Below are positions 1-64,000 of a stretch of DNA of 64,000 bases, piece by piece. A model generated the notes under the pieces. It did not search any database and had not been told where the DNA came from. It was given only the letters and a program-made list of their open reading frames with translations. Source of the stretch: Kineococcus aurantiacus (lineage in GTDB: Bacteria > Actinomycetota > Actinomycetes > Actinomycetales > Kineococcaceae); the NCBI RefSeq assembly GCF_013409345.1, contig NZ_JACCBB010000001.1, positions 3,906,001-3,970,000 of the forward strand, read 5' to 3'. The first letter of the stretch is position 1, and each line of letters begins with the position of its first letter. A program made the position numbers and the translations under genes.

Positions 1-939
1 GAACCGGTCGGCCAGCTTCCCGCCGCTGGGGCGCGCCATCGACCCGACGAGCGCGCCGAGGAAGGCCAGGGTCAGCGGGACCTGCGGCAGCCCCAGGAAG
101 CCCCAGTTGAACGTGACCTGCGGGAACTCCCGGGTGATGAGGGTGGGGAACACCCCGGCGTACCCGATGAAGGACCCGAACGTCCCGATGTAGAGGAACG
201 AGATGATCCACGTGTGCTTGTTGCGCACGGCGGCGGCGTACCCGGCGAAGTCGGCCTTGGCCGTCGACAGGTTGTCCATGTACCGCCACGCCAGCACCGC
301 CGCGAGCACCGCGAGCGGGATGACGACCAGGCCCGCGCGGTCCAGGGCCAGCCCGCCGCCGATGACCACGATGATCGGGACGACCAGCTGCACGACGGCC
401 ACGCCGAGGTTGCCGCCGGCCGCGTTGAGGCCCAGGGCCGCGCCCTTCTCCCGCTCGGGGTAGAAGAACGAGATGTTCGCCATGCTGGAGGCGAAGTTCC
501 CGCCCCCGACGCCGGCGGTCGCGGCGACCAGGACCATGAGCCAGAACGGGGTGTCGGGGTTCTGCACGACGACCGCGAGCCCGGCGCACGGGACGATGAG
601 CAGCAGGGCCGAGACGATCGTCCAGTTGCGGCCGCCGAAGCGCGGCACCGCGAAGGTGTAGGGGAAGCGCAGGGTGGCCCCCACCAGGTTCGGCACGGCG
701 ATGAGCCAGAACATCTGGTCCTCGGACAGCGAGAAGCCGGACTTGTTCAGCGACGGCGTGACGATGGTCCACAGCTGCCAGACGGAGAAGCCGAGGAACT
801 CGGCGAAGATGGACAGCCACAGGTTGCGCTGGGCGACGCGGCGTCCGGTCGACTCCCACTGCGCGACGTCCTCGGGGTCGTGGTCGTCGACCCAGCGGCC
901 GGACCGGGGGACCGGGGTGGTGCGGGTGTCGAGGGTCAT
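1..939 (-). CDS. narK: NarK/NasA-type nitrate/nitrite transporter (MFS), C-terminus cut off by window edge
   Basis: Inner-membrane major facilitator protein that moves nitrate in and/or nitrite out. The 313 residues present cover about three quarters of the family's usual length; the rest lies left of the window. The nitrate-signature [13 protein letters not shown] lies at about residues 143-155, the substrate-binding Arg of helix 2 is R91 in RFPYTFAV, and a second signature-like stretch ([11 protein letters not shown]) follows in the second half. The ATG at 937-939 opens an N-terminal cytoplasmic tail before the first helix. It is transcribed divergently from the nitrate reductase fusion across a 159-base gap, so the pair forms an assimilatory nitrate unit. 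Confidence 0.93.
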
Positions 940-1098
940 GGCGGCAACGTAGGCACGCTGCGTTACGGGCGGTGGCGTCCGCCGTTGCGGTCGCGTCACG
1001 TTGTCCTCACGGCTGCGGGGCGGGGCTGTGAGGAGAGCGCACCACGGGCGCAACACGGGGGAAACGGCGGTGCAACGGCGCCCTTGTGTACTGCCGAC

Positions 1099-4000
1099 GT
1101 GAGCGGCCCCGAGGTGACGACCAGCGTGCGCAGTGCCTGCTCCTACTGCGGGGTCGGGTGCGGTGTGGTCCTCGACGTCGCCACCGACCCCGAGACGGGC
1201 CGGCGCACCCTCGCCCGGGTCTCTGGGGACCGCGAGCACCCCGTGAACCGGGGCCGGCTGTGCACCAAGGGGGCGACGAGCGCCGCCCTGGTCACCGCGC
1301 CCGGGCGGCTGGAGACCGCGCAGGTGCGCGACGAGCGGGGCGGCCCGGCCCGGCCGGTGCCGCTGGAGGAGGCCGTCCGCCGGGTGGCCGACCGCTTCGC
1401 CGCGACGATCGCCGAGCACGGGCCGGACTCGGTGGCGATCTACGTCTCGGGGCAGATGTCCCTGGAGGCGCAGTACCTGTCCAACAAGCTCGCCAAGGGC
1501 TTCTGGCGCACCAACCAGATCGAGTCCAACTCCCGGCTGTGCATGGCCAGCGCCGGGACCGGCTACAAGCAGTCCCTCGGCGCCGACGGCCCGCCGGGCT
1601 CCTACGACGACTTCGACCACGCCGACGTCTTCCTCGTCGTCGGCTCCAACATGGCCGACTGCCACCCCATCCTCTTCCTGCGGATGATGGACCGGGTCCG
1701 GCAGGCCGGCGCGAAGGTGATCGTCGTGGACCCGCGGCGCACCGCGACGGCCGAGGCGGCGGACGTCTTCCTGCCCGTCCGGCCGGGCACCGACCTGGCG
1801 CTGCTCAACGGCCTGCTGCACCTGCTGGTCGAGCTGGGGGCCGTCGACGAGGACTTCGTGGCCTCCTCCACGACGGGCTGGGAGGCGATGGCGCCGCTGC
1901 TGGCCGACTTCCCCCCGGCCCGGGTGGCCGAGCTGACGGGCGTCCCCGAGGCGGACCTGCGCCGGGCCGCCGAGCTCATCGCCGGGGCCGGGAACTGGGT
2001 CAGCTGCTGGACGATGGGGCTCAACCAGAGCGTCCACGGGACCTGGAACACCAACGCCCTGGTCAACCTGCACCTGGCGACCGGGGCGATCGGCCGTCGC
2101 GGCAGCGGCCCGTTCTCCCTGACGGGCCAGCCCAACGCCATGGGCGGCCGGGAGATGGGGTACATGGGCCCGGGCCTGCCGGGGCAGCGGTCGGTGCTCG
2201 TCGAGGCCGACCGGGACTTCACCGAGAGCGTGTGGGGCCTGGAGCCGGGGACGCTGCGCACCGAGGTCGGCACCGGGACGATCGACCTGTTCCGGCGCAT
2301 GGCCGACGGGGAGGTCAAGGCCTGCTGGATCGTCTGCACCAACCCCGTCGCCTCCGTCGCGAACCGGTCCACCGTCGTCGAGGCGCTGGGGCGCTGCGAC
2401 TTCGTCGTCGTGCAGGACGCCTTCGCGGACAACGAGACGACCCCCCACGCCGACGTCCTGCTGCCCGCGGCGCTGTGGGCCGAGTCCGACCAGGTCGCCG
2501 TGAACTCCGAGCGCACCATGACCCTGCTGCCGCAGGCGGTCGACCCCGTGGGCGAGGCGAGGCCGGACTGGGAGGTCATCGCCCGCGTCGCGCAGGCCAT
2601 GGGCTTCGGGGACCAGTTCGCGTACGGGTGCGCCGCCGACGTCTTCGAGGAGATCCGGCGGTTCTCCAACCCGCACACCGGCTACGACCTGCGGGGGGTG
2701 GACCACGACCGGTTGCGCGAGGGGCCGGTGCAGTGGCCCGTGGCCCCCGACGGCCCGGCCCGCAACCCCGTGCGCTACCTCACGGGCGACGGTTCCCTGC
2801 GCTTCCCGACCGCCAGCGGCCGGGCCGTGTTCTGGCCGCGGCCGTTCGTGCCGGCCGCGGAGCTGCCCGACGACGAGTTCCCCTTCGTCCTGAACACCGG
2901 GCGCCTGCAGCACCAGTGGCACACGCTGACCAAGACGGGCAAGATCGCCAAGCTCAACAAGCTGAACCCCGGCCCGTTCGTCGAGGTGCACCCGCAGGAC
3001 GCCGAGCGCCTCGGCGTGGCCGACGGGGACCGCGTCGAGGTCGCCTCGCGGCGCGGCCGGGCGGTGCTGCCCGCGGTCGTCACCGACCGGGTGCTGCCGG
3101 GGTGCTGCTTCGCCCCCTTCCACTGGAGCGACGCGTTCGGGCAGGACCTGGCGGTGAACGCCGTCACGAACGACGCCGTCGACCCCGACAGCTTCCAGCC
3201 CGAGCTCAAGGTGTGCGCCGTGCAGCTGACCCGCGTCCCCGCCGAGGTCCCCGCCGAGGTCCCCGTGCAGGTCCCCGTGCAGGCGCCCGCGCGGGTCCCC
3301 GCCGCGTCCGGCCCGCCGGTCCTCGACGACCGGCAGGAGCGGTACCTCGCGGGGTTCCTGCACGCCCTGGGCGAGGCGCCCGGCTTCACCCCGGTGCTGC
3401 CGGACTCGGCCCCGTTCCCCGCGGCCGAGCGGGCGTGGGTCGACGGGTTCCTCGCCGGGACGTTCGCCGCCCGCCCCGCCCCCGGCACCGCCCTCGCACC
3501 CGCCTCTGCACCCGGTACCGCGGTCGCCGAGCCCGAGGTGCTCGTGCTCTACGCGTCCCAGACGGGCTCGGCCGAGGAGCACGCGCGCTCGGCGGCCGCG
3601 GTCCTGGAGGCCTCCGGGGTGCGGGTGGGCGTGCGCGGGATGGACCAGGCCGACCCCGCGCGGCTGGCGCCCACGACGCTCGTCGTCTCCAGCACCTTCG
3701 GCGACGGCGGGCCGCCGGACAACGGGGAGTCGTTCTGGGACAGCCTGTCCGCCCCCGACGCCCCGCGGCTGGACGGCAGCCGGTTCGCCGTCCTGGCCTT
3801 CGGGGACTCCAGCTACGCCGACTTCTGCGGCCACGGCCGGCGCCTCGACGAGCGGTTCGCCGAGCTCGGCGCGCAGCGGCTGCTGGACCGCGTGGACTGC
3901 GAGCCGGGGGAGGACGAGCGGGCCGCGAGCTGGAGCGCGACGATCGCCGGCCTGCTGGGCCCGTCGGCCACGTCGGCCACGTCGGCGCCGGCGGCGGCCC

Positions 4001-5073
4001 CGGCGATCCCCGCCCAGCGGTCCGCGGCCCCCGCGGCCCCCGCGCGCCCGACCCGCAAGGACCCCTACGTCTCCCGCCTGGTGCGCAACGTGCGGCTCAA
4101 CGCCGAGGGCTCCTCCAAGGAGGTCCGGCTCTTCGGGTTCGCCCGCGACGCCGGCCTGGAGCACGAGGTGGGGGACTCCCTGGGGGTCTGGCCCGTCAAC
4201 GACCCCGCCGTCGTGGAGGAGGTCGCCTCGCTGACCGGGCTCGACGCCGGTGAGCTGCGCGACCTGGACGTCACCCGCCCGTCCCCGGACCTGCTGCGGT
4301 TCGTCGCCCGGCACTCCCGGCAGGAGGGGCTGACCCCGCAGTGGTGCCGGGGCCGCCAGACCGCCGACGTCCTGCGGCACTTCCCCGTCGGGGCCGAGCC
4401 CGCCGAGTGGCGCAACCTGCTCAAACCCCTGCAGCCGCGGCAGTACTCCATCTCCTCGGCGCCGGAGGTGAACCCCGACGAGGTGCAGCTGACGGTGTCC
4501 GTGGTGCGCTACGGCGACCCCGTGCGGCACGGGGTCTGCTCCACGTTCCTGGCCGACCGCGCCGACGGCCGGGACCTGCGGGTCTTCGTCCAGCCCTCCC
4601 CGGCGTTCCGCCCGCCCGCCGACCCGTCCGTGCCGATGGTCATGATCGGGCCCGGGACGGGGGTCGCGCCCTTCCGGGGTTTCCTGCAGCACCGCCGCGC
4701 CCACGGGGCCACCGGCCCGAACTGGCTGTTCTTCGGCGAGCGCAGTTCCCGCACCGACTGGTACTACCGCGAGGAGTTCGAGGGCTGGCGCGAGGACGGT
4801 CTGCTCACGCGCCTGTCGCTGGCCTTCTCCCGCGACCAGCCCGAGAAGGTCTACGTGCAGGACCGGGTGCGCCGGCACGGCGAGGAGCTGTGGCGCTGGA
4901 TCGCCGACGGCGCCCACGTGTACGTCTGCGGCGACGCGGCGCGCATGGCCCGGGACGTCGACGCGGCGCTGCGCGAGGTGGTGGCCGAGCACGGCGGGAT
5001 GGGCGCCGAGGACGCCGCCGCGTACGTGCGGGCGATGGCCAGCGGCAAGCGGTACGTGCGCGACGTCTACTGA
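1099..5073 (+). CDS. Single-chain assimilatory nitrate reductase fused to sulfite-reductase-type flavoprotein
   Basis: About 1324 residues combining a molybdopterin nitrate reductase with its own NAD(P)H electron-transfer chain. Residues C14, C17, C21 and C55 form the N-terminal 4Fe-4S site; C148 in NSRLCMAS is the expected Mo ligand of Nas/Nap enzymes. After the molybdopterin domains a Val/Pro-rich linker of near-repeats (nt 3235-3310) leads to a flavodoxin domain (about 813-960, [13 protein letters not shown]), an Ala/Pro linker, an FAD domain ([10 protein letters not shown]) and an NADPH domain ([26 protein letters not shown]). The frame stays open far upstream; GTG 1099 is preferred because it places the Cys cluster near the N-terminus, but GTG 1114 or 1126 are possible. 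Nitrite reductase genes are not in the window. Confidence 0.92.
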
Positions 5074-5122
5074 GGTCCCCCGGGTCCCGCGGGGCCGCGG
5101 GAGCCGGTGGCAGGCTGGGCCC

Positions 5123-8100
5123 GTGCAGATCGACCTCCTGGGCCCCCTGCGCGTCCGCACCGCGGACGGCGCCGAGGTCCCCGTGCCCGGGACGCGGCTG
5201 CGCCGGCTGCTCGCCGAGCTCGCCCTGCGCGCCGGTCACCCGGTGTCCACGGACCGGCTGGAGGAGCTGCTGTGGGCCGGGGAGGGACCCGGCGGTCCCG
5301 GTGCGCTGCAGTCGCTCGTGTCCCGGCTGCGCCGCACGCTGGGGACCGGGGCCGGGACCGGGGCCGGTGTCGTCGCCGGGCCGGCCGGGTACGCCCTGCA
5401 CGGGGTCGCGGTGGACGTGCCGGAGGTCGAGGCGGCCCTGGCCCGGGGGCGGTCCCTGCTGCGCGCCGGGGCCTGCGAGGAGGCCGACGCGGTCCTCACC
5501 GCCGCCCTCGCGCGCTGGCGCGGCCCGCTGGTGGACCTCACCGACACCCCCGACGCGGTGCGCCTGGAGGAGGCGCGCCTGGACGGGCTCGCCGACCGGG
5601 CCGAGGCGCGCCTGGTGACCGGGGCCCTGGACGGCCTGGCCGCCGAGCTGGAGGAGCTGGTGCGGGCGCACCCGCTGCGGGAGCGGTTCGCCGAGCTGCG
5701 GGTCCGGGTGCTCACGGCCTCGGGCCGGGCGGGGGAGGCGCTGGCCGCCTACGAGCAGACCCGGCGGCTGCTGGCCGAGGAGCTGGGGGCCGACCCCTCG
5801 GCCCCGCTGCGCGAGGCCCACCGGCAGGCGCTGGCGGGCGGTGGTGCCCCGGCGCGGCCGGCGCCCCCGGTGGCGGTGCCCGGCGCCCTGACCTCCTTCG
5901 TGGGCCGGGCCGCCGACGTCGCGCGCGTCCGCGAGCTGCTCGCCGCGGCCCGCTGCGTCACCGTCGTCGGTCCCGGGGGCGCGGGCAAGACCCGCCTGGC
6001 CGGTGAGGTCGGCGCCCTCGCCGGCGGGACCGTGCACGTCGTGCCCCTGGCCCCGGTCGCCGAGGGCGGTGACGTGCTGGGCGCCGTCGCGGCCGTCGTG
6101 GGGGCCCGGGACACCGGCCGCGGGCTGCGTCCGCTGCGCGGCGACACCGACCCCTGGACGCGCGTCGTCTCCGCGCTGGCCGCGCCCGGGAACCTGCTGG
6201 TGCTGGACAACTGCGAGCACGTCGTCGACGCCGCCGCCCACCTCGTCGAGAACCTGCTGCGCTCGTGCGCGGGGCTGCGGGTCCTGACCACCTCCCGGGA
6301 GGGCCTGGGCGTGGAGGGGGAGGTCCTGCACCCGCTGGGGCCGCTGCCGCCAGAGGCCGGCGTCGAGCTGTTCACCGACCGCGCCCGGGCCGTCTCCCCG
6401 GGTTTCACCGCCGACGGGCCGCACCGGGAGGTCGTCGAGCAGGTCGTCACCCGGCTCGACGGCCTGCCGCTGGCCCTGGAGCTGGCCGCGGCCCGGTTGC
6501 GGTCCATGAGCCCGGCCGACCTGCTGGACCGGCTCTCGGACCGGTTCCGCGTCCTGACCGGCGGCCGCCGCACGGCGGTGGCCCGGCACCGCACGCTGCG
6601 CGCCGTCGTCGACTGGAGCTGGGAACTGCTGGCTCCCGACGAGCAGGCCCTGCTGCAGCGGCTGTCGGTGTTCCACGCCCCCGTCCCGGTGGAGGCCGCC
6701 GCGGCCCTCGCCCCGGACCTGGGGGACGAGCTGACCGTGGCCGACCTGCTGGGCTCGCTCGTGGAGAAGTCGCTGCTGCAGCTGCGGCCGGGCCCGACCG
6801 CGCGGTACGGGCTGCTGGAGACCATCCGGGAGTACGGCGCGGAGCGGCTCGCCGCCTCCGGGGACGCGGAGAAGGTGCTGGAGGCGCGGACGCAGTGGGC
6901 GCTGGGCGTCAGCGAGCGCGCTTCGGCGGGGCTGCGGGGCGGCGACCAGGTGCAGTGGTCGACCCGGCTGGACGCCGAGTCCGAGGACCTCCTCGCCGCG
7001 CTGCGCCACCTCGTGACCACCGGCCGCTCGCAGCCGGCCCTGCGGCTGGCGCTGCCGGTGGCCGTGTGGTGGACCGCGCTGGGACGGCACGCCCAGGTGC
7101 GCGAGTGGCTCGCGGTGGCGCGCTCGGGCGCGCCGACCGGGGGACCGGCCGCCCTGGCCGCCGAGGGGCTCGAACTGGTCAACGGCGTCATGGACGGTGC
7201 GGGGGAGTGGGGACCGACGCGGGCGCGGATGCGGGAGCTGCGCGCCGAGCTCGCGCAGCTCGGCCCGGGCGAGCGGGACGTGCTGACCCTGCTGCTGGTG
7301 GTGTTCCTCGAGCGGTTCACCGACGAGACCGCCGCACCCGCCCCCGCCGAGCTGCGCGACGACCCGCGCGTGGCGGAGTTCCTCCGCGCGGCCGGTTCGG
7401 ACCCGTGGGCCGAGGCGCTCGTGCAGCTGATGTTCGCCGCGGCCGCCGAGAACGTGGGCGACACCGCGGCCATGTCGCAGTCCGCCGCCCGCGCGGCGGC
7501 GGGGTTCGCCGCCGTGGGGGAGAGCTGGGGGAAGGCCGGGGCCCTGCGGCTGCTGGCCCAGGGGCGCCTGTACGACGGTGACCTGGACGCCGCCGAGGAC
7601 CTGTACCGGCAGGCCGGTGACCTGGTCACCCCGTTCGGCAACGCCGACGACGAGGTGCAGCTGCGCATGCGGCTCGTCGACGTCCTGCAACGGCGCGGCC
7701 GGCTGGAGGAGGCCGTCGCCCAGCTGCAGCGGATGGAGGCCGCCGCCGGGACCGCGTCGGCCACCACCCGCACGTGGCTGGTCATGACGCAGGTCGGGCT
7801 GCTGCGGGCGACGGGCCGAGCCGAGCGGGCGCGGGAGGTCGTCGACGAGCGGCTGGCCGCCCGCCCGGCCCGCACCTCCGGCGGGGTGTGGGGTCACGAG
7901 CGCGCCGGGCTCCTGACGGTGCTGGCCCACCTGCAGCTCGACGCGGGGCAGGTGCCGCAGGCCGGGACCACCCTCGTCGAGGCCCTGGAGTTCGCGCTGG
8001 GGACCTTCGACATGCCCATCGCGGCCATGACGGCCGTGGCGGTCGCCCGCTGGGTCCTGGCCACGGGCGACCCGCGGGGCGCGGCGCGGCTGCTGGGCGT

Positions 8101-8308
8101 GGCCGCCGGCCTGCGCGGGGCCGACGACCGCACCGAGCCGGAGATCGCCCGGGTCCGCACCGACCTCGACCGCGTCCTGCCCCCCGGGGAGTTCGAGGCG
8201 GCCTACCGGGGCGGCCGCGACCTGGCGCGGGAGGAGGCGCTGGCCGGTCTGCGCGCGGTGCTCGCCCCCGCCGGCCCCGGGGCCCGTCCTCAGGCGCGGC
8301 GGGAGTAG
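5123..8308 (+). CDS. AfsR/SARP-type regulator: winged helix, BTAD, NB-ARC ATPase, TPR-like C-terminus
   Basis: A 1061-residue transcription factor. Residues 1-95 resemble the OmpR-like DNA-binding domain of SARPs (MQIDLLGPLRV start), about 97-250 a bacterial transcriptional activation domain, and about 255-580 an STAND/NB-ARC ATPase with P-loop GPGGAGKT at 283-290, a Walker B-like LLVLDNCEH and GLPLALELAAARL. The remainder is Ala/Leu-rich helical repeat sequence, probably TPR. Proteins of this build switch on target operons after a nucleotide-dependent conformational change. No target is evident; it lies 50 bases behind the nitrate reductase and overlaps the convergent exporter permease by 19 bases. 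No Shine-Dalgarno is obvious before GTG 5123, so the mRNA may be leaderless. Confidence 0.88.
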   Translation: MQIDLLGPLRVRTADGAEVPVPGTRLRRLLAELALRAGHPVSTDRLEELLWAGEGPGGPGALQSLVSRLRRTLGTGAGTGAGVVAGPAGYALHGVAVDVPEVEAALARGRSLLRAGACEEADAVLTAALARWRGPLVDLTDTPDAVRLEEARLDGLADRAEARLVTGALDGLAAELEELVRAHPLRERFAELRVRVLTASGRAGEALAAYEQTRRLLAEELGADPSAPLREAHRQALAGGGAPARPAPPVAVPGALTSFVGRAADVARVRELLAAARCVTVVGPGGAGKTRLAGEVGALAGGTVHVVPLAPVAEGGDVLGAVAAVVGARDTGRGLRPLRGDTDPWTRVVSALAAPGNLLVLDNCEHVVDAAAHLVENLLRSCAGLRVLTTSREGLGVEGEVLHPLGPLPPEAGVELFTDRARAVSPGFTADGPHREVVEQVVTRLDGLPLALELAAARLRSMSPADLLDRLSDRFRVLTGGRRTAVARHRTLRAVVDWSWELLAPDEQALLQRLSVFHAPVPVEAAAALAPDLGDELTVADLLGSLVEKSLLQLRPGPTARYGLLETIREYGAERLAASGDAEKVLEARTQWALGVSERASAGLRGGDQVQWSTRLDAESEDLLAALRHLVTTGRSQPALRLALPVAVWWTALGRHAQVREWLAVARSGAPTGGPAALAAEGLELVNGVMDGAGEWGPTRARMRELRAELAQLGPGERDVLTLLLVVFLERFTDETAAPAPAELRDDPRVAEFLRAAGSDPWAEALVQLMFAAAAENVGDTAAMSQSAARAAAGFAAVGESWGKAGALRLLAQGRLYDGDLDAAEDLYRQAGDLVTPFGNADDEVQLRMRLVDVLQRRGRLEEAVAQLQRMEAAAGTASATTRTWLVMTQVGLLRATGRAERAREVVDERLAARPARTSGGVWGHERAGLLTVLAHLQLDAGQVPQAGTTLVEALEFALGTFDMPIAAMTAVAVARWVLATGDPRGAARLLGVAAGLRGADDRTEPEIARVRTDLDRVLPPGEFEAAYRGGRDLAREEALAGLRAVLAPAGPGARPQARRE

Positions 8309-9108
8309 GCGCGCAGCGCCAGCGGGACGAACACGGCGAGGAACACCGCGATCCAGCCGCCGGTCCAGGCCAGGTCACCGGCCACCGGACCGCCCAGCAG
8401 CAACCCGCGCACCACCCCCACGAGGTGGGTGACCGGGTTCACGTGCACGAAGGACTGCAGCCACCCGGGCATCGTCGCGGTGTCCACGAACACGTTGCTG
8501 CCGAAGCTGAGCGGCATGACGAGCAGGAACATCAGCCCCTGCACCGCGCCCGGGGTGCGCACCAGGAGGCCGACGTACACCGAGATCCAGCAGAACGACA
8601 GCGCGAACGCCATCGAGACCCCCAGGGCGGCCAGGGTCGGGACGAGGCCGGTCTGCACCCGGAAACCCAGCAGGCACGCCGCGCCCGTGGTGACCGCGAA
8701 GAGGATCAGGTACCGCACGACGTCGGCCAGCACGGCCCCCACGAGCGGGGCCGACCGCGCGATGGGCAGCGACCGGAACCGGTCGAAGACGCCCTTCTGG
8801 ATGTCGGAGTTCAGGTTCTGCCCCAGCGAGACACCGGCCAGGGCGATCGACTGCGCCAGCAGCCCCGGCAGCAGGTACTGCAGGTAGCTGCCGCGGTCCC
8901 CGCCGCCGAGGGCGCCGCCGAAGATGTACGTGAACAGCAGCAGGAAGATGACCGGCTGGACGGTCACGTCGATGAGCGCCTCGGGGGTCCGGGCGGTCTT
9001 GACGAGGTTGCGGACCGCGAGCGCGCCGGCGTGCCGCAGGGCGCGCAGCGGGCGGGGTGCGGCGGGGCTGGGGGTCGTGGGGGTGGGGTGTTCCAGGACG
9101 GCGCTCAC
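8290..9108 (-). CDS. DrrB-like ABC-2 exporter permease
   Basis: Membrane component (272 residues) of a daunorubicin-resistance-type ABC exporter, with about six hydrophobic segments and an ABC-2 signature region ending in VNPVTHLVGVVRGLLLG. The GTG start at 9106-9108 overlaps the stop codon of the ATPase gene by four bases, indicating translational coupling. The frame continues upstream but the added sequence is only the antisense-like shadow of the ATPase gene. Its 3' end overlaps the convergent SARP gene by 19 bases. Substrate unknown; drugs, lipids or antibiotic-like molecules are usual for the family. Confidence 0.9.
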   Translation of the reverse strand: MSAVLEHPTPTTPSPAAPRPLRALRHAGALAVRNLVKTARTPEALIDVTVQPVIFLLLFTYIFGGALGGGDRGSYLQYLLPGLLAQSIALAGVSLGQNLNSDIQKGVFDRFRSLPIARSAPLVGAVLADVVRYLILFAVTTGAACLLGFRVQTGLVPTLAALGVSMAFALSFCWISVYVGLLVRTPGAVQGLMFLLVMPLSFGSNVFVDTATMPGWLQSFVHVNPVTHLVGVVRGLLLGGPVAGDLAWTGGWIAVFLAVFVPLALRAYSRRA

Positions 9109-10073
9109 GCGGCGACCTCCTTCTCGTTGCGGTCTCGGGTGCGGTCCTCGTGCTGGGTGAGGGTGGAGAAGACCTCGTCGAGCGTGGGCAGGTGCAGCGA
9201 CAGCTCGCTGAGGGCCACGCCGCGCCCGGCCAGCGCCGACACCGTCGTCCCCACCACGGCCTCGTCCAGGACGGGCACGGAGAACCCGCCGGCGGGCAGG
9301 GCGGTGGGTTCCTCGGAGGAGACCGCCGCGAGCAGGGACCGGACGACGGGGGCGTGGGCGGCGTCGGCGGGCACCACGGTCAGGGTGCGGTTGCCGGCCT
9401 GGCGCTTCAGGCCCAGCGGGGTGTCGTGGGCGATGACGCGGCCGTGGTCGATGACGGTGATCTCGTCGGCCAGCTGGTCGGCCTCCTCCAGGTACTGCGT
9501 CGTCAGCAGGATCGTCGACCCCTCCGCGACCAGGGTGCGCACGACGTCCCACATGGCGTCCCGCTTGGCCGGGTCCAGACCGGTCGTGGGCTCGTCGAGG
9601 AACACCACGGCCGGGCGCCCGACGAGGGAGGCGGCCAGGTCCAGGCGGCGGCGCATCCCGCCGGAGTAGGTGCCGGCCGGGCGCGACGCGGCGCCGGTGA
9701 GGTCGAACCACTCCAGGAGCTCGTCGGCGCGCCGCCGGGCGTCGCGGCGGGACAGGTCCAGCAGCGCCCCGATGAGCAGGAGGTTCTGCCGGCCGGTGAG
9801 GTCCTCGTCGACGGAGGCGTACTGGCCGGTGAGGCCGATGGTGCGGCGGACGGCGGCGGCCTCGCGGACGACGTCGTGACCGCCGATGCGGGCGGTGCCG
9901 GAGTCGGGGCGCAGCAGCGTGGCCAGGACCCGCACCGCGGTCGTCTTGCCCGCCCCGTTGGGGCCGAGCACGCCCAGGACCTTGCCCTCGGCCACGGCGA
10001 GGGAGACGCCGTCGAGGGCCCGGGTGTCACCGAATCGTTTGCGCAGGCCGTCGGCCTCGATCGCGTAGGTCAT
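9105..10073 (-). CDS. DrrA-like ABC exporter ATPase
   Basis: 322-residue ATPase with Walker A GPNGAGKTTA, the ABC signature YSGGMRRRLDLAASL and Walker B VVFLDEPTTGLDP, followed by the switch His region (ILLTTQYLEEADQLAD) and the roughly 90-residue C-terminal extension typical of DrrA-type exporters. It starts at ATG 10073 and is coupled to the permease gene by a GTGA overlap. With that permease it should form a two-gene efflux system. The promoter region contains three copies of a 9-base direct repeat. Confidence 0.93.
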   Translation of the reverse strand: MTYAIEADGLRKRFGDTRALDGVSLAVAEGKVLGVLGPNGAGKTTAVRVLATLLRPDSGTARIGGHDVVREAAAVRRTIGLTGQYASVDEDLTGRQNLLLIGALLDLSRRDARRRADELLEWFDLTGAASRPAGTYSGGMRRRLDLAASLVGRPAVVFLDEPTTGLDPAKRDAMWDVVRTLVAEGSTILLTTQYLEEADQLADEITVIDHGRVIAHDTPLGLKRQAGNRTLTVVPADAAHAPVVRSLLAAVSSEEPTALPAGGFSVPVLDEAVVGTTVSALAGRGVALSELSLHLPTLDEVFSTLTQHEDRTRDRNEKEVAA

Positions 10074-10093
10074 GGCAGGACCGTCGCCGGGGC

Positions 10094-10134
10094 CGCTGGC
10101 GCGGCGCTGTCACCCCGCTGGCGCGCGCTGGCGC
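10094..10134. repeat. Three direct repeats CGCTGGCGC upstream of the exporter operon
   Basis: CGCTGGCGC occurs at 10094-10102, 10116-10124 and 10126-10134, between the divergent exporter ATPase gene and the small HTH gene. Direct repeats in a promoter region can be binding sites for SARP-type regulators or others. In such G+C-rich DNA a chance arrangement is possible. Confidence 0.4.
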
Positions 10135-10164
10135 TTCCTGGCACGGGCCGGCACCGGGTACCAT
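10135..10164 (+). promoter_or_regulatory. Candidate promoter for the small HTH gene
   Basis: TTCCTG at 10135-10140 and TACCAT at 10159-10164 are separated by 18 bases. The -10 element fits the TANNNT actinobacterial pattern; the -35 element is weak. Transcription would start near 10171, about 65 bases before the ATG at 10237. Confidence 0.35.
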
Positions 10165-10236
10165 CGGGCCGTTTGGGCTCTTCGCCCCGCGGGTGCTCCT
10201 CGCCCCGTCCCCGCCTCACCTCGAGAATCGGATCCG

Positions 10237-10413
10237 ATGGACAAGCTCACCCTGCTCCAGGTCAGCCACCGCTACGACGTCGACGTCGCGACGCTGCACT
10301 CCCTGGTCGGCCGCGGGGCCCTGCCCGCCCCGACGTGGTCGGACGGCCGGCTGGGCTGGGAGGCCGCCGACGTGCGCGCTTCGCTGCGCAAGCTGGGGCT
10401 GCAGCGCTCCTGA
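10237..10413 (+). CDS. Small MerR/excisionase-like helix-turn-helix protein (58 aa)
   Basis: A 58-residue protein (MDKLTLLQVSHRYDVDVATL...). The pattern of a short helix, a turn at about residues 13-20, a recognition-like helix and a following Trp/Gly wing (WSDGRLGWEAADVRASL) resembles the stand-alone DNA-binding domain of MerR or Xis proteins. It lacks any effector domain. ATG 10237 is preferred over upstream in-frame starts because the sequence before it has no domain-like character. No target is known; the divergent DrrAB-like exporter is a candidate by position only. Confidence 0.6.
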   Translation: MDKLTLLQVSHRYDVDVATLHSLVGRGALPAPTWSDGRLGWEAADVRASLRKLGLQRS

Positions 10414-10526
10414 GGGCCCCGCTGCCCCGGCTGCCCGCCTTCGCGGGGCGGCTTCGAGGCGGGCTCGGCGGTGAGTGCCGCGGTGGTCCGTGGCCGGACC
10501 GGTGACGACAGGTCGGAGAGGGCACC

Positions 10527-10895
10527 GTGGCAGCCGAAGTGCACGAGTCCGCTCACGGGGTCCCGAACCTCGTGCTCATCGACCGTGACCACCCGCCGGC
10601 GGTCGACCGGTCCGGTCAGCACCGGGACGGTCCGGTCGCGCTCCTCGTCGAGGTGCTCTCGCCGTCGCACGAGGCGACGGACCGGGTCCGCGACCTCCAC
10701 GACCACGCGGCGGCCGGGTGCCCGGAGCACTGGGTCTGGAGCCGGCGCCCTGCGCCGGAGTCGCCGTGGGGTCGGGCTGTTCACGTCTTCACCCTGGTCG
10801 GGGACGCCTCCGTCCTCGACCAGGTGATCACCGGCACCGCTGAGCTGGACCGGTGGGGGATCACCGTGGACGTCGAGGCGCTCCTGGCGGGCTGA
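10527..10895 (+). pseudogene. Truncated Uma2-family (DUF820) nuclease-like gene
   Basis: The 122 residues match the C-terminal half of Uma2 proteins, a PD-(D/E)XK nuclease-fold family of about 190 residues: VPNLVLIDRD corresponds to the PDLVVV strand, LLVEVLSPS is the hallmark strand, and AAAGCPEHWVWS equals the YAAAGVPxYWVVD block. The N-terminal half is missing and the expected catalytic Asp of the PDL strand is Asn, so the nuclease is probably inactive. GTG 10527 is the only reasonable start seen. Its stop lies three bases from the convergent lacI-type gene. It could still be expressed as a small protein. Confidence 0.55.
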
Positions 10896-10898
10896 GCC

Positions 10899-11840
10899 TC
10901 AGGTCGAGTCCCGCGCCACGAACCGGTGCGGCACGACCCGCACCGGGTCCCCGGCGCGCCGCTCGCTGAGCTCCACGACGAGGTCGAGGGCGGCGCGGGC
11001 CACCTCGGCCAGGTCGATCGCGAGCGTCGACAACCGCGGGGTGACGAACTCCCCGACGGCCAGGCCGTCGACCCCGACCACCTTCACCCGCTCCGGGACG
11101 CCCACGCCGTCGCGGGCCAGGTCCCGCAGCAGCCGGAACCCGTCGAGGTCGTTGAACGCGACGAGGGCGTCGGGGTCCAGGTCGCGCAGGTCCGCCCAGC
11201 CGGCCTCGCGCGGGGCCGCGACGGGTTCGACCCCCGCGGCGCGGAACGCCGCGGTGAACGCCCGTCCCCGCGAGGTGGAACCGGGCAGGTCCATCACCAC
11301 CGGGCGCCGGACACCGCGGCCGAGCAGGTGCCGCACGGCGTCGCCGGTCGCGGTGGCCCGTTCCAGCTCGACCCGCCCGTGCCCGGGCTGGACGCGCGGC
11401 GGGTCGATCTCCACGACGGGCAGGTTCGGGGCGCCGGGACCGGGCCGGTCCAGCGCCAGCCCGGTGAACCCGACGACCGCGTCGGCGCCCCCGACCAGGT
11501 CCGCCACCGACCCCGGTTCGGCCATGACGACGTTCCAGCCGCGGTCGGCGGCCAGCCGCAGGACCGTGGAGGCCAGGTCGGCGTAGTACGGGTTGGTCAG
11601 GTCCCCGACGAGCAGCCCGAGGGTGCGGGCCGAGGGTTTCACCAGGCCCCGGCCGAACCGCGAGGGGTGGTAGTTCAGCTCCCGGGCCGCGGCCAGCACC
11701 CGCTCGCGGGTGGCGGCGCTGATGCCGGCCATGTCGTTCACGGCCCGGGTCACGGTCTGCCGGGAGACCCCGGCGGCGCGCGCCACGTCCACGATGGTCG
11801 CGGCGCGCGCCGGCCCGGGGGTCCCGGTGGGTCCGCTCAC
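10899..11840 (-). CDS. LacI-family transcriptional regulator
   Basis: 313-residue repressor with an N-terminal LacI helix-turn-helix (TIVDVARAAGVSRQTVTRAV, residues from about 14) and hinge helix, then a periplasmic-binding-protein-like sensor domain (TLGLLVGDLTNPYYADLAS, VVGVDGLAVGEFVTP). The GTG start at 11838-11840 overlaps the stop of the oxidoreductase fusion by four bases, so both genes are coupled. A perfect palindrome with a LacI-type core precedes the operon, so it probably represses its own operon and responds to the sugar or polyol that the fusion enzyme handles. Confidence 0.92.
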   Translation of the reverse strand: MSGPTGTPGPARAATIVDVARAAGVSRQTVTRAVNDMAGISAATRERVLAAARELNYHPSRFGRGLVKPSARTLGLLVGDLTNPYYADLASTVLRLAADRGWNVVMAEPGSVADLVGGADAVVGFTGLALDRPGPGAPNLPVVEIDPPRVQPGHGRVELERATATGDAVRHLLGRGVRRPVVMDLPGSTSRGRAFTAAFRAAGVEPVAAPREAGWADLRDLDPDALVAFNDLDGFRLLRDLARDGVGVPERVKVVGVDGLAVGEFVTPRLSTLAIDLAEVARAALDLVVELSERRAGDPVRVVPHRFVARDST

Positions 11841-13819
11841 CCTTCGCGCAGGTCCAGCCACGCCACCTGCTGCTCGGTCAGCTCGACCCCCAGCCCGGTC
11901 ATCGACGAGCGCGCCTCGGCGATCGTGCGCGGGCCGAACAGCGCGAACACCTCGAACGGCTGGGCCAGCACGAACGCCAGGGCGATCGCGGTGGCGGGGA
12001 CGCCGAGTTCCCGGCCGAGCTGCTCCGCGCGCGCCTTGCGCTCGAAGTTCGCCTCGGAGTAGTAGCAGCGGACCAGTTCGGCGTCGCTGGTGTCGTCGGC
12101 GTCGGCCCGGGCGAAGAACCCGCGGGCCTGCGAGCTCCACGGCAGGAGCGCGATGTTCCGCTCGGACAGCCACTTCTTGGACCCGGGGTCGGTCACGTGC
12201 CGGCACCCGGCCCACGGCACGTCGTAGGCCTCGGCGAGCCCGAAGTGGTTGGACAGCACCGAGAACGGGCGCTTGCCGTTCTTGGCGGCGTACTCGTTGG
12301 CCTCGTCGACGCGGGCGGTCGACCAGTTCGACCCGCCGTAGACCGTGATGCGCCCGGCGGAGGCGTGCTCGTCGAGGACGTCGACGAACTCGCCGACGGG
12401 GATGTCCTCGTTGTCGCGGTGCATCATGTAGATGTCGGCGTGGTCGTTGCCCTGCCGCTCGAAGGACTCGAACAGCTGGCGGGTCAGCGACTCGGGGTCG
12501 CAGTGCGGCGTGTGGCAGCCCTTGACGATGACGTTGACGTCGGCGCGGATCCCGCGGTTGGCGATCCAGCGGCCCAGCAGCCGTTCGTACTTGCCCATGC
12601 CGTACACCCACGCCGTGTCGAACGTGTTCCCGCCGGCCTCGACGAACGCGTCGAACACGGCCGAGGCGTGCGCGAGGTCGGGCTGGTTGTCGCAGCCCAT
12701 GACCAGGCGGGAGACCTCGCGGTCCAGGCCGGGGATGCGCCCGTACCTCATGGCCGTCGGCTCGGTGCGCCGCAGCGGCAGGCCCGAGACGGTGGGGATG
12801 TCGGCGGTGTCGGTCTCGAACGGGTAGCGCAGGCCGATCGCGTCGCGCCAGCGGTTGAGCAGCGCGTTGACGGCCAGGGTGTCGTCGAGGGTGAACGCCG
12901 GGGTGGCGTCGGAGACCAGCGCCTTCGCCTCCAGGGCGTAGGCCTTGTTCGCGGGCAGTTCGGGGTCGAAGGCGAAGGTCTCCGGCTCGGCGCCGGGGCG
13001 GGTCAGCACGACGCGGGGGTCCCCGAGGATCGTCCACGGGTCGGGCAGGTGGACGGTGCCGGCCGAGCCGTACACGGTGACCGACTGCGGTTCGGCCAGC
13101 CCGACGCCGGTGCGCGCCGAGGCCGTGATCCCGCCGGCGAAGGTGAGGGAGGCCACGGCCCACTCGTCGACGCCGGTCTCCCCGACGGTGCCCTGCGCGG
13201 AGAACCGCTCGACCGCGGCCGGGTGGCCGAGCGCGGCCCCGGCCACGAGGTGCGCGGCCGAGACGGGGTAGCCGCCGACGTCGAGGATCCCGCCGCCGGC
13301 GAGGTCGGCGTCGTACAGGCGCCCCTCCTTCTTCCCGGTGGCGAAGGAGAAGCTGGCGTCGACGTGCTGCACGGTGCCGATCGCCCCGCTGCGGACGAGG
13401 TCGAGGGTCTTCTGGAACTGCGGGTGGTGGGCGTACATGTACGCCTCGAGCACGTGGACGCCGGACCGGCGCGCGGCGTCGACCATCGCCATGACGGTGC
13501 CGTGGTTGGGCGCGAAGGGCTTCTCGACGAGGACGTGCTTGCCGGCGCGCAGCGCCGCGAGCGCGAGCTTGGCGTGGGTCACGTGGACGGTGCTGACGTA
13601 GACGGCGTCGACGTCGTCGCGGGCCAGGACCGCGTCGTAGTCGCCGACGAAGGCGTCGGGGGCGAACTCGGCCGCGAATGCGCGGGCGCGCTCGGTCCCC
13701 GCGGGGGTGGGCGAGCTGCCGACGGCGACGAGCTCGGCGTCGGCGTGGGGGAGCTGGGAGGCGAACCGGTGGGCGATGCCACCGGGGCCGAGCACGGCCC
13801 AGCGGGTGGGGGTGGGCAT
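11837..13819 (-). CDS. Fusion of Gfo/Idh/MocA oxidoreductase and aldo/keto reductase
   Basis: 660 residues holding two oxidoreductases. Residues 1 to about 335 are a Gfo/Idh/MocA dehydrogenase (Rossmann motif GPGGIAHR, VEKPFAPN with the family EKP, AGGGILDVGGYPV). From about 345 a TIM-barrel aldo/keto reductase follows, with catalytic Asp/Tyr in TFDTAWVYG, Lys in VIVKGC and His in YMMHRDN. Both families use NAD(P)(H) on sugars and polyols, so the chain could epimerise or interconvert a sugar through a keto intermediate. Start ATG 13819 has AGGAG seven bases upstream. It is followed by the coupled LacI gene and preceded by the LacI-type operator. Substrate unknown. Confidence 0.9.
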   Translation of the reverse strand: MPTPTRWAVLGPGGIAHRFASQLPHADAELVAVGSSPTPAGTERARAFAAEFAPDAFVGDYDAVLARDDVDAVYVSTVHVTHAKLALAALRAGKHVLVEKPFAPNHGTVMAMVDAARRSGVHVLEAYMYAHHPQFQKTLDLVRSGAIGTVQHVDASFSFATGKKEGRLYDADLAGGGILDVGGYPVSAAHLVAGAALGHPAAVERFSAQGTVGETGVDEWAVASLTFAGGITASARTGVGLAEPQSVTVYGSAGTVHLPDPWTILGDPRVVLTRPGAEPETFAFDPELPANKAYALEAKALVSDATPAFTLDDTLAVNALLNRWRDAIGLRYPFETDTADIPTVSGLPLRRTEPTAMRYGRIPGLDREVSRLVMGCDNQPDLAHASAVFDAFVEAGGNTFDTAWVYGMGKYERLLGRWIANRGIRADVNVIVKGCHTPHCDPESLTRQLFESFERQGNDHADIYMMHRDNEDIPVGEFVDVLDEHASAGRITVYGGSNWSTARVDEANEYAAKNGKRPFSVLSNHFGLAEAYDVPWAGCRHVTDPGSKKWLSERNIALLPWSSQARGFFARADADDTSDAELVRCYYSEANFERKARAEQLGRELGVPATAIALAFVLAQPFEVFALFGPRTIAEARSSMTGLGVELTEQQVAWLDLREG

Positions 13820-13843
13820 GAGGCGCTCCTTCGGGCCGGGGGA

Positions 13844-13865
13844 GGGCCGTGAACGTTCACGGCCC
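13844..13865. promoter_or_regulatory. LacI-family operator: perfect 22-bp palindrome
   Basis: Two perfect 11-base arms (GGGCCGTGAAC and its complement) meet at 13854/13855. The core TGAACGTTCA has the central CG step typical of LacI-family operators. It sits 25-46 bases before the oxidoreductase start, where a bound repressor would block transcription; a further half site GGTGAACG occurs at 13866-13873. The LacI gene is in the controlled operon. Confidence 0.8.
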
Positions 13866-13924
13866 GGTGAACGCTAATCGCCGCTCCCCGTCCGGTCAAC
13901 GGGCTGAGCCCGGCGGGCGCGATC

Positions 13925-13930
13925 TAGACT
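13925..13930 (+). promoter_or_regulatory. -10 element of ilvD, suggesting a leaderless transcript
   Basis: TAGACT ends six bases before the GTG start of ilvD and no Shine-Dalgarno sequence is present between them. With usual spacing, transcription would begin at the start codon itself. No convincing -35 element is visible. Confidence 0.45.
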
Positions 13931-13936
13931 CCCGCC

Positions 13937-15628
13937 GTGAGCGTCGACATCAAACCGCGCAGCCGCCAGGTCACCGACGGGCTGGAGGCCACCGCCTCGC
14001 GGGGCATGCTGCGAGCCGTCGGCATGGGGGACGACGACTGGGAGAAGCCCCAGATCGGGGTCGCGTCCAGCTGGAACGAGATCACCCCGTGCAACCTGCC
14101 GCTGGACCGCCTGGCCAAGGCCGTCAAGGACGGCGTCCACGCCGGCGGCGGCTACCCCCTGGAGTTCGGCACGATCTCCGTCTCGGACGGGATCTCGATG
14201 GGGCACCAGGGGATGCACTTCTCCCTCGTCTCCCGCGAGGTCATCGCCGACTCCGTCGAGACCGTCATGAGCGCCGAGCGCCTCGACGGCTCGGTGCTGC
14301 TGGCCGGCTGCGACAAGTCGCTGCCGGGCATGCTCATGGCCGCCGCCCGCCTGGACCTGGCCAGCGTCTTCCTCTACGCCGGCACGATCCTGCCCGGCCG
14401 GGCCAAGCTGTCCGACGGCAGCGAGCACGAGGTCACCCTCATCGACGCCTTCGAGGCCGTCGGGGCCTGCGCGCGCGGGCTGATGTCGCGCGAGGACGTC
14501 GACACCATCGAGCGCGCCATCTGCCCCGGCGAGGGCGCCTGCGGCGGCATGTACACCGCCAACACCATGGCCGCCGCGGCCGAGGCGCTGGGCATGTCGC
14601 TGCCCGGCAGCGCCGCCCCGCCGGCCACCGACCGTCGTCGCGACGGGTTCGCCCGCAAGTCCGGCGAGGCCGTGGTGAACCTGCTGCGCCGGGGGATCAC
14701 CGCCCGGCAGATCCTCACCAAGGAGGCGTTCGAGAACGCCATCGCCGTCGTCATGGCCCTGGGCGGGTCCACCAACGCCGTCCTGCACCTGCTGGCCATC
14801 GCCTACGAGGCCGAGGTCGACCTGACCCTGGCCGACTTCGACCGCATCGCCGGCAAGGTCCCGCACCTGGGCGACCTCAAGCCCTTCGGCCGGCACGTCA
14901 TGGTCGACGTCGACCGCATCGGCGGCATCCCCGTCGTCATGCGCGCCCTGCTCGACGCCGGGCTGCTGCACGGGGACGTGCTGACGGTCACGGGCAAGAC
15001 CATGGCCGAGAACCTCGCCGACATCGCCCCGCCGGACGTCGACGGCGTCGTGCTGCGGGCCCTGGACGACCCGATCCACAAGACTGGCGGCATCACGATC
15101 CTCACCGGCAACCTCGCCCCCGGTGGCGCGGTGGTCAAGAGCGCCGGCTTCGACTCGGAGGTCTTCGAGGGCACCGCCCGCGTCTTCGAGCGCGAGCGCG
15201 CCGCCCTCGACGCGCTGGAGGACGGCACGATCTCGGCCGGCGACGTCGTCGTCATCCGCTACGAGGGCCCCAAGGGCGGCCCGGGGATGCGCGAGATGCT
15301 CGCCATCACCGGCGCGATCAAGGGCGCCGGGCTGGGCAAGGACGTGCTGCTCATGACCGACGGCCGCTTCTCCGGCGGGACGACGGGCCTGTGCGTGGGG
15401 CACGTGGCCCCCGAGGCCGTCGACGGCGGGCCGATCGCCTTCGTGCGCGACGGGGACACCATCCGCCTCGACGTCGCGAACAAGACGCTCGAGGTCCTCG
15501 TCGACGACGAGGAGCTGGCCGCCCGCCGCGAGGGCTGGCAGCCGCTGCCCCCGGTCTTCACGCGCGGGGTGCTGGCCAAGTACGCCAAGCAGGTCCAGTC
15601 CGCCTCCGTCGGGGCCGTCTGCCTCTGA
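13937..15628 (+). CDS. ilvD: Dihydroxy-acid dehydratase
   Basis: Cytosolic Fe-S enzyme dehydrating 2,3-dihydroxy-3-methyl acids to 2-keto acids in valine and isoleucine (and so leucine) synthesis. The 563 residues contain [34 protein letters not shown] and [11 protein letters not shown], the IlvD/Edd hallmarks, with the cluster Cys residues in the first two. The start is GTG 13937; the neighbouring -10 element suggests a leaderless mRNA. It precedes ilvBNC on the same strand but is separated by a large hairpin and the ilvB attenuator, so it has its own control. Confidence 0.96.
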
Positions 15629-15675
15629 CGCACCGCGCGCCGCGCGCCGGGCGGGGCGGGGTGGGGTGGGGTGGG

Positions 15676-15722
15676 ATCGTTGTGACAACGCTCGCGATGA
15701 CCGCGAGCGTTGTCGCAACGAT
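15676..15722. terminator. Large hairpin after ilvD
   Basis: A 21-base stem (15676-15696 with 15702-15722) closes on the 5-base loop ATGAC; the only imperfection is a G-U pair. G-rich sequence before it (from about 15652) can pair with C-rich sequence after it (to about 15741), lengthening the structure to some 90 bases. No T-tract follows, so it may act as a terminator or RNA-stability element. It separates ilvD from ilvBNC. Confidence 0.6.
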
Positions 15723-15753
15723 GGCCCCCCACCCGCCCCGCGCCGTCCAGCGG

Positions 15754-15770
15754 GTGGACAGGGTGTCCAC
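15754..15770. promoter_or_regulatory. Inverted repeat upstream of the ilvB promoter
   Basis: GTGGACA and TGTCCAC are perfect 7-base arms around GGG. The element lies about 25 bases upstream of the candidate -35 box of the ilvB leader transcript, a position suitable for an activator or repressor of branched-chain amino acid synthesis. The regulator is not identified. Confidence 0.45.
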
Positions 15771-15795
15771 GATGTGAGACGCGACACGCCCTCGG

Positions 15796-15824
15796 CTGAC
15801 AGCGCGCCGCAGGGGGGCTACCTT
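15796..15824 (+). promoter_or_regulatory. Promoter of the ilvBNC leader transcript
   Basis: CTGACA (15796-15801) and TACCTT (15819-15824) are spaced by exactly 17 bases. Seven bases after the -10 box lies the ATG of the leader peptide, so transcription should begin at or next to its first codon. Confidence 0.65.
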
Positions 15825-15831
15825 TCCACCC

Positions 15832-15870
15832 ATGCGGTTCCTCGTAGCCATCGGACAGCGCGCCGGCTGA
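15832..15870 (+). CDS. ilvB leader peptide (12 aa, Leu-Val-Ala-Ile)
   Basis: The ORF encodes [12 protein letters not shown], with consecutive Leu, Val, Ala and Ile codons. It lies between the promoter and an intrinsic terminator placed before ilvB, the layout of a transcription attenuator: a ribosome stalled for want of branched-chain aminoacyl-tRNA would favour read-through. The ATG falls at the predicted transcription start, so the peptide is probably translated from a leaderless mRNA. Confidence 0.72.
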
Positions 15871-15890
15871 GTCAGTTCGGCCGAGCGCGC

Positions 15891-15928
15891 GACCCCTCAC
15901 ACGCCATCCCTGGCTGAGGGGTCTTTTT
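15891..15928 (+). terminator. ilvB attenuator terminator
   Basis: GACCCCTCA (15891-15899) pairs perfectly with TGAGGGGTC (15915-15923) and is followed by TTTTT, a textbook intrinsic terminator and a rare T-run in this DNA. It starts 20 bases after the leader-peptide stop and 75 bases before ilvB. Confidence 0.85.
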
Positions 15929-16003
15929 GCGTCCGGCGGACCGAACACGCCGGACGTCCGGAGCACGACACCGTGGACGGCACCGCCCGAGGAGGACACC
16001 CAG

Positions 16004-19424
<3,421 letters not shown>

Positions 19425-19440
19425 ACCCCGTGACCGACCA

Positions 19441-19471
19441 GGCCCCCGCACCGCGTGACGGTGCGGGGGCC
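19441..19471. terminator. Terminator between ilvC and wrbA
   Basis: GGCCCCCGCACC (19441-19452) pairs perfectly with 19460-19471 around a 7-base loop. It lies between convergent genes and can serve both strands. Confidence 0.8.
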
Positions 19472-19491
19472 TCGTCGTCGGACGGGGTGCC

Positions 19492-20097
19492 TCAGGCGCT
19501 GAGCTTGCCGGCGATGCCGATGACGCGCGTGACCAGGTGGTCCAGGGCGGTGAACTCGACGTCGCCCAGGGGGATGTCGTTGCCGCCGCCGGTGACGTGG
19601 CTGACGCCGTAGGGGTTGCCGTCGACGAACTTCGAGCCGTCGGTGTAACCGGGGGGCACGATGATCCCGCCGAAGTGGTAGATCGAGTTGTAGAGGGCCA
19701 GGAGGGTGGTCTCCTGCCCGCCGTGGGCGGTCTGGGAGGAGGTGAACCCCGCGTACACCTTGTCGGCCAGCAGGCCCTGCGCCCACTGCGCGCCGAGGGA
19801 GTCGATGAAGATCTTCAGCTGGCCGGCGATGTTGCCGTAGCGGGTGGGGGAGCCGAACAGGACGGCGTCGGCCCAGACGACGTCGTCGGCGGTGACGCCG
19901 GGAGCGCCCTTCGCCGCTTCGGCCTCGGCGGTCTGCTCGTCGGTGGCCGCCTTCTCGCCGCCCGTGGGCTGGCGCTCGACCTGGCGCAGCCGCACCTGGG
20001 CCCCGGCCGCCTCGGCCGTGGCGGCCAGGCGCTCGGCCATGGCGCGCACGGTGCCGGTGGCGGAGTAGTAGACGATGGCGAGCTTGACGTCGCTCAC
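19492..20097 (-). CDS. wrbA: WrbA-type NAD(P)H:quinone oxidoreductase
   Basis: 201-residue flavodoxin-like FMN enzyme that reduces quinones by two electrons, limiting redox cycling. Seen are the FMN phosphate loop YYSATGTVRAMAE, the WrbA region GSPTRYGNIAGQLKIFID and SSQTAHGGQETTLLAL. GTG 20097 has AGGAGG about five bases before it. It stands alone, convergent to ilvC and divergent from the sugar ABC operon. The promoter region has an imperfect palindrome (AACCTGCAAGTT near 20117-20128), perhaps a redox-regulator site. Confidence 0.92.
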   Translation of the reverse strand: MSDVKLAIVYYSATGTVRAMAERLAATAEAAGAQVRLRQVERQPTGGEKAATDEQTAEAEAAKGAPGVTADDVVWADAVLFGSPTRYGNIAGQLKIFIDSLGAQWAQGLLADKVYAGFTSSQTAHGGQETTLLALYNSIYHFGGIIVPPGYTDGSKFVDGNPYGVSHVTGGGNDIPLGDVEFTALDHLVTRVIGIAGKLSA

Positions 20098-20227
20098 GGC
20101 GACCTCCTCTTTCGTTGAACCTGCAAGTTGTCGGGTCCAACCTAGCGCGCTCCCGTCGCGTCCGCACGGGAGGCGTGGCATGTTGGCGAGCGGACCGGAG
20201 GCGGAGCAGCCAGCGAGGGGGAGTGAT

Positions 20228-21103
20228 GTGCGCACACGCCGTACCCGAGAGGCGCTGACGGGCCTCGCGCTGCTGGCCCCCAGCCTGCTGGGGACGGCCG
20301 TCTTCCTGCTGGTCCCCGTCGCGGTCGCGCTGTGGCTGAGCCTGCACCGCTGGGACCTGGTGTCCCCGGCCCGCTGGGCGGGCCTGGACAACTACGCCGC
20401 CGTCCTGTCCGACGCCGGCACCCGGCACTCCTTCGCCGTGACCGCGCTGTTCACCGCCCTCGTCATCCCCGTGCAGACCGGGCTGGGGCTGCTCGTGGCG
20501 GTCCTGCTCGCGCGCCGGCTGCCCGGGTCGGGGTTCTTCCGCGTCCTGTACGTCGTGCCCTGGATCTGCGCGCCGCTGGTCGTCGGGCTGGTCTGGCGGT
20601 GGGTGTTCGACCCCTCGACGGGCGCGCTCAACGCGCTGATCGGGACCCGGGTCGAGTGGCTCACCAGCCACGCCCTGGCCCTGCCCGCCGTCGCGTTCGT
20701 CACGGTCTGGACGCAGGTGGGCTACGTCGCGCTGTTCTTCCTCGCGGGGCTGGCCGGCATCCCGCCGCAGCTGGCCGACGCCGCGCGCGTCGACGGGGCC
20801 GGGCCCTGGCGGGTCTTCCGCAGCATCACGCTGCCGCTGCTGCGGCCCACGACGTCCTTCGTGCTCATCACGGGCGTCATCTCCAGCTTCCAGGTGTTCG
20901 ACACCGTCTACGCCATGACCGGCGGCGGGCCGGGCGGGGACACGTCCGTCGTGGCCTACCAGATCTACTCCGAGGCGTTCACGGCGCTGCGCATGGGCCG
21001 GGCCGCCGCCATCTCGGTCGTCCTCATGGTGGTCCTCGTGGTGCTCACCGTGGCGCAGCGGCTGTGGTTCGGCCGCCGCACGACGTACGAGCTGTCCGCG
21101 TGA
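20228..21103 (+). CDS. Sugar ABC transporter permease (MalF/UgpA type)
   Basis: 291-residue inner-membrane permease with six predicted helices; the EAA loop (PPQLADAARVDGAGPWRVFRS) that docks the ATPase is present, and the C-terminal GGPGGDTSVVAYQIY is typical of CUT1 sugar permeases. GTG 20228 is chosen for the GGGGGAG just upstream; ATG 20180 is an in-frame alternative. The stop overlaps the next permease start by four bases (GTGA). Confidence 0.93.
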   Translation: MRTRRTREALTGLALLAPSLLGTAVFLLVPVAVALWLSLHRWDLVSPARWAGLDNYAAVLSDAGTRHSFAVTALFTALVIPVQTGLGLLVAVLLARRLPGSGFFRVLYVVPWICAPLVVGLVWRWVFDPSTGALNALIGTRVEWLTSHALALPAVAFVTVWTQVGYVALFFLAGLAGIPPQLADAARVDGAGPWRVFRSITLPLLRPTTSFVLITGVISSFQVFDTVYAMTGGGPGGDTSVVAYQIYSEAFTALRMGRAAAISVVLMVVLVVLTVAQRLWFGRRTTYELSA

Positions 21104-21927
21104 GCCGCCGCGCCGCGGGCGTCGCCCTGACCTACCTCGTGCTGCTCGCCGGGGCGGTGCTCGCCCTCGGGCCCTACCTGCTCAGCCTGCTGACGTCGCT
21201 GAAGGAGCCGGCGCAACTGGCCCGGCGGGCCACGCTCACCTGGCCGGCGCCGTGGACGGGGCAGAACTACGCCGACGTCCTCGGCGGGCAGTACACGCTG
21301 GTCCCGGCCCTGGTCGTGACGGTGCAGGTGGTCGTGGTGCTGCTCGTCGGGCAGCTCGTCTGCTCGGTGTTCGCGGCCTACGCGTTCGCGCGGCTGCGGT
21401 TCCCCGGGCGCAGCCTGCTGTTCGGCGGCTACCTGGCGACCATGATGGTCCCGCAGGTCGTCACGGTCGTCCCGCTGTACGTGATGTTCGCCCAGGCCGG
21501 GCTGCGGAACACCTTCTGGGGCATCGTGCTGCCCACCCTGTTCGGTTCCCCGTTCGCCGTCTACCTCCTGCGCGAGCACTTCCGCGCCGTCCCGCAGGAC
21601 CTGGAGGACGCCGCCCGCCTCGACGGGTGCGGGACCCTGCGCATCCTGCGGCACGTCGTCGTCCCGCTGTCGCGGCCGGTGCTGGCGACCCTGGCGGTCA
21701 TCACCGTCGTCAGCCAGTGGAACAACTTCCTGTGGCCCCTGATCATCACCACGGGCCCGAAGTGGCAGACTCTCACGGTGGCGACTGCGAACCTGCAGAG
21801 TCAGTACAACGGGAACTGGACGCTGGTCACCGCTGCGACGACGCTCGCCATGGCCCCCCTGGTGGTGCTCTTCCTGCTCGTGAACAAGCACGTCACCGAG
21901 TCGATCTCCCTCACCGGTTTCCGCTGA
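21100..21927 (+). CDS. Sugar ABC transporter permease (MalG/UgpE type)
   Basis: 275-residue partner permease, six helices, EAA motif QDLEDAARLDGCGTLRI and the C-terminal NNFLWPLIIT of CUT1 MalG proteins. Coupled to the first permease by a GTGA overlap and followed after 16 bases by the binding-protein gene. No ATPase gene is present in the operon; a shared MsiK-like ATPase elsewhere would be expected, as in many actinobacteria. Confidence 0.94.
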   Translation: MSRRAAGVALTYLVLLAGAVLALGPYLLSLLTSLKEPAQLARRATLTWPAPWTGQNYADVLGGQYTLVPALVVTVQVVVVLLVGQLVCSVFAAYAFARLRFPGRSLLFGGYLATMMVPQVVTVVPLYVMFAQAGLRNTFWGIVLPTLFGSPFAVYLLREHFRAVPQDLEDAARLDGCGTLRILRHVVVPLSRPVLATLAVITVVSQWNNFLWPLIITTGPKWQTLTVATANLQSQYNGNWTLVTAATTLAMAPLVVLFLLVNKHVTESISLTGFR

Positions 21928-21943
21928 CGTCCCAGGAGTCCAG

Positions 21944-23260
21944 ATGACCAGCGCACGCACGACGTCCCGGCTCAGCCGCCGCTCCCTGCTCGCCGGGGGC
22001 CTGGCCACCGCGGGCCTGGCCGGCTGCTCCATCGCCGACGACGGCTCGTCCTCGGGGTCGTCCTCCGGCGGGGGGACGACGGTGACGGTGCGGTTGTGGG
22101 ACGACACCGTGCAGCCCGCCTACGAGAAGAGCTTCGCGGCTTTCCGGGAGCAGAACCCCGGCATCACGCCGAAGATCGAGATGGTCCCGTGGGCCAGCTA
22201 CTGGGACAAGCTGCCCGCCGACGTGGCCGGGGGGACCCTGCCGGACGTCCTGTGGGTCAACAGCTCCAACTTCGGCGTCTACGTCGACTCCGGCACGTTC
22301 CTGAACATCTCCGAGGAACTGCCCGACGCCGTCGCGGGCTGGCAGCGGACGGTCGTCGACCAGTACACCCGCTCCGGGTCCCTGTGGGGCGTCCCGCAGC
22401 TGTCCGACGCCATCGGCCTCTTCCACAACACCGACCTCGTCCGGGCCGCCGGCGTGGACCCGGCCGGCCTCACGTGGAACCCGTCGGGGACCGGGGACAC
22501 GTTCCTGCCCGCGGCCGAGGCGCTGACGGACACCTCCGGGGCCCGCACGCGGTACGGGTTCAACGCCGCCTACGACCTGCAGGCGATCTTCTTCAACTTC
22601 GTCGGGTCCAACGGCGGCGCCTGGCAGGCCGACGACGACAGCTACGTCTTCGGCGACGACCCGAAGTCCGTCGAGGCCATGCAGTACGTCGTCGACCTGA
22701 TCAACCGCGACGAGGTGTCGCCCTCGGCGGCCGACACCAACGACAACGGCGACTTCTCCCGCGACCAGTTCACCCAGGGGAACATGGCGCTGTTCCAGTC
22801 CGGCACCTACAACCTCAAGAACGTCGCCGACGCGGCGCAGTTCTCCTGGGGCATCGCGCCGGGCCTGACGGGGCCGGCCGGCCGGGTCCTGGTCACCAAC
22901 GGGATCGTCGCCGTCGGCAACGCCAAGACCAAGGACAAGGAGGCGACGCTGAAGGTCCTGGAGTGGCTGGGCAGCGAGGAGGGCGCCGCGCCCATCGGGG
23001 CCGAGGGCGCCGCGTTCCCCGCCGTCACGGCCGCGCAGCAGGCCTACCTGGACTACTGGAAGGGCCAGGACGTCGACGTCCAGCCCTTCCTGGACGCGGC
23101 CGCGGCCACCGACACGATGCCCGCCCCGCACGGCGCCCGCGCCCAGACCGGCCAGGCGGCCGCCGACGAGGTCCTCAAGGAGGTGTTCCTGGGGCGCATC
23201 CCCGTGCCCGAGGGCATGAAGCGGGCCCAGGACGCCGCGAACGCGGCGATCGCGGGGTGA
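21944..23260 (+). CDS. Extracellular sugar-binding lipoprotein of the ABC transporter
   Basis: 438-residue solute-binding protein. The N-terminus has a twin-Arg-like SRRSLLAGG followed by lipobox LAGC with Cys at about residue 28, then a Ser/Gly linker, so it is exported and lipid-anchored outside the cell. The mature part ([18 protein letters not shown]..., [26 protein letters not shown]) is of the CUT1 family. The binding protein comes last, after the permeases, rather than first as is most usual. Substrate not deducible. Confidence 0.93.
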
Positions 23261-23267
23261 GGCGGCG

Positions 23268-23687
23268 GTGAGTCGTGGAGCGGGCCAGGGCGCACGTCGC
23301 GGTGCCCCGCCGCCGGCCAAGGACTGCGCCGTCTGCGGGCGGACCATCACCTGGCGCAAGAAGTGGGAACGCGACTGGGACCAGGTCCGGTACTGCTCCG
23401 ACGCCTGCCGCCGGCGGGCCAAGGCGGCCGCCGGCGTCGACGGCGCGCTCCAGGCGGCCCTGAGCCGGCTGCTGGACGAACGCGGCCCCGCGGGCACCGT
23501 GGACCCCGAGGAGGTCGCGCGCGCCGTCGGCGGCGCGGACTGGCAGGAGCTGCGGGAACCGGCCCGCTCGGCCGCCCGCCGGCTCGTCGCGGCGGGGGAG
23601 GCCGAGATCACCCAGGGCGGGCGGGTCGTGGACCCCTCCACGGCCCGGGGACCGATCCGGGTGCGGCGTGGCGGGGGGCGGGCGTAG
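23268..23687 (+). CDS. DUF2256-DUF3253 fusion protein
   Basis: 139 residues with two small domains. Residues 15-50 are DUF2256, a zinc-ribbon-like module with [14 protein letters not shown] and YCSDACRRR (four Cys). The rest is DUF3253, a winged-helix-like domain ([40 protein letters not shown]). Such fusions occur in proteobacteria and actinobacteria, often near cryptochrome or photolyase genes, and have no proven role. It starts GTG 23268, seven bases after the binding-protein stop, so it may be co-transcribed with the ABC operon. Confidence 0.85.
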
Positions 23688-23727
23688 GTTCGCCCCGGAC
23701 CACCGGCACCGAACGAGGGAGCACCCC

Positions 23728-24594
23728 GTGCGCATCGGCCTGCACGTCTCGGACTTCACCAACCCCGGCGGCCCCGCCGCCCTGCGCGAGGACCTCCTGC
23801 GGGTCGTCGGCGAGGCGGAGGAGTCCGGTTTCCGCAGCGTCAGCGTCATGGACCACCTGTGGCAGATCCCGCCCATCGGCGACGCCGAGCGGGCCATGCT
23901 GGAGGCGTACACGACGCTGGGCTTCCTGGCCGCCCGCACCGAGCGCGTCGAGCTGCTCGCCTGGGTGACCGCGGTGACGTACCGGGAACCGGGGCTCCTG
24001 GCCAAGCTCGTCACCACCCTCGACGTGCTCTCCGGCGGCCGGGCGTGGCTGGGGATCGGGGCGGCCTGGTTCGAGCAGGAGGCGACGGGCCTGGGCCTGC
24101 CCTTCCCGGGCACCGCCGAGCGCTTCGAGCGGCTGGAGGAGACGCTGCGGATCTGCCGGCAGATGTGGTCCGACTCCGAGGAACCCTTCACCGGCCGGCA
24201 CTACGCGCTCGGCCGGACCCTCAACAGCCCGCAGCCGCTGCGCCGCCCGCACCCGCCGATCCTCATCGGCGGCGGCGGGGAGAAGAAGACGCTGCGCCTG
24301 GTCGCGCAGTACGCCGACGCCTGCAACCTGTTCGGGGGCGACGACATCGCCCGCAAGCTCGACGTCCTGCGGGCCCACTGCGAGGACCTCGGCCGCGACT
24401 ACGACGAGATCGAGAAGACCGTCATGGCCGTCGCCGACCCCGACGACGTCGAGGGGTTCCTCGAGCAGGCCCGCGGGTGGGCCGCGCTCGGCGTCACCCA
24501 CGTCCACGGCGGGTTCCGGGGCTACTTCGAACCCGGCAGCGTCAAGCGGTTCGGCGACGCCGTGGTCCCGCGGCTGGCCGAGCTGGGCGCCTGA
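23728..24594 (+). CDS. LLM-class F420-dependent oxidoreductase
   Basis: 288-residue luciferase-like TIM-barrel oxidoreductase. MRIGLHVSDFTNPGG, SVMDHLWQIP, LEAYTTLGFLAARTERVEL and GRAWLGIGAAWFEQE are typical of actinobacterial F420-dependent members, which use reduced deazaflavin to transfer hydride. GTG 23728 has GAGGGAG upstream, and a -10-like TAGGTT overlaps the preceding stop codon, so it probably has its own promoter. Substrate unknown. Confidence 0.88.
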   Translation: MRIGLHVSDFTNPGGPAALREDLLRVVGEAEESGFRSVSVMDHLWQIPPIGDAERAMLEAYTTLGFLAARTERVELLAWVTAVTYREPGLLAKLVTTLDVLSGGRAWLGIGAAWFEQEATGLGLPFPGTAERFERLEETLRICRQMWSDSEEPFTGRHYALGRTLNSPQPLRRPHPPILIGGGGEKKTLRLVAQYADACNLFGGDDIARKLDVLRAHCEDLGRDYDEIEKTVMAVADPDDVEGFLEQARGWAALGVTHVHGGFRGYFEPGSVKRFGDAVVPRLAELGA

Positions 24595-24603
24595 ACGGCC
24601 CCC

Positions 24604-24659
24604 CGGCTCACCGGTAGCGGCTCACCGGTAGCGGCTCACCGGTAGCGGCTCACCGGTAG
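24604..24659. repeat. Four tandem copies of a 14-bp unit at the gene 3' end
   Basis: CGGCTCACCGGTAG is repeated four times without interruption (24604, 24618, 24632, 24646), followed by a partial copy. On the minus strand each copy reads TACCGGTGA, the last Tyr-Arg-stop codons of the adjacent oxidoreductase, so the end of that gene has been duplicated into the spacer. Each unit holds the palindrome ACCGGT. The convergent genes on both sides end in or next to the array. Confidence 0.95.
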
Positions 24660-25957
24660 CGGCTGGGCGGCACGGGCAGGCCGAGGTTCTCCCGCAGGGT
24701 CGCCGCGGGCAGTTCCGGGGCCAGCACCCCGCGTCGCACCAGCAGCGGCACCACCTGCTCGGCGAACTCCTCCAGCCCGGTGGGCAGGGAGGAGAACGCC
24801 AGGGTGAAACCGTCCGCCGCGCCGCCGGTGAACCGCTCGGTCATCCAGTCCGCCACCTGCTCGGGGGTGCCGGGCAGGAACCGGCGGCGCAGCATCGCCC
24901 GGTACAGCTCCCGCAGCGTGAACCGCTCGCGGTCCACGAGCTTGCGGACCCCCTCGAACACCGTCTGCACCTGGTTCGACCCGCTGCTGAAGTCGAACTC
25001 GAACCGCTCGTCCAGCGGCCGGTCGGACAGGTCGACCCCCAGGTGGTGCGAGAGCCAGTCCAGGCTGAGCCGGTCCGGGGTCAGCGCCTCGATCTCCTCC
25101 AGCCGCTCCAGGGCGCGCGCGGGGGTCTCGCCCAGCACGGGGGACAGGGCCGGCAGCACGAGCAGGTGCGAGCGGTCCCGGCCGTTCTCCACGGCGCGCC
25201 GCTTGTAGTCCTCGTAGAGGCTGCGCGCGCCCGGCAGCGGGGCCGAGCCCGGCACGAACACGGCCTCGGCGTGCCGGCCCGCGAGCCGCCGGCCGTCCTC
25301 GGAGGACCCGGCCTGGAACAGCACGGGACGGCCCTGCGGCGGGCGGGGCAGGTTCAGCGGGCCCCGCACCCGGAAGAACTCCCCCTCGTGGTCCAGCACG
25401 TGCATCCCGGCCGGGTCGGCGTAGCGGCCCGAGGCGACGTCGGGGCGGATCGCGCCGTCGTCCCAGCTGTCCCACAGGCCGTGCACGACCTCGACGAACT
25501 CGGCGCCGCGGCGGTAGCGCGCGGCGTGGTCCAGGTTGCGCTCCAGCCCGAAGTTGCGGGCCTCCTCGTCGCTGGCCGACGTCACGAGGTTCCACCCGGC
25601 CCGCCCGGAGCTGAGGAAGTCCAGGGTGCCGACCTGCCGGGCGGTGTGGAACGGCTCGTTGTACGTCGTGGAGACGGTCGCGACCAGGCCGATCCGCTCG
25701 GTGCTGCGGGTCAGCGCCCCCAGCAGGCCGAACGGCTCGGGCCGCACGTTCGCGACGTGCTCGACGCCGGAGCCGAACCGGTCCCACACGTACAGCTCGT
25801 CGGCGTAGAACACGGCCGCGAACCCCGCCCGCTCGGCGGTGCGCGCGAAGTGCTCGTAGTACCCGAAGCTCACGTACTCGTCCGGCCGCCCACCCGGCAG
25901 CCGCCAGCTCGTGAGGTGCTCGCCGCCGGGGTAGAAGACCATCGCCGTGAGGATCAC
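24650..25957 (-). CDS. NtaA/SnaA/DszA-family flavin-dependent monooxygenase
   Basis: 435-residue FMNH2-dependent luciferase-family monooxygenase. ILTAMVFYPGGEHLTSWRLP, FAAVFYADELYVWDRFG, TVSTTYNEPFHTARQVGTLDFLSSGRAGWN and NFGLE are family features. Relatives oxidise nitrilotriacetate, sulfones or alkyl-sulfur compounds; a flavin reductase must supply FMNH2. It diverges from the SAM-riboswitch-controlled metY operon, which has a second member, so a role in organosulfur use is plausible. GTG 25957 is used; the in-frame ATG at 25942 is an alternative. The stop lies in the tandem repeat. Confidence 0.88.
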   Translation of the reverse strand: MILTAMVFYPGGEHLTSWRLPGGRPDEYVSFGYYEHFARTAERAGFAAVFYADELYVWDRFGSGVEHVANVRPEPFGLLGALTRSTERIGLVATVSTTYNEPFHTARQVGTLDFLSSGRAGWNLVTSASDEEARNFGLERNLDHAARYRRGAEFVEVVHGLWDSWDDGAIRPDVASGRYADPAGMHVLDHEGEFFRVRGPLNLPRPPQGRPVLFQAGSSEDGRRLAGRHAEAVFVPGSAPLPGARSLYEDYKRRAVENGRDRSHLLVLPALSPVLGETPARALERLEEIEALTPDRLSLDWLSHHLGVDLSDRPLDERFEFDFSSGSNQVQTVFEGVRKLVDRERFTLRELYRAMLRRRFLPGTPEQVADWMTERFTGGAADGFTLAFSSLPTGLEEFAEQVVPLLVRRGVLAPELPAATLRENLGLPVPPSRYR

Positions 25958-25996
25958 GACCGCGCACGCTACCCCGCGCCCGATCCGGTGAAGCGC

Positions 25997-26026
25997 TTGA
26001 CACGGGTCGGGGCCGTGCCGTCCACT
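25997..26026 (+). promoter_or_regulatory. Candidate promoter of the SAM riboswitch/metY operon
   Basis: TTGACA (25997-26002) matches the -35 consensus and TCCACT (26021-26026) follows after 18 bases. Transcription would start at about 26033, immediately before the first paired bases of the riboswitch. Confidence 0.55.
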
Positions 26027-26029
26027 GGG

Positions 26030-26120
26030 AGAGCCATCCAGAGCGGCCGAGAGACCTGGCTCGTCGACGCCGCAGCAACCGCCCCGCCGGGGTAGGTGCT
26101 CCCGCCAGGACCGATGGGGA
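26030..26120 (+). ncRNA. SAM riboswitch (SAM-I clan, S-box)
   Basis: The stretch carries the conserved S-box blocks in order: GAGAGACCTGGCTCG (26050-26064), GCAGCAACC (26072-26080), AGGTGCT (26094-26100) and a closing GATGG (26113-26117) able to pair with CCATC (26034-26038) as P1. The layout agrees with actinobacterial SAM-I leaders. It stands before a MetY-like sulfhydrylase gene, so high S-adenosylmethionine should lower expression. P1 runs into a GGGGAGGG Shine-Dalgarno sequence for a short ORF. Confidence 0.82.
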
Positions 26121-26130
26121 GGGACCCGCA

Positions 26131-26205
26131 GTGCCGATCGAACCGCTCACGCGACGCCTCGTCGTCGACCTCCTGCGCAGCGCCGGGACGACGTGTCGGG
26201 CCTGA
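26131..26205 (+). CDS. Short leader ORF between SAM riboswitch and metY (24 aa)
   Basis: GTG 26131 has the Shine-Dalgarno GGGGAGGG (26117-26124) with good spacing; the ORF ends TGA 26203-26205, 46 bases before metY. The peptide contains LTRRLVVDLLRSAG and a near-terminal Cys (TTCRA). It resembles the short leader peptides (LTRR-H-VDL ... C) common before sulfur-metabolism genes in actinobacteria. Stalling at the Cys codon could report cysteine supply. The Shine-Dalgarno directly adjoins the riboswitch P1 strand. Confidence 0.6.
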   Translation: MPIEPLTRRLVVDLLRSAGTTCRA

Positions 26206-26251
26206 CCGCCCGATCCGCCCCCACCCCGCTCCGCCCCAGGAAGGTCCCGCG

Positions 26252-27547
26252 ATGACGCACGCCCCGTACGGCTTCACCACCCAGCAGGTCCACGCCGGCG
26301 CCGAACCGGACCCGGTCACCGGCTCCCGGGTCACGCCCGTCCACCTCACCGCCGGGTTCGTCTTCGACGACTTCGAGCACGCCCGCGCCCGCTTCGCCGG
26401 CGAGGACGACGGCTACGTCTACACCCGCATGGGCAACCCGACGACGGCCGCCGTCGAACGCCGCCTGGCGGTCCTGGAGGGCGGCACCGACGCGATCCTG
26501 CTCGGCACCGGCCAGGCCGCGATCACCGTCGCCCTGCTGGGGATCCTCGGCGCCGGCGACCACGTGGTGGCCGCCGCCGACCTCTACGAGGGCTCGCGCG
26601 GGCTGCTGCTGGACAACTTCGCCCGCCTGGGCATCGCCGTCGACTTCGCCGCCGGGCCGGGGGACTGGGAGCGGCTCGTGCGCCCGACGACCCGGGCGTT
26701 CTTCGCCGAGTCGGTCGCCAACCCCAAGAACAGCGTCCTGGACGTCCCGGCCGTGGCCGCCGTCGCGCACCGCCACGGCGTCCCGCTCGTCGTGGACAAC
26801 ACCTTCGCCACGCCCTACCTGCTGCGGCCGCTGGAGCACGGCGCCGACGTCGTCGTGCACTCGGCGAGCAAGTTCCTCGCCGGGCACGGCTCGGCGCTGG
26901 GCGGCGCGGTCGTCACCGGCACCGGTTTCGACTGGAGCGGTTTCGCCCACCTCACCGACCCCGCGAACGTCCTGGCCGGGATGAGCTGGGTGGAGCGCCA
27001 CGGCCCGCAGCGCGCCTACGTCGAGCACACCCGCTCCGTCGTCGCCTCCCGGCTGGGCCCGGCGATCTCGCCGTTCAACGCCTTCCTGGTCCAGCAGGGG
27101 CTGGAGACCCTCTCGCTGCGGGTGGGCCGCCAGAGCGCGACCGCCGAGACCGTCGCGCGCTGGCTGCAGGCCCGGCCCGAGGTCGTCGGCGTCGACCACG
27201 CCGGGCTGCCCGGGCACCCCTCCCACGACGTCGCCCGCCGCCTGCTGCCGCGCGGCACCGGGGCGGTCCTGTCCGTGACGCTGGAGGGTGGACGCGCTGC
27301 GGCCCAACGGTTCGTCGACGCCGTGCAGCTGTTCACCCGGATGACCCACGTCGGGGACGTCCGCTCCCTGGTCATCCACCCCGCCAGCACCACGCACGCC
27401 CACCGCAGCGAGGACGAACGGCTCGCCGCCGGGATCTGGCCCGGCCTGGTGCGGCTGTCCATCGGGCTGGAGGAACCCGAGGACCTGCTCGGGGACCTGG
27501 AGCAGGCCCTCGTGGCCTCCCGCGAGCGCGAGGGGGCGGCGGCCTGA
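26252..27547 (+). CDS. metY: O-acetylhomoserine sulfhydrylase-like PLP enzyme
   Basis: 431-residue Cys/Met-metabolism PLP enzyme. MTHAPYGFTTQQVHAGAEPD, YTRMGNPTTAAVERRLAVLEGG and VVDNTFATPYLLRP fit O-acetyl(succinyl)homoserine sulfhydrylases; the PLP Lys is K207 in SASKFLAGHG. It makes homocysteine from an O-acylhomoserine and sulfide, bypassing cystathionine. ATG 26252 follows AGGAAGG. The SAM riboswitch and leader ORF before it support a methionine role; its stop overlaps the next monooxygenase start by one base. A cystathionine gamma-synthase/lyase activity cannot be excluded from sequence alone. Confidence 0.88.
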   Translation: MTHAPYGFTTQQVHAGAEPDPVTGSRVTPVHLTAGFVFDDFEHARARFAGEDDGYVYTRMGNPTTAAVERRLAVLEGGTDAILLGTGQAAITVALLGILGAGDHVVAAADLYEGSRGLLLDNFARLGIAVDFAAGPGDWERLVRPTTRAFFAESVANPKNSVLDVPAVAAVAHRHGVPLVVDNTFATPYLLRPLEHGADVVVHSASKFLAGHGSALGGAVVTGTGFDWSGFAHLTDPANVLAGMSWVERHGPQRAYVEHTRSVVASRLGPAISPFNAFLVQQGLETLSLRVGRQSATAETVARWLQARPEVVGVDHAGLPGHPSHDVARRLLPRGTGAVLSVTLEGGRAAAQRFVDAVQLFTRMTHVGDVRSLVIHPASTTHAHRSEDERLAAGIWPGLVRLSIGLEEPEDLLGDLEQALVASREREGAAA

Positions 27548-28857
27548 TGGGACGCCTGCAGCACTTCGGCTACTTCTTCTCCCGGGGTTTCGGCCCGCAG
27601 GGCTGGGGACGGGACTACCAGGCGTGGAACGACGACTGGACGCGCCCGGACCTGTACGCCCACGCCGTCCGCGACCTCGAACGGGCCGGGTTCGACCTCG
27701 TCGTGGTCGAGGACGCGATCTCGCTGGGGAACCCGCAGACCCTGGACCTGCGGGTGCGCGCCGCCTACGGCGGCCCCAAGCACGACCCGCTGCTGCTGGC
27801 GCCGTACCTGTTCGCCGCCACGACCCACCTCGGGGTCGTCCCGACGGTCAACGCGGGGATCACCCCGCCGTACCTCGCCGCCCGGCAGGCCGCGACGCTG
27901 CAGCACCTGTCCGGCAGCCGGTTCGGGATCAACCTCGTCACCGACACCGGCAGCGCCCGGCACGTCGGGCTCGACCCCGTCCCGCACGACGTCGCCTACG
28001 ACCGCGCCGAGGAGTGGATCGACGTGGTCCGCCGGCTGTGGCACAGCTGGGACCCCGAGGCGCTCGTCGCCGACCCCGTCACGGGCCGGTTCGCCGACGG
28101 CACCCGCATCGACGCCTTCGCCCACCGCGGGGAGCACTTCCGCCTCGACGGCCCGCTGAACGCCCTGCCGTTCTCCTCGGGCGACCCCGTCCTGGTCTCC
28201 CCGGGCGGGTCGCCCCGGGGCCTGGGGTTCGCGGGGTCGCGCTCGGACGTGCAGCTGGCCCTCGCGCCCCTGCGGGTCGACCGGGTCCGCGAGTACCGGC
28301 GCAGGGTCCTCGACGCGGCCGCGCTGGCGGGCCGCAAGGCCTCCGACGTGCGCGTCCTGCTCGTCGTCAAACCCGAGCTCGTCGCGAGCGCCGCCGAGGC
28401 CGACCGCGTCGTCGAGGCCTCCGCGCACCCGGGCGAGGACGTCCTGCGCGAGGTCGCGCTGCACTGGTCCAGCGACCTGGAGACCGACCTGACCGCCCTG
28501 CCGCTGGACCGCCCGCTGGACCCGGCGGTGTTCGGCGACCACGTCTCCCTCGGGACGATCTCCGCGCTGCGCGGGGACACCCCCGACGCCCCGCTGCGGG
28601 AACTGCTGACCCGCAAGGCCCGCAAGGGCCGGCTGGCCGACCGGTCCGGCCTGGTCGGGACGGCGGAGGAGTTCGCCGACCTCGTCGAGGAGTTCGGCGA
28701 GGACGCGGGCAACGACGGGTTCCTGCTCTCGGGCGACCTGCACCCCGTGACGCTGCACCGCTTCCTCGACGACCTCGTGCCCGTGCTGCGCCGCCGCGGC
28801 GTCCTGCGGTCCGGGTACGGCGGCGGGGGGCTGCGGGGCAACCTGTTCGAGTTCTGA
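27547..28857 (+). CDS. LLM-class flavin-dependent monooxygenase coupled to metY
   Basis: 436 residues of the NtaA/SnaA/DszA branch: LQHFGYFFSRGFGPQGWG, DLVVVEDAISLG, FAATTHLGVVPTVNAGITPP, TLQHLSGSRFGINLVTDTG. The start ATG overlaps the metY stop by one base (TGATG), so it shares the SAM riboswitch control. This suggests that it releases sulfur from an organic compound (a sulfonate, sulfone or thioether) to feed MetY. The substrate is not recognisable. It needs FMNH2 from a separate reductase, not seen nearby. Confidence 0.88.
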   Translation: MGRLQHFGYFFSRGFGPQGWGRDYQAWNDDWTRPDLYAHAVRDLERAGFDLVVVEDAISLGNPQTLDLRVRAAYGGPKHDPLLLAPYLFAATTHLGVVPTVNAGITPPYLAARQAATLQHLSGSRFGINLVTDTGSARHVGLDPVPHDVAYDRAEEWIDVVRRLWHSWDPEALVADPVTGRFADGTRIDAFAHRGEHFRLDGPLNALPFSSGDPVLVSPGGSPRGLGFAGSRSDVQLALAPLRVDRVREYRRRVLDAAALAGRKASDVRVLLVVKPELVASAAEADRVVEASAHPGEDVLREVALHWSSDLETDLTALPLDRPLDPAVFGDHVSLGTISALRGDTPDAPLRELLTRKARKGRLADRSGLVGTAEEFADLVEEFGEDAGNDGFLLSGDLHPVTLHRFLDDLVPVLRRRGVLRSGYGGGGLRGNLFEF

Positions 28858-28865
28858 GCCGGGAG

Positions 28866-28891
28866 CCGGCCCCGCCCTCAGGCGGGACCGG
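28866..28891. terminator. Hairpin between convergent monooxygenase and MhuD-like genes
   Basis: An 11-base stem with one mismatch (28866-28876 with 28881-28891) closes on CTCA. The loop contains the stop codon of the leftward MhuD-like gene. No T-tract. Confidence 0.55.
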
Positions 28892-29183
28892 CGCCCAGCA
28901 CGACCTCGAACTCCAGCAGCGAGGCGCCCGTCGCGACCGGCCGCTGCCGCTCCCCGGCGTGGGCGTCGCGGGCGCCGCCGCCCGCCCACGCCTGGTACGC
29001 CTCCTCGGTCTCCCACCGGGTGTAGACGAAGTAGCGGGTCTCACCCGCCACCGGACGCAGCAGCTCGAACCCGAGGAACCCCGGGCTGCCCTCCACGGCA
29101 CCCAGCCGGTGCGCGAACCGGCGTTCCAGCTCCGGGCCGGACCCGTCCGGCACCTCGATCGCGTTGATCTTCACGACAGCCAT
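28878..29183 (-). CDS. mhuD: MhuD-like haem-degrading monooxygenase
   Basis: 101-residue antibiotic-biosynthesis-monooxygenase-fold protein closely resembling mycobacterial MhuD. The residues shown to be needed for haem breakdown in MhuD, Asn7, Trp66 and His75, are at exactly these positions (VVKINAIEV, AYQAWAGGG, ARDAHAG), and VEGSPGFLGFELLRPV and VATGASLLEFEVVL match the family. It should open haem and release iron, making mycobilin-like products in mycobacteria. It stands alone; its stop is in a hairpin shared with the convergent gene. Confidence 0.87.
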   Translation of the reverse strand: MAVVKINAIEVPDGSGPELERRFAHRLGAVEGSPGFLGFELLRPVAGETRYFVYTRWETEEAYQAWAGGGARDAHAGERQRPVATGASLLEFEVVLGAGPA

Positions 29184-29203
29184 GCCGACAGCCTCGCAGA
29201 CCC

Positions 29204-31732
29204 TCAGTCGGCGATCGCGGCGACCGGCGGGGTGTTCGCGGCCCGCCGGGCCGGCAGCACCGAGGCCAGCACCCCGGCCGCCGCGGCCACCACGACGATC
29301 CCGGCGACCTGGGCCCACGGCACGCTCAGCCGCACCGGCGTCTCCCGCACGAGCACCGACGCCGTCCCGGCCAGGCCGTAACCGGTGCCCAGCACGACCC
29401 CGAGCACCGCCGCGACCCCCGCCACCAGCAGCGCCTCCCACGCCAGCACCGCCCGCAGCTGCCCGCGGGTCAGCCCCAGCGCCCGCAGCAGCCCCGACTC
29501 CTGCCGGCGCTCCACCACCGACAGCGCCAGCGTGTTCCCCACCCCCAGCAGCGCGATGACCACCGCCACGGCCAGCAGCCCCGTGACCACGAGCAGCATC
29601 GTCGTCAGGACCCGGTCCAGGGCACCGCGCACCGAGGCGATCCCGGCCACCTCGGCGGCCGGCAGCGTCCGGGTCACGGCCTCGGTGACGTCGTCGGTCG
29701 CGGCGGCCTGGGCGTCCGGGTCGCCGTCGGCCAGCCGGACCCACATCCCCGTCGCCACGGCGCCGGGGGCCAGCCGGCGCGCGTCGGCCGCGGTGACGCC
29801 CGCCCCGGCCGAGGACCGCGCGGCGACCCGCACGGTGAGCTCGACCCCCGGGCCCGCGGCGGCCCCCGTCGCCTCGTCCTGGCGGTGCAGGGTCAGGCGC
29901 GCGCCGTCGGTGAGGCCGGCGTCCTGCGCGGTGGTGCGCGCCAGGACGACCTCCCCGTCGCGCGGCAGCGGGGTCCGCTCCTGCGAGCGCACGACGCCCG
30001 CGGCCTCGGCGGGGTCGACACCGGCCACCGACAGGCTCAGCGACCCGTCGGAGGTGACCACCGCGAGGTCCTGCACGAGCGCCACGGCCGCGACCCGCCC
30101 GGTGCCGCGCACCGCCGCGACGGCCTGCGGCGTCACCGGCCCGGAGGCCCGCACGACGACGTCGGTGGGGTAGGAGGCCTCCAGCCCGGCCGAGGCGGAC
30201 GAGCGCGTCGAGGCCGTGCCGACGACCATCGCGGTGGTCAGGGTGACCCCGATGACCAGGGCCGTCGCGGTGGCCGCGGTGCGGCGGGGGTTGCGCACCG
30301 AGTTCCCGGCGGCCAGCTGCGCCGGGACCCCGCCGAGCCGGGCGAACGGGCGGCCGGCCAGCTCCACGAGGGCGGGCACGAGCCGCTGGGCCAGCAGCAG
30401 GAACCCCAGGAAGCTCAGCGCACCGGCCGCCACGGCCGGTTCCAGGGCGCCGACGGCGGCGCACAGCGCCATCGCGGCCGTGGCCGGGACGGTGAGCACC
30501 AGCCCCAGGACCAGCCGCACCAGACCCCCGCGCGAGCGCAGCGGGGCGTGGTCGAGCGGGCGCAGCGCGGCCAGCGGCGCGACCCGGGTGGCGGCCCGGG
30601 CCGGGGCCGCGGCGGCCAGGACCGTGACGACCGTGCCCAGGACCAGCCCGGTCGCGACCGCCGACCCGGGCAGCACGACGTGCGTCAGCGGGACGGGGGA
30701 GTCGGCCCGGCCGGCGACGGCGGCCACGGCGTGCGCCAGCCCGGACCCGGCCAGCACCCCCGCCGCCGAGGCCAGCAGGCCCACGGCGGCCGCCTCGCCC
30801 AGGACGCTGCGACCGACCTGGGCGCGGGCCGCGCCCACGCACCGCAGCAGCGCCAGTTCCCGCGTCCGCTGGGCCAGCAGCACCGCGAACGTGTTCGCGA
30901 TGACGAGCCCGGCGACCAGGACGGCGATCGCCCCGAAGACCAGCAGCACCGACGTCAGGCTGGAGGCGTCGCCCGTGAAGGAGTCCGCGACCCGCTGCGC
31001 CACGGCCGGGCCGGTGGAGACGGTCACGGCCCGCCCGGCGGTGGCGGCCCGCACGGCCGCCGTCGGGTCCTGGCCGGGCACGGCCGCGACGCGCAGCTGC
31101 TCCACCGCGTCCGCGCCCCACGCCACGAGCGCCTGCTCGGTGCCGAAGAGGCGGGGGACCAGCCCCGCGCGCGGGTCGCCGGACAGGTCGACGGCGCCGA
31201 CGACGGTGACGTCCCGGGTCACCGGCTCCGGTGCGGCGCCCTCCCCGGGGTCCCCGTCCGCGGGGACGGGGTAGCCGGTCAGCGCGATCCGCGTCCCCGG
31301 CCGGACGCCGACGCGGTCGGAGACGGCGACCTCGTCGGGGGCCGCCGGCAGCCGGCCCGCGCTCAGGCGCTGCCAGCGCAGCTGCGGGGCCGTGCCGACG
31401 CCCTCGGCCAGCGCCGTGGTCGAGCCCGAGCGGCCCGGCAGCCGGACCTCCACGGTCGTCGAGCGGTCCGCGGCGACGGCCGCCACGCCCGGCAGCGCCG
31501 CCAGGACCGGCTGCAGGTCCGTGAGCGGTTCCCCCGGGGAGGACCCGTCGGGTTCGACGACGAGGGCGCTGGCGGTGAACTCCGCGCCGACGGCGTCCAG
31601 CACACCGGCCTTCGCGGTCGCGTTCAGGGACAGGGTCGCCACCACGAAACCCACCGCGATGACGATCGCGAGGCAGGAGGCGACGACGCGCGCGCCGTGG
31701 GCGCGCAGCTGGGCCAGGGTCACCCGCAGCAC
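29204..31732 (-). CDS. FtsX/MacB-like ABC transporter permease with duplicated core
   Basis: 842-residue integral membrane protein with two FtsX-type cores, each preceded by a large extracellular domain; helices include VLLVFGAIAVLVAGLVIANTF and LLAVAVVIALLGVGNTL, both followed by RTRELALLRCVGA or RRQESGLLRALGL, the conserved coupling loops. The start is GTG 31732, three bases after the stop of the ATPase. With that ATPase it probably forms a lipoprotein- or peptide-handling mechanotransmitter rather than a classical importer. Substrate unknown. Confidence 0.92.
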   Translation of the reverse strand: MLRVTLAQLRAHGARVVASCLAIVIAVGFVVATLSLNATAKAGVLDAVGAEFTASALVVEPDGSSPGEPLTDLQPVLAALPGVAAVAADRSTTVEVRLPGRSGSTTALAEGVGTAPQLRWQRLSAGRLPAAPDEVAVSDRVGVRPGTRIALTGYPVPADGDPGEGAAPEPVTRDVTVVGAVDLSGDPRAGLVPRLFGTEQALVAWGADAVEQLRVAAVPGQDPTAAVRAATAGRAVTVSTGPAVAQRVADSFTGDASSLTSVLLVFGAIAVLVAGLVIANTFAVLLAQRTRELALLRCVGAARAQVGRSVLGEAAAVGLLASAAGVLAGSGLAHAVAAVAGRADSPVPLTHVVLPGSAVATGLVLGTVVTVLAAAAPARAATRVAPLAALRPLDHAPLRSRGGLVRLVLGLVLTVPATAAMALCAAVGALEPAVAAGALSFLGFLLLAQRLVPALVELAGRPFARLGGVPAQLAAGNSVRNPRRTAATATALVIGVTLTTAMVVGTASTRSSASAGLEASYPTDVVVRASGPVTPQAVAAVRGTGRVAAVALVQDLAVVTSDGSLSLSVAGVDPAEAAGVVRSQERTPLPRDGEVVLARTTAQDAGLTDGARLTLHRQDEATGAAAGPGVELTVRVAARSSAGAGVTAADARRLAPGAVATGMWVRLADGDPDAQAAATDDVTEAVTRTLPAAEVAGIASVRGALDRVLTTMLLVVTGLLAVAVVIALLGVGNTLALSVVERRQESGLLRALGLTRGQLRAVLAWEALLVAGVAAVLGVVLGTGYGLAGTASVLVRETPVRLSVPWAQVAGIVVVAAAAGVLASVLPARRAANTPPVAAIAD

Positions 31733-31735
31733 GGT

Positions 31736-32527
31736 TCAGGCCCCCAGGGTGCGCAGCGCGTCGAGGACGTCGTCGGGCGTGGGCCGGGTCAGCCCGCCCG
31801 CCAGCCGCCCGTCGGCCAGGAGGACGACGCGGTCGGCGTAGCTGGCCGCGACCGGGTCGTGGGTGACCATGACGACGGTCTGCCCGATCTCGCGGACGCT
31901 GTCGCGCAGCAGGCTCAGCACCTCCGCGCCCGCGCGGGAGTCCAGGTTGCCCGTGGGCTCGTCGGCGAAGACCACGTCCGGGCGCGGCAGCAGCGCGCGG
32001 GCGACGGCGACGCGCTGCTGCTGCCCGCCGGACAGCTCGTGGGGCCGGTGGTGCAGGCGCCGGGTCAGGCCCAGGCGGCGCACGACGTCCTCGTACCAGG
32101 CCCGGTCCGGGGTCCGCCCGGCCAGTCGCAGCGGCAGCAGCACGTTCTCGGCCGCGTCCAGGACGGGCAGCAGGTTGAAGCTCTGGAAGACGAACCCCAC
32201 GCGCTCGCGCCGCAACCGGGTCAGGTCGCGGTCCCTCAGCGCCGTCAGCTCGGTGTCGCCGAGGAACACCTGCCCGGCGGTGGCCGTGTCCAGCCCGGCC
32301 AGGCAGTGCATGAGCGTGGACTTGCCCGAGCCCGACGGGCCCATGATGGCGGTGAACTCCCCGCGGGCGAACTCCACGTCGACACCGGCGAGGGCGTGCA
32401 CCGCGGCGTCACCGCGCCCGTACGTCCTGCGCAGGCCGACGGCCCGGACCGCCGGGCGGGCGGCCTCCAGGACGGCGGCGGCGCGGGGTTCCCGGCCGGG
32501 TTCGGACACGACGTTGGGTTCGGACAC
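31736..32527 (-). CDS. MacB/LolD-type ABC transporter ATPase
   Basis: 263-residue ATPase with Walker [12 protein letters not shown]-loop [13 protein letters not shown], signature [15 protein letters not shown], Walker [14 protein letters not shown] and the switch His in MVTHDP; the LDSRAG and NLLP features mark the MacB/LolD/FtsE branch. GTG 32527 is preferred since GGGAGAA lies upstream of it; an 18-base duplication has created a second in-frame GTG at 32509. Pairs with the downstream FtsX-like permease. Confidence 0.94.
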
Positions 32528-32533
32528 GACGTT
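32498..32533. repeat. 18-bp tandem duplication over the ABC ATPase start
   Basis: GGGTTCGGACACGACGTT occurs twice in direct succession (32498-32515, 32516-32533). It duplicates the start region so that the N-terminus reads [11 protein letters not shown] and offers two GTG codons. Confidence 0.95.
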
Positions 32534-32673
32534 CTCCCGTGCTCGCAGACGATCTCGACGTCGGCGACGCTACGGACGGACCGGTTGCGGGACATCGGTT
32601 CCCGAGCGGATCCGCGGGGTCGTCCCGGCGGGGGACGGTGGGCGTGCCCGTCATCCCCCGGGGGGACGCCGGT

Positions 32674-33960
32674 TCACAGCAGGTAGCGGTACAGCGGCTC
32701 GGCCGCGGAGATCCGCTCGAACGAGGGCGGAGCGGCGTCCATCCGCGCCAGCAGCCCCGGCAGGTCCTCCTTGGTCGGGATCTCGATGCCGACCAGGGCC
32801 GGGCCGAACTCCCGGTTGCTGCGCTTGACGTACTCGAAGAGGGTGACGTCGTCGTCCGGGCCGAGGACCTCGTCGAGGAAGCGGCGCAGGGCGCCGGGTT
32901 CCTGGGGGAACTCGACGAGGAAGTAGTGCTTGCGCCCCTCGTGGACCAGGGCCCGCTCGATGATCTCGGCGTACCGGGAGACGTCGTTGTTGCCGCCGGA
33001 GACGACCGCCACGACGCTCTGGCCCGGTTCGACCTTGACGTACCCGGCCAGGGCGGCCGTGGCGAGCGCCCCGGCGGGTTCGGCGATGATCCCGTCGGTC
33101 TGGTACATCGCGAGCATCTCGACGCAGATGGCGCCCTCGGGCACGGTGACGAGCTCGACGGGGTGGCGGGCCACGACGGCGTGGGTGACCCCGCCGACGC
33201 GGCGCACCGAGGCGCCGTCGACGAACGTGTCGAGGTCGTCCAGCTCGACCGGCCGGCCCGCGGCCAGGGCGGCGGCCATCGACGCGGCCCCCTCGGGCTC
33301 GACGCCGACGACCCGCACCTGCGGGTGCCGTTCGCGCACCCAGGTCAGGACCCCGGCGAGCAGACCACCGCCGCCGACGGGGACGACGAGGACGTCCGGC
33401 GGGGCCTCGCCGAGCGCGGCGAGCTGCTCCACGACCTCGACGGCGACGGTGCCCTGGCCGGTGAGGGTCCGGGCGTCGTCGAAGGCGGGGACGAGGGTGG
33501 CGCCGGTGCGCGCGGCGTCGGTGGCCGCGGCGGCGGCGGAGTCGTCGTAGGTGTCGCCCAGGACGATGGTCTCGACGAACTCCTGGCCCAGGGCGGCGAT
33601 GCGGTCGCGCTTCTGGCGCGGTGTCGTGCGCGGGACGTAGATGCGTCCCTGCACGCGCAGGGCGGCGCACGCGTAGGCCAGGCCCTGGGCGTGGTTGCCG
33701 GCGCTGGCGGTGACGACGCCGCGGGCGCGCTGGTCGGCGTCGAGCTGGGCGACGAGGTTGTAGGCGCCGCGCAGCTTGTAGGAGCGGACGGCCTGCAGGT
33801 CCTCGCGCTTGACGCGGACGTGGGCGTCGAGCTCGGCCGACCAGCGGACGCTGGTGGCCAGCGGGGTGCGGACCACCACCGGCCCCAGGCGGGTCGCGGC
33901 GGCCTCGACGTCGTCGGCGGTCGGCAGGGGTGGGGCGGGCGGCGCGGCGTCCAGCGACAT
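32674..33960 (-). CDS. ilvA: Threonine ammonia-lyase (biosynthetic)
   Basis: 428-residue PLP enzyme converting threonine to 2-ketobutyrate for isoleucine. The PLP Lys is in [10 protein letters not shown], followed by [13 protein letters not shown] and [11 protein letters not shown]; a C-terminal ACT-like regulatory domain ([17 protein letters not shown]) is shorter than the double ACT of E. coli IlvA, the usual actinobacterial form. ATG 33960 (MSLDAAPP) is chosen; an upstream in-frame start at 33999 would add a tail of no family character. It supplies the isoleucine branch of the ilv genes at 13937-19424 but has its own locus. Confidence 0.94.
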
Positions 33961-34090
33961 GGGGAGATCCTGCCCGCTCCGGCGGCCGGTGACGAACACG
34001 GGTGCGGCCCCACCGCGGGACCGGGTACCGAGTTCCGCGCTCCGAGGTGAGCTGCGTCACACCGCCGGCGCGGGAGTCGAGGGGTCGGTG

Positions 34091-34126
34091 AGGTGCACCT
34101 ATCATCGGCGAGGCTCACCTCACCTC
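34091..34126. promoter_or_regulatory. Promoter and possible iron box of efeUOB
   Basis: A perfect palindrome AGGTGCACCT (34091-34100) abuts TATCAT (34100-34105), a good -10 element, and GAGGCTCACCTCACCTC follows (34110-34126). Read on the minus strand, the latter resembles a DtxR/IdeR box (about 12 of 17 positions by eye). Placement over a promoter of an iron-uptake operon fits iron repression, but the match is loose. Confidence 0.4.
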
Positions 34127-34157
34127 GGTGGGCCGTCGCCGACCAGAGGAGCTGCCC

Positions 34158-34988
34158 GTGCTCGCCACGTTCGTCATCGGACTGCGCGAAGGGCTCGAGG
34201 CCTCCCTCATCGTCGGGATCGTCTCGGCCTTCCTCGTCCAGCGCGGTGAGCGCCGGGCGCTGCGCTCGGTCTGGGCCGGCGTCCTGCTGGCCGTCGCGCT
34301 GTGCCTGGGCGCCGCCGCGGCCCTGCAGGCGGCCACCCGGTCCCTGCCCCAGCGCCAGCAGGAGCAGCTGGAGACCGTGCTCGCCCTCGTCGCGGTGGCC
34401 ATGGTCACCTGGATGGTCGTGTGGACGACCCGGCACGCCCGCACCCTGCGCGCCGAGCTCGAGGCGTCCACCTCCTCCGCGCTGGCCAAGGGGTCCGCGT
34501 GGGCGCTGGTCGCCATGGCGTTCCTGGCCGTCCTGCGCGAGGGGCTGGAGACCTCGGTGTTCCTGCTCGCGACCTACCAGGCCTCGGGCAGCAACGCCGG
34601 CGGCGCGCTCGGCGCCTCCCTCGGCGTCCTGCTCGCCGCCGCCCTCGGCTACGCCGTGTACCGCGGCGGGGTCCGCCTCGACCTCGGCCGGCTGTTCCGC
34701 GTGACCGGCGTCGTGCTCGTCCTCGTCGCCGCCGGGCTGGTCATGTCGGCCGCCCACACCGCCTACGAGGCCGGCTGGCTGCTCGCCGGGCAGGGCACCG
34801 CCGTGGACCTGTCCACGCTCGTGACCCCCGGCACGGTCCGCTCGGCCCTGTTCACCGGTGTCCTGGGCTGGCAGCCCCGCCCGACCGTCGCCGAGGTCAC
34901 CGGCTGGCTCCTCTACCTCCTGCCCATGCTCGTCGTCGTGCTCCGGCCCCGCGCCGGCCGGCCCGCGCCGCAGCGCGTCCCCGCCTGA
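34158..34988 (+). CDS. efeU: EfeU/FTR1-family ferrous iron permease
   Basis: 276-residue permease with about seven helices and two iron-binding REGLE motifs at residues 10-14 and 127-131, the hallmark of FTR1/EfeU. GTG 34158 has GAGGAG upstream and puts the first REGLE in helix 1; an in-frame start at 34128 would add ten polar residues. First gene of efeUOB; moves ferrous or freshly oxidised iron across the membrane. Confidence 0.95.
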   Translation: MLATFVIGLREGLEASLIVGIVSAFLVQRGERRALRSVWAGVLLAVALCLGAAAALQAATRSLPQRQQEQLETVLALVAVAMVTWMVVWTTRHARTLRAELEASTSSALAKGSAWALVAMAFLAVLREGLETSVFLLATYQASGSNAGGALGASLGVLLAAALGYAVYRGGVRLDLGRLFRVTGVVLVLVAAGLVMSAAHTAYEAGWLLAGQGTAVDLSTLVTPGTVRSALFTGVLGWQPRPTVAEVTGWLLYLLPMLVVVLRPRAGRPAPQRVPA

Positions 34989-35010
34989 CCCGTCCCCGGA
35001 GGACCCCGAA

Positions 35011-36156
35011 GTGACCCCGCACCCCCGTCTCGCCCTGGCGCTCGCCGCGGGCCCCCTGCTCCTGCTCGCCGCCTGCGGCGGAGGGGCCGACGGCGCCCCC
35101 GCCGACGTCGCCGGCGGCTCGGGCCACGTCAAGATCACCATCACCGACGACGGCTGCAGCGCCGAGCCGGCGACCGTCCCCGCGGGCGCGGCGACCTTCG
35201 ACGTCGTCAACGAGGGCGCCACCGCCGTCACCGAGGCCGAGCTGGTGAACTCCGGCGGTCGCATCGTCGGCGAGCGGGAGAACCTCACCCCGGGCCTGAC
35301 GGGCACCTTCTCCCTGCAGCTGGAGGCCGGCGACTACACCGTCCAGTGCCCCAACGCCGCGACCGAGTCCTCGGCGTTCACCGTCAGCGGCGCGGCGCCC
35401 GCCAGCACCGAGGACCCGCTGTTCGCCGCCGCGACCCGGGGCTACCAGGACTACGTCAAGGCCCAGGTCGCCGACCTCGTCACCGCCACGGGCGCCTTCG
35501 CCGCCGCCGTCGAGGCCGGGGACGTCGAGCGGGCCAAGGCCCTGTACGGCCCCGCCCGCACCCCCTACGAGCGCGTCGAGCCCGTCGCCGAGAGCTTCGG
35601 CGACCTCGACCCGCGCATCGACGCCCGCGTCGCCGACGTCGCCGACCCGGCCACCTGGACCGGCTTCCACCGCCTCGAGCAGGCCCTGTGGGTCACCGGC
35701 TCCACCGAGGGCATGGCCCCCGTCGCGCAGCAGCTCGTCGCCGACGTCGCCGAGCTGAACACGCTCGTGCAGACCACGACCTACCAGCCGGCCGACCTCG
35801 CCAACGGCGCCTCCGCCCTGCTCGACGAGGTCGCCAGCTCCAAGGTCACCGGCGAGGAGGAGGCGTACTCCCACGTCGACCTGCTCGACTTCGGCGCCAA
35901 CGTCGAGGGCTCGCGCGAGGCCTTCGACCTGCTGACCCCGGCCCTGCAGGTCACCGACCCCGACCTGGTCACGACCATCTCGGCCCGCTTCGACGACGTC
36001 ACCACCGCCCTGGCGCCCTTCCGGCAGGGCGAGGGCTACGTCCTCTACACCCAGCTGACCCAGGACCAGGTCCGCGACCTCGCCTCCGCCGTCGACGCCC
36101 TCGCCGAACCGCTCTCGCAGGTCTCCGGCAAGGTCGTCGGCGCCGCGAACGCCTGA
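35011..36156 (+). CDS. efeO: EfeO iron-uptake lipoprotein (cupredoxin + M75 imelysin domain)
   Basis: 381 residues with a lipoprotein signal (LLLLAAC, Cys at about residue 18), an N-terminal cupredoxin domain (HVKITITDDGCSAEPATVPAG) and a C-terminal M75 imelysin-like domain with the HxxE motif in FHRLEQALW. EfeO binds metal outside the membrane and passes iron to EfeU. GTG 35011 has GGAGG nine bases upstream; the gene lies 22 bases after efeU. Confidence 0.94.
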   Translation: MTPHPRLALALAAGPLLLLAACGGGADGAPADVAGGSGHVKITITDDGCSAEPATVPAGAATFDVVNEGATAVTEAELVNSGGRIVGERENLTPGLTGTFSLQLEAGDYTVQCPNAATESSAFTVSGAAPASTEDPLFAAATRGYQDYVKAQVADLVTATGAFAAAVEAGDVERAKALYGPARTPYERVEPVAESFGDLDPRIDARVADVADPATWTGFHRLEQALWVTGSTEGMAPVAQQLVADVAELNTLVQTTTYQPADLANGASALLDEVASSKVTGEEEAYSHVDLLDFGANVEGSREAFDLLTPALQVTDPDLVTTISARFDDVTTALAPFRQGEGYVLYTQLTQDQVRDLASAVDALAEPLSQVSGKVVGAANA

Positions 36157-36177
36157 GTCCCCGGAGGTGATCGTCCC

Positions 36178-37434
36178 GTGAGCGCTCCCCGCCCCTCCCG
36201 CCGCGGCGTCCTGACCGGCGCCGCGGTCGCCGGCGCCGCCGGCGTGGGCGCCGGTGTCGCGGCCCTGGCCGCCCGGCCCGGCCACGCCGCGGCCGCCCCC
36301 GGCACCGTGCCCTTCCACGGGGCCCGCCAGGCCGGCATCACCACCGCCCAGCAGGACTCCCTCGTCTTCGCGGCGCTGGACGTCACGACGTCGCGGGCCG
36401 GGGAGCTCGCCGACGTCCTGCAGCGCTGGAGCGCGGACGCCGCCACCATGGCCGCGGGCACCCCCGTGGGGGGCTCCGGCGGGCTGGGCGGGGCCGCCGA
36501 CGAGCCCCCGCAGGACACCGGCGAGGCCCACGAGCTGCCCGCGGCCAACCTCACGGTGACCCTGGGGTACGGGCCCTCCCTGTTCGACGAGCGCTTCGGG
36601 CTGGCCGACCGCCGGCCCGCCGCGCTGGAGGAGCTGCCCCCGCTGCCCGGCGAGCAGCTGGACCCCACCAAGGTCGGCGGCGACCTGTGCCTGCAGGCCT
36701 GCGCCGACGACCCGCAGGTCGCCTTCCACGCCGTGCGCAACCTCGTCCGCACCGGCCGCGGCGTCGTGCGCGTGCGGTGGATGCAGCTGGGGTTCGGGCG
36801 CACCTCCACGACCTCCGCGGCCCAGTCCACCCCGCGCAACCTCATGGGCTTCAAGGACGGCACCGCTAACCTCAAGGCCGAGGACACCACGGACCTGGAC
36901 CGCCACGTCTGGGTCGGCGGGCAGGGCGCGCCGGCGGTCGACCAGGAGTGGATGCGCGGGGGGACCTACCTGGTGGCCCGCCGCATCCGGATGCTCGTCG
37001 AGGCCTGGGACCGCGCCTCGCTCGGGGAGCAGGAGCGCGTCATCGGCCGCGCCAAGGCGTCCGGCGCGCCCCTGTCGGGCAGGGCGGAGTTCGACGCCCT
37101 CGACCTGGCGAAGACGGGTGCGGACGGCACGCCGGCCATCGACGTCGCCGCGCACGTGCGGCTGGCCGCCCCCGAGACCAACGGCGGCGTCAAGCTGCTG
37201 CGCCGCGGCTACTCCTATACCGACGGCCTGGACGTGGCGACCGGTCAGCTCGACGCGGGCCTGTTCTTCATCGTCTTCGGCAACGACCCGCACCGGCAGT
37301 TCGTCCCGCTGCAGCGCAAGCTCGGGGCGCAGGACGCGCTGACGGAGTACCTCAAGCACACCGGGTCCGGCGTCTTCGCCTGCCCGCCGGGGATCGGCAC
37401 CGGTGGCGCCTGGGGCGAGGGCCTGTTCACGTGA
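36178..37434 (+). CDS. efeB: EfeB, Tat-exported DyP-type haem peroxidase
   Basis: 418-residue peroxidase with a twin-Arg signal (SRRGVLTGAAVAG, ending near GHAAAA), so it is exported folded with haem. GFKDGTANL contains the DyP GxxDG motif with the distal Asp, and GLFFIVFGNDPHRQFVPLQR is the family's C-terminal block. In EfeUOB systems it oxidises ferrous iron or acts on haem compounds outside the membrane. Twenty-one bases after efeO, with GGAGG upstream. Last gene before a terminator. Confidence 0.95.
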   Translation: MSAPRPSRRGVLTGAAVAGAAGVGAGVAALAARPGHAAAAPGTVPFHGARQAGITTAQQDSLVFAALDVTTSRAGELADVLQRWSADAATMAAGTPVGGSGGLGGAADEPPQDTGEAHELPAANLTVTLGYGPSLFDERFGLADRRPAALEELPPLPGEQLDPTKVGGDLCLQACADDPQVAFHAVRNLVRTGRGVVRVRWMQLGFGRTSTTSAAQSTPRNLMGFKDGTANLKAEDTTDLDRHVWVGGQGAPAVDQEWMRGGTYLVARRIRMLVEAWDRASLGEQERVIGRAKASGAPLSGRAEFDALDLAKTGADGTPAIDVAAHVRLAAPETNGGVKLLRRGYSYTDGLDVATGQLDAGLFFIVFGNDPHRQFVPLQRKLGAQDALTEYLKHTGSGVFACPPGIGTGGAWGEGLFT

Positions 37435-37470
37435 GGGTGCGCCGGACCGGGAAGCGCCTCACGGCGCACG

Positions 37471-37488
37471 GCCGCTCGTAGCGGCTTT
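37471..37488 (+). terminator. Terminator of efeUOB
   Basis: GCCGCT and AGCGGC (37471-37476, 37480-37485) form a short stem with a 3-base loop followed by TTT. It lies 36 bases after the efeB stop. Confidence 0.6.
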
Positions 37489-37553
37489 CATTGGGACCCG
37501 GGGCTACCGCGGCCCGACGCCCTCCCATTGTAACGCCGGTGCCGCCGGCCGGG

Positions 37554-38192
37554 TCAGCCCAGCTCGCCGGCGCGCCAGCGGTGCGCGACGTGCTCGAGCT
37601 GCTCGGCGGTGCGCACCAGCCGGGCCGCCGACCGGGTCAGCTCGGAGGCCGCGTCGTCCTCGGCGGGCGCGTCGGCGTGGTGGGCCCGGCCGATGGCCAG
37701 GACCCGGCAGAAGGCGGCCGCCCGCTCCAGCGTCACGGCGAAGTCGCCCTCGGCGACCCCGGTGAGCACGGCGTCGACCACCGTCGCGACCTCCTGCGGG
37801 CCCGGCGGGTCCGCCACCCCCGCCACGACCTCCAGCACGGGGGCGTGCCGGCGTCCCTCGGCGAACTGGCGCGAGACGGCCACCGGCTGGCGCTGGACCC
37901 ACGTGCGCAGCACGTACAGCCGCCACAGGGCCCCGGCCAGGGAGTCGGCGGGGGCGTCGGCCCACAGGTCGGCGATGACCTCCAGGCCCTCGTCCTGGGC
38001 CAGGCGCACGACGCGCCGGGTCACCTCGGCGTCGCGGGCGCTGCGGGCCCCGTGGACGAGGGCGCTGGCCGCGGCGTGCGCGGCCTCCTGGACGGCCGAG
38101 GGGTCCACGCCCCCGGCGAGGGCGACGATGGCCTCGTCGCCGGGCAGCGCGGGGCGGTGGTGGCGACGGGCGGGTGGGACGGCATCGGGCAC
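37554..38192 (-). CDS. Conserved actinobacterial protein of unknown function
   Basis: 212 residues, predicted mostly alpha-helical and soluble, with no signal peptide or membrane segment. A central stretch ALWRLYVLRTWVQRQPVAVSRQFAEG looks well conserved in character but matches no function I recognise. GTG 38192 lies 13 bases after the stop of the 156-residue gene, so the two form an operon. Its 3' end faces efeB. It sits on the far side of DUF3145 from fabF. Confidence 0.6.
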   Translation of the reverse strand: MPDAVPPARRHHRPALPGDEAIVALAGGVDPSAVQEAAHAAASALVHGARSARDAEVTRRVVRLAQDEGLEVIADLWADAPADSLAGALWRLYVLRTWVQRQPVAVSRQFAEGRRHAPVLEVVAGVADPPGPQEVATVVDAVLTGVAEGDFAVTLERAAAFCRVLAIGRAHHADAPAEDDAASELTRSAARLVRTAEQLEHVAHRWRAGELG

Positions 38193-38205
38193 GGACCCGA
38201 TGGTG

Positions 38206-38676
38206 TCACCCGCGGAACGGTGCCGGGGGAGCGGCGAGGGTCGCGCGCGGGCAGTCCTGCAGGCGCAGGCCGCCGTGACCCAGGGCCTCGTCGCACAGGG
38301 ACTCCACGCTCCACCCCAGCTGGCTGCCGAAGAGGGTGACGGTCACGCGGTAGATCGTGATCTCGTACTTCGTCGGGGTGCCGTAGGCGACGTGGATGCG
38401 GCCGATGAGCTCGGCGCCGGCGGCGTTGTCCGCACCCAGCCAGGGGCGGTCGTAGCGGCTCCACAGCGACGGCCCGGCCTGCCAGACGCCGCCGTTCTGC
38501 ACGTCGCGCAGGGCGAGCTCGACCAGGACCGAGCGCGCGGCCTCCTCGGGGACGATCGCGGCGGGCCGGATGACCTCGGAGATCTCCCCGGCGGTGCGCT
38601 GCGCGGGCGGGGTGGGCTGGTCGTCCACGCGGGGCGTCCCCTCGTCGGTGGTGGTCGTTCGGGTCGTCCGTTCCAT
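38206..38676 (-). CDS. Hypothetical protein, 156 aa
   Basis: Starts ATG 38676. A disordered Thr/Pro-rich first 45 residues precede a compact region with strand-rich, Trp/Tyr-containing sequence (GPSLWSRYDRPWLGADN, HVAYGTPTKYEITIYRVTV, LFGSQLGWSVESLCDEAL). The pattern suggests a small beta-rich domain; no family recognised. Coupled to the 212-residue gene downstream and divergent from DUF3145. The frame remains open upstream, so the start could be earlier. Confidence 0.55.
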   Translation of the reverse strand: MERTTRTTTTDEGTPRVDDQPTPPAQRTAGEISEVIRPAAIVPEEAARSVLVELALRDVQNGGVWQAGPSLWSRYDRPWLGADNAAGAELIGRIHVAYGTPTKYEITIYRVTVTLFGSQLGWSVESLCDEALGHGGLRLQDCPRATLAAPPAPFRG

Positions 38677-38871
38677 CGGCGCGGGGGGCCCCGGACTTGA
38701 GCCCGCGTGTGGAGGTCCTGCGGACGGCTGGTCGTCACCTTGATCCGTGGTGCATGATGGGCCCGGCAAGGAGCTGCACACCGTGTAGTCGACGTACGAC
38801 GGTCGGTCGTTCTGCGTGTCGTGAGGTCGTTGGGGAAGACGTCCCTCACACCGACGCAGAAGGAGACAGGC

Positions 38872-39378
38872 ATGTCCGGTGCGACGACCCGCGGCGTGCT
38901 CTTCGTGCACTCCGCACCGCGAGCGCTCGTCCCGCACATCGAGTGGGCAGCCGGCGGTGTCCTCGGCGTGCGTGCGTCCTTCGACTGGACGAGCCAGCCG
39001 GTCGCTCCGGGCTGCCTGCGGGCGGAGTACTCCTGGCAGGCGCCGCAGGGCAGCGGTGCGCTCCTGGCGTCCGCGCTGCGCGGCTGGGCCCACCTGCGCT
39101 TCGAGGTGACCGAGGAACCCTCCCAGGGCTGCGACGGCGGCCGCTGGAGCCACACCCCGGCGCTGGGCATCTTCCACGCCGTGACCGACGTCCACGGCAA
39201 CACCCACGTCCCCGAGGACCGCATCCACGCCGCCATGGAGCTGCTGACGGTCGGCGACGCCGCCGGCGCCCGCCGCGCCCTCGCCCTGGCCGTCGGGGAG
39301 GCCTGGGACTGCGAGCTCGAGGCCTTCCGCCACGCCGGGGACGACACCCCCGTGCGCTGGCTGCACCAGGTCGGCTGA
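38872..39378 (+). CDS. DUF3145 family protein
   Basis: 168 residues beginning MSGATTRGVLFVHSAPRALVPHIEWA, followed by SFDWTSQPVAPG, EYSWQAPQGSGA and LHQVG at the end, all typical of DUF3145. The family is restricted to actinobacteria and habitually adjoins fabF, as here (convergent, 100 bases apart). Its function is unproven; the location hints at lipid or acetyl-CoA metabolism. ATG 38872 has AGGAG seven bases upstream; the frame extends back to 38821 without family-like sequence. Confidence 0.88.
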   Translation: MSGATTRGVLFVHSAPRALVPHIEWAAGGVLGVRASFDWTSQPVAPGCLRAEYSWQAPQGSGALLASALRGWAHLRFEVTEEPSQGCDGGRWSHTPALGIFHAVTDVHGNTHVPEDRIHAAMELLTVGDAAGARRALALAVGEAWDCELEAFRHAGDDTPVRWLHQVG

Positions 39379-39415
39379 CCCCGCCCAGCCCGCACCGCCC
39401 ACCCCGCACGCGGCA

Positions 39416-39468
39416 GCGCGGGGTGCGCGGCCCCCGGATCGTCGTCCGGGAGGCCCCGCACCCCGCGC
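39416..39468. terminator. Bidirectional terminator between DUF3145 and fabF
   Basis: A 12-base perfect stem (39416-39427 with 39457-39468) encloses a second hairpin (CCGGA...TCCGG). It lies between convergent genes. Confidence 0.7.
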
Positions 39469-39480
39469 GGGGGACCCGCG

Positions 39481-40758
39481 TCAGCGGGCGGCGAACACCG
39501 CGCTGACGTTGTGGCCGCCGAAGCCGAAGGCGTTGTTCAGGCCCACGAGCGTCCCCGTCGCCGGCAGCGGGCGCGACTCCTTGCGGACCACGTCGAGCGT
39601 GACCTCCGGGTCGAGGTCGTCGACGTTGATCGTCGGGGGGGCCATCCGGTCGCGCAGCGCCAGGATCGTGAAGATGCTCTCCACGGCCCCGGCCGCCCCC
39701 AGCAGGTGGCCCGTCATCGACTTCGTCGCCGAGACCGCGATGCCGTCCACGGCGTCGCCCAGGGCCAGGCGCAGGCCCTTGTCCTCGGCCACGTCCCCGA
39801 CGGGGGTCGAGGTGGCGTGGGCGTTGACGTGGACGATGTCGCGCGGGGACAGCCCGGCCTGGCTCAGCGCGTCGCGGATCGCGCGGCTCACACCGGCGCC
39901 CTCGGGCTCGGGGGCCGCGACGTGGTAGGCGTCCGCCGACAGCCCGGCGCCCAGGAGCTCGGCGTGGATGCGCGCCCCGCGGGCCGTGGCGTGCTCCTCC
40001 GACTCCAGGACCAGGATCCCGGCGCCCTCGCCCAGGACGAACCCGTCGCGGGCGGTGTCGAAGGGCCGCGAGGCGCGCTCGGGGTCCTCGTTGCGCCGGG
40101 ACATGGCGTGCATGGAGGTGAAGGAGGCGATCGGCAGCGGGTGGATCGCCGCCTCCGTGCCGCCGCACAGGACGATGTCGGCGCGCCCGGAGCGGATCAT
40201 GTCCGCCCCGTACGCGATGGCCTCGGCCCCGGACGCGCACGCGCTGACGGGGGTGTGGGCCCCGGCGCGGGCGGTGAACTCGATGCTGATGGCCGCCGTC
40301 GGGCCGTTGGCCATGAGCATCGGCACGGTCAGGGGCAGGACGCGGCGGGCGCCCTTCTCCTTGAGCGTGTCGTAGGCGGTCAGCAGGGTCCAGATGCCGC
40401 CGATCCCGGTCGCGACGACCGAGCCCAGCCGCAGCGGGTCCACCTCGGGGGAGCCGGCGTCGGCCCACGCCTCGCGGGCGGCGATGACCGCGAACTGCTG
40501 GGAGGGGTCCAGGCGCTTGATCTCCCGGCGCTCCAGCACGCTGTCGGCGCGCACGGCGGCCTGGGCGGCGAACGTCACGGGCAGCTCGAACTCGTCGATC
40601 CACGCGTCGGTGATCGGTCGCGCACCGGAGCGGCCGGCCAGCGCGGCCTCCCAGCTGGTGCGGACGTCGCCGCCGAGCGGTGTCGTGGCCCCCAGCCCGG
40701 TGACGACGACGCGACGCGACGAACTCGTGGAGGTCGACGGGGTCGTGGTCATGGTCAT
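39481..40758 (-). CDS. fabF: Beta-ketoacyl-ACP synthase II
   Basis: 425-residue condensing enzyme extending acyl-ACP with malonyl-ACP. The nucleophile C174 is in VSACASGAEA, with catalytic His residues in HVNAHATSTPVGD and KSMTGHLLGAAG, and the end NNAFGFGGHN is typical. ATG 40758 is used, with a second in-frame ATG at 40752. Last gene of the fab row, separated from acpP by a strong hairpin that may lower its level relative to acpP. Confidence 0.97.
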   Translation of the reverse strand: MTMTTTPSTSTSSSRRVVVTGLGATTPLGGDVRTSWEAALAGRSGARPITDAWIDEFELPVTFAAQAAVRADSVLERREIKRLDPSQQFAVIAAREAWADAGSPEVDPLRLGSVVATGIGGIWTLLTAYDTLKEKGARRVLPLTVPMLMANGPTAAISIEFTARAGAHTPVSACASGAEAIAYGADMIRSGRADIVLCGGTEAAIHPLPIASFTSMHAMSRRNEDPERASRPFDTARDGFVLGEGAGILVLESEEHATARGARIHAELLGAGLSADAYHVAAPEPEGAGVSRAIRDALSQAGLSPRDIVHVNAHATSTPVGDVAEDKGLRLALGDAVDGIAVSATKSMTGHLLGAAGAVESIFTILALRDRMAPPTINVDDLDPEVTLDVVRKESRPLPATGTLVGLNNAFGFGGHNVSAVFAAR

Positions 40759-40806
40759 GGTCGGTCAGCTCCTCCTGGAACTCAGACGGCGTGGGTGGTG
40801 CAGGGG

Positions 40807-40832
40807 GGCCGGCCCGCGGGTGCGGGCCGGCC
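40807..40832 (-). terminator. 11-bp perfect hairpin between acpP and fabF
   Basis: GGCCGGCCCGC (40807-40817) pairs with 40822-40832 around a 4-base loop. It lies inside the operon directly after acpP, so it is probably a partial terminator or mRNA 3'-end stabiliser that sets a high acpP:fabF ratio. Confidence 0.65.
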
Positions 40833-40843
40833 GGGGGTGCTCG

Positions 40844-41089
40844 TCAGCCCTGGGCCTGGGAGATGTAGGCGACGGCGTCGCCCACGGTGCGCAGGTTCTT
40901 GACGTCCTCGTCGGGGATGCGGACGCCGAACTTCTCCTCGGCGTTCACGACGATCGTCATCATCGACAGCGAGTCGATGTCGAGGTCGTCGGTGAAGGAC
41001 TTGTCCGACTCGACGCTGTCGGTGGGCAGGCCCGTCTCCTCGTTCACGATCTCGGCGAGACCGCTGAGGATCTCCTGCTCGCTGGCCAT
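40844..41089 (-). CDS. acpP: Acyl carrier protein
   Basis: 81-residue acidic four-helix carrier (MASEQEILSGLAEIV...). Ser40 in DLDIDSLSMM takes the 4'-phosphopantetheine arm. It carries growing fatty acyl chains for FabD, FabH and FabF, whose genes surround it. ATG 41089 is chosen although the frame is open further upstream. Hairpins lie on both sides of the gene. Confidence 0.97.
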   Translation of the reverse strand: MASEQEILSGLAEIVNEETGLPTDSVESDKSFTDDLDIDSLSMMTIVVNAEEKFGVRIPDEDVKNLRTVGDAVAYISQAQG

Positions 41090-41110
41090 GCGTGGCTCCA
41101 TCCGTGTGGA

Positions 41111-41132
41111 CGGTGACCCGGACGGGTCACCG
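41111..41132 (-). promoter_or_regulatory. Hairpin between fabH and acpP
   Basis: CGGTGACCC (41111-41119) pairs perfectly with GGGTCACCG (41124-41132) around GGAC. It precedes the acpP start by about 22 bases on the transcript and may define the 5' end of a processed acpP mRNA. Confidence 0.5.
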
Positions 41133-41177
41133 GAACGACCTGACCGCGGGGATCGCGGCCAGGAGAACAACAGCCGG

Positions 41178-42287
41178 CTACGGGAGCCGGACCACCTGGG
41201 CGGCGTAGGACAGGCCCGCGCCGTAACCGATCAGCAGCGCCAGGCCGCCGGAGGGGGCGTCCCCATCGGCCATGGCGCGTTCCACCGCCAGCGGGATCGA
41301 GGCCGCCGACGTGTTGCCCATGTCGACGATGTCGCGGGCCACGTGGACGGTCTCGGGCAGCTTGAGCTGCTTGACCATCGCGTCGATGATCCGCGCGTTG
41401 GCCTGGTGGGGGACGAAGACGTCGATCTGGTCGGCCGTGACGCCCGCGGCGTCGAGCGCGGCCTGGGCGACGGGAGCCATCTGCCACACCGCCCAGCGGA
41501 AGACCGACTGGCCCTGCTGCTCCAGGTAGGGCCAGCCGGGGGCCTGCCCGGGCTCCGACGCGGGCCCGGTCGCGGGCTCCGGCGTCAGCTCGGAGGCGGG
41601 CTCGGCCGCGGTCGCCGTGGCGATCGGGTCCGGGGAGGACGCCGCGGTGCCGTCGATGACGCCGCGCAGCTCGATCCAGGAGAACTTGCTCTTGATCAGC
41701 TCCGACTGGCCGCCGTCCGAGCCCCACACCGTCGGCCCGACGCCGACCTCGTCGGAGACCCCGACGACCGCGGCGCCGGCGCCGTCGGCGAACAGGAACG
41801 CCGTGGAACGGTCGTGCTTGTCGGTGAAGTCGGACAGCTTCTCGGCGCCCACGACCAGGACGTTGCGGGCCGTGCCGCCGCGCACGAGGTCGGTGGCCAG
41901 CGCGATGCCGTGGCAGAACCCGGCGCAGCCGGCGGAGATGTCGAAGGCGGCCGCGGGCGTCGCGCCGAGGCGGTGCGCGACGACCGCCGCGGCGGCGGGG
42001 GTCTGGTACGGGTAGGAGACCGTCGCCAGGATCACGGCGTCGACGTCGGACCCGGTCAGGCCGGCGGCGGCCAGCGCCTTGGCCCCGGCGTCCTCGCTCA
42101 TGTCGACCACGGAGACGTCCGGGGCCGCCCAGCGGCGGGCCTTGATCCCGGTGCGCTGCTGGATCCACTCGTCGGAGCTGTCGATCCAGGTGCACACCTC
42201 CTCGTTGTCGATGACCCGCGGCGGGCGGTGCGCACCGATGCCGAGGATGCGGGCCTCGCGCGTGGGGGCGTTGGTCAGAGCGGTCAC
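41178..42287 (-). CDS. fabH: Beta-ketoacyl-ACP synthase III with a 40-residue insertion
   Basis: Starter condensing enzyme joining acetyl- or branched acyl-CoA to malonyl-ACP. The triad is visible: C121 in DISAGCAGFCHG, His in FVPHQANARI and Asn in DMGNTSAASIP. Length is 369 residues against about 320-335 usual; residues about 211-250 are an Ala/Pro/Glu-rich low-complexity insertion (TAAEPASELTPEP...) just before the WPYLEQQGQSVFRW strand. GTG 42287 overlaps the fabD stop by four bases. Confidence 0.95.
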   Translation of the reverse strand: MTALTNAPTREARILGIGAHRPPRVIDNEEVCTWIDSSDEWIQQRTGIKARRWAAPDVSVVDMSEDAGAKALAAAGLTGSDVDAVILATVSYPYQTPAAAAVVAHRLGATPAAAFDISAGCAGFCHGIALATDLVRGGTARNVLVVGAEKLSDFTDKHDRSTAFLFADGAGAAVVGVSDEVGVGPTVWGSDGGQSELIKSKFSWIELRGVIDGTAASSPDPIATATAAEPASELTPEPATGPASEPGQAPGWPYLEQQGQSVFRWAVWQMAPVAQAALDAAGVTADQIDVFVPHQANARIIDAMVKQLKLPETVHVARDIVDMGNTSAASIPLAVERAMADGDAPSGGLALLIGYGAGLSYAAQVVRLP

Positions 42288-43246
42288 AGGGCGGCCTCCG
42301 TCGTGAGCGTGGCGGCCACGCCACCGTGGTCGGAGATCATGGCGCGGGCCTTGTCCAGGTCGTCCGGCGTCTTCAGCGCCAGCACGTCCACACCCTTCAG
42401 TGTGCGCTTGGCCAGGTTGGTCAACGTCCCCGCGGGGGGCACCTCGATCAGGCCGGTCACCCCCAGCCGGGCGAACGTCCCGGTCACGAGGTCCCAGCGC
42501 ACGGGGCGGGAGACCTGCGCGACGAGCCGGCGCAGGAACTGCGCGCCGTCGGTGACGAGCTCGCCGTCGGCGTTCGCGGCGACGGGCACGGCCGCGGTGC
42601 CGGGGTCGATGCCGGCGGCGAGCTGCTCCAGGGCGCCGACCGCGGGGGCCATGTGCTCGGTGTGGAAGGCGCCGGCCACCTGCAGGGGGATCACGCGGGC
42701 CTTCGCCGGGGGGTTCTCCGCCAGCGCCGCGAGGGCCTCCACGGTGCCCGCGGCGACGGTCTGCCCGCCGCCGTTGGCGTTGGCCGGGGTCAGCTGCAGC
42801 TCGGCCAGCCGCGCGGCGACCTCGTCGGGGTCGCCGCCCAGGACCGCGCTCATGCCCGTGGGCCGCGCGGCCGCGGCGGCCGCCATCCCGCGGCCCCGCT
42901 CGCGCACCAGCACGAGGGCCTGCTCGGGGGTCAGGGCGCCGGTGGCGGCGGCCGCGGTCAGCTCCCCGACGGAGTGCCCCGCAACGGCGGTGGCGGCGGC
43001 GGCCAGCTCGGCGGGGCCGGCGAACAGCTCGCGCAGGCCCAGCAGCCCCGCCGCCACGATGAGCGGCTGGGCGACGGCCGTGTCACGCAGGGTGTCGGCG
43101 TCCGACAGGGTGCCGTGCGCCACGAGGTCGTCGCCCACGACGGCCGAGGCCCACCGCAACCGGTCCGCCACACCCGGCAGTTCGAGCCAGGGGGCGAGGA
43201 AGCCGGGCGACTGGGAGCCCTGGCCGGGGAAGACGAAGACGAGCAC
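42284..43246 (-). CDS. fabD: Malonyl-CoA:ACP malonyltransferase
   Basis: 320-residue acyltransferase loading malonate on ACP. FPGQGSQ at the N-terminus, nucleophile Ser in VAGHSVGELTAAAA and catalytic His in GAFHTEHMAPAV are present. GTG 43246; coupled to fabH by GTGA. First enzyme gene of the fab row, 54 bases after the FasR-like regulator. Confidence 0.96.
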   Translation of the reverse strand: MLVFVFPGQGSQSPGFLAPWLELPGVADRLRWASAVVGDDLVAHGTLSDADTLRDTAVAQPLIVAAGLLGLRELFAGPAELAAAATAVAGHSVGELTAAAATGALTPEQALVLVRERGRGMAAAAAARPTGMSAVLGGDPDEVAARLAELQLTPANANGGGQTVAAGTVEALAALAENPPAKARVIPLQVAGAFHTEHMAPAVGALEQLAAGIDPGTAAVPVAANADGELVTDGAQFLRRLVAQVSRPVRWDLVTGTFARLGVTGLIEVPPAGTLTNLAKRTLKGVDVLALKTPDDLDKARAMISDHGGVAATLTTEAAL

Positions 43247-43300
43247 CCGCTCACCCTGCCTGCCGGGACCCCCCGGAGGCGGTGACGACGCTCACCGAGT

Positions 43301-44527
43301 TCACCCCCCAGACTTGTAGGGTTCCTCCAAGCGCGTGCTCCGGACGGGTGCGGTGGTCTGCGACAGCCGGCCCAGCGCCAGGGCGGTCTGCAGCACGAAG
43401 CGCTCCCGCGGTGCCGACGGCGTCCAGCCCGAGACCTCCGCGACCCGGCGCAGCCGGTAACGCACCGTGTTGGCGTGCACGTACAGCGACCGCGCGCACG
43501 CCTCCAGCGACCCGCCGTGGGCCAGGTAGGCCGTCAGCGTCTCCAGCAGCGCCCCGCCGGCCTCCACGAGCGGGGCGTAGGCGCGGTCGACCAGCGCCCG
43601 CCGGGCCGTCGCGTCCCCGGACAGCGCCCGCTCGGGCAGCAGGTCGTCGGCCAGCACGGGCCGGGGGGCCTCCGGCCACGCCCGCGCCGCGACCACGCCC
43701 GCCTGCGCCGCGCGGGCCGAGCGGGCCGCGACCGGCAGGCTGGCGACCGTGGGCCCCACCACCACGGGGCCGGGCCCGAACTCCGTGAGCGCCAGCCGCT
43801 CGGCGCTGGCGTGCGCGTCGGGCGTGCCCGAGAGCACCACCACGAGCCGATCGCCCTGGACGCCGACCAGGGCCTCCCCGCCGTCCTCGCGGGCCAGGGA
43901 GCGGATGCGGGCCACGGCCCCGGCGGACTCCTGCCCGGCGGCCTGGCCGATGACGACCGTCGTCGGGGCCACCGCCGTCCAGCCCAGGGCGGCGGCGCGG
44001 GAGGCGATGGTGTCCTCGCCGTCGCCGCGCAGGACGGCGTCGACGACGAGCGCCTCCAGGCGCGCGTCCCAGGCGCCGCGGGCCTCGGCGGCTCGGGCGT
44101 AGACGGCGGCCGCGGCGAAGGCGACCTCGCGGGAGTAGCGCAGCAGCGCCTCGCGGGCCAGGACCTGCTCGTGGGGTTCGCCGTCGCCCACGACGGCGTC
44201 CAGGCCCTCCTCCACGGCCGTGATGGCGGTGCGCACCAGCTCCACGGTCTGCTGCAGGGTCACCGACCGCATCAGCTCGCGCGGGGCCGCCCCGAAGACG
44301 GCCGTCCCGGCCAGCACGTCGGGGTCCGGTTCGGACAGCCAGCGCAGGAAGTCGCCGAACCCGGCCTGGGCGACCAGCCCCACCCAGGAGCGCTCGTCGG
44401 CGGGCAGGTCGCCGTACCAGGGGTGCGCCTGGTCGATGCGGGCGGTGATCGCCGACGCGAAGGACCCCTGCGCGGCCTCCAGGCGTCGGACCGTCTCGGG
44501 GGACAGCTCGGTCCTGTCGGCGGGCAC
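43301..44527 (-). CDS. fasR: PucR-family regulator of fatty acid synthesis (FasR-like)
   Basis: 408 residues. The C-terminal PucR helix-turn-helix is clear (YLAHGGSLEACARSLYVHAN, TVRYRLRRV), after a GGDEF-like central domain and a helical N-terminus. Streptomyces has the same gene order with a PucR-type activator (FasR) directly upstream of fabD-fabH-acpP-fabF; this gene is placed identically and ends 54 bases before fabD. It should activate the fab genes according to lipid precursor supply. Confidence 0.85.
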   Translation of the reverse strand: MPADRTELSPETVRRLEAAQGSFASAITARIDQAHPWYGDLPADERSWVGLVAQAGFGDFLRWLSEPDPDVLAGTAVFGAAPRELMRSVTLQQTVELVRTAITAVEEGLDAVVGDGEPHEQVLAREALLRYSREVAFAAAAVYARAAEARGAWDARLEALVVDAVLRGDGEDTIASRAAALGWTAVAPTTVVIGQAAGQESAGAVARIRSLAREDGGEALVGVQGDRLVVVLSGTPDAHASAERLALTEFGPGPVVVGPTVASLPVAARSARAAQAGVVAARAWPEAPRPVLADDLLPERALSGDATARRALVDRAYAPLVEAGGALLETLTAYLAHGGSLEACARSLYVHANTVRYRLRRVAEVSGWTPSAPRERFVLQTALALGRLSQTTAPVRSTRLEEPYKSGG

Positions 44528-44543
44528 CCTGCGAGCGTAGGGG

Positions 44544-44981
44544 TTACCAGTCGGGCAGCAGGTACGGGGCGAGGCACCACCGGACGGTCCGCAGCGCCGT
44601 GGCCGCGGTCAGCGCCACGGCGGCCACCACGGCCGCCAGGGCCAGGTCCGGCGGCAGCGCGGACCCGACGGCCAGGACCAGGGACCCCGACCCCAGGACC
44701 GGGGGCAGCAGCGCGGTGCGCAGCACCGTGTCCCACTGCACGCGCCGGTGCACCAGGTGCACGACCAGCGCCGTCACGGCCTGCGTCAGGACGCCGGCCA
44801 CCAGCCCGACGAGGACGCCGGCGTAGACCGGCACGGCGTCCCAGCGGTCCAGCGGCAGGCCCGAGCCGAGGACGGCGCCGGTGGCGCCGCCCACCAGGCC
44901 GCCGCCGACGGCGCCGACCAGCAGCAACCGCCCGAGGACGGTGATCCCCACCTCCTCGGGCAGCAGCTGCCGGGCCCTCAC
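44544..44981 (-). CDS. Small membrane protein, unknown function (145 aa)
   Basis: Four hydrophobic segments (for example LLLVGAVGGGLVGGATGAVLG, VYAGVLVGLVAGVLTQAV, LALAAVVAAVALTAATAL) with short polar loops make this an integral membrane protein. Family not recognised. GTG 44981 lies 12 bases after the aceE stop and the stop 16 bases before fasR, so it bridges aceE and the fab genes in one transcription direction. Confidence 0.65.
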   Translation of the reverse strand: MRARQLLPEEVGITVLGRLLLVGAVGGGLVGGATGAVLGSGLPLDRWDAVPVYAGVLVGLVAGVLTQAVTALVVHLVHRRVQWDTVLRTALLPPVLGSGSLVLAVGSALPPDLALAAVVAAVALTAATALRTVRWCLAPYLLPDW

Positions 44982-44993
44982 CGGCCGCTCACC

Positions 44994-47747
<2,754 letters not shown>

Positions 47748-47820
47748 GGTGGTGGTCCTCCCGCATTCGTCGAGGGTCCCCCGCGGCCGGGTGGGGGCGC
47801 GTCGGACCCATTTGGTGGGT

Positions 47821-48696
47821 TCAGGTTAGGACGGACGTCGGACGCGGACCCACCCCGGTCCCCGCCGGGCGCGCGACCCGGTGCTCACCGGCGTAGACGT
47901 TCGCCCGCGGGGGCCGCACGAAGCCGAGCAGCGTCATGCCCGCCTCCCGGGCCAGGGACACCGCCAGCGACGACGGCGCGGACACCGCGGCGAGCACCGG
48001 CACCCCGGCCATCGCCGCCTTCTGCACGAGCTCGAACGAGGCGCGGCCGGAGACGACGAGCACGGTGGCGCGCAGCGGCAGCCGCCCCTCGCGCAGGCCC
48101 CAGCCCACGACCTTGTCGACGGCGTTGTGCCGCCCCACGTCCTCGCGCAGGCACAGCAGCTCGCCGTCGGCGGTGAACAGGCCGGCGGCGTGCAGGCCGC
48201 CGGTGCGCTCGAAGGTGGCCTGCGCGGCCCGCAGCGCGGCCGGCAGCCCGGCGAGGACGTCCGGGCCCACCTCGACGCGGTCGTCGTGCAGCGGGGCGGG
48301 CACCCGGGCCAGGACGTCGCCGACGCTGAGGGAGCCGCACACCCCGCAGGCCGAGGTCGTCGTGAACGGGCGCGCCACGCGCTCGCCGGCCAGGCGGCTG
48401 CCGGCGCGCGCGGTGACGCGCAGCAGGTTGTGCGTCGGCTCCCCGTCCGGCCCGGTGCCCGCGCAGTGCCGCATGGCCACCACGTCGCCCGCGTCGTGCA
48501 GCAGGCCCTCGGCGTGCAGGAAGCCCAGCGCCAGCTCCACGTCGTGGCCCGGCGTGCGCATCGTGACCGTCAGCTCGCGGCCGTCGACCTCCAGCTGCAG
48601 CGGCTCCTCCACGGCGAGGGTGTCGGGACGTTCGGACGCCGACCCCGCGTCGAGGTCCAGCCGGACCGTGCGCGTGCGGACCGAGGAGATCGCCAC
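47821..48696 (-). CDS. fdhD: FdhD, molybdenum-cofactor sulfurtransferase for bis-MGD enzymes
   Basis: 291 residues with the active Cys pair in [11 protein letters not shown] and [17 protein letters not shown], ending [15 protein letters not shown]. FdhD passes sulfur from IscS to the Mo-bis-MGD cofactor of formate dehydrogenases. The window's only Mo enzyme is the nitrate reductase fusion, so the target lies elsewhere or is that enzyme. GTG 48696; divergent from DUF3052, 73 bases upstream of aceE on the same strand. Confidence 0.95.
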
Positions 48697-48870
48697 CGCT
48701 CCACTGTCTCACCGGTGCCCCCGCGGGGCCCGCGAGAGGGGTCGTGGTCGCGCCGACCGCGCTCCGTCTTGCGCCGAGCACCGTTCCTCCGCTCCACTAG
48801 GAGGTCAAGAGCGTCAGCGTCGGCTCCCGGGGCAGCGCCCCCGGGGGGCATCGAGGAAGGTAGGACATCA

Positions 48871-49299
48871 GTGGGTGCGACCGCGGACCCTGCGGCGGAT
48901 GTGGCCGCAGCGGCCAAGCTCGGCTTCAAGCCTGGGCAACTGGTCCAGGAGTTCGGCTGGGACGAGCAGGTCGACGAGGACTTCCGGGCGGCCGTCGAGG
49001 AGATCGTCGGCAGCGAGCTGCTCGACGAGGACGCCGACGACGTCGCCGACGTGGTCCTTTGCTGGTACCGCGAGGGGGACGGCGACCTGGTCGACGCCCT
49101 GGTGGACTCCATCACCAACCTCGCCGACGGCGGCATCGTCTGGCTCCTGACCCCCAAGAAGGGACGCCCGGGCAGCGTCAACGCCTCCGAGATCGACGAG
49201 GCGGCGCCCACGGCGGGCCTGCACGCGACCTCCAGCGTGAGCGCGAGCGCGAACTGGGCGGGGACCCGGATGACCACGCCGAAGAGCGGGCGCCGCTGA
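48871..49299 (+). CDS. DUF3052 family protein
   Basis: 142 residues; LGFKPGQLVQEFGWDEQVDED, ADVVLCWYREGDGDLVDAL and GGIVWLLTPKKGRPG are typical of DUF3052, a small actinobacterial family found near aceE (Rv2239c type). Structure is probably a methyltransferase-like or Rossmann-like fold without known activity. GTG 48871 has GGAAGG upstream. The peroxiredoxin gene starts two bases after its stop, so they form an operon. A 7-base hairpin (48826-48845) sits in the 5' region. Confidence 0.87.
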   Translation: MGATADPAADVAAAAKLGFKPGQLVQEFGWDEQVDEDFRAAVEEIVGSELLDEDADDVADVVLCWYREGDGDLVDALVDSITNLADGGIVWLLTPKKGRPGSVNASEIDEAAPTAGLHATSSVSASANWAGTRMTTPKSGRR

Positions 49300-49301
49300 A
49301 C

Positions 49302-49811
49302 GTGGCGGTCGGGGACGCCTTCCCCGTCCCCGACACCGTCCTGGCCGACCAGCACGGCGACCGGCTCGCGCTGCGCGAGCTGTGGGAGCAGGGTCCCGCG
49401 CTGCTGGTCTGCGTGCCCGCGGCCTTCTCCACCCACTGCACGGCCGAGCTGGGCGCCCTCGCCTTCGAGGTCGACCGGTTCGACGAGGCCGGGGTGCAGC
49501 TGGCCGCGCTGTCGTGCGACCCCGTGCCCGCGCTGCGGGCCTGGGGCGAGGACCGCGTCTACCCGTTCCCGCTGCTCAGCGACTTCTGGCCGCACGGTCA
49601 GGTGTGCCGGGCGCTGGGGGCCTTCGACGCCGAGCTCGGGGTGGCGCGCCGGCTGTCGCTGCTGGTGGTGGACGGGCGGGTGCGCTGGGTCCTGCGCGGC
49701 GAGCACGGGGCGCCGCGGCCGCTGAAGGCGCACCTGGCGGCCCTGGAGGCGCTGGGGGCGGAGCCGGGGGTGGGCCCGGCCGGTCTCGAACCGACGACAC
49801 CCGCGGTGTAA
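49302..49811 (+). CDS. AhpE-like one-Cys peroxiredoxin
   Basis: 169-residue thiol peroxidase of the AhpE/BCP class: VGDAFPVPDTVLADQHGDRLAL, then peroxidatic Cys in FSTHCTAEL (motif FSxxCTxEL), followed by DPVPALRAWGEDRVYPFPLLSDFWP. The Pro usually found three residues before Cys as PxxxT/SxxC is VPAAFSTHC. GTG 49302 follows DUF3052 by two bases. The last 14 residues (GPAGLEPTTPAV) are encoded on the strand opposite tRNA-Val and the stop codon falls in the tRNA's anticodon loop. Confidence 0.87.
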   Translation: MAVGDAFPVPDTVLADQHGDRLALRELWEQGPALLVCVPAAFSTHCTAELGALAFEVDRFDEAGVQLAALSCDPVPALRAWGEDRVYPFPLLSDFWPHGQVCRALGAFDAELGVARRLSLLVVDGRVRWVLRGEHGAPRPLKAHLAALEALGAEPGVGPAGLEPTTPAV

Positions 49812-49843
49812 ACGCGGTGCTCTACCAACTGAGCTACAGGCCC
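49771..49843 (-). tRNA. tRNA-Val (anticodon UAC)
   Basis: The minus strand folds to a full 73-base cloverleaf: acceptor GGGCCTG with CGGGCCC, D-arm GCTC/GAGC, anticodon stem CCGCG/CGCGG with loop TTTACAC (anticodon TAC), 5-base variable loop, T-arm GTCGG/CCGGC with loop TTCGAGA, discriminator A. CCA is not encoded. It overlaps the 3' end of the peroxiredoxin gene on the other strand. Confidence 0.95.
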
Positions 49844-49864
49844 CTGCGGGACCACGGTAGCCGT

Positions 49865-49870
49865 TAGTGT
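49865..49870 (+). promoter_or_regulatory. -10 element before the Nif3 gene
   Basis: TAGTGT lies eight bases before GTG 49879 with no ribosome-binding site between them, suggesting a leaderless or nearly leaderless transcript. Confidence 0.4.
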
Positions 49871-49878
49871 CGTGACCC

Positions 49879-50742
49879 GTGATCCCCGACCCACCGGCCG
49901 CTCCCACGTTGCAGCAGGTCGTCGACGCGCTCGAGGCCATGCACCCCCTGGAGTGGGCGCAGCCCTGGGACGCGGTGGGCCTGGTCTGCGGTGACCCCGC
50001 CGCGCCCGTGCGCCGCGTCCACTTCGCCGTCGACCCGGTCGCCGAGGTCGTCGAGGAGGCCGTCGCGGCCGGCGCGGACCTGCTCGTCACCCACCACCCG
50101 CTGCTGCTGCGCGCCGTGCACTCGGTCGCCGCGACGACCCCCAAGGGCGCGGTGGTGCACCGCGCGGTCCGCGCCGGGCTGGCGATCTACGTGGCGCACA
50201 CCAACGCCGACGCGGGGGCGCCGGGGGTCTCCGACGCCCTGGCGCGGGTCCTCGACCTCGACCACCTCGTGCCGCTGGAACCCCTGCCGGGGCGCCCGGA
50301 CCTGGGCATCGGCCGGGTGGGCGACCTCGCGGCCCCCGAGCGCCTGGGCGACTTCGCCGACCGGGTGGCCGCCGCGCTGCCCGGCACCGAGCAGGGCGTC
50401 CGGCTCGCCGGCGACCCCGACGCGCTCGTGCAGCGCGTCGCGGTGTGCGGCGGGTCCGGGGACAGCCTGTTCGACCGGGTGCGCGCCAGCGGCGCCGACG
50501 TCTACGTCACGGCCGACCTGCGCCACCACCCGGCCTCGGAGGCCCGCGAGCGCGCCGCCTTCGAGGACGGCCGCCCGCACCTCGTCGACGTGGCGCACTG
50601 GGCGAGCGAGTGGCCCTGGCTGGCCGGCTGCGCCGACCGCCTGGTGGTGGCCCTGGCCGCCGGCGGCCGTACCGTGGCTGCCCACGTGTCCACCACGCGC
50701 ACCGACCCCTGGTCGCTGCGCGTCCCCAGCCGAGGAGAGTGA
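49879..50742 (+). CDS. Nif3-like dinuclear metal protein
   Basis: 287-residue NIF3/YbgI family protein. Metal ligands appear in VTHHPLLLRAV and VAHTNADAG at the N-terminal half and in VDVAHWASEW near the end. Members form hexameric rings with two metal ions; a GTP cyclohydrolase-like role has been proposed but is not settled. GTG 49879. It leads an operon with the zinc-ribbon and RNase H genes, the conserved actinobacterial order (Rv2230c-Rv2228c). Confidence 0.9.
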   Translation: MIPDPPAAPTLQQVVDALEAMHPLEWAQPWDAVGLVCGDPAAPVRRVHFAVDPVAEVVEEAVAAGADLLVTHHPLLLRAVHSVAATTPKGAVVHRAVRAGLAIYVAHTNADAGAPGVSDALARVLDLDHLVPLEPLPGRPDLGIGRVGDLAAPERLGDFADRVAAALPGTEQGVRLAGDPDALVQRVAVCGGSGDSLFDRVRASGADVYVTADLRHHPASEARERAAFEDGRPHLVDVAHWASEWPWLAGCADRLVVALAAGGRTVAAHVSTTRTDPWSLRVPSRGE

Positions 50743-50750
50743 GCGGGGCG

Positions 50751-51494
50751 ATGCCCAAGGCTCCCGCCATCGACCAGCAGCGTCTGCTGGACCTGCAGAC
50801 CGTCGACACCCGTCTGGCCCAGCTCGCGCACCGCCGGAACACCCTGCCCGAGCAGGCCGAGCTCGACGGGCTGGTCAAGGAGCGGCAGCGGTCCGCGGAC
50901 ATGCTCGTCGCCGCCCGCACCCTCGTCGGCGACGTCGAGCGCCAGGTCGCCAAGGCCGAGGCCGACGTCGCGCAGGTGCGCGAGCGCGCCGACCGCAACC
51001 GCAAGCGCCTGGAGACCGGGACCGGCTCGGCCAAGGACCTGCAGGGGCTGCAGCACGAGCTGGAGTCCCTGGGCCGCCGCCAGGGCGTCCTGGAGGACGA
51101 GGAGCTCGTGGTCCTCGAGCGCCTGGAGCAGGTGCAGTTCGCCGCGGCCGAGCTGACGACGACCGACGGCGAGCTGGCCGACCAGATCGCCGAGGTCACC
51201 GCCCGCCGCGACGGCGCCCTGGCCGAGATCGCCGCGGAGGAGACCGCCGTCCTGGCCCGCCGGCAGGCGATCGTCATGGGCGTCGACGACGCCCTCGTCG
51301 CCCTCTACGAGAAGGTCCGCGCCCCGCGCGGCGGGGTCGGCGCGGCGCTGCTGCGCTCGCGCCGGTGCGGCGGCTGCCAGCTGGAGCTGAACGCCTCCGA
51401 CCTGGCCGAGATCCGCAAGGCGGCCTCCGACGACGTCGTGTTCTGCGAGGAGTGCGGGCGGATCCTCGTCCGGACGGAGGAGTCGGGTCTTTGA
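50751..51494 (+). CDS. Coiled-coil protein with C-terminal C4 zinc ribbon
   Basis: 247 residues: a long antiparallel coiled coil (about residues 10-185, rich in Glu/Arg/Leu heptads) followed by a zinc ribbon with CGGCQLEL and CEECGRIL (two CxxC pairs). Homologues (Rv2229c, CT398/FlgZ-like) occur next to Nif3 and RNase H and are thought to bind nucleic acid or partner proteins. ATG 50751 has GAGGAGAG upstream. Its stop overlaps the TTG start of the next gene by four bases (TTGA). Confidence 0.9.
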   Translation: MPKAPAIDQQRLLDLQTVDTRLAQLAHRRNTLPEQAELDGLVKERQRSADMLVAARTLVGDVERQVAKAEADVAQVRERADRNRKRLETGTGSAKDLQGLQHELESLGRRQGVLEDEELVVLERLEQVQFAAAELTTTDGELADQIAEVTARRDGALAEIAAEETAVLARRQAIVMGVDDALVALYEKVRAPRGGVGAALLRSRRCGGCQLELNASDLAEIRKAASDDVVFCEECGRILVRTEESGL

Positions 51495-52567
51495 GCGCGG
51501 TCCTTCGGGTCGAGGCCGACGGCGGCTCACGGGGCAACCCCGGCCCGGCGGGTTTCGGGGCCGTCGTCAAGGACGCCGCCACGGGTGAGGTCCTGGCCGA
51601 GGTCGCCGAGTCGATCGGCCGGGCGACGAACAACGTCGCCGAGTACCGCGGGCTCATCGCGGGCCTGAAGGCGGCCCGGGCGATCGACCCCGGCGCGCGC
51701 GTGGAGGTCCGGATGGACTCCAAGCTCGTCGTGGAGCAGATGTCCGGCCGCTGGCAGGTCAAGCACGCCGACATGCGCGTCCTGGCCCAGGAGGCGCGGG
51801 CGCTGGCCGGCGGGGACGTCGACTTCGGCTGGATCCCGCGCGCGCAGAACTCCCACGCCGACCGGCTGGCGAACGAGGCCATGGACGCCGCGGCCGCCGG
51901 CAAGCAGTGGCAGCGGACCGCGGCCCCGACCGGCAGGCCCGCGGCGCCGGCGAACCCCGACGCGCCGCCGACGACGATCGTCCTGGTCCGGCACGGGTCC
52001 ACGGCGCTGACCGAGCAGCGCCGGGTCTCCGGCCGCTACGGCGAGGACCCCGCGCTGTCGGAGCGGGGGCGGGCCGAGGCGGTCGCCGCCGCCGCCTGCC
52101 CGGACGTCGTCGGGGCCGACGTCGTGCTGTCCTCGACACTGCGCCGCTCGCGGGAGACCGCGCGGGCCATCGCTGACCGCCTCGGGCTGGAGGTGACGGT
52201 CGACCCGCTGTGGGACGAGACGGACTTCGGCGACTGGGACGGCCTGACGGCCGGGGAGGTCGTCAAGCGCTGGCCCGCGGAGTTCGCCGCGTGGAACGAG
52301 TCCGGGTCCGCGGCCCCGCCCGGCGGGGAGTCGCTGCTCACCGTGGAGCGGCGCGTCCTTCAGGCCCGGGACGCGCTGCTGCGGCGGTGGGCGGGCCAGC
52401 GGGTCGTCCTGGTCACCCACGGCGACCCGCTGCGCGTGCTGCTGCGCTCGGTGCTGGGGGTCGGGCCGCAGATGCAGCGCCGCATCCACGTCGACCCCGG
52501 GTCCCGCACGCTGCTGCGCTACCGCGCCGACGGCACGTCGGAGGTGCTGGCGGTCAACCGGCTCTGA
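51491..52567 (+). CDS. Bifunctional RNase H type I / histidine phosphatase
   Basis: 358 residues fusing RNase HI (about 1-140; RVEADGGSRGNPGPAGFG, AEYRGLIAGL, RMDSKLVVEQ, RAQNSHADRLAN carrying the D-E-D-D catalytic set) to a phosphoglycerate-mutase-like phosphatase (about 155-358; LVRHGSTALTEQRRVSG, with the second catalytic His in VTHGDPLRVLL). The M. tuberculosis counterpart is Rv2228c, which removes RNA from hybrids and has alpha-ribazole-type phosphatase activity. TTG 51491 is the start fitting the N-terminal strand and a four-base overlap. The 3' end overlaps the convergent MMPL gene by 49 bases. Confidence 0.92.
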   Translation: MSAVLRVEADGGSRGNPGPAGFGAVVKDAATGEVLAEVAESIGRATNNVAEYRGLIAGLKAARAIDPGARVEVRMDSKLVVEQMSGRWQVKHADMRVLAQEARALAGGDVDFGWIPRAQNSHADRLANEAMDAAAAGKQWQRTAAPTGRPAAPANPDAPPTTIVLVRHGSTALTEQRRVSGRYGEDPALSERGRAEAVAAAACPDVVGADVVLSSTLRRSRETARAIADRLGLEVTVDPLWDETDFGDWDGLTAGEVVKRWPAEFAAWNESGSAAPPGGESLLTVERRVLQARDALLRRWAGQRVVLVTHGDPLRVLLRSVLGVGPQMQRRIHVDPGSRTLLRYRADGTSEVLAVNRL

Positions 52568-54579
52568 CGGTGCGCCCCGCCGGGGGAGTCGAGGCGGCTG
52601 GGCCACCACACCCGGTGGCCCAGCAGCGCGAACAGCGCCGGGACGAGGACGGTGCGGACCAGCAGGGTGTCCAGCAGCACCCCGATGCCGACGACGACGC
52701 CGATCTGGGTGAGCACGATGAGCGGCAGGACGCCGAGGACGGCGAACACCGCGGCCAGCAGGACCCCCGCGCTAGTGATGACGCCCCCGGTGACGGCCAC
52801 CGCCACGCGCACCGCCTCCCGGGTGCCCAGCTGCGGGGTCTCCTCCCGGACGCGGGTGACGAGGAAGATGTTGTAGTCCACCCCCAGCGCGACGAGGAAC
52901 AGCAGCGACAGCAGCGGCACCTGGGTGTCGAGGGCGGGCATCCCGGCCAGCTGCGTGAACACCAGGTTCGCCGCACCGAGGGCCGCCAGGTACGTCGCCA
53001 GGACCGTGGCGACGAGCAGCAGCGGCGCCACGAGGGAGCGCAGCAGCACGACGAGGACGACCAGGACCACGAGGACGACGAGCGGGGTCACCACGCGCAG
53101 GTCCCGCACGGTCGCGGTCCGCACGTCGAGGGCCTGCGCCTCGGTGCCGCCGACCAGCGCGCCGTCGGGCAGGGCGTCCCGCAGCGCCTGGACGGTGGCG
53201 CGGCTGGCCGCGGTGCCCGGGTCGGCGGCCAGCCGGGCCAGGAGCTCGGTGGTGCCCGCGGCGCTGCGGCCCACGGTGACCGAGGTGACGCCCTCGACCG
53301 CCGCGGCGGCGGTCCGGACGGCCTCCACGCCACCGGGCACGTCGCTCGTGACGTCGCTGGTGAGGAGGACCTGCGCGGGTTCGGCGGCTGCACCGGGGAA
53401 GTGCTCGGACAGCGTGCGCGAACCGTCGACGGAGTCGGCGCTGACCCGGAACTGCTCCGTCTGGGACAGCCCGAGCGTCGCCCCGCTCAGCCCGGCGCCG
53501 AGCACCGCCAGCAGCGCGACCGAGCCGACCACGACCCGCACGGGCCGGGCCAGGACCGCGCCGGCGATGCGGGCCCACACGCCCGTGCGGGTCGTGTCCT
53601 TCGAGCCCACGGTCGGCACGAACGGCCAGAACAGCCGGCGCCCGCAGACGACGAGGGCGCTGGGCAGGACGAGCAGCCCGAAGACGAGCGCGACGACGAT
53701 GCCGATGGCGGCGTCCCGGCCGATGGTCCGGTCGCTGGGCAGGACGGCGGCCTGGAGGGTCAGCAGCGCGAGGACCACCGTGACGGCGCTCGCGGCGATG
53801 GCGGGCCCGGCGCCCCGCAGGGCCGCGCGCATGGCGGCCCGCCGGTCGGGTTCGCGGCGCAGCTCCTCGCGGTAGCGGGCGATGAGCAGCAGCGCGTAGT
53901 CGGTGCCGGCGCCGAAGACGAGGACGCTGGTGATGCCCGTCGCGGAGGGGTCGACGGGGGTGTCGGTGAGGCGGCCGACGAGTTCGAGCAGCTGGGTCGT
54001 GACCTGGTCGGCGGTGCCGACGACGACCAGCGGGACCAGCCACAGGACGGGGGAGCGGTACGTCACGAGCAGCAGCAGCGCGACGACGCCGGCGGTGACG
54101 AGCAGCAGGCGGGTGTTGGCCCCGGAGAAGGAGTCGGCGATGTCGACGCTGAAGGCCGGGCCGCCGGTGACCTGGACGTCCAGGCCGGCGGGCAGGTCCC
54201 GGCCGGCGCGCTCGCGCACGTCGGCCACGGTCTGCGCGAGCTGCTCGCGGGGGACGTCGACGGGCACGGTGAGGGTGACGACGGCGGCTTCGCCGTCCTG
54301 GCTGGGCACAGGGGTGCCCAGCGCCGCGGCGGCCCGCAGGTCCTGGGGGGTGAGGGCGCCGTCGCGGGAGTAGACGACGAGCAGGGCGCCCCGGCCGTCG
54401 TCGGGCAGCTGCCCGGCCAGGGCGGCCGCGCGCACCGACTCGCTGGAGGCGGGGGGTCCGCCGGTGGCGGCGGAGGTGCCGTCGGGGGCCTGGCCGCTGA
54501 CGGCGTTGACGACGCCGGTCAGGACCAGGGCGGCGAGCAGGACGAGCCAGGCCGTCAGCCGGCCGGTCAGGGTGCGCAC
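52519..54579 (-). CDS. MMPL/RND-family transporter
   Basis: 686-residue membrane protein with 12 predicted helices in two RND-like halves, each with a large extracellular loop after its first helix. GTDYALLLIARYREEL and GVDYNIFLVTRVREE hold the proton-relay (G)xDY motifs of the MMPL family. Such proteins export lipids or drugs by proton motive force. GTG 54579 has AGAGG upstream. Divergent from a MarR regulator with an operator between them, so probably inducible efflux. Its C-terminal tail is encoded antisense to the RNase H gene end. Confidence 0.93.
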   Translation of the reverse strand: MRTLTGRLTAWLVLLAALVLTGVVNAVSGQAPDGTSAATGGPPASSESVRAAALAGQLPDDGRGALLVVYSRDGALTPQDLRAAAALGTPVPSQDGEAAVVTLTVPVDVPREQLAQTVADVRERAGRDLPAGLDVQVTGGPAFSVDIADSFSGANTRLLLVTAGVVALLLLVTYRSPVLWLVPLVVVGTADQVTTQLLELVGRLTDTPVDPSATGITSVLVFGAGTDYALLLIARYREELRREPDRRAAMRAALRGAGPAIAASAVTVVLALLTLQAAVLPSDRTIGRDAAIGIVVALVFGLLVLPSALVVCGRRLFWPFVPTVGSKDTTRTGVWARIAGAVLARPVRVVVGSVALLAVLGAGLSGATLGLSQTEQFRVSADSVDGSRTLSEHFPGAAAEPAQVLLTSDVTSDVPGGVEAVRTAAAAVEGVTSVTVGRSAAGTTELLARLAADPGTAASRATVQALRDALPDGALVGGTEAQALDVRTATVRDLRVVTPLVVLVVLVVLVVLLRSLVAPLLLVATVLATYLAALGAANLVFTQLAGMPALDTQVPLLSLLFLVALGVDYNIFLVTRVREETPQLGTREAVRVAVAVTGGVITSAGVLLAAVFAVLGVLPLIVLTQIGVVVGIGVLLDTLLVRTVLVPALFALLGHRVWWPSRLDSPGGAHRQSRLTASTSDVPSAR

Positions 54580-54600
54580 GGGAACCTCTTTCGCTGAACT

Positions 54601-54615
54601 TCTCAGTCACTGAGA
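54601..54615. promoter_or_regulatory. Palindromic MarR-type operator
   Basis: TCTCAGT-C-ACTGAGA is a perfect inverted repeat 22 bases upstream of the MMPL start and 34 bases upstream of marR. It covers the likely -35 region of marR, whose -10 box may be TAGGGT at 54634-54639. Confidence 0.75.
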
Positions 54616-54648
54616 TTTCTAGCGCGGAAGCGGTAGGGTGGCAACCCG

Positions 54649-55134
54649 ATGAGCAGCATGTACCGACCGCGCGACACCCCGCGGGCCCGCCGCGAGCAGG
54701 AGATCGTCGACGACCTGCGCGACCTCGTCGGCACGTCCGAACGCATCGCGCACGCCTTCGCCCACCGCCACGGCCTGCACCCCACCGACCTGCAGGCGCT
54801 GATCCACGTCATGCGCCGCGAGGCCGCCGACGACCCCCTGACGGCCGGTGAGCTCGCCGGGCTGCTCGACGTGACGACCGGGGCGGCCACCGGCGTCGTG
54901 GACCGGCTGGAGAAGCACGGCCACCTGCGCCGCGACCGCTCCGACACCGACCGCCGCAAGGTGTTCCTGCGCTACGCCGAACCCGGCCAGGAACTCGCCA
55001 CGCGCTTCTTCGGGCCCCTGGGCCGGCGCAGCGACGCCGTCATGGAGCGCTTCGACGACGCCGAGCTGGAGGTCGTGCACCGCTTCCTGGCCGGCATGCG
55101 GCAGGCCTTCGAGGAGCACCACCGGGACCTGTGA
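54649..55134 (+). CDS. MarR-family transcriptional regulator
   Basis: 161-residue winged-helix dimer: GLHPTDLQALIHVMRREA, LTAGELAGLLDVTTGAATGV (recognition helix) and the wing DRLEKHGHLRRDRSDTDRRKV. It should repress the divergent MMPL exporter and itself by the palindrome in between, and be released by the exported compound. ATG 54649 has no clear Shine-Dalgarno and a -10 box nine bases upstream, so the transcript may be leaderless; ATG 54658 is an alternative. Confidence 0.93.
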   Translation: MSSMYRPRDTPRARREQEIVDDLRDLVGTSERIAHAFAHRHGLHPTDLQALIHVMRREAADDPLTAGELAGLLDVTTGAATGVVDRLEKHGHLRRDRSDTDRRKVFLRYAEPGQELATRFFGPLGRRSDAVMERFDDAELEVVHRFLAGMRQAFEEHHRDL

Positions 55135-55141
55135 ACCCCGG

Positions 55142-55161
55142 CCCGCGGACCGGCCCGCGGG
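55142..55161. terminator. Hairpin after marR
   Basis: CCCGCGG (55142-55148) pairs with CCGCGGG (55155-55161). It lies seven bases after the marR stop, in the spacer to the convergent permease gene. No T-tract. Confidence 0.45.
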
Positions 55162-55228
55162 TCAGGACCGGCGACGTCGTGGACCTGGCCAGCCCCGGCG
55201 CGGGGCGGGGCCGTCGGTGGCGGGGCCG

Positions 55229-56377
55229 TCAGCGGACGAGCTGGAGCGCGGCCGTCGCCGCGGGCACGCACACGAGGGCGCCGACCAGCCCCAGCAGGGC
55301 GAACCGCGGCAGCGACACCCGCACCCCGCGGGCCCGGCAGCGGTCCAGCCACAGCAGCGTCGCCAGCGAGGCCCACGGGGTGACCAGCGGGCCGAGGTTC
55401 ACCCCGACGAGCACCGCCACGAGCCGGGCGGCGCTGCCGGCCAGCGGTTCGACGGCCAGGTAGGCGGGCAGGTTGTCGGCCACGTTCGCGGTCAGGGCCG
55501 CCGTCCCGGCCAGCCGCAGGTGGTCCCCGAACGACTCACCCGTCCCGGCCAGCGGGCGCAGCAGGTCCTCCAGGCCGTGCACCTGGGCGGCCTCGACGAC
55601 GAGGAACAACCCGCTGACCAGGACGACCGTGCGCCACGGCAGCAGCCCGAACCGCAGGGCCTCCCGGCGGCGCACTGCGAACACCGCGACGAGGACGGCG
55701 GCGGCCACGGCGGCCGGGACCGCCGGGGTGATCCCGCTGACGAACGCCGGCGCGAGCAGCGCGCACACGACCGCCGAGGTCCTGAACAGCACCGGGTCCC
55801 GCGGCGGCGCAGCGGGGGGCGGGTCGTAGCGGCCGCGCAGCCGCCGCCGGTACGCCAGCCCCAGGACCAGCACCGCCCCGGCGAGGCCGGCCAGGAACGG
55901 CGCCCACGTCAGCCCCGCGAAACCCACCGTGCCGCGCACGCCGAAACCCTCCAGCGTGCGCAGGCCGATGAGGTTGGTCAGGTTGGAGACGGGCAGCAGC
56001 AGCGAGGTGGTGTTCGCCAGCCACACCGTCGTCACCGCGAACGGCAGCGGGTCCAGGCGCAGCTGCGCGGCGAGCGCCAGGACCACGGGCGTCAGCAGGA
56101 CGGCCGTCGTGTCCAGGGACAGCACGACCGTCGCGAGGGTCCCCAGGGCGACGACCAGCAGCCACAGCAGCCACGTCCGGCCCCGGCCGACCCGGGCCGC
56201 CAGCCGGGCGGCGGCGTCGAAGACCCCCGCTTCGTCGGCCAGTTCCGCCACGACGGTGACGGCCAGGAGGAAGGCCAGGACGGGCCCGGCCCGCCCCGCG
56301 ACCTCGGACAGGCCGTCACCGCCCAGCAGGCCGGTGACGACGACGACGACCCCGGCGATCCCGCTCACCCACCACAC
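55229..56377 (-). CDS. ArsB/SLC13-type anion permease
   Basis: 382-residue membrane protein with about ten helices. LSLDTTAVLLTPVVLALA, VSNLTNLIGLRTLEGFG and LTANVADNLPAYLAVEPL have the hairpin-loop NLTN/N-P patterns of the ion-transporter superfamily (ArsB, NhaD, SLC13). The transported anion cannot be told. GTG 56377 is one base after the yaaA stop, so both are one operon. Confidence 0.82.
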   Translation of the reverse strand: MWWVSGIAGVVVVVTGLLGGDGLSEVAGRAGPVLAFLLAVTVVAELADEAGVFDAAARLAARVGRGRTWLLWLLVVALGTLATVVLSLDTTAVLLTPVVLALAAQLRLDPLPFAVTTVWLANTTSLLLPVSNLTNLIGLRTLEGFGVRGTVGFAGLTWAPFLAGLAGAVLVLGLAYRRRLRGRYDPPPAAPPRDPVLFRTSAVVCALLAPAFVSGITPAVPAAVAAAVLVAVFAVRRREALRFGLLPWRTVVLVSGLFLVVEAAQVHGLEDLLRPLAGTGESFGDHLRLAGTAALTANVADNLPAYLAVEPLAGSAARLVAVLVGVNLGPLVTPWASLATLLWLDRCRARGVRVSLPRFALLGLVGALVCVPAATAALQLVR

Positions 56378-56378
56378 G

Positions 56379-57122
56379 TCAGGGCGCCTCGACCTCGAGC
56401 GTCCACGACCCGCCGCGCCGGGACGGTTCGAGCAGCTTCGCCCCGAACGCCTCGACGACCGCGTCGTGCAGGGCGGCGGGTGTGCGCGGCGGCCGGCCCG
56501 GGCGCGTGAGCAGGTGGCGGGCGACGAGCCCGCGCGTGTGCTTGGCGGCGTGGGAGACGACCTTGCCGCCGGAGAGGACGCGCACGCCCACCGTGCGCCG
56601 GGCCGTGTCCGCGTCCGGCGCCCACGCGGCCGCGTACGCCGCGGACCGGCAGTCCACGACGACGCCCCGGGGCGCCAGGACCTCGGCGAGCCGCGGTCTC
56701 CAGAACGCGGCCAGCGGCCCGACGCCGGGCAGCGAGGTGCCCATCGACAGCCGGTAGCCCGGGACCCGGTCGCGCGGCCGCAGCACGCCCCACAGGGCGG
56801 ACACGACCAGCACCCGCTCCGCCGCCGCGGCGGGCAGCGTCGGCAGGTCCAGGGCGTCGTACAGGACGCCGGTGTAGACCTGCGACACCTTCGCCGCCGG
56901 CCGGGTCCGCAGCGTCGTGTTGGCGGCGACGACGTCGGCCAGGCTCGCCCCGGCCCCCAGCAGGTCCGCGGCGTCCGGGCGGGCGGACACCTCGACGAGC
57001 GCGTCGAGGACCTGCTCGCGGGCGGCCGTCAGGGCGGGGTGGGACAGGGCGTCGAGACGCGCGGGGGCACCGCGCTGCGGCCCCGCCCACTTGGTCTCCG
57101 ACGGCGGGAGCAGCACGAGCAC
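56379..57122 (-). CDS. yaaA: YaaA-family (DUF328) peroxide-stress protein
   Basis: 247 residues with LVLLPPSETKWAGPQRG at the start, VYTGVLYDALDLPTLP, LVVSALWGVLRPRDRVPGYRLSMG and DCRSAAYAAAW, all typical of YaaA. In E. coli YaaA limits free iron during peroxide stress. Start GTG 57122 is set by the family's N-terminus; GTG 57116 is an alternative, and no clear ribosome-binding site is seen. Co-transcribed with the anion permease. Confidence 0.9.
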   Translation of the reverse strand: MLVLLPPSETKWAGPQRGAPARLDALSHPALTAAREQVLDALVEVSARPDAADLLGAGASLADVVAANTTLRTRPAAKVSQVYTGVLYDALDLPTLPAAAAERVLVVSALWGVLRPRDRVPGYRLSMGTSLPGVGPLAAFWRPRLAEVLAPRGVVVDCRSAAYAAAWAPDADTARRTVGVRVLSGGKVVSHAAKHTRGLVARHLLTRPGRPPRTPAALHDAVVEAFGAKLLEPSRRGGSWTLEVEAP

Positions 57123-57208
57123 GAGGCGGGAGCCTACGGGACGCCCCTGTGACCTGCGCTTCCCCTTCGAGGACGCCCCGGCGGGCCCGTGCGGGGCGGG
57201 GGCGGGCC

Positions 57209-59659
57209 TCAGGGGTGGGCCGGCGGGGCGGCGTCCACGGGCGGTCCCAGGTGGACCCCCTGGCCGTAGGCGACGCCGAGGTCGCGCAGGAACCGCAGCT
57301 CCTCCTCGCTCTCGACGCCCTCGGCGATCAGGTGGGTGCAGGTGCGCTCGGCGAAGGCGACCAGGGAGGCGGCCAGCGCCTGGCGGGTCGTGTCGGTGGC
57401 GATGCCGTGCACGAGGCTGATGTCGAGCTTGACGAACTCCGGGTGCAGCGCCAGGACGTGGCGCATGCTGGCGAAGCCCGCCCCGGCGTCGTCGACGGCC
57501 AGGCGCAGGCCGTCGCGGCGCAGCGGTTCGAGGTGGCGCAGGAGCGCGGGGTAGTCCTGGACCTGCTCGTGCTCGGTGATCTCGACCACGATCCCCGACA
57601 GGTCCCGTCCGGTGCCGTGGTCGGCCCGGGGGAGCAGGTGCTCCTCCAGCGTCCGCGCCAGGGCCGGTGAACCGGCCAGCGCGGGACCAACGTTGAGGAA
57701 CAGCGCCTCCCCGGGGTGGGCGGGGCGTCGACGCAGCGCGGCCCGCAGCGCGTCGAGCTCCAGGTCGGGGCCGACGCCGGCCGCCGCGGCCCGGGCGAAC
57801 CAGGCCTCGGGGCCGTCGTGCGGGAAGCGGCTGAGCGCCTCGTGGCCCAGGACCCGGCCGGTGCGCAGCTCGACCACGGGCTGGTAGACCGGGCGCGGCC
57901 CCCCGGCGCGGGCGAGGGCGTCCAGCGCCGCGAGGGTGTCGCGGCGTCGGCGGGCCCGCTGCAGGTGGGCGGTGAGGGGGACGCTCAAGGCGTCGGCCAG
58001 CAGTTCCAGGACACCGACGTCGCGGGGCCGCAGGTCGGGCTCGGCGGTGCGGGACAGCGCGCACACCGTGCCGTAGAGGGTCCCGTCGGCCAGGTGCACC
58101 GGGGCGGCGAGGTAGGCGCCGACGTCCAGGGCCCGGGTCAGCGGCAGCCCGGCGGTGACCGGGTCGGCGCGGGTGTCGGGGACCACCGCGTCCAGGTGGC
58201 CCTCGAGCAGCCGCTGGCAGTAGGTCTCGCGGCGGGGGCAGGCGAAACCGCGGTGGTCGGGCACGCCGGGGGCGGTGGCGGTGTGGTGCAGCCGCCAGCT
58301 CTGCCCGTCGAAGCGGGCCAGGACGGTCGTCTCCAGGCCCAGCTGACGCCGGGCGGCCTCCAGCAGCTGCTCGATGCGGGCGGTCAGGACCGCGTCGTCC
58401 AGGCTCGCCAGGCCCTGCACCGTCCCGTCCGTGCCGGGCACCGGGGCGCCGGTGGCCGCGGCGACGAGGCCGCCGGGGCCGCCGGGGCCGCTCGCGCCCG
58501 GTGCCCGCTCGGCCGCGGTCCCCGGCGGTGACGTGGTGCCCGCCGGGACCGGTGGCACGCGGCGGCCGGCGCGCGCGGTCTTGACCAGGTACATCGCGGC
58601 GTCGGCCTGCCGCCAGGCCGCTCCCAGCCCGGTCGCGGCCCGGCGGGTGGCCGCGCCCACCGAGACGCTGACGTGCGCGGCCTGCAGCGCCGCCTGCAAC
58701 CGGGTCCGCCACTGCGCGGCGGTCGGTTCGTCGACGTCGGGCAGCAGGACGGCGAACTCGTCACCCCCCAGGCGCGCGAGCAGGTCGGCCTCGCGCAGGT
58801 GCTCCCCGATGACCCGCGCCGTCTGGACCAGCAGCGCGTCCCCGGCCTCGTGGCCGTGGGTGTCGTTGGTCTCCTTCAGCGCGTCCAGGTCCAGGACCAG
58901 GACGGAGGCCGTGCCGCCCAGGGCGCGGGCGCGGGCCTCCTCGGCGGCCAGCGCCCCGTCCCAGGCGCGCCGGTTGCCCACCCCGGTCAGGGCGTCCCGT
59001 TCGGCGGCGGCCTCGGCGCGCTCGGCGCGGCGGGCCTCCTGCTGCAGGCGGACCTCGTAGGCCAGCAGCGTCCCGAGCAGGCTCGCGGCCAGCTCCACCT
59101 CGGCCATGGCCTCGCTCGCGGCGTGCTCCAGGGCCCGCGTCCGCGCGGGGTCGCTGGGGTGGGCCCCGGCGCACAGGCTGCCCAGCACGGTGCCGTCCGG
59201 TCCGGTGAGGGGGACCGACAGGTAGGACGTCCACGGGAAACCCGTGGCCCGGCGGGCGTGGTCCCAGGCGGGGGTGTCGTGGACCCGGGTGCTGAAGACC
59301 GGGGCCCGCCCGGCGAGGACGGCGGCGCAGAAGGTGTCGCACCAGGCCATGACGCCGCCGGCGACCGGGCCGACGCCGTCGGGGGCCACCGCGGCCAGGA
59401 CGACGTAGTCGTCCCCGTCGCGGCGGGCGAGGGCCCAGCTGTCCATGCCGATGCGCTGCTGCAGGTGGCGCAGCGTGGTGGCGGCGGCGGCGGCGAAGTC
59501 GACCAGGGGCGGGGGGGTCGCGGGCCCGGGCGGCCCGGGCGGCTCGGCGGTGACCGGCCGGTCGGGCACGGGCCCGCCGGCCCCCTCCTCACCGCCCCGG
59601 TGCGAGTGCTCCCCGGAGGGCTCCGGAGCGGACTCGCGGGGGCGGGCGCCGTCGGCCAT
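57209..59659 (-). CDS. GAF-GGDEF-GAF-EAL cyclic-di-GMP turnover protein
   Basis: 816 residues. After a disordered 45-residue N-terminus come GAF 1 (about 50-190), a GGDEF cyclase with intact LGGDEFAVLLPD (GGDEF at 298-302) and a product-inhibition RxxD motif five residues before it (READ), GAF 2 (about 410-560, with CPRRETYCQRLL) and an EAL phosphodiesterase (about 575-810; HEALSRF with E607, VEITEHEQ, VKLDIS, AEGVESEEE, GQGVHLG). DDFGTG is replaced by DDAGAGF. Both active sites look usable, so it could make or break c-di-GMP according to its GAF ligands. Soluble, no membrane helix. ATG 59659. Confidence 0.92.
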   Translation of the reverse strand: MADGARPRESAPEPSGEHSHRGGEEGAGGPVPDRPVTAEPPGPPGPATPPPLVDFAAAAATTLRHLQQRIGMDSWALARRDGDDYVVLAAVAPDGVGPVAGGVMAWCDTFCAAVLAGRAPVFSTRVHDTPAWDHARRATGFPWTSYLSVPLTGPDGTVLGSLCAGAHPSDPARTRALEHAASEAMAEVELAASLLGTLLAYEVRLQQEARRAERAEAAAERDALTGVGNRRAWDGALAAEEARARALGGTASVLVLDLDALKETNDTHGHEAGDALLVQTARVIGEHLREADLLARLGGDEFAVLLPDVDEPTAAQWRTRLQAALQAAHVSVSVGAATRRAATGLGAAWRQADAAMYLVKTARAGRRVPPVPAGTTSPPGTAAERAPGASGPGGPGGLVAAATGAPVPGTDGTVQGLASLDDAVLTARIEQLLEAARRQLGLETTVLARFDGQSWRLHHTATAPGVPDHRGFACPRRETYCQRLLEGHLDAVVPDTRADPVTAGLPLTRALDVGAYLAAPVHLADGTLYGTVCALSRTAEPDLRPRDVGVLELLADALSVPLTAHLQRARRRRDTLAALDALARAGGPRPVYQPVVELRTGRVLGHEALSRFPHDGPEAWFARAAAAGVGPDLELDALRAALRRRPAHPGEALFLNVGPALAGSPALARTLEEHLLPRADHGTGRDLSGIVVEITEHEQVQDYPALLRHLEPLRRDGLRLAVDDAGAGFASMRHVLALHPEFVKLDISLVHGIATDTTRQALAASLVAFAERTCTHLIAEGVESEEELRFLRDLGVAYGQGVHLGPPVDAAPPAHP

Positions 59660-59758
59660 CCCTGGATCATCCACGCTCCCGCCCGCCACCGCAGGACGAC
59701 CGCCGGGGCGGGACCGGCCGGAGTGGTCGGCCGGCTGCGGCGGTGGTCTGCTGACGGG

Positions 59759-60466
59759 GTGGATCCCCGCGACAAGGTCTTCCTCATCACCGGCGCCTCC
59801 TCCGGCATCGGAGCCGCCACCGCCCGCGCCGCCTCGGCCGCCGGGGCGAAGGTCGTGCTGGCCGCGCGCCGGGCCGACCGCCTCGAGGCGCTGGCCGCGG
59901 AGCTGCCGCACGCGGTGGCCGTGCGCACCGACGTGACCGACCCCGCGCAGGTGCAGGCCGCGGTCGACACCGCGGTGGAGGCGTTCGGGCGCCTCGACGT
60001 CCTGGTCAACAACGCCGGCCAGGGGCTCCACGCACCGCTGGAGGACGTCGACGTCGACGACTTCCGCGCCGTCCTGGAGCTCAACGTCGTGGCCCCGCTC
60101 GTGGCGCTGCAGGCGGTGCTGCCGGTGATGCGCGCCCAGGGCGCCGGCGCCGTCGTCGACGTCAGCTCAGGGACCTCCCGGATGGTGCTGCCCGGGGCGG
60201 GGGCGTACGCGGCCACCAAGTCCGCCCTCAACATGCTCTCGGCGGTGGCCCGGCGCGAGCTCGCCGGTGACGGCGTCGTGGTCTCCACGGTCTACCCGTT
60301 CATCACCGACACCGAGTTCCACCGGGTGCTGCGCGCCGGGCGGTTGCAGCAGCGCCCCGGTGGACCGGCCCCGCACACCGCCGAGCACGTCGCCGAGGCG
60401 ATCCTCGACCTCGTCCGGTCCGGGGAACCCGAGAAGGTGCTGGTCCCGGAGGGTTTCGCGCGCTGA
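59759..60466 (+). CDS. Short-chain dehydrogenase/reductase
   Basis: 235-residue classical SDR. Cofactor motif TGASSGIG and Arg-rich AARRADRL after strand 2 (NADP preference), NNAG at the fourth strand, catalytic Ser in DVSSGTSRM and YxxxK as YAATK. GTG 59759. Divergent from the c-di-GMP gene and convergent with the C-glycoside cluster, from which a hairpin separates it. Substrate unknown. Confidence 0.93.
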   Translation: MDPRDKVFLITGASSGIGAATARAASAAGAKVVLAARRADRLEALAAELPHAVAVRTDVTDPAQVQAAVDTAVEAFGRLDVLVNNAGQGLHAPLEDVDVDDFRAVLELNVVAPLVALQAVLPVMRAQGAGAVVDVSSGTSRMVLPGAGAYAATKSALNMLSAVARRELAGDGVVVSTVYPFITDTEFHRVLRAGRLQQRPGGPAPHTAEHVAEAILDLVRSGEPEKVLVPEGFAR

Positions 60467-60474
60467 CCGAGATG

Positions 60475-60509
60475 GCGCCGCGGGCCCGGCGCGTCCTGGC
60501 CCGCGGCGC
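60475..60509. terminator. Convergent terminator between SDR and the C-glycoside cluster
   Basis: GCGCCGCGGGCC (60475-60486) pairs perfectly with 60498-60509 around an 11-base loop. It lies between the stops of the two convergent genes. Confidence 0.7.
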
Positions 60510-60516
60510 ACGGGGA

Positions 60517-61428
60517 TCACCCCAGACGGCTGCGCGCAGCGGACTCCAGGGACCGCAGCAGGCTGTGCTGGCGCCGCACCTGCTCCAGGGAACGGTAGGG
60601 CGAGCGCACGCCCTCGTACTCGCTGGACAGCCAGCCGGTGTAGCCGTGCTCGACCAGGGTGTCCACGACGTCGGCCCAGGGGATCTGCTGGTCGACGAGG
60701 TCGTCACCGATGTCGAAGAACTTGGCCTGGATGAACACCACGTGCGGCAGGACGTCGACGAGGTCGGCCATGGGCACGGCCAGGGGCCGGCGCCACCCCT
60801 CCTCGTTGGCCTCCTCGCTCAGGCCGGCGTGCAGGCCCAGGAACGAGCGGGTCTGGAAGATGCCGGTGTCGATGAGCAGGCCGAAGTTCTTCGTGCCGGT
60901 GCGCTCGATGAACTGCACGTACCCGTCGACGACCTCGTGCCGGATCGGGGTGGGCGCGTGGATCTCGGGGCAGATGACGATCCCGAGGTCCGCGGCCAGG
61001 TCCAGGTTCCGTTCCACGACGCCCTCCCAGATGGGGTGGGGCCGCAGGTCCGTCGAGACGACGCCGATCTTGGGGCGCACCGTGCTGAACCCCAGCGTGT
61101 GGGCCAGGCGCAGGTCGCGGGCGAGGATCGCGGTGCCCTCCTCGACGGTGAGGTCGCGGTGGCGCCACATGCTGGAGTCGATCCACGAGCCGTAGTTCGT
61201 GGGCGTCAGCCCGTGGGTCTGCAGCAGGCGGTGCCAGCCGTCGATCCACGCGGTGCTGGGCTCGGGGTACCCGGGTACGTTGCCCTCGCCGAGGATCTCG
61301 ATGCCGGTGGCCCCCAGGTCGGCGATCTCGGCGGCGGCGTCCTCCAGGGTGAGGACCGTGCCGAGGTCGTCGGTGTAGCTGTAGAGCGAGACGCCGTACT
61401 GGAACCCGGGGGTGCTGGGGGTGTTCAT
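60517..61428 (-). CDS. Xylose-isomerase-like TIM-barrel protein, candidate C-glycoside deglycosidase alpha subunit (CarB/DfgA type)
   Basis: 303 residues of the sugar phosphate isomerase/epimerase fold (YGVSLYSYTDDLGTVL start). The usual metal ligands appear as E155 (with H157, CPEIHAP), D187 (LIDTGIF), Q234 (FIQAKFF) and E270 (LSSEYEG). Alone this could be any IolE/IolI-like isomerase, but it is coupled by an ATGA overlap to a DUF6379 protein and shares the operon with a pyranose-oxidase-like GMC enzyme, which together define CarB/CarC-type deglycosidases. These act on 3-keto C-glycosides and cleave the sugar-aglycone C-C bond with a divalent metal. Length fits. ATG 61428. Confidence 0.72.
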   Translation of the reverse strand: MNTPSTPGFQYGVSLYSYTDDLGTVLTLEDAAAEIADLGATGIEILGEGNVPGYPEPSTAWIDGWHRLLQTHGLTPTNYGSWIDSSMWRHRDLTVEEGTAILARDLRLAHTLGFSTVRPKIGVVSTDLRPHPIWEGVVERNLDLAADLGIVICPEIHAPTPIRHEVVDGYVQFIERTGTKNFGLLIDTGIFQTRSFLGLHAGLSEEANEEGWRRPLAVPMADLVDVLPHVVFIQAKFFDIGDDLVDQQIPWADVVDTLVEHGYTGWLSSEYEGVRSPYRSLEQVRRQHSLLRSLESAARSRLG

Positions 61429-61829
61429 GCGACGATCGTGACCTTCCGCTGGGCGGGGAACAGGGACGGCTGGAACTGCGCCGGGATGTAGGGCGCGCGG
61501 ATCGCGATGCTGACCCGCACGTCGTGGACGCCCGGCTCCAGGCCCCCGGGTTTTGGGACGGTGATGGTGGCCGCCTCGTCCAGCTGCCAGCGGACGTCGG
61601 TCGACGTGCGCAGTTCGTCGATGCTGAAGTCCCTGCCCTGCAACGTCCAGCGTGGGACCTCCCGGTCCCACGTCTCGCCGTCGACCTCGACCTCGACGCC
61701 GTCGACGAGGCTGCCCGCCACGCCGCGGTAGTTCGGCATCCGCAGCCGCAGCTGGAAGCCGGTGGTGGTGCCGTCGTCGTCGACGACGTTGCGGAAACCT
61801 CGGTTCTGGATGAGTTCTCGGTCCAGCAC
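61425..61829 (-). CDS. DUF6379 protein, candidate C-glycoside deglycosidase beta subunit (CarC/DfgB type)
   Basis: 134 residues, strand-rich, no membrane segment: LIQNRGFRNVV at the N-terminus, FQLRLRMPNYRGV, SLVDGVEVEVDGE and the end PAQFQPSLFPAQRKVTIV. This fits DUF6379, the family of the small beta subunit of bacterial C-deglycosylation enzymes. GTG 61829; its stop overlaps the isomerase-like gene by four bases, as expected for subunits of one complex. It has no catalytic residues of its own that I can name and probably shapes the active site of the alpha subunit. Confidence 0.72.
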   Translation of the reverse strand: MLDRELIQNRGFRNVVDDDGTTTGFQLRLRMPNYRGVAGSLVDGVEVEVDGETWDREVPRWTLQGRDFSIDELRTSTDVRWQLDEAATITVPKPGGLEPGVHDVRVSIAIRAPYIPAQFQPSLFPAQRKVTIVA

Positions 61830-61856
61830 GGTGTCGTCCTTCCGGTGGGTGGGGTC

Positions 61857-63503
61857 TCAGGCGCCGGCGTGCGCGGGGGAGTGCTGCAGGGCGCGGGCGA
61901 TGCTGCGCGCGCCGGCGACCGCCAGCGCGACCGAGGTCAGGGTGGGGTTGCAGGCCGTGGCGGTGGGGATGACCCCGTTGCCGGCCACGTGCAGGCCCGC
62001 GACGCCCCACACCCGGCTGTCCCGGTCGCAGACCGACGTGCCGTCGTCCTGCGCCCCCATGCGCACGCTGCCCTGGTAGTGCAGGGAAGCGCCGTTGGGG
62101 AAGGTGAGGGGTTCGTCGTCCAGGGGGTCCCCGAGGGCCAGCGCGGCGCGGCGGACGGCGGCGCGGGCCTCCTCCAGGGTGCGGTGGTCGCGGGCGGTCA
62201 GCGTGTAGTGCAGGCGCGGGGCGGGCATGCCGTTCTCGTCGACCTCGGTCTCGCTGAAGGCGACGCGGTCGCCGGCCTGGACGTCCTTGGCACAGAACCA
62301 GCCGAGCCCGACGACGGAACCGGGCACGGGGTCGTCGCCGGCGGGCAGGGGAACGGGGGAGGCGTCGAGCTGCATGACCTGCCCGTGGAAGGGGTGCTCG
62401 TCGGTGAAGGGCACCCAGCTGACCCCGCTCTGGGCGGTGATGCCGGGGGTGGTGCGCGGGTCCACGCCGAGGGTCTCCGGTTCCCCGGCGCTCTGCGGGA
62501 CGTCGCGCAGGCGGACGGCGAAGACGACCTGGGGCTGGTCGTTGAGGTAGCGGCCCAGGGCCGGCGGCCGCACGCCGGAGGCCCACAGCAGCTGCGGGGT
62601 GCGCAGGGCGTCGGCGGCGACCACGACGTGCGCGGCGGACACCTCGTGCTCGGGTCCGTCGGGACCGTCACCGGCGGACAGGTCGCGCACGCGCACCCCC
62701 GTCACGCGGCGGCCCTCGGGGCCGTCGGTGGTGAGCACCCGCGTCACGAGCGCCTCGGGCACGAGGGTGAAGCGCGGGTTCTCGCGGGTGACCGCGCCGA
62801 AGACGACGTCGGAGCCGGACCAGACGAGCCGCCCGGTCCCGTCGGGGCCGGTCTCGCGGCGCACGGCCAGCGGCATGGGCTGCACGCGGCGGCCCGGGGC
62901 CCGCCCGGCGTCGAGGGCGTCCGCGAGGCGCCGGCGGACCTCCCCGGCCAGGGGCGCCCCGGCCAGGGCGGTGCTCGAAACCCCCAGGAGGCGCTCGCCC
63001 TCGGTGAGCAAGTCGTCGAGGTCGGGCAGGAAGGGGATGCGCTCGCTGTCACCGGGGCGGGGGCACGCGCCGGTCCAGTGCGCGGCCATCCCGCCGACGT
63101 TGGTCGACACCGCCGCGGCGGGCATCCCGTCCTCGCCCGGTTGCCGCCACCCGGTCGGCAGCAGGGACGTGCCGGGGCGCACGAGGCGGTGGGCGCCGTC
63201 GGCGTACCCGTCGAGGGTGTCGGTGGGGGTGTCCGCGGCGGCCGGCCGGCGCCCCTCGGAGGCGCGCTGGGCGGCGGCGCGGGCGGCGGGGTCGGCGATG
63301 TTCTTGACGTGCGCGCCGGGCGGGTCGCTGATGAGCGGGCCGGCCTCGAACAGCACGATCGTGGCGTGCGGGGCCTGCTCGCTGAGGACGCGCGCGTAGG
63401 CGGCCCCCGCCGGGCCGCTGCCCACGATGACGACGTCGACGTGGTCGGGCAGGTGATCGGGCAGGTGGTCGGGCCGGCGGGGGGCCGGGGCGGTGGGGGA
63501 CAT
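61857..63503 (-). CDS. GMC/pyranose-oxidase-like FAD enzyme, candidate C-glycoside 3-oxidase (CarA type)
   Basis: 548-residue flavoprotein. The Rossmann motif GSGPAG is at 28-33; the pyranose-oxidase-type stretch VGGMAAHWTGACPRP at 136-150 has His142 where fungal pyranose oxidase carries its FAD-linking His; catalytic His475 (SLHYQGSVRMG) and Asn519 (ACNPTLTSVAL) have the spacing seen in pyranose oxidases. No signal peptide, so cytoplasmic. A role in oxidising the 3-hydroxyl of a glycoside before C-C cleavage follows from the adjacent CarB/CarC-like genes. ATG 63503 has AGGAGG six bases upstream. The N-terminus has a small PDHL repeat. Confidence 0.78.
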   Translation of the reverse strand: MSPTAPAPRRPDHLPDHLPDHVDVVIVGSGPAGAAYARVLSEQAPHATIVLFEAGPLISDPPGAHVKNIADPAARAAAQRASEGRRPAAADTPTDTLDGYADGAHRLVRPGTSLLPTGWRQPGEDGMPAAAVSTNVGGMAAHWTGACPRPGDSERIPFLPDLDDLLTEGERLLGVSSTALAGAPLAGEVRRRLADALDAGRAPGRRVQPMPLAVRRETGPDGTGRLVWSGSDVVFGAVTRENPRFTLVPEALVTRVLTTDGPEGRRVTGVRVRDLSAGDGPDGPEHEVSAAHVVVAADALRTPQLLWASGVRPPALGRYLNDQPQVVFAVRLRDVPQSAGEPETLGVDPRTTPGITAQSGVSWVPFTDEHPFHGQVMQLDASPVPLPAGDDPVPGSVVGLGWFCAKDVQAGDRVAFSETEVDENGMPAPRLHYTLTARDHRTLEEARAAVRRAALALGDPLDDEPLTFPNGASLHYQGSVRMGAQDDGTSVCDRDSRVWGVAGLHVAGNGVIPTATACNPTLTSVALAVAGARSIARALQHSPAHAGA

Positions 63504-63799
63504 CGGTCCTCCTGGGCGGGGTGGCACGGGCACGCCGGCGCCGGGCGACCGGGTCGCGTCGGCGGGCGGAGGACGGGATCGTCCTCGACCACGCAGGCAA
63601 CTTATGTGCTCGCAGAGCAAAAGACAACTATGTCGACCGGATGGCGCAACGGGGTGATCGCCGCGGCATCAGCGCACTGGATGACCCCCATTGGTGAGGG
63701 ACCGCCTCCGGGAGAAGGCAACTGCCTTGACTTTTGTTCCTTGTGAACACAACCTGCTCCCACGCCACCGTCGGCGCCCTCTACACGAAGGACTCAACG
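63504..63799. promoter_or_regulatory. Divergent control region of the C-glycoside cluster and sugar symporter
   Basis: This 296-base gap is clearly A+T-richer than its surroundings. It holds an inverted repeat TGCTC-GCA-GAGCA (63607-63619) flanked by CAACTTATGT and CAACTATGTC direct near-repeats, and a second inverted repeat TTGTG-AA-CACAA (63741-63752). TTGACT at 63727-63732 is a possible -35 box for the rightward gene. A regulator gene is not seen in the window. Confidence 0.5.
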
Positions 63800-64000
63800 A
63801 TGAGCGCGAGGCAAGACTCCACCCCCGCCGTCCGGCCCACCTCGCCCGCCACCCCACCCGGCACCCCGCCCGCACCGCTGCGCCTGCGCGAACGGAGCGC
63901 GTTCGTGCTGGGCGACGTGGCCGCGAACCTGGTGTGGACCACCATCTCCAGCTACCTGCTGTTCTTCTACACCGACGTCGCCCTCATCGGGGCCGCCGCC
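63800..64000 (+). CDS. GPH-type sugar:cation symporter (MFS), N-terminal fragment
   Basis: The first 67 residues only; the gene runs off the window. After a disordered Pro-rich 30 residues, RSAFVLGDVAANLVWTTISS and YLLFFYTDVALIG match the start of glycoside-pentoside-hexuronide symporters (MelB-like). ATG 63800 follows GAAGGAC. Divergent from the GMC-DUF6379-isomerase operon, it is the natural uptake system for the glycoside. Confidence 0.75.
   Translation, partial: MSARQDSTPAVRPTSPATPPGTPPAPLRLRERSAFVLGDVAANLVWTTISSYLLFFYTDVALIGAAA

What the first reader, a model, noticed from the sequence alone, without database searches (positions are those of the whole stretch)
60517..64000. Candidate complete C-glycoside catabolic cluster (CarA/CarB/CarC-like with own symporter)
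Seen: a pyranose-oxidase-like GMC flavoenzyme, a DUF6379 protein and a xylose-isomerase-like protein in one operon, the last two coupled by ATGA, divergent from a GPH symporter. Known: bacterial C-glycoside degradation uses a FAD 3-oxidase (CarA) followed by a heteromeric deglycosidase of an isomerase-fold alpha subunit and a DUF6379-type beta subunit (CarB/CarC, DfgA/DfgB). Inferred: this organism takes up plant C-glycosides (flavone or aromatic C-glucosides), oxidises them at C3 and splits the C-C bond. The substrate and aglycone fate are open.
Basis: partly seen in the sequence, partly recalled or inferred. Interest (0 to 1): 0.85.

Follow-up and report, generated by a model that had tools for sequence, protein, structure and literature searches.

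The report
C-glycoside deglycosylation genes beside ring-cleavage operon
A Kineococcus-like bacterium carries the genes that strip carbon-bonded sugars from plant aromatic compounds directly beside an operon that looks able to break down the freed aromatic ring, and the same pairing recurs in unrelated bacteria, which suggests these microbes eat the whole molecule and not only its sugar.

Summary
Window 60517-63503 (-) encodes a C-glycoside deglycosidase alpha subunit, a beta subunit (PF19906/DUF6379; coupled by ATGA) and a glycoside-3-oxidase-type GMC flavoenzyme, divergent from a GPH symporter. Family assignments are strong. The catalytic His, its helper Glu and four of five metal ligands are kept; the fifth is His->Gln, as in the closest solved relative.

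The new part lies right of the window. The symporter (frameshifted in this assembly) and a ROK regulator are followed by LysR-MFS-extradiol dioxygenase-C-C hydrolase-cyclase-FAD monooxygenase-FAH-CoA transferase-thiolase, a parts list like the flavonoid A-ring pathways fde and ifc. Deglycosidase and dioxygenase co-occur (11 of 15 versus 15 of 381 genomes) and lie within 12.5 kb in 5 of 11 genomes with both; the beta subunit is within 10 kb in 13 of 80 named dioxygenase loci. In Deinococcus aetherius both run on one strand, 134 bp apart. Best reading: import an aryl C-glycoside, oxidise sugar C3, eliminate the aglycone, hydroxylate and meta-cleave its ring. The deglycosylation half is a known kind. 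I found no description of the linkage, but a key 2024 paper was not readable. The substrate is inferred.

The parts
60517..61428 (-). C-glycoside deglycosidase alpha subunit (TIM barrel, 303 aa, no lid domain by alignment)
   Evidence: PF01261 65 bits; PDB 8qrz E 2.6e-109, 7bvs 2.2e-66, 8qvc 2.1e-32. E155, D187, K236, E270 = metal ligands; Q234 stands where AgCGD2 has His269; H157 base and E272 kept, all by motif alignment.
61425..61829 (-). C-glycoside deglycosidase beta subunit (134 aa, GTG start)
   Evidence: PF19906 CGDB 138 bits, cut-off 27.6; PDB 8qrz N-terminal part 3.6e-35, 7bvs_B (DfgB) 1.6e-21; ATGA overlap with alpha.
61857..63503 (-). Glycoside 3-oxidase / C-glycoside oxidase type GMC flavoenzyme (548 aa)
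   Evidence: PF05199 and PF00732; PDB 7qf8 7.3e-191, 7dve 1.5e-189, 8qve 2.2e-134; choline oxidase only 3.4e-12.
63504..63799 (.). Divergent intergenic region (296 bp) between oxidase and symporter
   Evidence: Coordinates; no promoter scan was run.
63800..64000 (+). Start of the GPH-type symporter; continues to about 65210 with a frameshift near 65000 in this assembly
   Evidence: TIGR00792 gph 284 bits, PF13347 292 bits; C-terminal part in another frame.

Best explanation
The window holds the head of a larger catabolic locus for aryl C-glycosides, most likely C-glycosyl flavonoids. A GPH symporter imports the intact glycoside. The FAD oxidase oxidises sugar C3 to the ketone. The metal-dependent alpha/beta deglycosidase eliminates the aglycone by breaking the aryl C-C bond. 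The freed aglycone is then hydroxylated by the FAD monooxygenase, meta-cleaved by the extradiol dioxygenase and shortened by the C-C hydrolase, cyclase and FAH proteins; CoA transferase and thiolase feed central metabolism. The logic of the pairing: the C-bonded sugar sits on the ring that the downstream enzymes must hydroxylate, so it has to go first. Shown by sequence: gene families, order, catalytic residues, co-occurrence and physical linkage. Inferred: substrate, location of the oxidase, reaction order, and that the right-hand operon acts on the released aglycone.
For: Head module. Right-hand operon: VOC dioxygenase (TIGR03211 246 bits, below that model's cut-off of 320), DHPON-hydrolase-like a/b hydrolase (2jbw 1.4e-21), cyclase, FAD monooxygenase, FAH, CoA transferase and thiolase, five of the seven junctions from VOC to thiolase being 4-nt overlaps. 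Co-occurrence in 396 genomes of the order: VOC orthologue (62% identity or more) in 11 of 15 genomes with CGDB versus 15 of 381 without, Fisher p = 1.1e-11; without the window's genome 10 of 14, p = 1.2e-10. Distance at most 12.5 kb in 5 of the 11 with both; expected 0.17 within 13 kb under random placement, P = 2e-7; without the window's genome 4 of 10, P = 9e-6. CGDB over the Pfam cut-off within 10 kb in 13 of 80 named VOC loci. D. aetherius plasmid: alpha-beta-GMC-134 bp-VOC-cyclase-FAH-hydrolase-two FAD monooxygenases on one strand. Its alpha subunit and oxidase score 750 and 1018 bits against PDB 8qvc and 8qve. The ifc cluster has FAD monooxygenase, glyoxalase-type and DHPON-hydrolase-like genes, and IfcA does not act on isoflavone glycosides (PMC11069340).
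Against: Six of the 11 genomes with both modules hold them far apart or on other contigs, and 4 of 15 CGDB genomes lack the VOC orthologue. In 67 of 80 named loci no confirmed beta subunit was seen within the held flank of up to 10 kb, some flanks being cut by contig ends, so the operon probably serves other substrates too. In a wider draw of 394 genomes of the class, CGDB and VOC were each in 5 and both in 2, both already counted. Three of the five linked genomes share one genus code; counting that genus once and leaving out the window's genome, 2 of 8 are linked, P = 0.004. The 13-kb limit was set after seeing the distances. The D. aetherius cyclase shows no tblastn similarity to the window genome's cyclase and its FAD monooxygenases only 28% and 36% identity. 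IfcA is specific to isoflavones, and disruption of the ifc hydrolase gene did not stop daidzein degradation. No fde or ifc sequence could be compared. The symporter is frameshifted in the assembly. No biochemical test.
Confidence: 0.58

Rival explanations
1. The cassette only harvests the sugar: oxidase and deglycosidase release glucose-derived carbon and the aglycone is exported; the neighbouring ring-cleavage operon serves unrelated phenolics.
For: PMC8563793 and PMC10646112 propose sugar uptake as the function. In 6 of 11 genomes with both modules they are not close. Congeners carry the operon without this cassette.
Against: Linkage at most 12.5 kb in 5 of 11 genomes, in 13 of 80 named loci within 10 kb, and the single-strand run in D. 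aetherius are hard to explain if the modules are unrelated.
Confidence: 0.2
2. The whole locus acts on another aryl glycoside: C-glycosyl xanthone, chromone, dihydrochalcone or acylphloroglucinol, or on O-glycosides that fall apart after 3-oxidation.
For: Characterised oxidases of this kind also take mangiferin, aloesin and some O-glycosides. A DHPON-type hydrolase cleaves a C-C bond beside an aryl ketone, which fits acylphloroglucinols or dihydrochalcones (chemistry recalled).
Against: Oxidised O-glycosides lose the sugar without the lyase (PMC12724307). The parts list matches the published flavonoid pathways.
Confidence: 0.17
3. The cassette is decaying or non-functional in this strain, since the symporter frame is broken and one metal ligand is changed.
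For: Frameshift in GPH; His->Gln at a metal ligand.
Against: The three enzyme genes are intact with full-length strong matches. The same Gln occurs in solved 8qrz, in the second copy of this genome and in 10 genes of 9 other genomes, so it is a subfamily trait. The frameshift may be an assembly error.
Confidence: 0.05

Closest known systems
CarA/CarB/CarC of Microbacterium sp. 5-2b and PurA/PurB/PurC of Paenarthrobacter sp. No. 37 (PMC8563793, PMC12724307)
   Same: FAD GMC oxidase plus TIM-barrel alpha and small beta subunit, aerobic soil actinobacteria.
   Different: CarB and PurB are larger (39.4 and 38.3 kDa) than the window's 303-residue lidless alpha. The parts of these papers that I read name no linked ring-cleavage operon.
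PDB 8qrz/8un2 deglycosidase (fused beta-alpha, 435 aa)
   Same: Closest solved relative of both subunits; same Gln in the metal site.
   Different: One chain; in the window and in G091 the two parts are separate genes with an ATGA overlap, in G206 and G242 one open frame. A search for its PDB codes gave only unrelated papers.
DfgA-DfgB (EuCGD, 7bvs)
   Same: Lidless alpha of similar length (290 aa); beta aligns over most of its length.
   Different: From a gut bacterium, where the oxidation is by an NAD-dependent enzyme; metal-site His kept.
PsG3Ox / CarA-type oxidases (7qf8, 7dve; names recalled) and 8qve
   Same: Full-length matches to the window GMC protein.
   Different: Substrate range of the window enzyme untested.
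fde (Herbaspirillum, naringenin) and ifc (Variovorax, isoflavones) A-ring pathways (PMC11069340, PMC11303751)
   Same: FAD monooxygenase + glyoxalase-type dioxygenase (both); DHPON-hydrolase-like gene (ifc) (window side).
   Different: Neither is described with a deglycosidase in the passages read; ifc uses cupins, the window's neighbour has cyclase and FAH; sequences not compared directly.
Deinococcus aerius C-glucosyl flavonoid/xanthonoid deglycosylation cluster (Furlanetto et al. 2024, J Mol Biol; seen only as a reference entry)
   Same: Probably the source of 8qvc and 8qve (recalled), which the D. aetherius cluster matches very closely.
   Different: Paper not held, so whether it already shows the linked ring-cleavage genes is unknown.

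Membership tests
C-glycoside deglycosidase (CGD) | Beta subunit in PF19906 | tested here: met
   138.2 bits, cut-off 27.6
C-glycoside deglycosidase (CGD) | Alpha subunit homologous to CGD alpha chains, gene next to beta | tested here: met
   8 of 8 PDB sequences matched come from entries that also match beta, best 2.6e-109; ATGA overlap
C-glycoside deglycosidase (CGD) | Metal ligands 2 Glu, Asp, His, Lys | tested here: inconclusive
   Glu, Asp, Lys, Glu kept; His replaced by Gln234, as in 8qrz
C-glycoside deglycosidase (CGD) | Base His and assisting Glu | tested here: met
   H157 and E272 at the positions of AgCGD2 H149 and E307, by motif alignment
C-glycoside deglycosidase (CGD) | Cleaves 3-oxo-C-glycosides | not testable with these tools
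   Needs enzyme assay
Glycoside 3-oxidase / C-glycoside oxidase (GMC) | Closer to PsG3Ox/CarA than to choline or alcohol oxidases | tested here: met
   639 and 635 bits versus 49 for choline oxidase; no tree was built for the oxidase
Glycoside 3-oxidase / C-glycoside oxidase (GMC) | Oxidises C3 of C-glycosides | not testable with these tools
   Needs enzyme assay
GPH symporter | TIGR00792 over cut-off and intact frame | tested here: not met
   284 bits, cut-off 231, but the frame is interrupted near 65000: family yes, intact gene no
fde/ifc-type flavonoid A-ring pathway | FAD monooxygenase, extradiol dioxygenase and C-C hydrolase in one operon | tested here: met
fde/ifc-type flavonoid A-ring pathway | Orthology to FdeE/FdeC or IfcA/IfcB | not tested
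   No fde or ifc sequences at hand; a search centred outside the window's own group was not accepted
fde/ifc-type flavonoid A-ring pathway | Degrades a flavonoid | not testable with these tools
   Needs growth or enzyme assay

The most novel reading that the evidence does not exclude
Bacterial aryl C-deglycosylation is, in many soil actinobacteria and Deinococcus, the access step of one integrated mineralisation pathway: different deglycosidase subfamilies were joined several times to the same A-ring hydroxylation and meta-cleavage operon, so the aglycone ring, not only the sugar, is the food.
Probability: 0.43. Interest if true: 0.65.

Novelty: new variant of a known kind. Interest (0 to 1): 0.55.

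Why it matters
C-glycosyl flavonoids are stable plant products whose fate in soil is poorly known. Two papers on these enzymes suggest sugar uptake as the function (PMC8563793, PMC10646112), and the first calls for study of the other genes in the cluster. The linkage names such genes, gives the aglycone a predicted fate and makes it directly testable with a handful of enzymes. It also supplies a genomic marker (CGDB beside the VOC operon) for organisms that should grow on whole C-glycosides.

Tried and rejected
Considered and rejected: the GMC protein as a choline/alcohol oxidase; the 134-aa protein as an unrelated hypothetical; a chance overlap of reading frames (full-length family matches).

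Led nowhere: a direct comparison with fde/ifc sequences (no named source at hand; not accepted; the two fde papers tried are not held); literature on PDB 8qrz (one search listed two unrelated papers); Novosphingobium, Enterococcus and other plasmids with CGDB (18 records) were listed, and only the Arthrobacter one was opened (found first by its VOC gene). The Rhizobium rhizogenes K84 plasmid has a VOC 45%, hydrolase 53% and FAD monooxygenase 36% alike, spread over about 14 kb, of unknown function; it served as outgroup only. A wider genome draw over the class added no new linked case.

Corrected on the way: one search counted 15 of 80 loci with a beta subunit; L145 and L157 failed Pfam, leaving 13. 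The first tree used the uncorrected labels (19 linked, 11 changes, 0 of 500 shuffles as low); with corrected labels it is 17 linked, 56 not, 12 of 85 rows set aside (contig ends, outgroup), 13 changes, at least 9 forced by starred branches, 14 of 500 shuffles as low. Changes may be gains or losses, so the number of independent joins is not fixed. Ten further genomes (31-39% identity) were left out of the co-occurrence count. No structure was predicted, as solved relatives are close.
Full report
WHAT IS THERE. The window is G000:C1:3906001-3970000 of a two-contig, 5.03-Mb genome. On the minus strand lie an alpha subunit (60517-61428), a beta subunit (61425-61829) and a GMC oxidase (61857-63503). 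Alpha and beta overlap by ATGA. Divergently, a GPH symporter starts at 63800.

FAMILY ASSIGNMENT. The beta subunit matches Pfam PF19906, C-glycoside deglycosidase beta subunit, with 138 bits. All 8 solved sequences that match alpha at E up to 0.001, best 8qrz with 2.6e-109, come from entries whose beta part or partner matches our beta; 8 of 9 matches of beta at E up to 1 are of that kind, the ninth (2m19, E 0.6) being chance-level. The oxidase matches 7qf8 and 7dve with 639 and 635 bits, 8qve with 453, pyranose oxidase 9fl2 with 192; pyranose 2-oxidase entries reach 98, choline oxidase 49. I recall 7qf8 as PsG3Ox and 7dve as a CarA. From the published AgCGD2 sites (PMC8563793), alpha keeps the base His (H157), the assisting Glu (E272) and ligands E155, D187, K236 and E270, but has Gln234 for His269. 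The same Gln is in 8qrz, in the second copy of this genome and in 10 genes of 9 other genomes, while others seen keep His, so it is a subfamily trait. Alpha has no lid domain by its alignment to 8qvc (28 residues against 66 between the flanking blocks); DfgA also lacks it.

SPLIT AND FUSED FORMS. In G206 and G242 the same two parts form one open frame; in G000 and G091 they are separate genes with the ATGA overlap. Open frames of 435-474 aa around CGDB in G102, G269, G317, G326, G206, G242 and G383 point the same way.

RIGHT OF THE WINDOW. Fetched DNA (L009; genes called; extrapolated window coordinates): symporter to about 65210, with the last part in another frame from about 65000; ROK regulator 65331-66596; LysR 66635-67555; MFS 67806-68900; VOC extradiol dioxygenase 69023-70048; alpha/beta hydrolase 70052-71206; cyclase 71203-72189; FAD monooxygenase 72218-73357; FAH 73354-74367; CoA transferase A and B to 75709; thiolase to about 76869. 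Families. The hydrolase's best solved relative is 2,6-dihydroxy-pseudo-oxynicotine hydrolase, 2jbw, E 1.4e-21. The FAD monooxygenase has no second copy in the genome at E up to 1e-20.

WHY THIS LOOKS LIKE A FLAVONOID RING PATHWAY. In Variovorax V35, isoflavone catabolism uses a group A FAD monooxygenase (IfcA, 8-hydroxylation) and a glyoxalase-type protein (IfcB, 66% identical to FdeC), with a DHPON-hydrolase-like gene in the cluster (PMC11069340, passages and one section). IfcA did not act on isoflavone glycosides, and the authors suggest that a sugar at position 7 or 8 may block it. That would explain why deglycosylation must come first. Against a simple transfer of the idea: IfcA was specific to isoflavones, and disruption of the hydrolase gene did not affect daidzein degradation. 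I could not compare sequences with fde or ifc.

LINKAGE TEST. In 396 genomes of the order, CGDB was in 15 and a VOC orthologue (62% identity or more) in 26. Both were in 11, that is 11 of 15 against 15 of 381, Fisher p = 1.1e-11; without the window's genome 10 of 14, p = 1.2e-10. These values ignore kinship. Of the 11, five have them within 12.5 kb (7.2, 8.1, 8.6, 12.4 and 5.8 kb), expected 0.17 within 13 kb under random placement, P = 2e-7. The other six have them 1.6-1.7 Mb apart (2) or on different contigs (4). Without the window's genome it is 4 of 10, P = 9e-6; three of these four share one genus code, and counting that genus once gives 2 of 8, P = 0.004. The 13-kb limit was chosen after seeing the distances. 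A sixth CGDB genome, G269, lacks the VOC orthologue but has cyclase, FAD monooxygenase and FAH homologues in the same island. In a draw of 394 genomes of the class, CGDB and VOC were each in 5 and both in 2 (G000 and G102), so nothing was added.

NAMED LOCI. A scan of named genomes with a VOC alignment kept the best 80 of 222 relatives. Within 10 kb, 15 of 80 had a beta-subunit hit by tblastn; 13 passed the Pfam cut-off and L145 and L157 did not. The 13 are in Leifsonia (5), Microbacterium (5), Naasia, Pseudolysinimonas and Pseudarthrobacter enclensis. Nineteen of 80 carry a GMC gene alike to the window's or the second locus's oxidase (over 150 bits) within 10 kb. Some flanks are cut by contig ends. 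On a VOC tree the linked label needs 13 changes, at least 9 by well-supported branches; it is only weakly clustered (14 of 500 shuffles as low), and gains cannot be told from losses. The alpha subunits near the operon are of at least three sorts: like the window's (window, G206), 51% like the second locus's (D. aetherius), and a sort about 30% like the second locus's (Leifsonia, Microbacterium and others); no tree of alpha was built.

DEINOCOCCUS. On D. aetherius plasmid pDAETH-1 the order is LLM oxidoreductase, NAD(P)H oxidoreductase, GH3, ABC sugar transporter, alpha, beta, GMC, 134 bp, VOC (67% identical to the window genome's), cyclase, FAH (41%), hydrolase (66%), two FAD monooxygenases (28% and 36%), on one strand apart from a GntR regulator after GH3. 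The cyclase is a PF04199 protein but showed no tblastn match to ours. Alpha and GMC score 750 and 1018 bits against PDB 8qvc and 8qve. A 2024 J Mol Biol paper on a D. aerius gene cluster for C-glucosyl flavonoids and xanthonoids, seen only as a reference entry (not held), is probably their source (recalled). An Arthrobacter plasmid (StoSoilB13) also holds beta and alpha genes about 11 kb from the VOC gene.

SECOND LOCUS. The genome has another deglycosidase locus at 1.53 Mb (L010): isomerase, beta, alpha, GPH, TetR, flavin reductase, luciferase-like monooxygenase, GH3, GMC, isomerases. Two of ten sampled congeners, G005 and G007, have this locus (alpha 99% and 91%), and in none of the ten was the window's cassette found. 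Six of the ten have the VOC gene. The D. aetherius run looks like this second locus joined to the right half of the first, an indirect sign that all belong together. The window cassette's nearest relative seen is in G091, another family of the order (69% alpha, 71% beta, 63% oxidase), so acquisition by transfer is plausible but was not tested.

MECHANISM AND LIMITS. Shown: families, residues, order, linkage. Inferred: import of the intact glycoside (the oxidase is taken as cytosolic from its N-terminus by eye, no signal predictor was run), C3 oxidation, beta-elimination, aglycone hydroxylation and meta-cleavage. The sugar product needs hydration and reduction; I saw no gene for that in the cassette, and the second locus's isomerases are candidates.

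PRIOR ART. Seen: PMC8563793 (abstract, two of three parts of the results and one further results section, discussion, passages), PMC12724307 (abstract, introduction, part of the methods, results, discussion), PMC10646112, PMC11303751, PMC6064089, PMC13273386 and PMC11673046 (passages), PMC10807413 (abstract, first of three parts of the results), PMC10628242 (abstract, one section), PMC11069340 (abstract, passages, one section). PMC8563793 and PMC10646112 suggest sugar uptake as the role. Ten searches listed no paper that, from its title and start of abstract, describes the linkage; one search showed only 20 of 37 papers, and subscription papers are mostly absent from the library.

VERDICT. The deglycosylation half is a new member of a known kind. 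The recurrent joining to a ring-cleavage operon makes it a new variant and gives a testable aglycone fate.

Noticed in passing
window 63800 to about 65210 (L009:5801-7212): The GPH symporter frame is interrupted about 1.2 kb into the gene in this assembly; the remaining C-terminal part is readable in another frame. Error or real mutation unknown.
   Followed up: partly
L010:7952-19901 (G000:C1 about 1.528-1.540 Mb): Second C-glycoside locus with alpha, beta, GPH, GH3, luciferase-like monooxygenase, flavin reductase, GMC and sugar isomerases; also in two of ten sampled congeners.
   Followed up: partly
window 60517-61428; 8qrz: Metal-site His is Gln in a deglycosidase subfamily that includes solved 8qrz.
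   Followed up: partly
L145:6177-6470, L157:6241-6495, L159:6341-6607: Beta-subunit-like proteins below the PF19906 cut-off or without a Pfam match near the VOC operon: possibly a divergent branch.
   Followed up: no
L129, L141, L150: Luciferase-like monooxygenase, GH3 and TetR genes beside the VOC operon in Arthrobacter-type genomes, as in the second locus of this genome and in D. aetherius.
   Followed up: no
plasmid hits H55-H71: PF19906-like proteins on Novosphingobium, Croceicoccus, Sphingobium, Niallia and Enterococcus raffinosus plasmids.
   Followed up: no
G102, G317, G326, G269 (L073-L080, L083-L084): Islands with four beta-subunit genes over the Pfam cut-off each (a weaker fifth in G317 and G269) in one genus code, pointing to expanded C-glycoside use.
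   Followed up: partly
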